Below, in pieces: positions 1 to 41,408 of a stretch of 41,408 nt of DNA. Both the position numbers and the translations under genes were made by a program. The stretch comes from Pelagibacteraceae bacterium (GTDB lineage: Bacteria; Pseudomonadota; Alphaproteobacteria; Pelagibacterales; Pelagibacteraceae): NCBI GenBank assembly GCA_008638225.1, contig VTPP01000010.1, forward strand, positions 1 to 41,408, given 5' to 3'. The notes under the pieces are model-generated. The model searched no databases. It saw only the letters and a list, made by a program, of their open reading frames with translations, and was not told where the DNA came from. Positions within the stretch are counted from its first letter, which is position 1. The number at the start of each line of letters is the position of its first letter.

Positions 1-164
1 GATTTTGTAGCTTCATCAATAGCAACTGGCAATATTCCCTCTGCTAATGGATCCAATGTTCCAGCATGCCCAATCTTTTTTAGTTTAAATTTAGATTTAA
101 TTACGTTTAAACAATAAGTTGATGTGTATCCTTTTGGTTTATAAATATTAATCCAGCCGTTCAT
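1..164 (-). CDS. truB: tRNA pseudouridine(55) synthase TruB, N-terminal part
   Basis: Partial gene; only the first 54 codons are inside the window and it runs off the left edge. The product makes pseudouridine 55 in the T-loop of tRNAs. The translation begins MNGWINIYKPKGYTS and continues to GHAGTLDPLAEGILPVAI, the TruB signature; Asp38 in GTLDPLA corresponds to the family's catalytic aspartate. The ATG (164-162) overlaps the rbfA stop as ATGA, which fits translational coupling and the widespread infB-rbfA-truB order. Identification is secure although most of the catalytic domain is outside the window. Confidence 0.93.
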   Translation of the reverse strand, partial: MNGWINIYKPKGYTSTYCLNVIKSKFKLKKIGHAGTLDPLAEGILPVAIDEATK

Positions 165-538
165 TTTGATTTAGAATTTTCAATTATAATTTTTTCAATT
201 TTTTCTGCGTAATCAAACGACTGATCTAGAACAAATTTTAAGTTTGGTAAAAATTTTGCTGTCCATGCTGTTTTAACTCTTTTTTTTACCTCGTAGGAAA
301 ATTGATTTAATATTTTAAGAGCCACTTCTGGCTCGTTTCCTGATAGGGGCATAAAATATACCCTTGCATGTCGTAAATCTGGGCTTACTCTAACTTCGCT
401 TATTGTAATATTTCTGGTTGATATGGACGGTAAGACAATCTGATCTTTAATAAAAAGATTTGCTATGATTTTTTTTAAAGTTTCACCTACTTTGAGCTGT
501 CTTTGCGATAGCGGCTTGGAAGTATTTTCATAATCCAT
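161..538 (-). CDS. rbfA: 30S ribosome-binding factor RbfA
   Basis: RbfA binds the immature 30S subunit and helps mature the 5' end of 16S rRNA. The 125-residue product has the usual size and KH-type fold pattern: an N-terminal helix (SQRQLKVGETLKKII), then the strand-helix core ITISEVRVSPDLRHARVYFMP, typical of the family. It lies between infB and truB. Its start codon shares one base with the infB stop (TAATG), and its stop overlaps the truB start, so the three genes are probably translated from one message. Nothing looks unusual apart from the high lysine and isoleucine content shared with its neighbours. Confidence 0.93.
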   Translation of the reverse strand: MDYENTSKPLSQRQLKVGETLKKIIANLFIKDQIVLPSISTRNITISEVRVSPDLRHARVYFMPLSGNEPEVALKILNQFSYEVKKRVKTAWTAKFLPNLKFVLDQSFDYAEKIEKIIIENSKSK

Positions 539-2736
539 TAAATTTCTCTTTCGACTGTGATTGTCTTGAATACTTCTAGAATGTCGCCTTTTTTAATATC
601 GTTAAAATCTCTAAGTGACACTCCACATTCTAGGCCTGCCTTGACTTCTTTGGCTTCATTTTTTTCCCTGAACAAACTGTTTACTTTCCCTGTGTATATA
701 ACCGCACCATCGCGAACTAGTCGTATTTCAGAATTATTTTTAATTTCTCCATCTACAACTTTAACTCCAGCGACTTTGCCAGCTTTGGAAACAGAAAAAA
801 CCTCCAATACTTCACAAGAACCTTGGCTTTCTTCTTTAGTTTCAGGTGCCAGTAATCCAGATATTTTTTTTGTAATATGATCTAAGGCTTCGTAAATAAT
901 ATTAAAATATAGAATTTCTAATTTATAACTACGCGCCAAATCTTTGGCTTCTTTATTTGGTCTTATATTAAACCCAAGCAATATTGCGTTCGATGCTTTT
1001 GCTAAAGTTACATCCGTTTCAGTAATCGGACCAACTGATGATAAAATTATTTTAGGTTTAATATTTTCAACTTGGATTTTTTCAATAGCATTTGCTAACG
1101 CCTCTAAAGAACCATTTACGTCTGTTTTTAATATAATATTAAAACTCTCTTCAGCTGCAGTTTCTCCAAAAATATCATTTTTTTTTGTAGCTGCTATTTT
1201 TTTATCTTTAAGTTCTTGTTTTCTAAACTCAACAATTTCTTCTACTTTAGAGTCATCTTCTACTACTACAAAATCATCGCCAGCATTGGGAACTCCTTGA
1301 AAACCCACAATCTCAACAGGTGTGGATGGAAGAGCTTCGTCAATTATTTTACCGGTATAATCATAAATAGCTCTGACTTTCCCATTTGAAGCACCGCTAA
1401 CAAATAAATCTCCTCTTCTCAAAGTTCCTTTTGTGATTAACACTGTGGATACTGGTCCTCTTCCTTTGTCTAATCTTGATTCAATGACAATACCAGCGGC
1501 AGCAACGCTGGGATCAGATTTCATGTCTAATAATTCTGCCTGTAAAATAATTAATTCTTTTAATTTTTCCAAATTCGTCTTTTTTAATGCTGATATTTCT
1601 GCGCTTAAAACATCTCCGCCCATTTCTTCTACTATTAACTCATGTTCCAAAAGTTGGTTTCTTACTTTATTTGCATCTGCACCTGGTAAATCGCACTTAT
1701 TAATTGCCACTATAATTGGAACTTTTGCTGCTTTAGCGTGTTGTATTGCTTCTACAGTCTGTGGTTTAATTCCGTCATTTGCCGCAACAACCAACACAAC
1801 GATATCTGTAATTTTTGATCCACGAGCTCTCATTTCAGTGAATGCTGCATGGCCCGGGGTGTCAATAAACGTAATTAAATGTTTATCGTTTACCGTTGTT
1901 TGATAGGCGCCAATATGCTGTGTTATTCCCCCATGCTCTGTTGCAACTACATTTGCTTGACGAAAAGCATCTAATAAAGAAGTTTTTCCATGATCTACAT
2001 GTCCCATAATAGTGACCACCGGTGGTCTTGATACCGCATTTTTTAAATTTTTATCTTTTGATAAAATATTTTTTAATAACTGATCAGGCTCTTCATCTTT
2101 AATAACTTGATGGCCAAATTCATTTACAATAAATTCTGCCGTATCTTGGTCGATACTGTGATTAATGGTTACTTTTACATTTTTTTCTAGAAGAAATTTA
2201 ATAACAGAACTCGCTCGCTCAGCCATTCTATTTGCTAATTCTTGTATTGTTATTACTTTTGGAATTCTAACTTGCCTTGTAACTTTTTGAGTGTCTTCGC
2301 TAGTGTCGTTCGATTGTCTTTTAAACTGTTTTTCTCTTGCCCTTTTTACTGAAGCAAGACTTCGCGCTCTATTTTCTTCTTCCTCATCCTCGGATAAAGC
2401 TTTTGTAACTGTAAGTCTATAATCTCTTTTTTTACCTGCTGATTTTTTGTCAGCTTTTAAAGATAATTCTTCTTCTATTTTTTTCTTCGCCCACTCTTTT
2501 GTAGATTTTGGTTTTTCAGGTTCACCAATTATTTTTGGAGTAAAAGCTGGTTTTACAACTGTTTCTATTTCTGTATTTGTATTTGCTGAAGTAACAACTG
2601 GCGCGATTGGTTCCTTATTTTCTTTTTTTCCAAAAATTGCAGATGTTTTTTGTGCTTGTGTTTTATTTACAGAACTGGGTGCACTGCCAGTAAAATTTTT
2701 TAGCGTTAACTTTTTTTTCTTTTCTTTTATAGTCAT
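538..2736 (-). CDS. infB: translation initiation factor IF-2
   Basis: IF-2 is the GTPase that delivers initiator tRNA to the 30S subunit. The 732-residue protein has a charged, low-complexity N-terminal extension (about residues 1-155), an IF2_N domain (about 160-215), and then the G domain. G1 is GHVDHGKTSL, G3 is DTPGH and G4 is NKCD. Domain II and the C-terminal domains follow, including the NGSLEAL segment. The length is at the short end for alphaproteobacteria because the N-terminal extension is reduced. It follows nusA after 21 bases, with no ylxR gene between them. Start codon at 2736, with an upstream purine-rich stretch. Confidence 0.97.
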   Translation of the reverse strand: MTIKEKKKKLTLKNFTGSAPSSVNKTQAQKTSAIFGKKENKEPIAPVVTSANTNTEIETVVKPAFTPKIIGEPEKPKSTKEWAKKKIEEELSLKADKKSAGKKRDYRLTVTKALSEDEEEENRARSLASVKRAREKQFKRQSNDTSEDTQKVTRQVRIPKVITIQELANRMAERASSVIKFLLEKNVKVTINHSIDQDTAEFIVNEFGHQVIKDEEPDQLLKNILSKDKNLKNAVSRPPVVTIMGHVDHGKTSLLDAFRQANVVATEHGGITQHIGAYQTTVNDKHLITFIDTPGHAAFTEMRARGSKITDIVVLVVAANDGIKPQTVEAIQHAKAAKVPIIVAINKCDLPGADANKVRNQLLEHELIVEEMGGDVLSAEISALKKTNLEKLKELIILQAELLDMKSDPSVAAAGIVIESRLDKGRGPVSTVLITKGTLRRGDLFVSGASNGKVRAIYDYTGKIIDEALPSTPVEIVGFQGVPNAGDDFVVVEDDSKVEEIVEFRKQELKDKKIAATKKNDIFGETAAEESFNIILKTDVNGSLEALANAIEKIQVENIKPKIILSSVGPITETDVTLAKASNAILLGFNIRPNKEAKDLARSYKLEILYFNIIYEALDHITKKISGLLAPETKEESQGSCEVLEVFSVSKAGKVAGVKVVDGEIKNNSEIRLVRDGAVIYTGKVNSLFREKNEAKEVKAGLECGVSLRDFNDIKKGDILEVFKTITVEREI

Positions 2737-2757
2737 TGTTTTTCACCTTAGTTCTCA

Positions 2758-4302
2758 CTAAATGTCGAAAACTTTTTTTCTAGCACGCATAATTAAATCG
2801 TCTGCATCTTTTCTAGAAATGTCAAATTCTTCAAGAATACCATCAAATTTTTCTCTTTTTCCCTTAATTTCATCGTATCCACCAATAAGCTCATCTGTTG
2901 CCAGTTCTGCAAAATCTTTTAAAGTTTTAATATTTTCTTCCCCTAAAATTAGCAACATCCCGAGACTAAGTCCTTTATGACCGGCCAAATCATCTTCAAT
3001 GCCAAGTTCTTTAACTTTTTTAGCAACTTCAGCTGCTTCTTCTTCTATAAATTCTTTTGCTCTATTTTTTAGCTCTGTAGAAATTTCTTCATCAAATCCT
3101 TCGATTTTTAAAAAATCTTCGATACTTGCTGAAGAAATTTTTTCAATTGTTGAAAATCCCTCGGCAACAAGTAATTGAGCCATAGTAGTATCTATCTCCA
3201 AATTTTTAACCAGCTTATCTGTATTTCCTTTAAATTCGGATTGTCTTTTTTCAGATTCCTCTTTGTCTGTTAAAATATCAATTTCATAATCTAACAGTTT
3301 AGATGCTAAACGAACGTTTTGTCCTCTTCGTCCAATTGCTTTACTTAAATTATTTTCGTCTATTACAACTTCAATTCTTCTTTCATCTTGTGCAATGATT
3401 ACCTTCATTACTTCTGCTGGTGATAATGCGCTTTTAACTAATGATGCAGCATCTTCAGTCCAGTTAATAATATCTATTTTTTCACCTTGTAGTTCATTTA
3501 CAATTGCCTGGACTCTACTCCCTCTCATCCCCACGCAAGCGCCTACGGGATCAATGGAGCTATCTTTTGACTGAACACATATTTTAGCTCTACTACCAGG
3601 ATCTCTTGCTACTGATTTAATGCTAATGGTCCCCTCATAAATTTCTGGAACTTCTTGTTGAAAAAGTTTCGCTAAAAATTGAGGATGTGCCCTTGATAAA
3701 AATATTTGAGGTCCTTTGCTTTCTCTTCTAACGTCGTAACAGTATGCTTTAATTCTATCTCCATTTTTTAGGTTCTCTCTAGGGATAAGTTCTTCTCTTC
3801 GAATGATTGCTTCTGATTTTTGTAAATCTACAATGATATTTCCATACTCGGATCTCTTAACGATGCCACTTAAAATTTCTCCAACCTTGTCTTTAAATTC
3901 CTCAAATTGCCTATCTCTTTCTGCATCTCTAATTTGATGAGAAATAACTTGCTTTGCGGTTTGGGCTGCTATTCTTCCGAAATCTACTGGTGGCAATTCC
4001 TCATTAATAATATCATCTATTTTAACATCATCTTTTTTTAGCAAAGCTTCTTTTAAACTGATTTCAGAATGACTATTCATCACTCTTTCTACTACTTTTA
4101 GTTTTCGGCCTAATTCAATTTTTCCAGTAGATCGGTCAATTAGAACATAGATTTCGTTTTCGTTACCGTACCTAGTTTTTGCAGCTTTCTCAATCGCACT
4201 TTCCATAGAACTAAGAACTAGGTCTTTACTTATAGATTTTTCATCAGCCACAGCGTCGGCTATTCTTATCAGTTCTGTGCTATCAATTCTGTTATTTAGC
4301 AT
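2758..4302 (-). CDS. nusA: transcription termination/antitermination factor NusA
   Basis: NusA binds RNA polymerase and nascent RNA and modulates pausing, termination and antitermination. The order is N-terminal polymerase-binding domain (about 1-130), S1 domain (GEILSGIVKRSEYGNIIVDL), two KH domains (around GACVGMRGSRVQAIVNEL and AIGRRGQNVRLASKLL), then C-terminal acidic helix-hairpin-helix-type repeats as in other Proteobacteria. The start is placed at MLNNRIDSTELIRIADAV (4302). A longer frame opens at 4338, but its first 12 codons only translate a hairpin and its T-run and do not resemble NusA. rimP, the usual upstream partner, is absent. The gene immediately follows a terminator-like leader (see 4316-4336). 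Confidence 0.95.
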   Translation of the reverse strand: MLNNRIDSTELIRIADAVADEKSISKDLVLSSMESAIEKAAKTRYGNENEIYVLIDRSTGKIELGRKLKVVERVMNSHSEISLKEALLKKDDVKIDDIINEELPPVDFGRIAAQTAKQVISHQIRDAERDRQFEEFKDKVGEILSGIVKRSEYGNIIVDLQKSEAIIRREELIPRENLKNGDRIKAYCYDVRRESKGPQIFLSRAHPQFLAKLFQQEVPEIYEGTISIKSVARDPGSRAKICVQSKDSSIDPVGACVGMRGSRVQAIVNELQGEKIDIINWTEDAASLVKSALSPAEVMKVIIAQDERRIEVVIDENNLSKAIGRRGQNVRLASKLLDYEIDILTDKEESEKRQSEFKGNTDKLVKNLEIDTTMAQLLVAEGFSTIEKISSASIEDFLKIEGFDEEISTELKNRAKEFIEEEAAEVAKKVKELGIEDDLAGHKGLSLGMLLILGEENIKTLKDFAELATDELIGGYDEIKGKREKFDGILEEFDISRKDADDLIMRARKKVFDI

Positions 4303-4315
4303 TATGATTTTTCGT

Positions 4316-4336
4316 AAAAAAAAAGGGCCTAAGCCC
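4316..4336 (-). terminator. terminator-like hairpin in the nusA leader
   Basis: On the minus strand GGGCTTAGGCCC (4336-4325) can fold as GGGC/GCCC with a TTAG loop. It is followed directly by nine T residues (4324-4316), and AAA before the stem can pair with the first Ts. This has the form of an intrinsic terminator, yet it lies between trmB and nusA and ends 13 bases before the nusA ATG. It may be an attenuator, a processing site or a partial terminator. Proteobacteria commonly carry a similar hairpin before rimP; here rimP is missing. The stem is short, so its strength is uncertain. Confidence 0.55.
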
Positions 4337-4376
4337 ATTTCTTAATTGTTAAATTTTATGCAAATTACTCTAATAT

Positions 4377-5017
4377 CTATAATTTTACAATAACTAAAAA
4401 ATTGACTTTATTTCCTAATTTTTTAGCTCTTAGAAAATATTTAGTCAAAATAAGCTCTTTTGTATCCGTTTTTTTAATTTCAATTGGCATCTCTTTAAAA
4501 TTTTCTTTATGCAAAGCTATTAAGGCTTCATCATAATAATTTTGATTATCGGTAGCAAAATATAGTTTTCCTTGTTTGGATATTTTTTTTAATATGGTTT
4601 TAACAAACTCTGTTCTGAATAATCTTCTTTTATGATGCTTCTTTTTTGGCCAGGGATCTGGAAATAGCATAAAAACTTTTTCAAAAATTATTTTTTCAAA
4701 TTTTTCAAAAAATGTTTGCACAGGGTAAGGAAATAGTAAAATATTTTTTATATTCTTTTCTACAGATGTATTTATGACACTTGCAACACCATTCATAAAA
4801 GGGTCCACACCCACAATATATTTGTCCGGATTTTTTTGAGCTAATTCAATTAGATTTTGTCCCATACCAAATCCAATTTCTAAAATAATTGGTTTAGATT
4901 TAATTAATTTCTCTGGATGGAATAAAAATTTTTTATAATTTTTATCTAGAATTTTTTTTTTTCTAGAGAAAGCTTTCGTGATTGAACTCTTCCAAAGAAA
5001 ATTTTTTGTTGAATCAT
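4377..5017 (-). CDS. trmB: tRNA (guanine(46)-N7)-methyltransferase TrmB, frameshifted at an A11 tract
   Basis: TrmB makes m7G46 in tRNA using AdoMet. The body is clear: LEIGFGMGQN (AdoMet motif I) and FPDPWPKKKHHKRR (family signature). An ATG at 5017 overlaps the metK stop (TAATG) and starts [20 protein letters not shown], which matches the usual TrmB N-terminus (F-G-R...). That frame ends at TAG 4946, just after an A11 run (4962-4952). The downstream frame reads through the same run as KKKILDKNYKKF and stays open to 4377. One extra A would join them into a 213-residue protein of normal length. The gene is therefore broken by one missing base. Causes could be homopolymer error, recent decay, or slippage that restores some product. 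The ATG at 4865 would cut into motif I and is not the real start. Confidence 0.85.
4952..4962 (-). repeat. A11 homopolymer at the trmB frameshift
   Basis: Eleven consecutive A residues on the coding (minus) strand, flanked by CTAG and TTCTAG. The frame from the trmB start at 5017 enters the run as GAA AAA AAA AAA TTC TAG and stops. The frame encoding the rest of TrmB leaves it as AAA ATT CTA GAT. A twelve-A transcript would restore one continuous reading frame. Runs of this length are known from other AT-rich bacteria to promote RNA polymerase slippage. Confidence 0.9.
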
Positions 5018-6180
5018 TATATTTGCTGTTTGAAAATACCTGAGGAATCTATTTTTTCCCAGCTAAATGAACCATCAGCCTCGGGAACTCTTCCGAAGTG
5101 TCCATAAGCAGCTGTTTTTCTATAAATTGGCTTATTTAATTCTAATTTATTTCGTATTCCTCTAGGACTTAAATCAAAATTATTTTTAATAATTTTAATA
5201 ATTTTTTCTACCAAGTTTTGGTTTTCTTGAAAAACATCTAGATAAATAGACAGAGGTTGAGAAACACCAATTGCATAAGATAATTGTATTACTGCTTTAT
5301 CTACTATACCTGATGCAACTATGTTCTTAGCAAGATACCTTGCCATATAAGCTGCTGACCTATCTACTTTAGTTGGATCTTTTCCAGAAAATGCTCCTCC
5401 ACCGTGCAAAGCTGCTCCACCATAAGTATCTACAATAATTTTTCTACCGGTTAGTCCCGTATCCCCATCTGGCCCTCCGATGACAAATTTTCCAGTAGGA
5501 TTTACATAAAATTGATCTTCTGGACAAATCCAGTTTTCTGGAAGAATTTTTTTAACATACGGTCTAACCATTTCTTTTACTTTTTTTTGGTCAATGGAAT
5601 CATCGTGTTGAGAGGAAATAACTATAGAACTCACACCCACTGGCTTTGAGTTTTCATATACAACCGAAATTTGGCTTTTAGAATCTGGTCCTAAAAGTTT
5701 TAAATCACCATTCTTTCTTGCCTCAGCCAACTCTTTTAAAATTTTATGCGAATAAATGATAGGTGCAGGCATTAATTCTTTTGTTTCCATACAGGCGTAG
5801 CCAAACATGATTCCCTGGTCTCCAGCACCTTCATCTTTCTCGTTTCCACTTGAGTCCACTCCCTGAGCAATGTCCGCTGATTGCTCATGCAAGTAATTAA
5901 AAAATTCAAGATTTTTCCAATGAAATCCTTTCTGCTCGTAACCAATATTTCTTACCTGATCTCTTACAGCCTGTTCTATTTCTTTAGAGTCTATTTTAGG
6001 CCCTCTAGTTTCACCTGCAATTATAACTTTATTTGTAGTAACAAGTGTCTCACACGCTACTCTACTTTCGTTAAACTTTGATAAGTATAAATCTAAAATA
6101 GTATCAGATATTATATCACTAACTTTATCGGGATGACCTTCGGAAACAGATTCGCTAGTAAAAATATAATTTTTATTCAT
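5017..6180 (-). CDS. metK: S-adenosylmethionine synthetase
   Basis: MetK makes AdoMet from methionine and ATP. The 387-residue protein has the expected length and signatures: [17 protein letters not shown] near the N-terminus, [12 protein letters not shown] (about 117-128), and [19 protein letters not shown] in the C-terminal half, which binds phosphates and metal. It overlaps the end of lnt by 8 bases and shares one base with the trmB start, so it sits inside an operon with no room for a dedicated riboswitch leader. Its position next to an AdoMet-using tRNA methyltransferase is the common alphaproteobacterial arrangement. Confidence 0.97.
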
Positions 6181-7690
6181 TTATTTTTCTAAAAGAAAAA
6201 ACAAGTATAGAAGTTAATAAAATTAGTAAATAAAAAATTTTATTTTCGTGGATACTAAATAAAGTTTTGCTATTTTTCTCATATATATCAACAACAAGAG
6301 ATGAGCTACTAATAAAATTAGTTTTTTTATCAATAACCCCATTCGGTTTAATACTTGCCGAAATTCCCTGATTACTCGATCTAATTACATGCTTTCCTTG
6401 TTCGATAGCTCTATATTGTGAATGAACAAAATGCTGAGTAGTACCAATAGATCTGCCAAACCATCCATCTTCTGAAATGTTTAAAATAAAATTATAATAT
6501 TTTTTTTCTTTATCTAACAATCCAGAAAAAATAATTTCATAACAAATAAGTGGTAAAAATTTTATATCATTTCGTATTTCTATGGGGTGTCGGTCCTCTC
6601 CCTTCGAAAAAGATCCATATCCAAAAGTAATTTTTTTTAAATTCATTTTTTCAAAAAATGTATGAAATGGCACAAACTCTCCAAAAGGAACTAGTTTAAT
6701 TTTATCGTAGCTAGAGATGACTTCAGCTTTATTATTAAGCAACAAAAGACTATTATAAAATTCAATTTGCTCATGGCGTGTTGACCCTAAAATTATTTTA
6801 TGATTTGACGAAAAATTTTTTTCAAATAAATCTGAATATTGTTTTAAAATTTCAGCATCATAAAAAACACCTTCGGGCCAAACAAATAAAGTTTCTTGAT
6901 TTTTAAAAATTCCGGGGCTGCTTACTTCAATTAGTCTGTTAATGTAATTTTCTTGATTTTCTATATCTCTTAAATCATCAATATTTTGATCTGGCTGAAG
7001 CACGACTACTTTAAAATTTGAGATTTTCTTCAAGCTATCTTGCTTAAGAATACTAGATCCATAATAAAAGTTAGTAAGCAAAATGGAAAGCAAGATTAAA
7101 GTCGCTAGAATTAATTTTTTATAAGAAAAATTAAAAAATATAATAAATGGCAAAGAAAAAACGAATATAGATAAAAAATTAAAAGAATAGGTTCCAATTA
7201 ACCCAAGTACCTGGATAGTTTCAATAGACCAACTCCAGGTGTAAACAAATAAATTCCACGGGAATCCCGTAAATAAAAATCCTCTTAAAAAATCTGCCAA
7301 AGACAACGCAACTGAAAAAATAACTACAAAATAAATTTTATTTGAAATAAATTTTTTAATTATAGCGCAAGTTAATCCATAAAAAACAGCAAGAATTGAT
7401 GGAATGAATATTAATGCTAATGGCTTAAGTATATATAAATTGGTATCAAAATTTAATGAGTAAGTTATCCAATAAATGTTAGACAAAAAATATCCATACC
7501 CAAAAGAAAATCCAATAAAGAAAATGGATTTTGCATGCTTGTTTTGATTACAAAAAAGTAAATATAAAAAACAAGGAAATACTAAAAAAGATATTATTGT
7601 GAAATTATAAGGTGGTAATGATAAAGATAACAAACCACCAAAAAAAAAAGAAAGAAAATATTTTTTATAATCCAATAAGGAAAAATTCAT
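6173..7690 (-). CDS. lnt: apolipoprotein N-acyltransferase
   Basis: Lnt adds the third acyl chain to the N-terminal cysteine of lipoproteins in the inner membrane. The 505-residue protein begins with about seven hydrophobic segments (residues 8-205), then a periplasmic nitrilase-like domain, and ends with another membrane segment. The catalytic triad is recognisable: Glu273 in VWPEGVFYD, Lys330 in [12 protein letters not shown] and Cys383 in LICYEIIF. It abuts corC and overlaps metK. Two predicted lipoproteins in this window (20465-21055 and lptE) would be its substrates. An A/T run of ten (7640-7649) lies in frame near the start. Confidence 0.94.
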
Positions 7691-8530
7691 TTAAGACTTA
7701 GAAATTTTTAAAATTTTAATTTTCCTAGGATCTGAATCTAAGACTTCAAAGGTATATGCTGGATCAGATTTAATAATCTCTCCTTTTTGTGGAACTCTAT
7801 TAATCATTGAAAATACATATCCTCCTAAAGTATCAATAGTTACAGAATTAAAAATGATTCCAGTTTTTTTTTGAAATTCTGAAAGTTCCATTTTAGCGTC
7901 TGCTATAAATGTGGTGTCATTAATTTTTTTAAATTCTGTAATTTCTTCGTTATCATGCTCATCCTGTATTTCTCCAACAATTTCTTCAACCAAGTCTTCG
8001 ATAGTCACAAGTCCATCTGTGCCTCCATGTTCATCTATAACTAAAGCCATATGTAGTTTCGTAGATTGCATTTTTAATAAAATATTTAATACCGGCATCG
8101 ACGGAGGAATAAAAAGCACTTCTTTCAGCAAACTCTTTAAATCAAAATTGTTTTGCATTTCTTTTGAGGTTAATTTGATTAAATCTTTAATATGAATCAT
8201 TCCTAAAACATCGTCCAAATCTTTTCTATAAATGGGAATGCGCGAATGAGACTCTGCGTTAATAATTTTAATTAAATCATCAAAACTAGCGTTATGAGAA
8301 GCACAAATTATGTCAGCTCTTGGTACCATAATGTCGTACGCCTTTAACTTATTAATGGTTAATATATTTTCTAAAATAGTTTTTTCTTTTGATGTCAAAT
8401 TTGAGTCAGCACTGTTAGAACTCTCTTCAATTGCATCCTGGATACTTTCTCTTAAGTTACCTCGCTCAAATGAATAAAATAAGAATTTGGCTAATTTTTT
8501 AATAACACCGTCTTTTTTACTTTTTATCAT
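7691..8530 (-). CDS. corC: CorC/HlyC-type CBS-domain protein
   Basis: A 279-residue soluble protein with two CBS repeats (about residues 65-185; KAYDIMVPRADI opens the first, LHMALVIDEHGGTDGLVTIEDLVEEIVGEI closes the second). A C-terminal CorC/transporter-associated domain follows (about 200-275). There is no DUF21 membrane domain, so it is the short CorC type rather than a membrane-spanning relative. CorC has been linked to magnesium/cobalt efflux, but its exact role is not settled. It is placed between ybeY and lnt, the conserved proteobacterial ybeZ-ybeY-ybeX-lnt order, and overlaps ybeY by 4 bases. Confidence 0.88.
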   Translation of the reverse strand: MIKSKKDGVIKKLAKFLFYSFERGNLRESIQDAIEESSNSADSNLTSKEKTILENILTINKLKAYDIMVPRADIICASHNASFDDLIKIINAESHSRIPIYRKDLDDVLGMIHIKDLIKLTSKEMQNNFDLKSLLKEVLFIPPSMPVLNILLKMQSTKLHMALVIDEHGGTDGLVTIEDLVEEIVGEIQDEHDNEEITEFKKINDTTFIADAKMELSEFQKKTGIIFNSVTIDTLGGYVFSMINRVPQKGEIIKSDPAYTFEVLDSDPRKIKILKISKS

Positions 8531-8979
8531 ATTTTAATTATAATTTTCTTTTCTAAGTCAGACATTACTTTGTAATTTTTCATATTATTATGTTCATAAC
8601 CAATTAAGTGCAAACATCCATGAACAAATATTTTGTTTACATATTTCAAAAAGTCTACTTTTTGTTTTTTTATGTAATCATAAGAAAAAGCCAAGTCTCC
8701 TAAATATAAATTTCTTATTTTATTTTTTTTCAAAAAAAATTCTTTTTTATAGTTTGGAAAAGATAACACATCAGTATCTTTTGAAATTTTTCTGAATTTT
8801 TTATTTAGCTCTTTCATATTACTTTTACCTGTCAATAACACAGAAACTTCTATATTTTTGTTCTTAAAGTTTTTTATAGAGTTAAAAATAGTTTTAAAAT
8901 TTTTTTTTAGTAATTTTTCTATCGCTGGAACTTCTTTTATCCAGCTATTCTTATTAATAAGAATATTTGCCTTAAACAT
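8527..8979 (-). CDS. ybeY: endoribonuclease / rRNA maturation factor YbeY
   Basis: YbeY is a zinc-dependent RNase involved in 16S rRNA 3'-end maturation and ribosome quality control. The 150-residue product has the metal-binding signature HGCLHLIGYEH near residue 122-133 (three histidines), preceded by LSFPNYKKEFF and YLGDLAFSYDYI, which match the conserved D-V-L-S-F-P and LGD-I segments. It overlaps phoH by 8 bases upstream and corC by 4 bases downstream. The sequence is unusually lysine-rich, as in the whole window. Confidence 0.93.
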   Translation of the reverse strand: MFKANILINKNSWIKEVPAIEKLLKKNFKTIFNSIKNFKNKNIEVSVLLTGKSNMKELNKKFRKISKDTDVLSFPNYKKEFFLKKNKIRNLYLGDLAFSYDYIKKQKVDFLKYVNKIFVHGCLHLIGYEHNNMKNYKVMSDLEKKIIIKI

Positions 8980-9991
8980 CTAAAGAATTTTTTTTGTATG
9001 CTTCAATAATTTTTGATACTAACGGATGTCTTTGAACGTCTGTAGCATCAAATTTAACAATTTTAATTTCTTCTATATTACTAAGTACGTTTGCTGAGTT
9101 CATAAGACCTGATACTTTAGAGCTCGGCAAATCAATTTGGGTGGGGTCGCCGTTCACAACCATCGTCGTATTTTTTCCAAGCCTTGTAAGAAACATCTTA
9201 ATTTGAGTTTCTGTTGCATTTTGCGCTTCATCCAAAATAACAAAAGAATCTTTCAAAGTTCTTCCTCTCATAAAAGCTAGTGGTGCTATTTCTATAGATC
9301 CATCTTCAATTTTTTTATTCATCTTATCATGACCGATTAATTCGCTAAGTGAATCATAAAGCGGAATAAGATAGGGATCTATTTTATCTTTTAAGTCTCC
9401 AGGTAAAAAACCAAGGCTTTCTCCTGCCTCTACAGCCGGTCTTGATAAAATTATTTTTTTAACCTCACCAGAAATTAACTTATTAACTGCAACAGCTACT
9501 GGTAAAAAGGTTTTTCCTGTTCCGGCTGGACCTATGGCGTATATAATATTATTTTTTTTTAAAATTTCTAAATATTTTTTTTGTTTTTCTGTCCTTGCAT
9601 ATACAGTTTTTTTTGGAGTTTTAATTCCAAAATCATCGTTTGAAATCTGGTCCTCTAATGCTAAATTTTCGTTATTCACATTATTCGTTTCAAAATTATA
9701 AACAGATATAATGTCATCATCTTCAAAATCATTTTTATCAAAAGATTTTTTTAATAACGTATTTATTACGTTAATAACTATTTCAGAGTCTTTTTGTTTA
9801 CCTTTTATTGTAATTAAATTACCTCTTAAATTAATTTGAGTTTTTGATATTTTTTCTAGTAAAGAAAAATTCTCATCGTGTGTTCCGCTAATTTTGGCAA
9901 GTGAGTGATTGTTTTTGATATGTATACTTACTACATCATTCTTTGAATCTAAAACCTGTAATAAGTCATTCGATACTGCCAATTTATTCAT
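8972..9991 (-). CDS. ybeZ: PhoH-family ATPase (YbeZ type)
   Basis: A 339-residue P-loop ATPase of the PhoH family. An N-terminal KH-like segment (about 1-85) is followed by the PhoH core with Walker A GPAGTGKT (residues 154-161), the SRPAVEAGESLGFLPGDL block, and Walker B FVILDEAQNA. The family is proposed to act on RNA, and YbeZ interacts with YbeY in other bacteria; the adjacent ybeY supports this here. The coding region abuts miaB with no spacer. PhoH would be an equally acceptable family name. Confidence 0.92.
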   Translation of the reverse strand: MNKLAVSNDLLQVLDSKNDVVSIHIKNNHSLAKISGTHDENFSLLEKISKTQINLRGNLITIKGKQKDSEIVINVINTLLKKSFDKNDFEDDDIISVYNFETNNVNNENLALEDQISNDDFGIKTPKKTVYARTEKQKKYLEILKKNNIIYAIGPAGTGKTFLPVAVAVNKLISGEVKKIILSRPAVEAGESLGFLPGDLKDKIDPYLIPLYDSLSELIGHDKMNKKIEDGSIEIAPLAFMRGRTLKDSFVILDEAQNATETQIKMFLTRLGKNTTMVVNGDPTQIDLPSSKVSGLMNSANVLSNIEEIKIVKFDATDVQRHPLVSKIIEAYKKNSLDV

Positions 9992-11305
9992 TTAGTTATT
10001 AATCATAGTTCCAAATAAATTATTTTTTGTACAAGAATTAATGAACACTTCCGCCTCTGTTCCGGGAAAAGATTTAGTTCCTTCAATAAATACTGCTTGC
10101 ATATACTCATTTCTACCAAACAGTTGATTACCTTTTTTTGTTATATTTTCTAATAGCACTTTTGTTTTTGTATTAATTTTACTTTCATTAAACTTCATTT
10201 GCAAATTAAAGAGTTTGTTCTGCAAAATTTCTAGTCTTGTTTTTGCTATTTCTTTAGGTATTTGTTGATAATCAACTGCTGGCGTTCCTGGCCTTTGGCT
10301 ATAAATAAACGAATAGGAATTAGAAAATTTTACAGTTTCTACTAAATCCAACGTATCTTTAAAATCTTCATCAGTCTCTCCTGGATATCCTACGATAAAA
10401 TCACTTGAAAATTCCATATTTTTTCTGACTTTTTTAAATTTATAAATAAGTTCTAAATAAAATTCTCTGGAATGTTTTCTATTCATCAAATCTAGAATTT
10501 TATTAGACCCAGATTGGACGGGTAAGTGCAGTTGTGGCATTAATTTTTCTTCGTCTCTAAAAATATTAATTAAGTCTTCGTCAAAATCATTTGGGTGAGA
10601 AGTAGTAAATCTAATTCTTTTTAAATCCTGAATTGGAGAAATTTTTTTAATCAAGGAAGCAAGATTTATTTTTTCATGTAAATAACCACTTACATTTTGA
10701 CCAAGAAGTGTAATTTCTCTAGCTCCATTATTAACTAGAGTTTTAATTTCGTTAATTATTTGATCTGGATGTCTAGAAAATTCTGGACCTCTTGTGTATG
10801 GGACAACACAAAATTTACAAAATTTATCACAACCTTCTTGAATAGTAATAAAAGAAGAAACTTTAGATGATAAGTTTTTATAGTGCTCTAATGAATCAAA
10901 TTTTTCAGATACATTCAAATCTGTATTAAAAGTTTTTTTTTGTCCTTCTAAATGGTTTTTTATTAAATTTGGCAAAGTATGATAGGCTTGCGGTCCCACA
11001 ACAATATCTACAAAATCACTTTTTTCAAATACTATTGAAGACTCTGCTTGTGCGACACATCCTGCTAATACAAAAATTGGCTTTTTACTTTTGCCTCTTA
11101 AAATTTTTTTAATTTTTCCAATATCTGAATAAACTTTTTGGGTAGCCTTTTCTCTTATGTGGCAAGTATTAAATATAAAACAATCAGCGGACTCTATTTC
11201 ACTCACTTTTGTAAAATCAATAGAAGACATTAAATCAGAAATACGATTAGAGTCGTATTCATTCATTTGACATCCGAAAGTTTTTATAAAAAAATTTTTA
11301 GACAA
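9992..11305 (-). CDS. miaB: tRNA-2-methylthio-N6-dimethylallyladenosine synthase MiaB
   Basis: MiaB is a radical-SAM enzyme that methylthiolates i6A37 in tRNAs. Three cysteines for the auxiliary 4Fe-4S cluster are seen at Cys12, Cys48 and Cys83, and the radical-SAM triad is Cys159, Cys163 and Cys166 (CDKFCKFC). PYTRGPEFSR follows the triad, and a C-terminal TRAM domain (KTKVLLENITKKGNQLFGR) is present. The 437-residue length is normal. Initiation appears to be at TTG 11305-11303, directly after the fur stop. No ATG exists nearby upstream, and the next residues SKNFFIKTFGCQMN are the expected N-terminus. Confidence 0.94.
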   Translation of the reverse strand: MSKNFFIKTFGCQMNEYDSNRISDLMSSIDFTKVSEIESADCFIFNTCHIREKATQKVYSDIGKIKKILRGKSKKPIFVLAGCVAQAESSIVFEKSDFVDIVVGPQAYHTLPNLIKNHLEGQKKTFNTDLNVSEKFDSLEHYKNLSSKVSSFITIQEGCDKFCKFCVVPYTRGPEFSRHPDQIINEIKTLVNNGAREITLLGQNVSGYLHEKINLASLIKKISPIQDLKRIRFTTSHPNDFDEDLINIFRDEEKLMPQLHLPVQSGSNKILDLMNRKHSREFYLELIYKFKKVRKNMEFSSDFIVGYPGETDEDFKDTLDLVETVKFSNSYSFIYSQRPGTPAVDYQQIPKEIAKTRLEILQNKLFNLQMKFNESKINTKTKVLLENITKKGNQLFGRNEYMQAVFIEGTKSFPGTEAEVFINSCTKNNLFGTMINN

Positions 11306-11746
11306 TTATTTTTTTTTTTTGCAATATAACTCAAGTCTATGATCGACAAGATCAAAACCAAGCCTACTAGCAATTTTTCTTTTAAGTTTTTCAATTTCCT
11401 CATCAACAAACTCTATAATTTCCCCTGAATTCACATCTATTAAATGATCATGATGAGTTTCTGTAACTGCTTCATACCTTGACTTTCCAGCTTTAAACTC
11501 GTGCTTATCAATAATATTTGCTTCTTCTAGTAATTTTACGGTTCGATACACAGTCGCGATACTAATTTTTTTATCAATAGTAATGGCTCTTTTATGCAAC
11601 TCATCAACATCTGGATGAAATTTTGTATCTGCGATCGTTTCTTCTAATAGTTTTACTATTACTTTTCTTTGGTCGGTTAGCCTAAGGCCTTTGTTGATAC
11701 ATTTTTGCTCTAAATTAACCGCGAATGGAGAAGTTTTATTTAGCAT
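11306..11746 (-). CDS. fur: Fur-family metal-responsive regulator
   Basis: A 146-residue Fur-family repressor. The N-terminal winged helix (LTDQRKVIVKLLEE ... ISIATVYRTVKLLEEANII) is followed by the metal-binding segment with HHDHLID (about residue 100) and a C-terminal dimerisation region. The usual CxxC zinc motif after HHDH is absent (LIDVNSGEIIEF), as in many alphaproteobacterial Fur/Mur proteins, so the metal sensed (Fe or Mn) is unclear. It overlaps tsaB by 11 bases, with miaB directly downstream. The gene ends in twelve As encoding four lysines (11320-11309), so any slippage would only change the extreme C-terminus. Confidence 0.9.
   Translation of the reverse strand: MLNKTSPFAVNLEQKCINKGLRLTDQRKVIVKLLEETIADTKFHPDVDELHKRAITIDKKISIATVYRTVKLLEEANIIDKHEFKAGKSRYEAVTETHHDHLIDVNSGEIIEFVDEEIEKLKRKIASRLGFDLVDHRLELYCKKKK
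11309..11320 (-). repeat. A12 homopolymer at the 3' end of fur
   Basis: Twelve consecutive As on the coding strand encode the last four lysines of the Fur protein immediately before its TAA stop. It is the longest single-base run noticed in the window. The reading frame is intact. A gain or loss of one base would move the stop and could extend the protein into the miaB start region. Confidence 0.85.
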
Positions 11747-12314
11747 GTAATAAATTCATCTCGTACATTGGATTTAAATCTTTTTTATAAAAAAGTTTTT
11801 TTTGAATAAGGGTTTCAACTTCTTTAAAACCATAAACAAAGGGAACTATATTTTTTTTAAAAATACCATTGTATTCGTAATTAGAAACAACTTTATTATT
11901 ACTTACTATTCTATCAAATTCATCCATTTTAATCTCTTTGAACCTAGATTGTAAGTTTAAAAACTTTTTGTTGAAATACATAATCATATAAGCTGCGATT
12001 TTTTTATTTGTTTTAACAATACCCCACAAATCATCATTACAAAATCCTACAATTTTAATCGATTTAATAAGAGACAAAACCTTCAAACAAGATAAAATAT
12101 TACGAATACCCACAAAGCTTCCGGGCCCAAGGTTGACAAGTAACAATCTTGCTTCATCAAGGTTGATATCATTTTCTTTTAATATTTTACTAAAATCTTT
12201 TGAAAAATTATCACTTTTTAAATAATTTTTAATCTTAATAGTTTTCTTTTTGTTAATATTTGAGGTGATTATTAATGAATTAAGAGTAGAATCCACCGAT
12301 ATAAATTTTAACAT
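11736..12314 (-). CDS. tsaB: tRNA threonylcarbamoyladenosine biosynthesis protein TsaB
   Basis: TsaB is the non-catalytic partner of TsaD in making t6A37 in tRNA. The 192-residue product starts MLKFISVDSTLNS, the family's ASKHA-fold opening, and contains LVNLGPGSFVGIRNILS (family GPGSFTGLR) around residue 58-72. It ends with NPMYEMNLLHAK, resembling the usual PxY-R end. It is short and diverged after the first half. rimI, often next to tsaB, is not here. Its ATG (12314-12312) overlaps the start codon of the divergent gene at 12313. It overlaps fur by 11 bases. Confidence 0.85.
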   Translation of the reverse strand: MLKFISVDSTLNSLIITSNINKKKTIKIKNYLKSDNFSKDFSKILKENDINLDEARLLLVNLGPGSFVGIRNILSCLKVLSLIKSIKIVGFCNDDLWGIVKTNKKIAAYMIMYFNKKFLNLQSRFKEIKMDEFDRIVSNNKVVSNYEYNGIFKKNIVPFVYGFKEVETLIQKKLFYKKDLNPMYEMNLLHAK

Positions 12315-13344
12315 GACTTTAAAAAAATATTATTTCTATATCTTATTTTTACTTTTTTTATTGCCTACTAAAAGCTTTGCAGAAAATTTAAAAGAAAAAG
12401 GCATTATATCATTAATGTATCATAGATTTGAAGAAAACAAATATCCGACAACTAATATAAAAACAAATGACTTTAAAAAGCAAATTGAGCTCATAAAAGA
12501 TGCAAAACTTGAATTTATAGGAGTTGATCAACTCTTAAAAATCTTAGTAGACAAAGAGCCATATGCAAATAAAAAGATTTTATTAACTGTCGACGATGCT
12601 TTTGAATCTTTTTACAAAAATGCGTGGCCAATTTTAAAAGATAAAAAAATTCCATTTATTCTTTTTGTTAGTACTCGAGAAGTTAATGCAAAACATCCCA
12701 ATTATATGACGTGGGATCAAATTCGAGAAATACACCAATCTAAAATTGGTACTATAGGTGGCCACAGTTTTAGTCATGAATATTTGGTTGATTTTACAAA
12801 AGATGATGTAATTAAAGATATTCAAAAATCCCACGATGATTACATAAAAGAACTAGGAAGTGTTCCTAAAATATTTTCATATCCCTTTGGCGAATATAGT
12901 AATGAAATAAAAAAAATTGTTGTTGATTTTGGTTATAAGTTGGCATTTGGACAACACTCAGGGGTTGTTCACCAAAATGAAGATATGTTTGAGCTTCCAA
13001 GATTTCCAATCAATGAGGCTTATGGAAAAATAGATAGATTTAATTTTTTACTAAATACAAGTCCTTTGCCGCACAAGTTTTACAAACCTGAAGAAAAATT
13101 ACTTTCGAGCAACAATCCTCCAAATATAGAAATTGAATTTTTAATGAACGTTAAAAATATAAATTGTTTTAGCAATGAAGGTGATCAATGGGGCCCAAGT
13201 GAAGTAACTTTTTTAGAAGATAATTGGATTAGAATTATTTTAAAGAAAAAATTTGAATCAAGAAGAGGAAAGTTTAATTGCACTATGCGATTAAGCGACG
13301 GCAGTTGGGGTTGGTTTGGAAGGCAGTTTGTTATTAATAATTAA
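12313..13344 (+). CDS. secreted polysaccharide deacetylase (NodB-domain) protein
   Basis: A 343-residue exported protein. A signal peptide (KKYYFYILFLLFLLPTKSFA, cleavage probably after SFA) is followed by a NodB-type deacetylase domain. ISLMYHRFE opens it, the metal/catalytic aspartate pair is in LTVDDAF (about residue 91-97), and the zinc-binding H-x3-H is in GGHSFSHEYL. A C-terminal beta-rich region of about 80 residues with two cysteines follows. The family removes acetyl or formyl groups from polysaccharides or peptidoglycan; the substrate is unknown. The start is at ATG 12313 because the signal peptide begins there; an upstream frame to 12250 lies inside tsaB. It converges with the glucosaminidase gene, sharing TTAA at the stops. 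Confidence 0.85.
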   Translation: MTLKKYYFYILFLLFLLPTKSFAENLKEKGIISLMYHRFEENKYPTTNIKTNDFKKQIELIKDAKLEFIGVDQLLKILVDKEPYANKKILLTVDDAFESFYKNAWPILKDKKIPFILFVSTREVNAKHPNYMTWDQIREIHQSKIGTIGGHSFSHEYLVDFTKDDVIKDIQKSHDDYIKELGSVPKIFSYPFGEYSNEIKKIVVDFGYKLAFGQHSGVVHQNEDMFELPRFPINEAYGKIDRFNFLLNTSPLPHKFYKPEEKLLSSNNPPNIEIEFLMNVKNINCFSNEGDQWGPSEVTFLEDNWIRIILKKKFESRRGKFNCTMRLSDGSWGWFGRQFVINN

Positions 13345-14486
13345 ACAACGTTAGGTTTTTTCTTTCTAGACAAAACTGAATCATCAAAATCAGTTAAAGA
13401 ATTTTGTTCAATAATTTTTTTTAATCTGTACGAATACTCGTAGCCAATTTCAGAATATTTGTCCAAATATTTAGTCAATTCTAGTCCTAAAATTTTATTA
13501 TTATTTTTTCTTTGCATAGCTCTAGTTTCTCTAAATTCTTGATAATTAGAATGAGTATTTAAATTCCATTTGTATGAGGAAACAGATGCTCTTATGATTT
13601 TAAAACTTGTTACCTCAAAATTGGCTTCTTCATCTCTATCATTGGGAATTATACCTTTTCCCTTTTTCCATGTTCTGGCGCCATAAAGCGAGTTACCCTC
13701 TAATGCAAATCTAGATGTACCCCAGCCACTTTCATAAGCCGCTTGAGCCAAGGCGATAGAGGGAGGAATAATATCCATTCTTATTTTTAATTCTTCAATA
13801 CTTTTGTCTGTTATTTTGTATTGAATGAATTTTTCATTGAGCCACTGCTGCTCAATTTCGTTTAAGGTTTTTTCTCTTAATATTTGGCTTAGATATTCTC
13901 TGTCTTGAGTTATTTTCTCATTTTCGTAGAGAATTATAGGTAAAATGACTTTTATAAATAATCTTTTTCTATCAGCTATATTATCTATTTGGGCTATGCC
14001 CGTGGGCAATTTTGACAAAAATATTGGCTCAACTGCTTTTCCATCACGTATATCTTTTAAATTATAATTTTCTTCCTCAAATAAACTTATTATTGTTCTT
14101 GCATCAATGTTATTTCCAAAACCAAGCATTTGCTTGTCTGAAAACTCAGATGGCTTTTCTATTGGTGCCTGAATTCTTGGCGTTTTGTTAAAATTTAATA
14201 AATTTTGATCAATAGCAAGAACGTCGTCTTTTGAATAATTATTCACAATCAGAGCTTTGTCTCCAGCAATTTTTGCATAATTTGTATTATTAAAACTAGG
14301 ACGAAAAAGAATTGCAAAAAGAACCAAAGCAATAACTCCTCCTTTTGCGTAAGGCAAATTATAATGCTTTCGTAAGTGATTATCTAATTTTTTTGGAGAT
14401 TTTCCGAGAACGTAGGTGTTAAATTTATAAAAAATGTCAATAAACCTAATAAACTTTATAAAATTAATTTTTATAACTTTAAACAT
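13341..14486 (-). CDS. membrane-anchored glucosaminidase (Bax-like)
   Basis: A 381-residue protein with one predicted membrane segment (about residues 48-62, GGVIALVLFAILF) after a basic cytoplasmic N-terminus, then a periplasmic region. The C-terminal glucosaminidase domain contains IPPSIALAQAAYESGWGTS (Glu252 as the probable catalytic acid) and FALEGNSLYGARTW. This resembles the Bax proteins and the FlgJ C-terminal domain, which cleave between N-acetylglucosamine and N-acetylmuramic acid. It is probably a peptidoglycan hydrolase, and its neighbour (12313-13344) is a polysaccharide deacetylase. No flagellar genes are present, so a FlgJ role is unlikely. Confidence 0.85.
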   Translation of the reverse strand: MFKVIKINFIKFIRFIDIFYKFNTYVLGKSPKKLDNHLRKHYNLPYAKGGVIALVLFAILFRPSFNNTNYAKIAGDKALIVNNYSKDDVLAIDQNLLNFNKTPRIQAPIEKPSEFSDKQMLGFGNNIDARTIISLFEEENYNLKDIRDGKAVEPIFLSKLPTGIAQIDNIADRKRLFIKVILPIILYENEKITQDREYLSQILREKTLNEIEQQWLNEKFIQYKITDKSIEELKIRMDIIPPSIALAQAAYESGWGTSRFALEGNSLYGARTWKKGKGIIPNDRDEEANFEVTSFKIIRASVSSYKWNLNTHSNYQEFRETRAMQRKNNNKILGLELTKYLDKYSEIGYEYSYRLKKIIEQNSLTDFDDSVLSRKKKPNVV

Positions 14487-14503
14487 ACTTTAAATTTTTA
14501 AAT

Positions 14504-15043
14504 TTATTCTAAATTTACCGCTGTAACAGAATGTACTTCTGGAACATAGTGTTTGATCATACGTTCAACCCCTTGTTTTAAAGTAACAACTGAACTTGGG
14601 CAACCAGCACAACTACCTTTTAACATAACTTCTGCTACTCCATTTTTGTAAGATTTTAACTGAATGTCTCCTCCATCTCTTGCAACTGCAGGTCTAATTT
14701 TTTCATTCAACACCTCTTCTATTTTTTGAGAAATATCGTCTTTAAAATTTGTAGTTTTTTCAAATGAAAATGGTTTAAAATTAGTTCCAATTTCTTCTGC
14801 CAAGATATTAAGGATATCTTCTTTAATTTCATTCCAATTCTTATTCTGAGATTTTTTGATAGTTATAAAATTTGTGTCGATATAAATTAATTCAGATAAA
14901 TTTGCTGAAAATAATTTTTCTGCAAATTTAATTCCAGAGCACTCATCTAATGATTTTATTTCTTTTGATCCACTAGATACTAAGTCGAATTCAAATACAA
15001 ATTTTTTGGACTCTGGGTTTGGGGTATCTGTTACATTAATCAT
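14504..15043 (-). CDS. nfu: Fe-S cluster carrier NfuA-type protein
   Basis: A 179-residue Fe-S carrier. It has an N-terminal Nfu/HIRIP5 domain (about 1-87, starting MINVTDTPNPESKKFVFEF) and a C-terminal NifU domain (about 105-175). The latter contains RPAVARDGGDIQL and the cluster-binding pair Cys145/Cys148 in GSCAGCPSS. The two-domain layout is the alphaproteobacterial and mitochondrial type. It would pass 4Fe-4S clusters to client enzymes such as MiaB and endonuclease III, both in this window. A 63-base gap separates it from the upstream Usp gene. Confidence 0.92.
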   Translation of the reverse strand: MINVTDTPNPESKKFVFEFDLVSSGSKEIKSLDECSGIKFAEKLFSANLSELIYIDTNFITIKKSQNKNWNEIKEDILNILAEEIGTNFKPFSFEKTTNFKDDISQKIEEVLNEKIRPAVARDGGDIQLKSYKNGVAEVMLKGSCAGCPSSVVTLKQGVERMIKHYVPEVHSVTAVNLE

Positions 15044-15106
15044 GAATTTAAATAATTCTATATCTAATCACTTTAACCCAATTAAAATTCAATTGAAACT
15101 TAGTAA

Positions 15107-15568
15107 TTAAGCAATTAAATCAATATCTTTTTCCTTAAGAGAACCGGGCACAATGACAATAGGTATGGTTAAATCTTTGATTTTTTTTCCCGTTAAAGCT
15201 TTAATTAATGGCCCAGGATCTTCGCTATTTGGTGTAGAAGCTAAAACAAGGAATCGAATATTTTGATCTTCTTTAATTAGTTTTAACAATTCATCGGCTC
15301 GATCTCCAATTTTTATAATGATTTCACATTCTATATTAAATCGAGATTTAATTTTTTGAGACCAAATTCTACAAAGTTTTTTTGCTTCACTTGTCTCTTC
15401 TTGTTCAATTAAATTTTCTATTCTTGCCCACTGCGCATTAATTGCTGGATCAACAATATATAATAAAGATAGTTGTCCATCAGTATGAATGGCTCTATTA
15501 GCTGCAAAGTAGACTGCGTTTTCAAATTCTTTACTCTCATCAACCACTATTAAGAATTTTTTTTTCAT
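15107..15568 (-). CDS. universal stress protein (UspA family)
   Basis: A 153-residue protein with the UspA alpha/beta fold. It opens with MKKKFLIVVDESKEFENAVYFAANRA, and the C-terminal part is FLVLASTPNSEDPGPLIKALTGKKIKDLTIPIVIVPG. The glycine-rich ATP-binding motif of the ATP-binding Usp subgroup (G-x2-G-x9-G-S/T) is not clearly present, so nucleotide binding is doubtful. The start codon overlaps the trpS stop as ATGA, suggesting co-expression with trpS and murJ. Function is unknown beyond the family. Confidence 0.8.
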   Translation of the reverse strand: MKKKFLIVVDESKEFENAVYFAANRAIHTDGQLSLLYIVDPAINAQWARIENLIEQEETSEAKKLCRIWSQKIKSRFNIECEIIIKIGDRADELLKLIKEDQNIRFLVLASTPNSEDPGPLIKALTGKKIKDLTIPIVIVPGSLKEKDIDLIA

Positions 15569-16569
15569 TTTGCTAATCCTACTATTTCTTTTATCTCTTT
15601 TAAATTCTTGTTTGCAACTAAATTTGCTTTCATTTTTCCATTTTCAAGAATTTTAATTAAGAAATCTTTATTAGATTTTAATTTTTTAATCTCTTTTCCA
15701 ATAGGTAATATTTTTTCTATCAATAAAGCACTTAATTCTTTTTTAAAATCAGAAAATATTTTTCCCTCCCATTCTAGAACAACTTCTTTTATTTTTTTAT
15801 TTGATAAAGCAGAAAAAATATTGATTAAATTTCTAGCTTCTGGTCTTTCTGCTCCAGTAATGATGTTTAGGCCGATAGGCTCACTATCTGTTTTTGCTTT
15901 TTGTATTTTTTTAATAATTAAATCTTCGTCATCTGTTAAGTTAATTCTCGACAAATCTGATTCTTCAGATTTGCTCATTTTTTGCAAACCATTTCGCAAA
16001 CTCATAACTCTAGAAATATCTTCAGAGATAATTGGCTCTGGCATTGTAAAGAAGTTTTTTGCATTAAAATCATTATTAAATTTAATCGCTATATCTCTAC
16101 ATAATTCTAAATGCTGTTTTTGGTCATCACCCACAGGAACGTGGGTTGCTTTATACATAAGGATATCTGCGGCCATCAATACTGGGTAAGTATACAGTCC
16201 GACACTTGCTTTTTCTTTGTTACTTCCAGCTTTTTCTTTGAATTGTGTCATTCGGTTAAGCCATCCTATTCTTGCAACACAATTAAAAATCCAAGCTAAT
16301 TCGGCATGTGCTCCAACAGACGATTGAACAAATATAGTATTAGTATCTGGATCAATTCCTGAAGCTAAAAGAGCGGATGCCGTTTCTAATACATTTTGAC
16401 GTAAAATATCCGGATCATGATTAACTGTAATTGCATGCATATCGGCTAACATGAAAAAACATTCAAATTTTTTTTGTAATAATACAAAATTATTTATAGC
16501 TCCTAAGTAATTTCCAAGATGCAAATTACCCGTTGGCTGGATACCAGATAGTATTCTATTTTGATTCAT
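15565..16569 (-). CDS. trpS: tryptophanyl-tRNA synthetase
   Basis: Class I aminoacyl-tRNA synthetase charging tRNA-Trp. The HIGH-type motif is GNLHLGNYLG near residue 14-23, preceded by LSGIQPTG, and the KMSKS loop is intact (LQKMSKSEESD, about residue 198). The start is set at MNQNRILSGIQPTG (16569), because the longer frame to 16626 adds 19 residues that overlap murJ and do not match the family. The resulting 334 residues is the normal length. It overlaps murJ by 14 bases upstream and the Usp gene by 4 bases downstream. Confidence 0.96.
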   Translation of the reverse strand: MNQNRILSGIQPTGNLHLGNYLGAINNFVLLQKKFECFFMLADMHAITVNHDPDILRQNVLETASALLASGIDPDTNTIFVQSSVGAHAELAWIFNCVARIGWLNRMTQFKEKAGSNKEKASVGLYTYPVLMAADILMYKATHVPVGDDQKQHLELCRDIAIKFNNDFNAKNFFTMPEPIISEDISRVMSLRNGLQKMSKSEESDLSRINLTDDEDLIIKKIQKAKTDSEPIGLNIITGAERPEARNLINIFSALSNKKIKEVVLEWEGKIFSDFKKELSALLIEKILPIGKEIKKLKSNKDFLIKILENGKMKANLVANKNLKEIKEIVGLAK

Positions 16570-18091
16570 ACGTTTTAACTTTAAAATCCTTAATACTAAA
16601 AGATTTGAATAATATTGAAAGTACAAAATAAATTATTGATGAACTACCAATGATTATGACTAAATTTAATATTTTAGAAAAAGAGCTACTATAAAAATTA
16701 AATTGAAATTTAAACAATAAAAAATAAAGAATCGCACTCATAACAAACGAACAAACAAAAATTTTTCCTATTCTTTTTTTAAACGTTGCATCGAACTCAT
16801 GTAAATTGTTTTTTAATAAAAAAATTTGGTAAATAAACACCCCGCACCAACAAGAAACCGTGGTTCCTAAGGCAATAGAGATAAAGCCTAAATAAGAAAA
16901 AAAAGCTAAACTTATTAAGACGTTTAGTATCACAGTTATAACAGATACATAAAATGGAAATTGAGTATCAGATCTAGCAAAATAAAAACTAGAGTAAATT
17001 TTTAATAATGAAAAAGCAGGTAAACCAAAACCAAAAACAAATAATGCTTTTGATGTCTGAGAGACACTTTCTTGATCAAAGGAGCCATATCCAAAAAGTG
17101 TTGAAATAATTGGCTCTGTGGCCATAACAATACCTATCATGGCAGGAGCTGATAAAAACAAGGATAGTTCAATAGATCTATTTTGTAAAAAGAAACTTCT
17201 TCCATCTTTTTGTTGAAAAATTTCTTTAGATAAGGCTGGTAGTATAACTGTTCCAATTGCAATTCCTGTTATTGCTAATGGTAATTGATAAATTCTATCA
17301 GCATAATATAAATAAGATACGGCACTAGTTTGAAACGACGCAATAATTGTTCCCACTAAAATATTAATTTGCATTACTCCAGAAGAAAAAACGCTAGGTA
17401 GTAATTTTTTGAAAAAAATTTTAACATCCGAAGAAATTGTAAATTTAAATTTTATGATGGGGGTAAAATATTTTTTTCCATAAATAAAAAGCATTACAAA
17501 CTGAAGTATTCCAGCAACAGTAACTGCCCATGCCATATAAAAAACTAATTGTTGGTCAAAAAAATTTGCAAATAAAATAGTGGTAATGAGCAGTACATTA
17601 AGAACAATAGGCGCAGCTGCTGCTAAGGCAAATTTTCCTTTGGTATTTAAAATCGCAGAATAAAATGAAGACAAAGAAACAAAAAGTAAAAAAGGAAAAG
17701 CAATTCTACTTAAGGTAACAACTAACTCATACTTTTCTACATCGCCTATAAATCCTGGAGAAATTAAATAAATAACCGCGCCCATAAAAACCTCGGCGAT
17801 ACATACAAGAATCAATAAGATGAATATTAATAAATTAAAAACAGAATTCGCAAACTCAAAAGACTGATTTTTTAAATCTAATTTTACGTATTGTGGGACG
17901 AATGCAGAATTAAAAGAACCTTCGGCAAATAACCTTCTAAAGGTATTGGGCAGCCTAAATGCCACAAAAAAAGCATCGGCTAAGAAACTTGTACCAAGAA
18001 ATATAGCGATTAAAATATCTCTTAAATAGCCAAGAATTCTACTAGCTAAGGTTAAGAATCCAAAAGAACTAACGGATGACAAAATATTCAT
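16556..18091 (-). CDS. murJ: lipid II flippase MurJ
   Basis: A 511-residue integral membrane protein of the MOP superfamily with about 13-14 hydrophobic segments. Family marks at the N-terminus are SRILGYLRDILIAIFLG and ADAFFVAFRLPNTFRRLFAEGSFNSAFVPQY. MurJ moves the peptidoglycan precursor lipid II across the inner membrane. It is expressed away from the malic enzyme gene. The shared 91-base divergent gap (18092-18182) must hold promoters for both. The 3' end overlaps trpS. Confidence 0.94.
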   Translation of the reverse strand: MNILSSVSSFGFLTLASRILGYLRDILIAIFLGTSFLADAFFVAFRLPNTFRRLFAEGSFNSAFVPQYVKLDLKNQSFEFANSVFNLLIFILLILVCIAEVFMGAVIYLISPGFIGDVEKYELVVTLSRIAFPFLLFVSLSSFYSAILNTKGKFALAAAAPIVLNVLLITTILFANFFDQQLVFYMAWAVTVAGILQFVMLFIYGKKYFTPIIKFKFTISSDVKIFFKKLLPSVFSSGVMQINILVGTIIASFQTSAVSYLYYADRIYQLPLAITGIAIGTVILPALSKEIFQQKDGRSFFLQNRSIELSLFLSAPAMIGIVMATEPIISTLFGYGSFDQESVSQTSKALFVFGFGLPAFSLLKIYSSFYFARSDTQFPFYVSVITVILNVLISLAFFSYLGFISIALGTTVSCWCGVFIYQIFLLKNNLHEFDATFKKRIGKIFVCSFVMSAILYFLLFKFQFNFYSSSFSKILNLVIIIGSSSIIYFVLSILFKSFSIKDFKVKTYESK

Positions 18092-18158
18092 TATTTTTTA
18101 ATATTTGTATTGTTTTACAATCTTAATGTTCTAAATTCCCTCCTACAAATAAAAATTG

Positions 18159-18170
18159 ACATTTAAATGT
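18159..18170. promoter_or_regulatory. 12-base palindrome upstream of maeB
   Basis: ACATTTAAATGT is a perfect 12-base palindrome, centred 18 bases before the malic-enzyme start codon in the 91-base gap between the divergent murJ and malic-enzyme genes. A looser outer repeat TGACA...TGTCA surrounds it. It could be an operator for a dimeric regulator overlapping the initiation region. The sequence is AT-rich, so chance is possible. I do not recognise it as a site for a named regulator. Confidence 0.3.
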
Positions 18171-18182
18171 GTCAGAAAATAA

Positions 18183-20462
18183 ATGACAAAAAAGACACCT
18201 ACTCAAAAATACACTGATAAAGAAGCATTAGACTTCCACACAGAGGGAAAGCCTGGAAAAATAGAGGTAATATCTTCAAAAAGTTTATCTACTCAGAGAG
18301 ATTTGGCTTTAGCTTATTCTCCAGGAGTTGCTATTCCTTGTATAGAAATTGGCAAGAATCCAGAAGCTGCTTACGATTACACCAGTAAGGGAAATTTAGT
18401 TGCGGTGATCAGTAACGGAACCGCAATTTTAGGACTTGGTGATTTAGGAGCTCTTGCATCAAAACCTGTAATGGAAGGAAAATCAGTTTTATTTAAAAGA
18501 TTTGCAGACATTGACTCAATAGATATTGAAATAGATTCCAAAGATGCAAATGAAATTATTAATGTTGTTTCTAAAATCGCAGTTACGTTTGGTGGAATCA
18601 ATTTGGAGGATATCGCCGCACCAGACTGTTTCGTTATAGAACAAAAATTAAAAGAATTAGTTGATATTCCAATTTTTCACGATGACCAACATGGAACAGC
18701 AATTATCACAACTGCAGGATTAATTAATGCATTAGACATCTCCGGAAAATCTATAAAAGATGTTAAAATTGTTGTGAATGGAGCTGGAGCTTCCGCGATA
18801 GCATGCACAGAATTATTTAAAAATAGTGGTGTGCCAAATGAAAATGTTACGATGATAGATCGTAAAGGAGTAATTTATAGGGGAAGAGCAGAAGGTATGG
18901 ATCAGTGGAAATCCAAACACGCAGTAGAAACAAAACATAGAACATTAGCAGAAGCAATTAATGGGGCGGATGTTTTTTTAGGATTGTCAGCAAAAGATGC
19001 TCTTACACAAGAAATGGTAAAATCAATGGCAAAAAATCCAATTATTTTTGCTTGTGCCAATCCAGATCCAGAAATTAGACCAGAGTTAGTGAAGGAAGTT
19101 AGGGATGACGCAATTATTGCAACGGGAAGATCTGATTATCCCAACCAGGTAAATAACCTTATTGGTTTTCCATATATTTTTAGAGGTGCTTTAGATGTTA
19201 GAGCAAAAGAAATTAACGAAGCTATGAAAGTGGCAGCAGCAAATGCAATTGCTCAACTTGCAAGAGATAACGTACCAGATGAAGTTGTGGCTGCATATGG
19301 TGGTGAACGACCGGTTTATGGAAGAGAATATATTATTCCATCAACTTTTGATCCAAGACTAATCACTGTAATTCCAATGGCAGTAGCCAAAGCTGCGATG
19401 GATAGTGGTGTAGCTAGAAAACCTATTGAAGATTTTGAAAAATATGAAAATCAACTAGCTGCTAGATTAGATCAGTCGATGAATTTTATGAGAACAATTA
19501 ATTCTACTATTAAAGGAAAGAAAAAAAGAGTTGTCTTTGCTGAGGGAGAGGATGCCGAAACTCTAAAAGCTGCTGTAGCATTTAAAAATAGTGGTTTGGG
19601 AGAACCGGTTTTGATTGCCAATGAAGAAAAATTAAAAGAAACATTTAAAAAAATAGGATTAGACGAAAACTATAAAATTGAAATTTCAAACTCTGCTGAC
19701 AAAGATAGGAGTGAGGAGTATGTTAAGTTCTTATACAATAAGCTTCAGCGCAAAGGTGTTCTTGAAGCAGACTGTAATAAATTAGTCAAAACAGATAGAG
19801 CAACATGGGGATCTTGCATGGTGTCTTGTGGTCACGCCGATGCAATGGTTACTGGAAATACTCGTCACTATGCTGCAACTGTTGAAAAATTAATGCAATC
19901 TGTAGGTCCTAGAGAAAATGAGCTAGTTTTTGGAATGTGTATTTTTGTTAACAAGGGAAAAACAATTATTATTGCCGATACAAATGTCATAGAGTATCCA
20001 GATTCTGAGCAGTTAGCAGATATGGCTATTTCCTCTGCAAGAGTTGCCAAACAATTAGGACTGGATCCTAAAGTTGCTTTCTTATCGCATTCAACATTTG
20101 GGCAACCGGAAACGGACCGAACTAAAAGAGTTGCAAAATCAGTTCAAATTCTAAAAGAAAAAAAAGTTGATTTTATATTTGATGGAGAAATGCAGCCTGA
20201 TGTTGCTTTAAATAAAAAATATCAATCTACTTACTCTTTTTCTGCATTAGTTGGTAATGCTAATATTTTAATCATGCCTTCTATTCATGCTGCTGCAATA
20301 TCAATTAAATTATTAAAAGAATTAAGCGGAGGGAAAGTTATAGGACCAATGCTTATAGGATTAGGTCAACCTATTGAAGTTGCTCCTTTAAGATCAACAA
20401 GTAATGAAATTTTAAATCTAGCTTCTATTGCAGCCTACTCAGCTGAAACAATTAAATACTAA
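18183..20462 (+). CDS. maeB: NADP-type malic enzyme fused to a phosphotransacetylase-like domain
   Basis: A 759-residue two-domain protein. The N-terminal 430 residues form the malic enzyme, converting malate to pyruvate and CO2: LALAYSPGVAIPC, SNGTAILGLGDLG, FHDDQHGTAI, and the dinucleotide-binding VVNGAGASAIAC. Residues about 435-759 resemble phosphate acetyltransferase (FAEGEDAETLKAA, HSTFGQPETDRTKRV). In MaeB enzymes this domain is usually regulatory, often acetyl-CoA responsive, rather than catalytic. Full-length, with no frameshift. It is the only gene here clearly in central carbon metabolism, placed alone between divergent murJ and a convergent lipoprotein gene 2 bases away. Confidence 0.95.
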   Translation: MTKKTPTQKYTDKEALDFHTEGKPGKIEVISSKSLSTQRDLALAYSPGVAIPCIEIGKNPEAAYDYTSKGNLVAVISNGTAILGLGDLGALASKPVMEGKSVLFKRFADIDSIDIEIDSKDANEIINVVSKIAVTFGGINLEDIAAPDCFVIEQKLKELVDIPIFHDDQHGTAIITTAGLINALDISGKSIKDVKIVVNGAGASAIACTELFKNSGVPNENVTMIDRKGVIYRGRAEGMDQWKSKHAVETKHRTLAEAINGADVFLGLSAKDALTQEMVKSMAKNPIIFACANPDPEIRPELVKEVRDDAIIATGRSDYPNQVNNLIGFPYIFRGALDVRAKEINEAMKVAAANAIAQLARDNVPDEVVAAYGGERPVYGREYIIPSTFDPRLITVIPMAVAKAAMDSGVARKPIEDFEKYENQLAARLDQSMNFMRTINSTIKGKKKRVVFAEGEDAETLKAAVAFKNSGLGEPVLIANEEKLKETFKKIGLDENYKIEISNSADKDRSEEYVKFLYNKLQRKGVLEADCNKLVKTDRATWGSCMVSCGHADAMVTGNTRHYAATVEKLMQSVGPRENELVFGMCIFVNKGKTIIIADTNVIEYPDSEQLADMAISSARVAKQLGLDPKVAFLSHSTFGQPETDRTKRVAKSVQILKEKKVDFIFDGEMQPDVALNKKYQSTYSFSALVGNANILIMPSIHAAAISIKLLKELSGGKVIGPMLIGLGQPIEVAPLRSTSNEILNLASIAAYSAETIKY

Positions 20463-20464
20463 TT

Positions 20465-21055
20465 CTATTTTTTATTTTTTGAGAGCTCTTCAACCAGTAA
20501 AATAGTGGCATCAACACTTTTCACATCTTTAATTAATGAAGCTTCATTAATAACTTCCCGTCGCTCTTCTTCGTTTGCAGCAATTCCAAATACAAATATA
20601 ACTTGGTTAACTGTATTTATATTATAATTAGCAATTTTAATTTTTTTATTAGTAAGCATTGCTACATTAAGCTGCGAAGTAATGAGCGCATCTTTTGAAT
20701 AGTTTTTTAATGAAAATTTATCTTTTACTTCAATATTATTCTTTACTGACCTTGCCCCTTCTGTTTTCCAAGCAAGTTTAGTCATTAAAATCTTCTCATC
20801 CACCGTATTAACTGATCCTGTCAAAAAAATATGTCCATCTACAACTTTAGAAGAAACATTTAAAATATACTTTTTGTCTGCTTGAGCCATTCTAATTAAA
20901 ATAGATTTTTGCATTATAGAATCGTCAATTTGTGTTCCTAAAGTTCTTGGGTCTAAGTAAATACTTACTCCACTTCCCAAAACACCCTCTGAACTAACTC
21001 CGATACATCCATTAAGAGTTAATAAAGATACAAATATAATTAAAATTTTTTTCAT
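20465..21055 (-). CDS. BON-domain outer-membrane lipoprotein (DolP/YraP-like)
   Basis: A 196-residue predicted lipoprotein. The signal peptide MKKILIIFVSLLTLNGC ends in a lipobox with Cys17. Two BON domains follow (about 50-115 and 120-190), the second ending in VINEASLIKDVKSVDATILL. BON proteins of this type (E. coli DolP, formerly YraP) help keep the outer membrane intact. The neighbour rsmI and the divergent LpoA-like gene form a set that E. coli also keeps together (yraL, lpoA, yraP), which supports the assignment. It overlaps rsmI by 4 bases. Confidence 0.85.
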   Translation of the reverse strand: MKKILIIFVSLLTLNGCIGVSSEGVLGSGVSIYLDPRTLGTQIDDSIMQKSILIRMAQADKKYILNVSSKVVDGHIFLTGSVNTVDEKILMTKLAWKTEGARSVKNNIEVKDKFSLKNYSKDALITSQLNVAMLTNKKIKIANYNINTVNQVIFVFGIAANEEERREVINEASLIKDVKSVDATILLVEELSKNKK

Positions 21056-21903
21056 TTGTTTATTTTTAATACGTTCTGATAAATAATTTTTTTACTTATT
21101 TTCAGTTTTTCTGCAAGATATTCTGAAATATCTTTTGATGACATTTTGTTTAATAAAAGTTTTATCTCTTTAATTAAATCTACATTACTAATATTCTTAG
21201 AATCTTCCTCTTTATTACTAATGACAAGAGTTATTTCTCCTTTTAAATCGTTTGTGCCAATATTGTGTATTAATTCGTTCACACTCCCGGACAAATATGT
21301 CTCGTGCAATTTTGTGATTTCTCTTGCAATAAAAATTGACCTTTCTCCAAAGTAAGGGGGGAACTCCTTTAAAATTTTTTTTAGATCTCTTGCAGGCAAA
21401 AATAAAACTATTGAGCTATTTATTTTTGATAATACTTCTAATTCTTGCTCTCTTTGATTGTTGGTTTTAGACAAAAAACCGTAAAAATAAAATTTTGTGT
21501 CAAAACCTGATACAGACATAGCAGCAGTAACAGAGGATGGTCCTGGAACGGGTACTACCTTGACATTTTGTTCTCGTGCTGACTTAACTAAAAAATGTCC
21601 TGGATCAGATATGAGTGGCGTTCCAGCATCTGATATTAATGATACTATTTTGCCTTCACCAATATCCTTAAAAATTTCCACTACATTTTTAATTTCATTA
21701 AATTTGTGAAAAGAAATTAATTTTTTTTTGATATTGTAATAATTAAGTAGTTTTAAAGAATGTCTTGTATCTTCGCACAAAATATAATCCGATTTTTTTA
21801 AAACTTCTAAGGCTCTAAAAGTTATATCGGATAAATTTCCGATAGGAGTGGAAACAATGTATAGAGCTGGATCAATTAGATTATTTTTTTTGTTTACCAA
21901 CAT
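21052..21903 (-). CDS. rsmI: 16S rRNA 2'-O-ribose C1402 methyltransferase RsmI
   Basis: A 283-residue tetrapyrrole-methylase-fold enzyme that 2'-O-methylates C1402 of 16S rRNA with AdoMet. Visible family blocks are LYIVSTPIGNLSDITFRALEVL, the CEDTRHSLKLL segment, SLISDAGTPLISDPGHFLV and VVPVPGPSSVTAAMSVSGF, all typical of RsmI (YraL). The C-terminal 50 residues include a short helical region, SSKDISEYLAEKLKISKK, as in the family. It is divergent from the LpoA-like gene, with 29 bases between starts. Confidence 0.95.
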   Translation of the reverse strand: MLVNKKNNLIDPALYIVSTPIGNLSDITFRALEVLKKSDYILCEDTRHSLKLLNYYNIKKKLISFHKFNEIKNVVEIFKDIGEGKIVSLISDAGTPLISDPGHFLVKSAREQNVKVVPVPGPSSVTAAMSVSGFDTKFYFYGFLSKTNNQREQELEVLSKINSSIVLFLPARDLKKILKEFPPYFGERSIFIAREITKLHETYLSGSVNELIHNIGTNDLKGEITLVISNKEEDSKNISNVDLIKEIKLLLNKMSSKDISEYLAEKLKISKKIIYQNVLKINK

Positions 21904-21932
21904 ATTTTCATCTATATCATTAACACAATTTT

Positions 21933-23093
21933 ATGAAAAATTTTTGTATTAAATTTTTTTTGCTTTCGTTTCTTTTGTTAAATTTAACAATCGCAGCTAA
22001 CAGTAAAAACCAGTCTTTAAGAATAGGTGCAATTCTTCCACTTACGGGGGATTATCAAGAAATTGGAAATAAAATATTAAAAACTTTTGAGCTGACAATT
22101 TTTGAGCTTTCGAATGTTGATGTAACCCTGATACCTTTCGACAACAACAGCACTGAAGCTGGAACTAGATTTGCTTTTAAAGAACTCCAAACCCAAAAAG
22201 TTGATATTGTTTTGGGGCCGATTTTTATGAAAAATTTACTATCCATTGTGCAAGATGAAAATTTTTCAAAATATATCTTTATATCGTTAAGTAATAACAA
22301 TGTTGGTCTGCCAAACAATGTAATTTCATTCGGGGTAAATTTAGATAGTCAAATTTTAGCACTGCGTTCAACTATTAATGATAAAAATAAAAAAAAAATA
22401 TTTTTTGCTGATAACTCTGAATTTTCAATGAATGTTTTAAAAAAAATTGAAGAAATTAAAATTCCGTTATTAGCAAAATATCAATACTCAAATTTTGATG
22501 AAATTAATGAAAAAGCTAAAATAGCAACCTCATATAATTATAGACACAAAAAACTACTAGATTTGATTGCTGAATTAAAAAAATCAGACAATAATAGTGA
22601 TCAGGCCAAAGTTAAAAGCCTTGAAAAAAAGGATACTTTGGAAGGCGTGAGCTATCAACAAGTTATAGTCCCATTATTTGATGATGATTTAATAAGTGTG
22701 GTTTCTTTTTTTGATTACTATGATGTAAATTACAAAGAAGCTTCATTTGTAACATTAAACCAATGGTTTAACAAAAAATTATTACTGGAGCCATCACTGC
22801 AAAATATTATTTTTCCCTCAATTAACTACTCAAATTTTCAAGAACTAAATAAAAAACTTAAAGAAAACTATAATATCGAAATATCAAATATTGAAATCCT
22901 AGCCTACGATATTATTCCCTTATTAGTATCGAGTTGGTATGACAAAAAAAATGATTTCTTTTCAACGGAAGACTTTATTGGCAAAGAATTTAGAGGAAAA
23001 AGTGGAATATTTAAAATAAATAATCAGAACTACGCAGACCGTAAATTAGATTTGTATCAGATTAAAAATAAATCTTTTGTTAAAATTAATTAA
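21933..23093 (+). CDS. periplasmic LpoA-like protein (Leu/Ile/Val-binding fold)
   Basis: A 386-residue exported protein. A signal peptide (KNFCIKFFLLSFLLLNLTIAA) precedes a type I periplasmic-binding fold: SLRIGAILPLTGDYQEIGNKIL, VTLIPFDNNSTEAGTRFAFKEL, KVDIVLGPIFMKNL. This matches the C-terminal domain of LpoA, the outer-membrane activator of penicillin-binding protein PBP1a, and the location beside rsmI is the conserved LpoA position. Unlike E. coli LpoA it has no lipobox cysteine and lacks the N-terminal TPR domain. It may therefore act as a soluble periplasmic protein, and a ligand-binding role cannot be excluded. It converges with and overlaps rdgB by 8 bases. Confidence 0.75.
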   Translation: MKNFCIKFFLLSFLLLNLTIAANSKNQSLRIGAILPLTGDYQEIGNKILKTFELTIFELSNVDVTLIPFDNNSTEAGTRFAFKELQTQKVDIVLGPIFMKNLLSIVQDENFSKYIFISLSNNNVGLPNNVISFGVNLDSQILALRSTINDKNKKKIFFADNSEFSMNVLKKIEEIKIPLLAKYQYSNFDEINEKAKIATSYNYRHKKLLDLIAELKKSDNNSDQAKVKSLEKKDTLEGVSYQQVIVPLFDDDLISVVSFFDYYDVNYKEASFVTLNQWFNKKLLLEPSLQNIIFPSINYSNFQELNKKLKENYNIEISNIEILAYDIIPLLVSSWYDKKNDFFSTEDFIGKEFRGKSGIFKINNQNYADRKLDLYQIKNKSFVKIN

Positions 23094-23697
23094 ACTTAAA
23101 ATATTTCTTTATTTTTTTAAAGGCTTTGAATCTGTGAGATATTTTATTTTTATATTTAGGATTAAGTTCCCCAAAAGTTTTTGTTTCGCCATTAGCTGTA
23201 AAAATAGGATCATAACCAAACCCTTTTGATCCCTTCGCAGGAAAGCTAATTTTTCCAAAAACCTTTCCCAAAAATTCAAAAGATTGACCTGTGGGATATC
23301 CAATAGAGATACAACATGTAAAATTTGCTTTGGAATATAATAACTTTTTTTTAATAAGAAGTTTTCTAACTTTTTCCATTGCATCATCGAAATCTTTATT
23401 CTTGCCAGCCCATCTAGCAGAGTAAATTCCTGGCTTATTATTTAGCTTTCTAACTTCAAGACCAGAGTCGTCTGAAATAGTAATTAGACCTGATTTTTTT
23501 GCACAATATAAAGATTTAATTTTCGCATTACCTTTAAATGTTTTGGCAGTTTCTTTTGGTTCTTTTAGATTAAAATCTTTTGGGCTAAGACAAACCAATT
23601 GTTTTGGAAGTAATTCTCTAATTTCCTTAAATTTTCCTGGATTATTTGTTGCTATAAGAATACGATTTATTCTTTTTAATTCTTTGAGTTTATGCAC
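23086..23697 (-). CDS. rdgB: dITP/XTP pyrophosphatase RdgB
   Basis: A 203-residue Ham1/RdgB-family enzyme that hydrolyses non-canonical purine triphosphates (dITP, XTP), cleaning the nucleotide pool. Signatures: ILIATNNPGKFKEIRELL at the N-terminus, ISDDSGLEVRKLNNKPGIYSARWAG in the middle, and GFGYDPIF with SHRFKAFKK at the C-terminus. It overlaps rph by 8 bases at the start, the common alphaproteobacterial rph-rdgB pairing. An internal open frame at 23109-23387 is a shadow of this gene. Confidence 0.95.
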   Translation of the reverse strand: MHKLKELKRINRILIATNNPGKFKEIRELLPKQLVCLSPKDFNLKEPKETAKTFKGNAKIKSLYCAKKSGLITISDDSGLEVRKLNNKPGIYSARWAGKNKDFDDAMEKVRKLLIKKKLLYSKANFTCCISIGYPTGQSFEFLGKVFGKISFPAKGSKGFGYDPIFTANGETKTFGELNPKYKNKISHRFKAFKKIKKYFKFN

Positions 23698-24403
23698 TGA
23701 GTACTTTTTTTTGTATTAATATAATTTCTTCAATAGATTTTTTAGAATGCTGCATCATTTCTAAAAATTGAGTTTGACTACAAGTTGTTTTTTCCCCTGT
23801 TAACTGCAATTCTATTATTTGATTTTTGTCATTCATCACATAATTAGAATCTACATCTGCTTTGCTATCTTCTTCATAATCAAGATCCATCATAATTTCC
23901 CCATTAATAATTCCACAACTTATTGCCGCAACATAATTTTTGATTGGGTTGTGATTGATCTGTTTTCTTTTGATCATTAAATCTATACATTTTTTTAATG
24001 CAACAAACCCTCCAGTAATAGATGCGGTTCTAGTTCCGCCATCTGCCTGCAAAACATCGCAATCAATGGTAATTAAATATTCTCCTAACAACTGAGTATC
24101 AATGGATGCTCTTAGGGATCTTCCTATTAATCTTTGGATTTCAGACGTTCTTCCGCCAACTTTACCAACTGAAGCTTCTCTTCTCATTCTTTCATGAGTT
24201 GATCTTGGAAGCATGCCATACTCTGCTGTGACCCATCCTTTGCCTGACCCTTTAAGCCATCTAGGCAACTTGTCCTCAATAGAAGCTGTGCAAACTACGT
24301 GTGTATCACCAGATTTAATTAGACATGATGCGTCAGCATTTTTTATATAGTCTGGAATAATTTCTATTTTTCGTAGTTCTAAATTTTTTCTATTATTACG
24401 CAT
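23690..24403 (-). CDS. rph: ribonuclease PH
   Basis: RNase PH trims tRNA 3' ends phosphorolytically. The 237-residue length is normal. Visible features are ELRKIEIIPDYIKNADASCL near the N-terminus, AEYGMLPRSTHERMRREA (about 71-88), the GRTSEIQRLIGRSLRA block, CDVLQADGGTRTASITGG, and LDYEEDSKADVDSNYVM with the conserved metal-binding aspartates. It is the first gene of an rph-rdgB pair and diverges from grpE over 63 bases; hrcA, often the neighbour in other bacteria, is absent. Confidence 0.96.
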   Translation of the reverse strand: MRNNRKNLELRKIEIIPDYIKNADASCLIKSGDTHVVCTASIEDKLPRWLKGSGKGWVTAEYGMLPRSTHERMRREASVGKVGGRTSEIQRLIGRSLRASIDTQLLGEYLITIDCDVLQADGGTRTASITGGFVALKKCIDLMIKRKQINHNPIKNYVAAISCGIINGEIMMDLDYEEDSKADVDSNYVMNDKNQIIELQLTGEKTTCSQTQFLEMMQHSKKSIEEIILIQKKVLSA

Positions 24404-24466
24404 AATTTGGTCTTGGAATTTAATAATTAGTAACTATATATGCGTTCATTATAAATTATAAAAAAA

Positions 24467-25048
24467 ATGAATACAGAAAAAAATCCCAATTTAAATGATG
24501 AAACAAATATTGAAGAATCTTCTCAAGATTTGGAAAATCATGTTGAAACACCAGAACAACAAGAAAATCTAAGCGATCAATCAACAAAAGAACAACTAGA
24601 AAAAACAATAGATGAACTTAATAATAAAGTCTTAAGACTTCTTGCTGAAAATCAAAATTTAAGAAAAAATCACGAAAGAGAAAAAGAAGATATCTTAAAA
24701 TACGGGTCTTTCAATTTCGCATCTCAAATTCTAAGCTTAACCGACAACTTAGACCGTGCTTTTTCTATTTTTAAAAATAATGATAAATTTAAAGATAAAG
24801 AATTTATCGATATTAAAAATGGAATTGAACTAATAGAAAAAGAACTTCAAGTAACTTTAGAAAAAAATAATATTACTTATATAGACTGTTTAAACAAAAA
24901 ATTTGATCCAAATTTTCACCAAGCTTTAAGTGAGGTTGAAAGTGACAAAGACCATGGAACTGTTGTTGAAGAAATTCAAAAAGGGTACATGTTGCATGAC
25001 CGCCTTTTAAGACCATCTCTAGTAAACATTGCTAAATCAGCGAAATAA
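24467..25048 (+). CDS. grpE: nucleotide exchange factor GrpE
   Basis: GrpE releases ADP from DnaK. The 193-residue protein has an acidic, disordered N-terminus (about 1-40), a long coiled coil (about 40-95, with QLEKTIDELNNKVLRLLAENQNL split across heptads), and the four-helix/beta-wing region with FDPNFHQALSEVE and IQKGYMLHDRLLRPSLVNIAK, the family signature. It is followed by dnaK after 96 bases with its own promoter-like sequence. The ATG follows a run of A residues. Confidence 0.95.
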   Translation: MNTEKNPNLNDETNIEESSQDLENHVETPEQQENLSDQSTKEQLEKTIDELNNKVLRLLAENQNLRKNHEREKEDILKYGSFNFASQILSLTDNLDRAFSIFKNNDKFKDKEFIDIKNGIELIEKELQVTLEKNNITYIDCLNKKFDPNFHQALSEVESDKDHGTVVEEIQKGYMLHDRLLRPSLVNIAKSAK

Positions 25049-25065
25049 AAGATTAAAAAATAATT

Positions 25066-25091
25066 GTTTTAGAGGTTGTAATCTCCAAAAC
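25066..25091 (+). promoter_or_regulatory. inverted repeat between grpE and dnaK
   Basis: GTTTTaGAG (25066-25074) and CTCcAAAAC (25083-25091) are inverted repeats with one mismatch and an 8-base loop. No T-run follows, so it is unlikely to be a standard intrinsic terminator. It overlaps the proposed -35 region of the dnaK promoter. It might stabilise the grpE 3' end or act as an operator. Confidence 0.35.
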
Positions 25092-25102
25092 ACCCCCCAT
25101 AT
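25075..25102 (+). promoter_or_regulatory. sigma32 (RpoH)-like promoter of dnaK
   Basis: CCCCATAT (25095-25102) fits the RpoH -10 consensus CCCCATnT. GTTGTA (25075-25080) is a weak match to the -35 element CTTGAA, with 14 bases between them, within the expected spacing. Transcription would begin near 25109, leaving a leader of about 36 bases before the dnaK ATG. In this AT-rich sequence a run of six Cs is conspicuous. The -35 match is poor, so this is a candidate only. It would give dnaK a heat-shock promoter separate from grpE. Confidence 0.45.
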
Positions 25103-25144
25103 CCAATGAAGAATTAAGAAATACCAATAAAAGGATTAAAAATT

Positions 25145-27073
25145 ATGTCAAAAATAATAGGAATAGATTTAGGGACAACGAATTCATGTGTTGCAGTTAT
25201 GGATGGAGCAACGCCAAAAGTTTTAGAAAATTTAGAAGGAGCACGAACCACCCCATCTGTAGTTGCTTTTACCGAGAGCGAAGAAAAATTGGTTGGTATG
25301 GCTGCAAAAAGACAAGGTGTTACTAATGCAGAAAATACTTTTTTTGCTGTAAAAAGATTAATTGGCAGAAAATTTGATGGTGATGCAGTTAAAAAAGACA
25401 TCAAGGGACTACCATATAAAATTATTAAAGCAGATAATGGCGATGCCTGGGTAGAGTCTAGAGGTACGAAATATTCTCCTAGTCAAATCTCGGCTTTTGT
25501 TTTACAAAAAATGAAAGAAACTGCAGAAAAGTATTTAGGTTCTGAAGTTAAGGAAGCTGTAATCACAGTGCCCGCTTATTTTAACGACTCTCAAAGACAA
25601 GCAACAAAAGATGCGGGTAAAATTGCTGGACTAGATGTAAAAAGAATTATTAACGAACCAACTGCTGCAGCTCTAGCATATGGTTTAGATAAAAAAAATG
25701 CAAAGACTGTTGCTGTATACGATTTAGGTGGAGGAACATTTGACGTTTCTATTCTTGAACTAGGAGATGGAGTTTTTGAAGTTAAATCTACAAATGGAGA
25801 TACAGCACTTGGTGGTGAAGATTTTGATTCACATATCGTTGACTACCTTGCTGCTGAATTTAAAAAAGATAATGCTATAGATTTAAAACAAGATAAATTA
25901 GCATTACAAAGATTAAGAGAAGCTGCTGAAAAAGCTAAAATTGAGCTTTCATCTGCAACACAAACTGAAATTAATTTACCTTTTATCACAGCTGATAAAA
26001 CTGGTCCAAAACATTTAAATCTGAAATTAACAAGATCTAAACTAGAATCAATTGTTGCTCAACTAATTGAGAGAACTATTGCACCTTGCAAAACCGCTTT
26101 AAAAGATGCTGGATTAAGTGCGGGAGAAATCGGAGAGGTTATTCTTGTGGGTGGTATGACAAGAATGCCAAAAGTAGCTGAGACTGTTAAAAACTTTTTT
26201 GGAAAAGAACCAAATAAAAGTGTAAATCCTGATGAGGTGGTAGCTATGGGCGCTGCGATCCAAGCTGGTGTTCTCCAGGGCGATGTTAAAGATGTTTTAT
26301 TGTTAGATGTTACTCCATTGTCTCTAGGTATTGAAACTTTGGGTGGAGTTGCTACAAAACTTATTGAAAAAAATACAACAATACCAACTAAAAAAAGCCA
26401 AGTGTTTTCGACTGCCGAAAACAACCAACCTGCCGTCTCGATAAGAGTGGTTCAGGGCGAAAGAGAGATGGCGGCTGATAATAAATTACTTGGTAACTTT
26501 GAACTAACAGGAATTGCGCCAGCACCAAGGGGTGTACCTCAAATTGAAGTGACTTTTGATATTGACGCTAACGGTATTGTGAATGTTTCTGCAAAAGATA
26601 AAGGCACCGGCAAAGAACAAAAAATTCAAATCCAAGCTTCAGGTGGTCTTACAGATGAAGAAATCGAAAGAATGGTAAAGGATGCAGAAGCAAATAAAGA
26701 AGCTGACAAAAAGAAGAGAGAGGAAATTGATGCAAAAAATAGTGCGGATAGTTTAGTTGCCTCTACTGAACAAAGTTTAAAAGAACATGGTGATAAAATT
26801 TCTGCAGAAGATAAAAAAACAATTGAGACAGATATGCAAAGTTTAAAAGATGCTATCAAAGCAGATAATGTTGAAGATATTAAAACCAAAACACAAACTT
26901 TAATGCAATCTTCTATGAAGATGGGCGAAGCAATATACAAAGCTCAACAAGCAACCCAAGAGGCTGGGTCTCAAGGTGAAAATAAAACTTCTGATGGAAA
27001 AAAAGAAGATGTTGTTGATGCTGAATTTGAAGAAGTTAAAGACTCCAAAGACGATAAAAAAGATAGTGCTTAA
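25145..27073 (+). CDS. dnaK: molecular chaperone DnaK (Hsp70)
   Basis: Hsp70 chaperone, 642 residues, full length. ATPase domain signatures: [15 protein letters not shown] at the start, [14 protein letters not shown] (about 197-210), and [12 protein letters not shown] (about 337-348). A substrate-binding domain with [14 protein letters not shown] and a helical lid follow, ending in the acidic [11 protein letters not shown] tail. It is flanked by grpE and dnaJ, making a complete KJE system. Codon use is less extreme than in neighbours (more GGA/GCT and fewer homopolymers), consistent with high expression. Confidence 0.98.
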
Positions 27074-27099
27074 TTTTTAATTAGGCATTAGATAGGGGC

Positions 27100-28236
27100 A
27101 TGGCTAAAGCTGACTACTACAATACACTAGGTGTTTCTAAAAATGCTTCACAAGAAGAAATTAAATCTGCTTACAGAAAATTAGCAATGAAATATCACCC
27201 GGATAAAAATCCGGGAGATGCCTCATCTGAGGCAAAATTTAAAGAAGCTTCTGAGGCCTATCAAGTACTATCTAATTCTCAAAAAAAATCTAACTATGAT
27301 CAGTTTGGTCATGCTGCTTTTGAAAATGGTGGTGGAGGTGGTGGTTTTAGTGATTTTGGTGGCTTTGATTCTGGTTCTTTTTCGAGTATTTTTGACGATT
27401 TTTTTGGGGATTTTACGGGTGGAGGTAGAAGAAGATCTTCTTCAAGGTCAAAAAGAGGTTCTGATTTAAAAATTAATATTGAAGTGACATTGGAGGAGGC
27501 TTACCAAGGAAAAAAACAAACGTTTGAGGTGCCAACTTCAGAAAAGTGTGGTGAGTGTTCAGGTAGCGGCGCTGCTACTGGATCAAAAGCAAGTACATGT
27601 AGAACTTGCGACGGACATGGCCAGGTGCGTGCTCAACAAGGTTTTTTTACTTTACAACAAACTTGCCCAGATTGTGGTGGTGAAGGTAAAACAATTTCTA
27701 AACCATGTAAAATTTGCAGAGGAACAGGAACCAATAGGGTTAATAAAACACTATCTATTCAAATTCCAAAAGGCGTAGATGATGGAACACAAATGCGCTT
27801 AGCGGGCAAAGGAGAGGCCGGACCTAGAGGAGGTACTCAGGGTGATTTATATGTTTATCTATCTTTAAAAAAACATCCCATTTTTAAAAGAGAAGAGGAA
27901 AATTTATATTTTGAATTACCAGTATCTATAGTTGACGCTGCTCTTGGAACTACAATTGAAATTCCAACAATTGATGGTTCAAAATCTAACGTTAAAATTC
28001 CTCCTGGTACACAAACCGGAAAGCAGTTGCGACTCAAAGATAAAGGAATGCCTCTATTAAGAGGATCTGGATTTGGTGATTTATATTTACAAATAAAAGT
28101 TGAAGTGCCTGTCAACTTAAGTAGAGAACAAAAAATATTACTTGAAAAATATAAAGAATTAGAAGACTCTAAAAACAATCCAGAAAATGAATCTTTTCTA
28201 AAAAAAGCTAAAAATTTTTGGGATAGTTTAAGCTAA
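27100..28236 (+). CDS. dnaJ: chaperone protein DnaJ
   Basis: Hsp40 co-chaperone that delivers substrates to DnaK. The 378-residue type I DnaJ has the J domain with YHPDKNPGD (HPD loop), a Gly/Phe-rich linker (about 75-110), and four CxxCxGxG zinc repeats: [24 protein letters not shown] and CKICRGTG. C-terminal substrate-binding domains follow. It is 26 bases after dnaK and its stop shares a base with the dapB start, so dapB is probably co-transcribed with the chaperones. Confidence 0.97.
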
Positions 28237-29006
28237 TGAAAAAAATTAATATCACAATTAGTGGCGGATTAGGTCGTATGGGATCGCTACTCATTAAAAA
28301 AACCGTTCAAGATAAACAATTAAAGTTAGAAAGTGTTACAGAACAAAAATCACTTACAAAAAATGGCATCAAATACGACAAAAACTCCATAGACTCTCTT
28401 AAAAATACAAATGTAATTATTGATTTTACAAAACCAAATTGCACTTTGGAAATTTTAAAATTAGCCATTAAACTTAAAAAAAAGTTAATTATTGGCACCA
28501 CAGGATTTAACAAGAAACAACAGGAAGAAATAAATAGATCCTCAAAAAAAATTGCAATTCTTCAATCTGGAAATATGAGTTTAGGAATAAATCTAATGCA
28601 GTATTTATCTAGAATCTTATCAGAAAAAATTTTGAAAGAATTTCAAATAGAAATACACGATGCCCATCATAAAATGAAAATAGATTATCCTTCTGGTACA
28701 GCTCTCATGCTTGGACAAGCTGTTGCTAAAGGAAAAAGGAAATCTTTAGAAAAGTTAAAAGGAAGTATTTTTTTAAATAGGAAAGGCAATGGAAAGAAAG
28801 GGAAAATAAATTTTTTCATAAAAAGAGAAGGGACGATTCCCGGAACTCATTCTGTTATTTTTCAAACTGCTAAAGAAACTATTGAGCTCAAGCATGTTGC
28901 AAAATCAAGAGATTTATTTGCAGATGGGGCGCTAAGTGCTGCTAAGTGGATAGCGCATAAAAAACCAGGACTGTATAGTATGCATGACGTGCTCAAGATA
29001 AGATAA
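28236..29006 (+). CDS. dapB: 4-hydroxy-tetrahydrodipicolinate reductase
   Basis: DapB reduces the dihydrodipicolinate precursor in lysine and meso-diaminopimelate synthesis. The 256-residue protein has the NAD(P)H-binding ISGGLGRMGSLLIKK at the N-terminus, LIIGTTGFNKKQ, and the catalytic block EIHDAHHKMKIDYPSGTAL (the family His-His, Lys and PSGTA). The size is normal. It joins directly to nth (no spacer), with dnaJ upstream. Confidence 0.96.
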   Translation: MKKINITISGGLGRMGSLLIKKTVQDKQLKLESVTEQKSLTKNGIKYDKNSIDSLKNTNVIIDFTKPNCTLEILKLAIKLKKKLIIGTTGFNKKQQEEINRSSKKIAILQSGNMSLGINLMQYLSRILSEKILKEFQIEIHDAHHKMKIDYPSGTALMLGQAVAKGKRKSLEKLKGSIFLNRKGNGKKGKINFFIKREGTIPGTHSVIFQTAKETIELKHVAKSRDLFADGALSAAKWIAHKKPGLYSMHDVLKIR

Positions 29007-29639
29007 GTGAAAACGCAAAGCGAACAAATATTTAAAAAACTAAGAAAAATTATAAAAAATCCCAAAAGTGATTTACAATATACTAATAAATTTACATTAT
29101 TAGTCTCAGTAGTTCTTTCTGCTCAATGTACGGATGTTAATGTTAATAATGTTACAAAAGATATTTATTCTAAATATAATAAGCCTGAACACTTTGTAAA
29201 ATTAGGACAAAAAAAAATAGAAAAATTAATAAACCGCATAGGTCTTTTCCGCAATAAATCTAAAAATATTTATTTACTCTCAAAAATTCTTGTTGAAAAT
29301 TATGAGAGTAAAATACCAAATGATTTTGATAAGCTCTATGCGTTACCTGGTGTAGGCAGAAAAACAGCAAATGTCGTTCTTAATGAAGGATTTGGGAAGC
29401 CAACAATAGCTGTCGACACTCATATATTTAGAGTAAGCAATAGGACTGGACTTGCTCCAGGCAAGGGTCCCGATCAAGTAGAGCAAAATTTATACAAAGT
29501 AGTTCCAAAAAAATACTTAAAAGACGCACATCATTTACTCTTGCTCCATGGGAGGTATACCTGCAAAGCAAGAACGCCTGATTGTAAATCTTGTGTAATT
29601 ATCAAACATTGCAAATTTGGTGGGAAGATAATTAATTAG
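29007..29639 (+). CDS. nth: endonuclease III
   Basis: Nth is a DNA glycosylase/AP lyase for oxidised pyrimidines. The 210-residue protein has the helix-hairpin-helix LPGVGRKTANVVL (catalytic lysine in GRKTA), the catalytic aspartate in VDTHIFRV, and a C-terminal 4Fe-4S cluster of spacing C-x6-C-x2-C-x5-C (CKARTPDCKSCVIIKHC). Initiation is GTG at 29007, immediately after the dapB TAA. No in-frame ATG gives the family N-terminus, and the residues KTQSEQIFKKLRKI fit. Confidence 0.95.
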   Translation: MKTQSEQIFKKLRKIIKNPKSDLQYTNKFTLLVSVVLSAQCTDVNVNNVTKDIYSKYNKPEHFVKLGQKKIEKLINRIGLFRNKSKNIYLLSKILVENYESKIPNDFDKLYALPGVGRKTANVVLNEGFGKPTIAVDTHIFRVSNRTGLAPGKGPDQVEQNLYKVVPKKYLKDAHHLLLLHGRYTCKARTPDCKSCVIIKHCKFGGKIIN

Positions 29640-29640
29640 T

Positions 29641-30306
29641 ATGAGTATTTATAATAATAAAAAAACATTGTTTTTTAAAATTAAAAATAAATCTCTAAAA
29701 GAATGGAAAAAATATACAAATCATCCATTTGTAATTAAGTTGGGCAATGGGACCTTGCCATTATCCTGCTTTAAAATTTATCTTCTACAAGATTATATTT
29801 TTTTGCAAAAATTAATTAAGATACTTTGCTTATCAGCTTATAAAGCAAATACTACACTTGATAGAGATCGATCTTTGAAATTTATTATGGGTATTAAGCA
29901 TGAGTTGAATCTTCATATAAAATATTGTCGGAAATTTAATATTCCTAAATATAAAATACTTGCAACAAAAGAAAAGAGACAAAACCGAACCTACACTGAT
30001 TATGTTTTAAACATAGGAACCAAAAAAAGTAATTTAGAATTATTTATTGCTCTATCACCATGTATCATAGGGTATGGTGAGATTGGTTATAATCTTAGTA
30101 AAATAAAAAATTGGAAAAAAAACAAATACTCCTCTTGGATTAAAATGTATTCTTCAAAAGAGTATCAAAGCATAGCAACCAAAAATATTAGGTATTTGGA
30201 TGAATTATTTACTAATAATAATAAAAATAGTTATAAGTCATTAGTTAAAATTTTTAAAAAAGCTTCTTTGTTAGAAGCTAATTTTTGGGAGATGTGTCTA
30301 TCATGA
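29641..30306 (+). CDS. tenA: TenA-family protein (thiaminase II / aminopyrimidine hydrolase-like)
   Basis: A 221-residue helical TenA/PqqC-family protein. TenA hydrolyses aminopyrimidine breakdown products of thiamin to release HMP for salvage. Key TenA positions appear kept: Asp51 in LLQDYIFL, Cys141 in LSPCIIGYGEIGY, Tyr170 in WIKMY and Glu212 in LLEANFWEM. By my remembered alignment to Bacillus TenA, the active-site Tyr47 is Phe54 here. SAR11 bacteria depend on thiamin precursors, so a salvage role is plausible but unproven. The gene sits between nth and the PfkB-family kinase, with an ATGA overlap to the kinase. A ThiE/TenI-like gene lies 3 kb further on. Confidence 0.75.
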   Translation: MSIYNNKKTLFFKIKNKSLKEWKKYTNHPFVIKLGNGTLPLSCFKIYLLQDYIFLQKLIKILCLSAYKANTTLDRDRSLKFIMGIKHELNLHIKYCRKFNIPKYKILATKEKRQNRTYTDYVLNIGTKKSNLELFIALSPCIIGYGEIGYNLSKIKNWKKNKYSSWIKMYSSKEYQSIATKNIRYLDELFTNNNKNSYKSLVKIFKKASLLEANFWEMCLS

Positions 30307-31232
30307 AAGTTGTCGGAGTTGGAAATGCAATCGTTGATGTGATTTGTAAAGTGAACGATGAATTCTTAATACAAAATAATTTAACAAAAAGTACAATGAA
30401 ATTAGTAGATGAAATAGAATTTAAAAAACTATTATCAAGTTTAACTATTGCTGAAACTGTTGCCGGTGGCTCAGTTGCAAATACTATGGTTGGCTTATCT
30501 CAATTGGGGAACAATGTATCTTTTATAGGAAAAGTTAATGATGATAATCTTGGTAATAAATATGAAGAAAGTTTAATCAAAGAAAAAGTAACGTACTTTT
30601 ATAAAAAACGAAAAGAAACTATCCCTACGGGTACTTGTTTAATTCTAATCACTCCTGACTCAGAAAGAACTATGTGTACTTTCCTTGGAATTGCAGGAAA
30701 AATTAATGAACAAGATATTGATGAGTTAGCAATAAAACAAAGTGAACTTGTTTTTTTAGAGGGTTATTTGTGGGACGAGGGAGAGCCTAAATCTGCATTT
30801 TCAAAAGCATTTAAACTAGCAAATAAAACAGCAATGTCATTATCAGATAAATTTTGTGTAGAGCGACATAAAGAAAGTTTTTTAGATTTAGTGAAAAACA
30901 AATTAGATATTACATTTGCAAATGAACAAGAAATACTTCATTTGATAGATGCCAACTCATTCGCTGAAGTTATAGAATTTGGAAAAAATCTTGGGAAATT
31001 ATTAATTGTTACAAGATCTGCAAAAGGCAGTATTGCAATATTTAATAACGAAGTATTTGAGTGTGAAAGTCAAAAAAACCTTAAATTAGTTGATTTGACC
31101 GGTGCAGGAGACTTGTTTGCTGCAGGATTTTTACATGGCTACATTAACGAAATGTCTATTCAAGAAAGCCTTGAAAAGGGAACCGAGATGGCTTCTAAAG
31201 TAATACAAAAAATTGGAGCCAGGTTAAATTAG
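30303..31232 (+). CDS. PfkB-family kinase (adenosine kinase-like)
   Basis: A 309-residue ribokinase/PfkB-family sugar or nucleoside kinase. N-terminal MKVVGVGNAIVDVICKVND, the glycine-rich VAGGSVANTMVGLSQLG, and the C-terminal anion-hole/catalytic motif DLTGAGDLFAAGFLHGY with the catalytic aspartate. The substrate cannot be read from sequence; similar alphaproteobacterial genes are often called adenosine kinase. Starts at ATG 30303 (overlapping the tenA stop); the upstream in-frame ATG at 30285 is inside tenA. It converges with the ArfA-like gene with a 9-base overlap. Confidence 0.85.
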   Translation: MKVVGVGNAIVDVICKVNDEFLIQNNLTKSTMKLVDEIEFKKLLSSLTIAETVAGGSVANTMVGLSQLGNNVSFIGKVNDDNLGNKYEESLIKEKVTYFYKKRKETIPTGTCLILITPDSERTMCTFLGIAGKINEQDIDELAIKQSELVFLEGYLWDEGEPKSAFSKAFKLANKTAMSLSDKFCVERHKESFLDLVKNKLDITFANEQEILHLIDANSFAEVIEFGKNLGKLLIVTRSAKGSIAIFNNEVFECESQKNLKLVDLTGAGDLFAAGFLHGYINEMSIQESLEKGTEMASKVIQKIGARLN

Positions 31233-31334
31233 TTTTTTTCTTTTAAAACTCCCTTTTCCTTTTTTGGGTTGTATAATTCTTTTTTTGTACTTAGCGGTTC
31301 TTAAATCTTTAGCTATGATATTCTTTTTCTTCAT
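31224..31334 (-). CDS. arfA: ArfA-like alternative ribosome-rescue factor (36 aa)
   Basis: A 36-codon gene with ATG at 31334-31332 and TAA at 31226-31224, starting MKKKNIIAKDLRTAKY. It then contains RIIQPKKGKGSFKRKK. The KKGKGS(Y/F)xRK block preceded by R-V/I is the hallmark of ArfA, which recruits RF2 to ribosomes stalled on mRNAs lacking a stop codon. It is highly basic, as in ArfA. The last codons can form a weak AU-rich hairpin (AGTTTT...AAAACT, 31250-31231), comparable in position to the cleavage hairpin of E. coli arfA, though weaker. Placed 11 bases after the winged-helix gene and overlapping the end of the PfkB-family gene. The assignment is by motif only. Confidence 0.7.
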   Translation of the reverse strand: MKKKNIIAKDLRTAKYKKRIIQPKKGKGSFKRKKLI

Positions 31335-31345
31335 ATTTTCTACTA

Positions 31346-32002
31346 CTAGTATCTGAGAAAATATTTTCCTTCTTTGATTTCTATAAAATTTTTATCTTTT
31401 AACTTTGTTTGTATCTTTTGACGCAATCTATAAAGATGTGTCTCATAAGTGTGTGTATCGACCTGATCTGAGTAAGACCAAATATCTTTCATTATATCTT
31501 TTTTGGAAGCTCCATCTTTTTTTCCAAATAGATAAACAATAATATCCTGTTCTTTTTCCGTAAGTTTTACACTTTTCCTTCCTATCGCTAACGTTCTTTT
31601 ATTCTTATCTAAAATGTAGTGTCCAATTTCTACTTTTGTTTGGAAGTGAAATTTAAATTTTAAAATTGATAACTTAATAATTTTTTCTAAATCAAAAAAG
31701 TTAATAGGTAGCTGTAAAAAAGTGCTAAATAAATTATCTTTTTTTAGTTCCTGAAAGTTCTTAGGATCGGCTGATAAAAATACTTTAGGGAACATTATTT
31801 TTTTAACTTCTGAATTTTTTATTTTTTCCAAATTATCTAAGAAAAATAGGAATACAAATCCGTCTTGAACATTATAATTTTTAAAAAGTAAGTTTACATC
31901 TTTAAAACTCTTTAATTGATTAATATTATAATCGAGCTTTTGCTCACTAATGCATTCAAAAAAAACATCTGAACCAACAGTAACTATTGAATAATTTTGC
32001 AT
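31346..32002 (-). CDS. atypical response regulator with OmpR-type winged helix
   Basis: A 218-residue protein. The C-terminal part (about 125-218) is an OmpR/PhoB winged helix: KSVKLTEKEQDIIVYLFGKKDGASKKDIMKDIW, then the recognition region THTYETHLYRLRQKI and the wing EIKEGKYFLRY. The N-terminal 120 residues look like a degenerate receiver. Asp56 (FVFLFFLDN) may correspond to the phosphoacceptor, but the acidic pair is incomplete and the conserved lysine position is Leu99 (LQLPINFFDL). Phosphorylation is therefore doubtful, and no histidine kinase gene is near. It is divergent from an L,D-transpeptidase gene, a possible target. DNA target unknown. Confidence 0.75.
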   Translation of the reverse strand: MQNYSIVTVGSDVFFECISEQKLDYNINQLKSFKDVNLLFKNYNVQDGFVFLFFLDNLEKIKNSEVKKIMFPKVFLSADPKNFQELKKDNLFSTFLQLPINFFDLEKIIKLSILKFKFHFQTKVEIGHYILDKNKRTLAIGRKSVKLTEKEQDIIVYLFGKKDGASKKDIMKDIWSYSDQVDTHTYETHLYRLRQKIQTKLKDKNFIEIKEGKYFLRY

Positions 32003-32023
32003 ACAATGAAAATATAAATTTTT

Positions 32024-32518
32024 ATGATCATAGTAAATAATAAGGGAGAACTTTGGTACAAGAAAAAACGGTATAAATGCGCCTATGGCAAAAATGGCTT
32101 TACTAAATTCAAAAAAGAAGGAGATGGTTGCACACCAATTGGGACATTTTCACTAAATAGACTATTCGTCCGAACAGATAGAATCAAATATTTAAAAACA
32201 AGACTTTCTTATAGCCCTATCGATGAAAGTATGGCTTGGGAGGATAATCCTAAAAAAAAAAATTATAACAAACTAATTACAATAAAAAATTATTCCCACA
32301 ATGAAAAAATGAAAAGAACTGATCATCTTTATGACTTAATATTAGTTATTGAGTATAACACCAAAAAAATAATCAAGGGAAAAGGTAGTGCAATTTTTAT
32401 GCACTTAGCAAAGCCAGGATACAAACCCACACAAGGATGTATTGCTTTAAGTAAAAAAAGTTTTTTAGATATTTTAGGTAAGATCACGCCGAAAGAAAAA
32501 ATTAAAATTACTGGTTAG
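32024..32518 (+). CDS. YkuD-type L,D-transpeptidase-domain protein
   Basis: A 164-residue protein with an L,D-transpeptidase-like catalytic region. GDGCTPIGTFSL is the substrate-binding start, and FMHLAKPGYKPTQGCIALSKKSF carries the catalytic His and Cys (H-x...-x-QGC rather than the usual SHGC). It has no signal peptide or membrane segment, so periplasmic export is not evident; the short cytosolic-looking form is common in this subgroup. The family cross-links peptidoglycan in the periplasm, and this one's role is uncertain. It contains an in-frame A11 run (32252-32262). It converges with and overlaps the yggS-type gene by 11 bases. Confidence 0.8.
   Translation: MIIVNNKGELWYKKKRYKCAYGKNGFTKFKKEGDGCTPIGTFSLNRLFVRTDRIKYLKTRLSYSPIDESMAWEDNPKKKNYNKLITIKNYSHNEKMKRTDHLYDLILVIEYNTKKIIKGKGSAIFMHLAKPGYKPTQGCIALSKKSFLDILGKITPKEKIKITG
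32252..32262 (+). repeat. in-frame A11 homopolymer in the L,D-transpeptidase gene
   Basis: Eleven As on the coding strand encode part of DNPKKKNYNK. The reading frame is intact. It is the same length as the trmB tract that breaks its frame, so it is a natural comparison for testing assembly error or slippage. Confidence 0.85.
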
Positions 32519-33158
32519 TCCTAACCCCAAAAATTTTACTTCCTACCCTAATATGTGTGGCTCCTAATTCAGCAGCAGCCATACAATCTCCGCTCATACC
32601 CATACTCATTTTCGGTAAATGATGTTCTGTATTTAATTTTTTTAGTAATTTAAAAAATGGAATGGGGTCAGAATCATATGGGGGAATGCACATTAAGCCA
32701 ACAATCTCCAATTTTTTTTCATTAACACAAACTTTTAGCAAATCAGAAAGTTTTTCTATTGCGACACCGGACTTTTGGCTTTCTTTACCAACATTTACTT
32801 GAACAAAATATTTTCTTTTTATTTGCAACTTTTCTTCAGCTTTTGAAAGCTCATTAGCTAATTTCACACTATCAACCGAATGAATATAATCAAATAACTC
32901 AACGGCTTCCTTTGCCTTATTTGATTGAAGGCCACCTATCAAATGTAACTCTAGGTCCTTTATTTCCTTTTTAATACTACCCCACTTTATTTTGGCTTCT
33001 TGAACCTTATTTTCACCGAATACTTTGTGTCCATAATCTATCAACGGTCTAATATACTCCAGAGGAAAAGTTTTGCTTACTGCAATAATTGTTGGATGCA
33101 GATTACCATGATGTAATTCATCTCTTATTTTTAAAAAATTTTGTATAATGTTGTTCAT
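32508..33158 (-). CDS. yggS: YggS-family pyridoxal 5'-phosphate homeostasis protein
   Basis: A 216-residue PLP-binding protein of the YggS/PROSC family, which keeps free PLP and amino-acid pools in balance. The PLP lysine is in IIAVSKTFPLEYIRPLI (residue about 29). GHKVFGENKVQEAKIKW, HLIGGLQSNKAKEAV, IHSVDSVKLANEL and MSMGMSGDCMAAAELGATHIRVGSKIFG are all conserved family blocks. The start codon at 33158 is separated by one base from the divergent ThiE-like start. It converges with the L,D-transpeptidase gene. Confidence 0.93.
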   Translation of the reverse strand: MNNIIQNFLKIRDELHHGNLHPTIIAVSKTFPLEYIRPLIDYGHKVFGENKVQEAKIKWGSIKKEIKDLELHLIGGLQSNKAKEAVELFDYIHSVDSVKLANELSKAEEKLQIKRKYFVQVNVGKESQKSGVAIEKLSDLLKVCVNEKKLEIVGLMCIPPYDSDPIPFFKLLKKLNTEHHLPKMSMGMSGDCMAAAELGATHIRVGSKIFGVRTNQ

Positions 33159-33159
33159 A

Positions 33160-33765
33160 ATGAAAAAAACGCAAATTTATTTTTTTTTAGAAGGGCTTAA
33201 CAGTATCAATATTTCTATTTTAAAAAAAATAAAAAACGCTTCAATTATCTATAGAAACTATTCTAAAAATAACTACATGGCTAGAGCTTTTGAGTTAAAA
33301 AAATTTTCAAAACGTTTTGGTCACGATCTTTATGTATCGAATGATCTTAGATTAGCTAGAAGTATTGAAGCTAATCTTTATATACCCAATTTTAACAAAA
33401 GATTAAGATACACAATTACTCCAAGTAATAAAAAAATTAAAGTTATAGGATCTGCACATAATCATGTGGAAATACACCGAAAATTTTTTCAAGGATGCTC
33501 TGGTATTTTTTTATCTCCTATTTTTAAAACCACATCTCATCCAAGTAGTAAACCATTGGGAATCTCAAGATTTAATTTTTTAAAAAAACATTTTGGTACT
33601 AAACTAGAATTGTATGCTCTAGGAGGCATTAATGAAAATAATTTAAAAAAAATATATAACTCGAATATATTTGCTTTTGGTTTAAAAAGCTTTTTAGATA
33701 AAGTGCAATGTCAAAAAACCTTGGGTTTTCTTAATTTAATTGCACGATCTAATGTGATAAGTTAA
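33160..33765 (+). CDS. diverged ThiE/TenI-like protein
   Basis: A 201-residue TIM-barrel-like protein. Recognisable pieces are GIFLSPIFKTTSHPSSKPLGISRFNFL, matching the ThiE/TenI SP-x-F-x-T-SHP block, and LYALGGINENNLKKI, the phosphate-binding GGI loop. The N-terminal YVSNDLRLARSIEANLYIPN stands where ThiE has ND-DLA...GVHLGQ, but the usual active-site residues are not clearly kept. A true thiamin-phosphate synthase activity is therefore uncertain. Start at ATG 33160 rather than the in-frame upstream ATG at 33148, which overlaps yggS. It lies directly upstream of leuS. TenI-like regulation or a moonlighting role is possible. Confidence 0.6.
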   Translation: MKKTQIYFFLEGLNSINISILKKIKNASIIYRNYSKNNYMARAFELKKFSKRFGHDLYVSNDLRLARSIEANLYIPNFNKRLRYTITPSNKKIKVIGSAHNHVEIHRKFFQGCSGIFLSPIFKTTSHPSSKPLGISRFNFLKKHFGTKLELYALGGINENNLKKIYNSNIFAFGLKSFLDKVQCQKTLGFLNLIARSNVIS

Positions 33766-33774
33766 TTGTAAAAA

Positions 33775-36339
33775 ATGCTAGTTGAAAAATTTAATCATAC
33801 TGTCGCTGAAAAAAAATGGCATACTTTTTGGGAACAAAATAAAATTTTTAAAGCTAGTGCAGATAGGTCATTAAAAAAATTCTATTGTTTAGAAATGTTT
33901 CCATATCCCTCGGGTAAAATTCATATGGGACATGTAAGAAATTATACACTCGGGGATGTTATAGCTAATTTTAAAAGATTAAACGGTTTCAATGTTTTAC
34001 ATCCTATGGGATGGGATTCGTTCGGAATGCCCGCTGAGAATGCAGCAATTCAGAATAAGTTGCATCCTAAAGATTGGACAAATAGCAATATCCAAGCCAT
34101 GAAATCACAGCTAAAGTTATTAGGGTTTTCTATTGATTGGGACAGAGAAATTTCTACATGTGATTCAAGTTATTACAAGCACCAACAAAAATATTTTTTA
34201 GAATTATACAAAAAAGGACTCGTTTACAAAAAAGAAAGTTTAGTAAATTGGGATCCAGTAGATAATACAGTTTTAGCAAATGAACAGGTAGTTGACGGAA
34301 AAGGATGGAGATCTGGAGCGAATGTAATACAAAAAAAATTATCTCAATGGTTTTTTAAAATTACAGATTTTGCTGAAGTATTAAATGAATCTTTGGATAC
34401 ATTAATTAGCTGGCCGGAAAAGGTTAAGTTAATGCAAAAAAATTGGATAGGAAAATCCAAGGGCTGTGAAATTCAATTTAATCTTAATTCTTCAGATGAA
34501 AATAAAAAAATTACAATATTTACGACTAGACCAGATACAATATTTGGAGCATCTTTTATTGCACTTGCGATAGATCATCCTCTTGCTAAAAAGTACGAAA
34601 AAGACAGTAAATTCAATGAATTTAAAGAGGAATGTTACAAAATAGGAAATACTGACGAAGCCATAGCAAAAACTGATAAGTTTGGTTTTAAAACCGAATA
34701 TGTCGCTGATCACCCGTTTATTAAAAATAAAAAAATACCAGTTTATTTTGCAAACTTTGTTTTGATGGAATATGGAACAGGTGCAATTTTTGGATGTCCG
34801 GCACATGATCAGAGAGATTTAGATTTTGCTAATAAATATAATTTAGATGTAACTCCTGTTATTCTTCCACCCAAGACAGATAAAAAAGACTTTAAAATTA
34901 AAAATGAAGCATATGTTGAAAATGGAACGCTAATTAATTCTGATTTTTTGAATGACTTAACTGTAGAGGAGGCAAAAGAGTTAATTATAGAAAAATTTGA
35001 AAAAGAAAAAAAAGGTAAAGGAAAAACAACTTATAGATTAAGAGATTGGGGTATTTCCAGACAAAGATATTGGGGCTGCCCAATTCCAATAATGTACAGA
35101 GAAGATGGTGCTATTGTTCCCGTTCCTGAAAAAGATTTGCCCGTTAAGTTACCAGAAGATGTAAGTTTTGAAAAACCTGGAAATCCATTAGAACACCATC
35201 CTACTTGGAAATTTACAACTTGTCCCGAAACTGGAATGAAAGCAATTAGAGAAACTGACACCTTAGATACTTTTGTTGACTCTTCTTGGTATTTTTTGAG
35301 GTTTTGTTCGAGTAATAATTCAGAAAAGGGCTATGACATTACAGATGCCAAATATTGGATGCCTGTTGACCAGTATATTGGTGGCGTGGAGCATGCGATT
35401 TTACACTTGTTATATTCTCGTTTCTTTTCGAGAGCAATTAGCATGAACACTGGATTTGAAATTAAAGAGCCATTCCAAGGATTATTTACACAAGGAATGG
35501 TTTGTCACAAAACTTTCAAAACTGAAGATGGTCAGTGGACATATCCTGAAGATGTTATTGAAAAAAATAATAATTTTTTTGAAAAAAATACCAACAAAAA
35601 AATTATAGTTGGCTCTTCCGAGTCTATGTCGAAATCAAAAAAAAATGTAGTTGATCCACAATCTGTAATAGATATGTATGGAGCCGATGCCGTTCGATGG
35701 TTCATGCTATCTGATAGTCCTCCTGAAAGAGACATTCAGTGGAGTGATGAAGGAATAGCTGGTTGTTACAAGTTTATTCAAAAAATTTGGTCTATTTCTG
35801 AAAAAATTCATAATATAAAAAATACTCAAAAAATTTCTGAAAAAGAAAAAACCAATTTAAACATTTTACTTAATAAATTTATTAAAGAAATTACATATAA
35901 TATTGAAAATTTTCATTTTAATGTTGCAGTTGCAAAGTTTTACGAATTTACAAATAATCTAAACAAAATTTTATCAGATACTGATTGTGACAAAGATGAG
36001 TTTGTTTATATACTAAAACAATTTATTATTTTAATTTACCCATTTACACCCCACGTAGCTTGCGAAATTTGGGAAAAAATTACTAACCAAAATGATCTTC
36101 ACCTCCAAAAATGGCCGTCTTACAAAGAAGATCTTCTCAAACGAGAGCAGAACAATATAGTTATTCAAATAAATGGTAAAAAAAGAGCTATTTTATTAGC
36201 AAAAGATGGAGAAGACGAAAACTCCTTATTTCAAATGAGTTTAGAACTAGATAATGTTAAAAAACTTATAAAAAATAAAAAAATTATCAAAAAAGTGTAC
36301 ATTAAAAATAAATTAATAAATTTTGTAATCAATGAATAA
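33775..36339 (+). CDS. leuS: leucyl-tRNA synthetase
   Basis: Class I synthetase charging tRNA-Leu. The 854-residue protein has the HIGH-type motif [15 protein letters not shown] (His50-Met-Gly-His53), an inserted editing domain (about 225-400, with [12 protein letters not shown]), and the KMSKS loop [13 protein letters not shown] near residue 616-622. The anticodon-binding C-terminus is normal. It is followed by lptE (8-base overlap) and holA, the standard alphaproteobacterial leuS-lptE-holA order. An A9 run lies in frame beside the KMSKS loop. Confidence 0.97.
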
Positions 36340-36802
36340 AAAAATATTTCTTTCTACCATTTTAATTTTATTAGCTGGATGTGGATTTACTCCAATGCTT
36401 AAAAATTTTGATTTATCAAAACTAAATGTACAAAAAATTAATTACTCTGGGAAAAATGACCTTAGTTACCTTATTAAAACATATTTAAATATTCAGGAAA
36501 CGAAAAGTTCTCAAGGCATGACGGTAAATATTTTAGTAAGTGAAACAATATCTTCTGCAACAAAAAATTCTGCAGGAATAACAACGGAAGAAGATTTAAC
36601 AATTAATATTGGGCTGAATGTTCTCGACAGTAAAGATAAAATAATTATAAGCGATAGTTTTACTTCCTCGAAAAGATTAACTGTAACTAACAATCTTAGT
36701 TCTGACGAGGAAACTAGAAGAATAGAAAGAAGAAATTTAATTCAAAACCTTTCACAGAAAATTAAATTTAAATTACAACTGATTGCCAAACAGAACCAAT
36801 GA
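36332..36802 (+). CDS. lptE: LPS-assembly lipoprotein LptE
   Basis: A 156-residue predicted outer-membrane lipoprotein. The signal peptide [17 protein letters not shown] ends in a lipobox with Cys17, followed by GFTPM, typical of LptE-type proteins (GCGFxP). LptE plugs the LptD barrel for lipopolysaccharide insertion. The remaining sequence is strongly diverged, as usual for this family. The conserved location between leuS and holA is the main support. It overlaps both neighbours. Confidence 0.85.
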
Positions 36803-37812
36803 TATTTAAAAGTTTTGGTTTAAACTTTAAAGATCTATTAAAAAAACCATTAATTTTATTATACGGGGAAAATTTATCTCTCATTACCGAAATTGAAGAG
36901 AAAATTATAGAAGAGTCTAAAGAAAATCTTTCTTTATCTATTAAAAGGTATCAAGAGGAATATGTTCTTAGTAATCTTGAGATTTTTGAGCAATTAATTA
37001 GCTCTAATAGTTTATTTGGAGAGCAAGAGCTTATTATTATAAGTAAGGCGACCGATAAACTTTTGGATTTTCTAGACGAAGATACAATAACTATTAATCA
37101 AAAAAAAATATTAATATTATCAGATCCGTTAACTAAAAAATCTAGACTAAGATTATTAGCTGAAACTTCAAATAATTTTGCATGCATTGCCTGCTACAAT
37201 GACACCCAAGAACAACTACAATCAATTTTGAGCCAAAAATTTAGAGAGAACAAAATTGTAGTTTCCCGAGAATTTGTAAATTCATTATTTGAAACAAACT
37301 CCTTAAATCGTCAAGATATCAATGATGCAATAAATAAAATACAATTAATTCAAAAATCTACTGTCGTGGATGAGAAAGCTTTAAAGAATATTTTTTACTC
37401 ATCCAACGAAGATGATAATTTTGAAATAATTAATTTTTGCTTACTAGGTGATAAAAAAAATATAAATAGAATTCTAAATAATGCTTACCTTCAGGGTATT
37501 AATTTTAACGAAATATTGTCAGCTCTTAAATACAAAACAAATAAACTTATAGAAATTCAAGAATCGAATAACAACGCTTTGAGTGTAAGCCAGTTAGTCG
37601 ATAACTATAAGCCGCCTATTTTTTGGAAAGAAAAAAATATAGTTAAAGAACAACTTAAAAGATGGAACAAATCAGAGTTAAGTAAGTTAATGGATATTAT
37701 TTACGAAATAGAAATAAGTTGTAAAAAAAACTACGAAACTTCTTCAATCATACTTCAAAACTTCATAGTTGGAGCTTCGGACAAGTCTTGCCTTCAAAAT
37801 AGAATATTTTAA
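36799..37812 (+). CDS. holA: DNA polymerase III delta subunit HolA
   Basis: The 337-residue delta subunit opens the sliding clamp within the clamp loader. It has an ATPase-like fold lacking a clear P-loop, with the family's LILLYGENLSLITEIEEKI segment, SSNSLFGEQELIII and the helical C-terminal domain (SELSKLMDIIYEIEISCKK). The sequence is diverged; the call rests on these blocks together with its place after lptE. It converges with parB with 2 bases between stops. Confidence 0.88.
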   Translation: MIFKSFGLNFKDLLKKPLILLYGENLSLITEIEEKIIEESKENLSLSIKRYQEEYVLSNLEIFEQLISSNSLFGEQELIIISKATDKLLDFLDEDTITINQKKILILSDPLTKKSRLRLLAETSNNFACIACYNDTQEQLQSILSQKFRENKIVVSREFVNSLFETNSLNRQDINDAINKIQLIQKSTVVDEKALKNIFYSSNEDDNFEIINFCLLGDKKNINRILNNAYLQGINFNEILSALKYKTNKLIEIQESNNNALSVSQLVDNYKPPIFWKEKNIVKEQLKRWNKSELSKLMDIIYEIEISCKKNYETSSIILQNFIVGASDKSCLQNRIF

Positions 37813-37814
37813 AT

Positions 37815-38693
37815 TTAATAATTTTCTTTAATAGTTTTAATTAAATGATCAAGCTGTGCCAAGTTAGTATAATCAAAACTAATACGACCACTTTTATTTT
37901 TTTTAGAGGATATAGCGACGGACATTCCAGTTTTATTTTGTATCTCCTCAATCAAAGAAACAATATTGGGATCCTGAAGTTTGTTTTTTTTATTTTTGCT
38001 AATGGCTCCTTTAGATTGACTGTTTTTGGCCAAAAGTTCAGCTTGGCGCACAGATAGATTATTATTCGCTATATTCTTAGCTAATTCGACGTTACCATCG
38101 ACATCAATAAGAGCCCTTGCATGACCTGGAGTCAGAAGACCGTTGATAACCATCTCTTGAATTACATTGGGCAGTTTTTTAAGTCTTAAAGTGTTAGCAA
38201 TATGAGCTCTGCTTTTACCAATAACTTCGGAGAGTTTGTCTTGGGTATAGTTGAACTTGCTAATTAATAATTCAAACCCACTTGCCTCCTCTAATGCGTT
38301 TAGTCCTTCTCTTTGGACATTTTCTAAAACAGCAAATTCAGCAGCTAAGGTATCATCAACGTCTAATGTAACAACTGGCACCTCATGTAATTGCGCAAGT
38401 TGTGCGGCTCTCCAACGTCTTTCCCCTGCTATAATTTCAAAATTATTCTCACCTAGTTTTCTAACAACTATCGGCTGAATAATTCCTCTTATCTTAATAG
38501 ACTGAGCGAGTTCCTCTAGTTGAGATTTGTCAAAATTTTTTCTTGGTTGATACTTATTTGGTTTTAAAAAATGAATTGCTACTTTTTCTGTACTAAAGTT
38601 TTTTTGAATTTCCTTTTCTTTTATTTCAGACTCGCCCAATAAAGCTGCCAGGCCTTTGCCCAATCCTTTACCCTTGAAATTATTTAATACCAT
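37815..38693 (-). CDS. parB: chromosome-partition protein ParB
   Basis: A 292-residue CTP-dependent parS-binding clamp. N-terminal region with GLGKGLAALLGE, the CTPase/ParB domain with IKIRGIIQPIVVRKL and GERRWRAAQLAQLHEVPVV, then the helix-turn-helix (LSEVIGKSRAHIANTLRLKKLP) that binds parS. A C-terminal dimerisation region follows. Start codon shares one base with the parA stop (TAATG). A perfect parS site lies 1.4 kb away, at 40058, so the parABS system is complete here. Confidence 0.96.
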   Translation of the reverse strand: MVLNNFKGKGLGKGLAALLGESEIKEKEIQKNFSTEKVAIHFLKPNKYQPRKNFDKSQLEELAQSIKIRGIIQPIVVRKLGENNFEIIAGERRWRAAQLAQLHEVPVVTLDVDDTLAAEFAVLENVQREGLNALEEASGFELLISKFNYTQDKLSEVIGKSRAHIANTLRLKKLPNVIQEMVINGLLTPGHARALIDVDGNVELAKNIANNNLSVRQAELLAKNSQSKGAISKNKKNKLQDPNIVSLIEEIQNKTGMSVAISSKKNKSGRISFDYTNLAQLDHLIKTIKENY

Positions 38694-39484
38694 TACGCTG
38701 CAAAGTTAAATTTTTTTTGTTTTTCTAAAATTTCTACTGCCAATTTTTCATAAGCAATAGAGCCTGCACAATATTTATCATAAACTAAAACTGGTAAGCC
38801 ATGAGAAGGCGCTTCTGAAATTCTAATATTTCTTGGTATCACAGTATTATATACTTGCTCACCAAAAAATTTTCTTGCTTCCGCCTCTACTTGAGAACAA
38901 AGTTTATTTCGTTTATCGAACATAGTTAAAATTATACCCTCGACCTCTAAAATTTTATTTAAACTTAATTTAATTCTATTAATTGTTTTTAATAGTTGAG
39001 TTAATCCCTCCAAAGCAAAAAATTCAGTTTGTAGAGGAACAATTACTGAATTGGAAGCAACCAAAGACATTACCGTTAGTAAGCTTAGAGAAGGGGGACA
39101 GTCAATAAGTATCTGATTATATTGATTTTTTTCTCTTATTTCATTCATTATTTCCTTTAGAATAAAAGCTCTGTTTTTGTCTTCGGCCACTTCAGTTTCA
39201 AAGCCAGATAATTCAACATTTGCACAAATAATGTCCAAGTTTTGTATTTTAGTTTGTTTCACGTAATATTGCGAATTATTTCTCTCTGTTAAAAGTTTGT
39301 AAATAGAATTTTCTCTATCGTTATTTTCAACACCAACTCCTGTAGAAGCATTGCCTTGTGGATCTAGATCTATAATTAATGTCTTTTGACCTAACTGTGC
39401 AAAAGCACAACCAAGATTAATTGTTGATGTAGTTTTTCCTACACCACCTTTTTGATTTATTACTGAGACTACATGATTGATCAT
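38693..39484 (-). CDS. parA: chromosome-partition ATPase ParA
   Basis: A 263-residue Walker-type ATPase that moves ParB-parS complexes. Deviant Walker A KGGVGKTTSTINLG (about 11-24), the LIDLDPQGNASTG motif, and IDCPPSLSLLTVMSLVAS with the second Walker region; SEAPSHGLPVLVYD near the end is the usual Soj/ParA mark. It abuts rsmG and shares a base with parB, giving the standard rsmG-parA-parB arrangement. Confidence 0.97.
   Translation of the reverse strand: MINHVVSVINQKGGVGKTTSTINLGCAFAQLGQKTLIIDLDPQGNASTGVGVENNDRENSIYKLLTERNNSQYYVKQTKIQNLDIICANVELSGFETEVAEDKNRAFILKEIMNEIREKNQYNQILIDCPPSLSLLTVMSLVASNSVIVPLQTEFFALEGLTQLLKTINRIKLSLNKILEVEGIILTMFDKRNKLCSQVEAEARKFFGEQVYNTVIPRNIRISEAPSHGLPVLVYDKYCAGSIAYEKLAVEILEKQKKFNFAA
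39255..39270. other. degenerate parS-like sequence inside parA
   Basis: The sequence TGTTTCACGTAATATT matches the parS palindrome TGTTTCACGTGAAACA at 12 of 16 positions. The left half is perfect and the right half is lost. It lies within the parA coding sequence, 0.8 kb from the perfect site. A half-site could bind ParB weakly, or it may be a relic or chance. Confidence 0.3.
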
Positions 39485-40102
39485 CTAGATTCTTTGTACA
39501 CTATTTATTACAAAAACTTTCGACCCAGGTTTTGTAATGCTTTCATATTGATCACAGTTTATTACCCAATGTTTCAAAGCTTGTTCCATTTCTTTTTTAT
39601 GGTTTTCACCTTTTAATAGCAATATTTTTTCAAAATTAATGCCCCCCTCTTCTATAATCTCCAAAAAAATATCTAAAGGCTTAAAGGCTCTACTTACTAA
39701 TGTGCTAAAGTCCTTTTTTTTTATTTTTCTAACATCATCATTGTGTATTACCACATCTATTTTTAGATAATTGCACAATTCCTGTAGATAAGTACATTTT
39801 CTTATACTTTTTTCGACTAATTCTAATTTAAATTCAAAACCAAGGTCTTTTTTAACTAATTCCATTACAATTCCTGGAAAACCTGCTCCAGACCCAATAT
39901 CTAGTATTTTTTTGTCATTTTTATCAATAAATCTCATTATTTGAGCAGAATCCTCTATGTGCCTGCTCATTATTAATTCCTCTGAAGACTTAGATATTAA
40001 ATTGATTTTTTTATTATATTCTATTAAAAAATCACTGTATTTGTGTAATTTATTGTATGTTTCACGTGAAACAATGCTATCAAGATATTTTGTTTTAATC
40101 AT
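39485..40102 (-). CDS. rsmG: 16S rRNA (guanine(527)-N7)-methyltransferase RsmG
   Basis: RsmG (GidB) makes m7G527 in 16S rRNA. The 205-residue protein has the AdoMet-binding motif ILDIGSGAGFPGIVMEL (about 65-81), the LVEKSIRKCTYLQEL segment and STLVSRAFKPL, typical of the family. The N-terminal SIVSRETYNKL is encoded over a parS palindrome, so the coding sequence doubles as a ParB-binding site. It abuts mnmG and parA. Confidence 0.95.
   Translation of the reverse strand: MIKTKYLDSIVSRETYNKLHKYSDFLIEYNKKINLISKSSEELIMSRHIEDSAQIMRFIDKNDKKILDIGSGAGFPGIVMELVKKDLGFEFKLELVEKSIRKCTYLQELCNYLKIDVVIHNDDVRKIKKKDFSTLVSRAFKPLDIFLEIIEEGGINFEKILLLKGENHKKEMEQALKHWVINCDQYESITKPGSKVFVINSVQRI
40058..40073. promoter_or_regulatory. 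parS centromere-like site
   Basis: A perfect 16-base palindrome, TGTTTCACGTGAAACA, exactly the widely conserved chromosomal parS consensus bound by ParB. It lies in the 5' part of rsmG, where it encodes the V-S-R-E-T residues. ParB spreads from such sites and, with ParA, separates replicated origins. It implies that the replication origin is probably not far from this cluster, although no origin is visible in the window. Confidence 0.92.
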
Positions 40103-41408
40103 TTAAGCAGATTGCTTAAATTTATATCTTTTTGTATGTGCTAATAAAAGATTAATCGCGGATGGGGTAATTCCCTCTATTCTTAACGCTTGTCCAAATG
40201 TTTCTGGCTTAACTAGTATTAGTTTTTTTTTTACCTCTTCGGTAAGGCCGCTTATTTTATCATAATCTATGTTTTCTGGTATTTTTAAGTCCTCATCCTT
40301 TTTAAATTTTCTAATGTCTGCATCTTGTTTTGAATAATAACCTTTATAATGATTATCTATTTTAATTTGATTTATGACATCTTCGCTTGATTCAGGTAAA
40401 TATTCAAATATTTCTCTTAATTTTTCGTAATTTACACCCTTATATCCCATTAGCTCAATGCCGTTCCTTTTAACTCCGTCCATTGATATGGAAATATCAT
40501 GTTTTTTTGCTTGATTTGGAGTTAAATTTACTCCCGAGAGAGCTATTTTAACTTTATTAATACTATTCTGCTTGTCATTAAAATTTTTAATCCTTTCTTT
40601 TCCTAAACATCCAAGTTTAATTGCCATAGGAGAAAGTCTAATATCAGCATTATCAGCTCTTAATGTAAGCCTATACTCAGCTCTAGAAGTAAACATTCTG
40701 TAAGGCTCAGCTACTCCTTTAGTCACTAAATCATCTACCATTACTCCTATGTAAGCCTCGGACCTATCGAGTACGAAAGGCTCTCTCCCTTGGCATGATA
40801 AAGCTGCGTTTATTCCTGCCACTAACCCTTGAGCAGCAGCTTCTTCATAGCCAGTGGTTCCATTAATTTGACCTGCTAAATAAAAAGATTTAATTTTTTT
40901 TAGTTCTAAGGTGTACTTTAGCTCTCTTGGATCAACATAATCATATTCTATGGCATATCCTGCCCTTATCATCTTAACATTAGATAAACCATTGATTTTA
41001 AACAATATTTCTTGCTGAACGTCTTCCGGCAAGGAAGTTGAAATACCATTAGGATAAATTGTAAAGTCGTCCAGCCCTTCCGGTTCTAAAAATATTTGAT
41101 GTCTTTGTTTATCTGCAAATTTAACAATCTTATCCTCAATTGAAGGACAGTATCTTGGTCCAACACCTTTTATGTTGCCAGAGTACACTGCAGATTTTTT
41201 TATGTTGCGAGAAATAATTTTATGAACCTCATCATTTGTATATGTGATGCTGCACGAAACTTGTCTTGCATTTATTTTTTTTGTCTGTGTTGAGAAAAAA
41301 AAAGGATTTTCATCTGCAACTTGTTTTTCCAAACCTTCAAAATTTATTGTTCTAGAATCTAATCTTGGTGGCGTTCCAGTTTTTAATCTTCCAAACATTA
41401 AATTAAAT
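40103..41408 (-). CDS. mnmG: tRNA uridine-5-carboxymethylaminomethyl modification enzyme MnmG, C-terminal part
   Basis: Partial gene running off the right edge. MnmG (GidA) works with MnmE to modify the wobble uridine of several tRNAs. About 435 codons are visible, beginning within [17 protein letters not shown], which aligns with the family's internal [10 protein letters not shown] block around residue 190. The N-terminal FAD-binding Rossmann region is therefore outside the window, and the ATG at 41398 is an internal codon. Family features present: [55 protein letters not shown] and [22 protein letters not shown]. It is followed by rsmG without a gap. Confidence 0.95.

Follow-up and report, generated by a model that had tools for sequence, protein, structure and literature searches.

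Background

Does a frame of 36 codons in a SAR11 bacterium encode a ribosome-rescue factor of the ArfA type, in a class of bacteria for which arfA has been recorded as missing? A survey published in 2024, which covered 15,259 genomes, found the gene in none of 2,376 Alphaproteobacteria and described it as limited to the Gammaproteobacteria, some Betaproteobacteria and 10 species of the Bacillus subtilis group (PMC11633108). The survey used DNA profiles derived from annotated genes (PMC11633108), which may be the reason that an arfA gene of SAR11 escaped it. The frame considered here lies in a 41,408-nucleotide stretch of contig VTPP01000010.1 from a Pelagibacteraceae bacterium, referred to below as the window, and an earlier note on this DNA had read its product (here P0001) as ArfA-like. 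We consider it very probable, from comparisons at the level of sequence, that the gene encodes a minimal, RF2-recruiting ribosome-rescue factor of the ArfA type. By the published survey this predicted factor is new to the Alphaproteobacteria, and tail variants among its relatives link it to DUF7230 (PF23876), a Pfam family whose function is unknown. As regards SAR11, the result speaks against the survey's zero for the class; no description of a chromosomal ArfA from SAR11 was found in a literature search that most subscription journals lay outside.

The reading frame and its neighbours

The list of open reading frames and the translation bear out a real frame of 36 codons, running from an ATG at 31334 to a TAA at 31224-31226 (Table 1). 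The earlier note had placed the frame without naming its strand, which is the minus strand. Its product is strongly basic and contains KKGKGSFKRKK, the motif as previously described, and the 9-base overlap with the gene of a PfkB-family kinase is also there, 3' end on 3' end, the PfkB stop codon lying at 31230-31232. On the other side, 11 nt separate the stop of the winged-helix gene from the start of the arfA-like gene. Scans of the whole window found no Rfam families or tRNAs, and promoter-like sites were not more numerous than in shuffles. The winged-helix protein itself is ~28-44% conserved outside the genus, far below the 36-aa product encoded downstream of it, and no Pfam family matches its N-terminal portion.

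Table 1. Features of the arfA-like locus, in window coordinates
Feature	Position	Strand	Evidence
arfA-like gene, MKKKNIIAKDLRTAKYKKRIIQPKKGKGSFKRKKLI	31224..31334	-	Frame, Pfam, E. coli alignment, conservation, selection
N-terminal module NxxAxxLxTxK[YF]xxR, residues 5-21	31272..31322	-	Alignment to E. coli ArfA residues 14-30
Basic tail KKGKGSFKRKK, residues 24-34	31233..31265	-	Alignment
Winged-helix protein (Trans_reg_C, PF00486), upstream of arfA-like gene	31346..32002	-	Pfam
PfkB-family kinase (PF00294), convergent to arfA-like gene	30303..31232	+	Pfam

Resemblance to ArfA

ArfA (PF03889) is the sole match of P0001 in Pfam-A (E = 1.1e-5), with a scored stretch that covers positions 23-41 of the profile only and a score of 25.2 bits, the curated cut-off being 25.5 bits. 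A six-frame search of the whole source genome with PF03889 finds this locus alone (E = 2.6e-4). In a phmmer search of solved structures, the six sequences reached by P0001 at E <= 10 all belong to ArfA, although the best has an E of only 0.15. The earlier note would have given up the assignment for a sub-threshold profile score joined to poor alignment outside KKGKGS; the score is 0.3 bit short, and residues 3-33 of P0001 align ungapped to residues 12-42 of the 72-residue E. coli ArfA chain, with 13 of 31 positions identical. In the sister genus g10 the cut-off is exceeded, at 31.4 and 30.6 bits in the six-frame search (G014 and G026) and at 32.8 bits for the protein of L013. By these scores, P0001 is at the edge of the ArfA model and its relatives are inside it. 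NCBIfam returned nothing for P0001, a silence that is uninformative because the E. coli ArfA segment is also unmatched there.

Twenty-five aligned SAR11 proteins, P0001 included, all match ArfA at E <= 0.001, and none of them matches another Pfam family. Invariant among the 25 are N5, A8, L11 and K15 and, within KGKGS and the basic residues that follow it, K25, G26, K27, G28 and R32. These proteins offer a means of judging whether P0001 might be a small basic protein of some other family, ribosomal-protein-like or nucleic-acid-binding, whose likeness to ArfA is compositional only. A Lys-rich sequence of low complexity and a profile score just under the cut-off would suit such a protein, but the lack of any other Pfam match among the 25 and the conservation of N5, A8, L11, Y16 and R19 outside the KKGKGS part speak against it, and we hold this origin to be very unlikely.

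The ArfA reading draws further detail from the alignment to the E. coli protein. Phe25 and residues 27-30 of E. coli ArfA have roles in the recruitment of RF2 (PMC8012679, PMC6299226), and the basic tail of P0001, with its KGKGS (for the role of which see PMC6299226), is expected to occupy the empty mRNA channel. Y16 of P0001 aligns opposite F25, a place held by Y or F in all 25 SAR11 proteins and in 80 of 80 viral proteins of the KGKG type. P0001 is 9 residues shorter at its N-terminus than E. coli ArfA. Two features weigh against the ArfA reading. P0001 has K9 opposite A18, a residue whose change to Thr inactivates the E. coli protein (PMC8012679), and it ends only a few residues past the place that matches the cut of E. 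coli ArfA to 40 residues, a form that is inactive (PMC8012679).

Two other small rescue factors were compared. Francisella ArfT is similar in its length of ~40 aa, its dependence on a release factor and its apparent freedom from truncation control, and differs in having KKGGSTNKK for KGKGS and in lacking a hydrophobic residue opposite F25 (PMC6299226); membership of P0001 in that family is rejected for its KKGKGS and Y16. Bacillus BrfA is likewise small and RF2-recruiting with a basic C-terminus, but is unrelated to ArfA in sequence by its description (PMC6881298), and this assignment is rejected as well, the Lys-His motif of BrfA (PMC6881298) being absent from P0001, which contains no His.

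Conservation, selection and gene order

The arfA-like gene is present in all 6 genomes of the genus and, at E up to 0.1, in 121 of 147 genomes of the family, a count whose weakest rows include alternative-tail forms and chance matches. Among contigs from named genomes there were 401 relatives, and the 80 loci retained from these are all labelled as Pelagibacteraceae, Pelagibacter or Pelagibacterales. The arfA-like frame has a pN/pS of 0.21 across 38 loci, indicating purifying selection, as compared with 1.11 and 1.61 in the strand's other two frames and with 1.23, 0.37 and 1.38 in the frames of the opposite strand; the value of 0.37 presumably comes from the antisense frame whose third positions are lined up with those of the gene. 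A short frame in AT-rich DNA might of course arise by chance, and 58 frames of at least 20 aa overlap the 5-kb stretch around the gene, but a conserved frame under selection at a conserved site in many genomes refutes this explanation, to which we assign a practically negligible probability.

The conservation of the frame next to the winged-helix gene in other SAR11 genomes, proposed by the earlier note as a test, was found in most relatives, where the convergent PfkB gene, the arfA-like gene and the winged-helix gene upstream of it retain their order. In genus g10, the gene is found behind an unrelated gene of ~500 codons. Whatever is upstream, the spacing is tight. All 38 loci have their upstream stop at most 12 nt ahead of the arfA start or at most 4 nt within it, and the gap from stop to start is -20 to +8 in all 80 named loci, with a 4-nt overlap in 47; for 6 of the 80, whose flanks are short, the judgement used frames of at least 20 codons. 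Most relatives show the upstream stop either overlapping the arfA start or directly adjoining it. The first codon of a few relatives is CTG or AAA/AAT, and the true start of these (e.g., L014 and L029) must be one or more codons off. Relatives differ in frame length (33 to 45 aa), and there is no conservation at the frame end.

The gene can also be lost. In 13 of 13 f1 genomes that have the PfkB locus and no canonical arfA-like gene, PfkB adjoins the winged-helix gene, with no arfA-like frame between the two. Several complete SAR11 genomes lack the gene by such a clean loss between these neighbours, and the gene is therefore dispensable, a point that counts against the rescue-factor reading.

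Regulation

The arfA mRNA of E. coli is mostly cut, and tmRNA keeps the amount of product low (PMC8012679). The earlier note had proposed a comparable control here, with a weak AU-rich hairpin spanning the final codons, and neither part of this proposal is borne out. Folding over the end of the gene is no stronger than in shuffled sequences (z = 0.02 for 140 nt and -0.43 for 50 nt), no terminator-like site was found at the gene, and an mRNA-truncating hairpin or terminator is accordingly rejected. Control by truncation is also opposed by a stop codon directly after the basic tail (following residue 36) and by the variability of the frame end noted above. Since the frame has its own stop after the tail, an active protein should form without truncation. 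The cut mRNA and the hydrophobic C-terminal end of the E. coli system are not features of the P0001 gene, and we do not count them as defining ArfA because in E. coli they concern regulation and not activity (PMC8012679). Translational coupling probably links expression of the arfA-like gene to the gene upstream, given the overlapping or abutting stop and start codons, and such coupling is a likelier means of control than a hairpin.

Partner genes and predicted mechanism

The source genome encodes two proteins of the PF00472 family, which we read as RF1 and RF2, and no ArfB was found in it. Among 23 genomes of the SAR11 order, 21 have exactly two PF00472 proteins and 2 have one, all in frames of ~340-370 codons; in none of the 23 was there a third, short PF00472 protein, whereas G376, from another family, has a third one of 144 aa. 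By this count, ArfB seems to be absent from SAR11. SmpB is present in all 27 genomes tested, the source genome among them, and tmRNA in 25 of the 27, two of these in the source genus. No tmRNA was found in the source assembly (45 contigs, 95% completeness) or in G003, both of which are fragmented assemblies, and its lack from the source assembly is probably an assembly gap. As to the earlier suggestion of a rescue route besides tmRNA, SmpB is thus in the genome itself, and tmRNA is in 25 of the 27 genomes tested but was not found in the source assembly.

The RF2 of the source genome keeps, by alignment, the E. coli residues V198 and F217, which form the pocket for F25 of ArfA (PMC6299226). This pocket bears on a further possibility, namely that P0001 is an ArfA-derived basic peptide that enters the mRNA channel and does not recruit RF2, acting for example in hibernation or stress and being coupled to the winged-helix regulator. 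The shortened N-terminus and K9, together with a Leu at the F25 place in one alternative-tail subclade (L092 and its kin), could be taken in its favor. Yet the N-terminal module, which would dock RF2, is the very part that is retained across all forms, the aromatic residue opposite F25 is kept throughout the SAR11 and viral KGKG-type proteins, and the RF2 pocket is in place; we regard a peptide of this kind as improbable. Profile, conservation, selection and partner genes all side with the ArfA identity.

For an RF2-recruiting factor, the following mechanism can be envisioned. A ribosome would reach the end of an mRNA that has no stop codon, leaving the mRNA channel empty, and the basic tail KKGKGSFKRKK would occupy that channel while the N-terminal module docks RF2, with Y16 entering the V198/F217 pocket. 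The docked RF2 would then free the peptide without a stop codon. We infer the binding to RF2 and the ribosome, the release of the peptide and the physiological role from sequence comparisons. The resemblance to E. coli ArfA comprises the small size and basic nature of the protein, the KGKGS tail followed by R/K, the aromatic residue predicted to dock RF2 and the presence of RF2 in the genome. The differences are that P0001 has 36 aa, with its own stop directly after the tail, so that active protein would be made without truncation, unlike that of E. coli arfA, and that the SAR11 gene has no supported hairpin, is probably coupled to an upstream gene and belongs to bacteria in which ArfB is undetected. 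In SAR11, with tmRNA and SmpB, an ArfA-type factor would be the only known backup.

Alternative tails and DUF7230

A profile of the SAR11 proteins matched several alphaproteobacterial proteins over positions up to 25 only. These have the same N-terminal module, and KKxYxRK replaces KKGKGSFKRK, as if GKG had been deleted; a profile of the SAR11 proteins (A1) and one of the alternative-tail proteins (A2) align with 98.2% probability, GKG again missing. DUF7230 is similar to the SAR11 ArfA-like proteins in this N-terminal module and differs from them in lacking the GKG of KGKGS (KKxYxRK). The DUF7230 cut-off is exceeded by L059 and L086 and equalled by L052, and membership of P0001 itself is rejected, there being no PF23876 match. 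The two families meet in several proteins: one viral protein with KGKGS has E values of 6.9e-9 for ArfA and 0.1 for DUF7230, and L217 and L045 match both, one of the two matches being weak in each. L092 and L349 match neither family well and have weak hits to DUF4322 only. No paper on DUF7230 was found in the literature searched. As a separate observation, the PHROGs phrog_6310, phrog_2701 and phrog_20887, all of unknown function, are matched by L059 and L052.

Profile A2 finds matches in 35 of 387 genomes of the class, including ArfA-type ones and some chance frames, and PF03889 alone in 9 of the 387, 7 of them above the cut-off and 5 of these 7 outside SAR11. Among 148 genomes of the order, 90 have the canonical gene (counted from profile matches that cover the KGKGS columns, part of the sequences having been read), 43 have an alternative-tail form (31 in f155 and 12 in f1, of which 8 and all 12, respectively, were read), some of these forms matching DUF7230, and 15 have none. 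There is no clear case of both forms together among these 148 genomes; the only second matches, in G062 (E = 0.008, in an 897-aa frame) and G555 (8.1e-4, in a 313-aa frame), look like chance. In the sister SAR11 family f155 (L245-L251 and L350), the module is joined to another basic tail, and its gene follows one that we take to be short-chain-dehydrogenase-like from its GAARGLGQKY motif.

Relatives in phages

Relatives are encoded by at least 201 stretches among the 600 listed from viral contigs (IMG/VR). KGKGS is present in 79 of the 80 viral stretches kept (L159-L238), which encode 62 distinct proteins of 33 to 71 aa, and eight genes of the window are matched in none of the 80; simple contamination with host DNA is therefore unlikely. 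The arfA-like gene of L168 and L203 comes after a clamp-loader gene and before a phage translation-repressor gene, with a second clamp-loader gene between the latter two in L168; L163 appears to be similar. Relatives also occur in the named Pelagibacter phages HTVC027P and HTVC034P and in Caulobacter phage Cr30. Gp30 of HTVC027P has already been published as a phage ArfA (PMC12753301), as has the ArfA of Citromicrobium phage RXM (PMC8953757).

These findings, together with the tail variants, lead us to a broader reading, which we put forward tentatively, at somewhat less than an even chance. There might be a large and mostly unnoticed superfamily in Alphaproteobacteria and their phages, with ArfA at one end, that consists of a conserved RF2-docking module with exchangeable tails for the mRNA channel. 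Most Pelagibacteraceae and many marine phages would have KGKGS, DUF7230 and its relatives KKxYxRK with GKG deleted, and a sister SAR11 family other basic tails. In SAR11 there might be one such gene or none per genome, coupled to a varying upstream gene, replacing ArfB and free of tmRNA control, and phages might bring a copy along by which ribosomes stalled on decaying mRNA are recycled. The results suggest a testable function for DUF7230 and point to ribosome rescue by phage-encoded factors as something widespread in the sea. The SAR11 protein, as an ArfA that is minimal by nature and whose tail varies among its relatives, would also be a good subject for separating the parts that recruit RF2 from those that sense the empty channel.

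P0001 reached only one weak place in phages by tblastn, and less Lys-rich viral relatives used as queries found more, perhaps because a low-complexity filter masks the Lys-rich part of P0001. Many rows of these phage searches, for Acinetobacter, Salmonella and others, are weak, with E above 0.01. One weak row, gp04 of HTVC204P, was rejected, the module being absent when the sequence was read; gp18 of HTVC115P has the N-terminal module only. In Cr30 (L243, ~1290-1620), the deposited gene, which is shorter or in another frame, covers the ArfA-like frame only in part.
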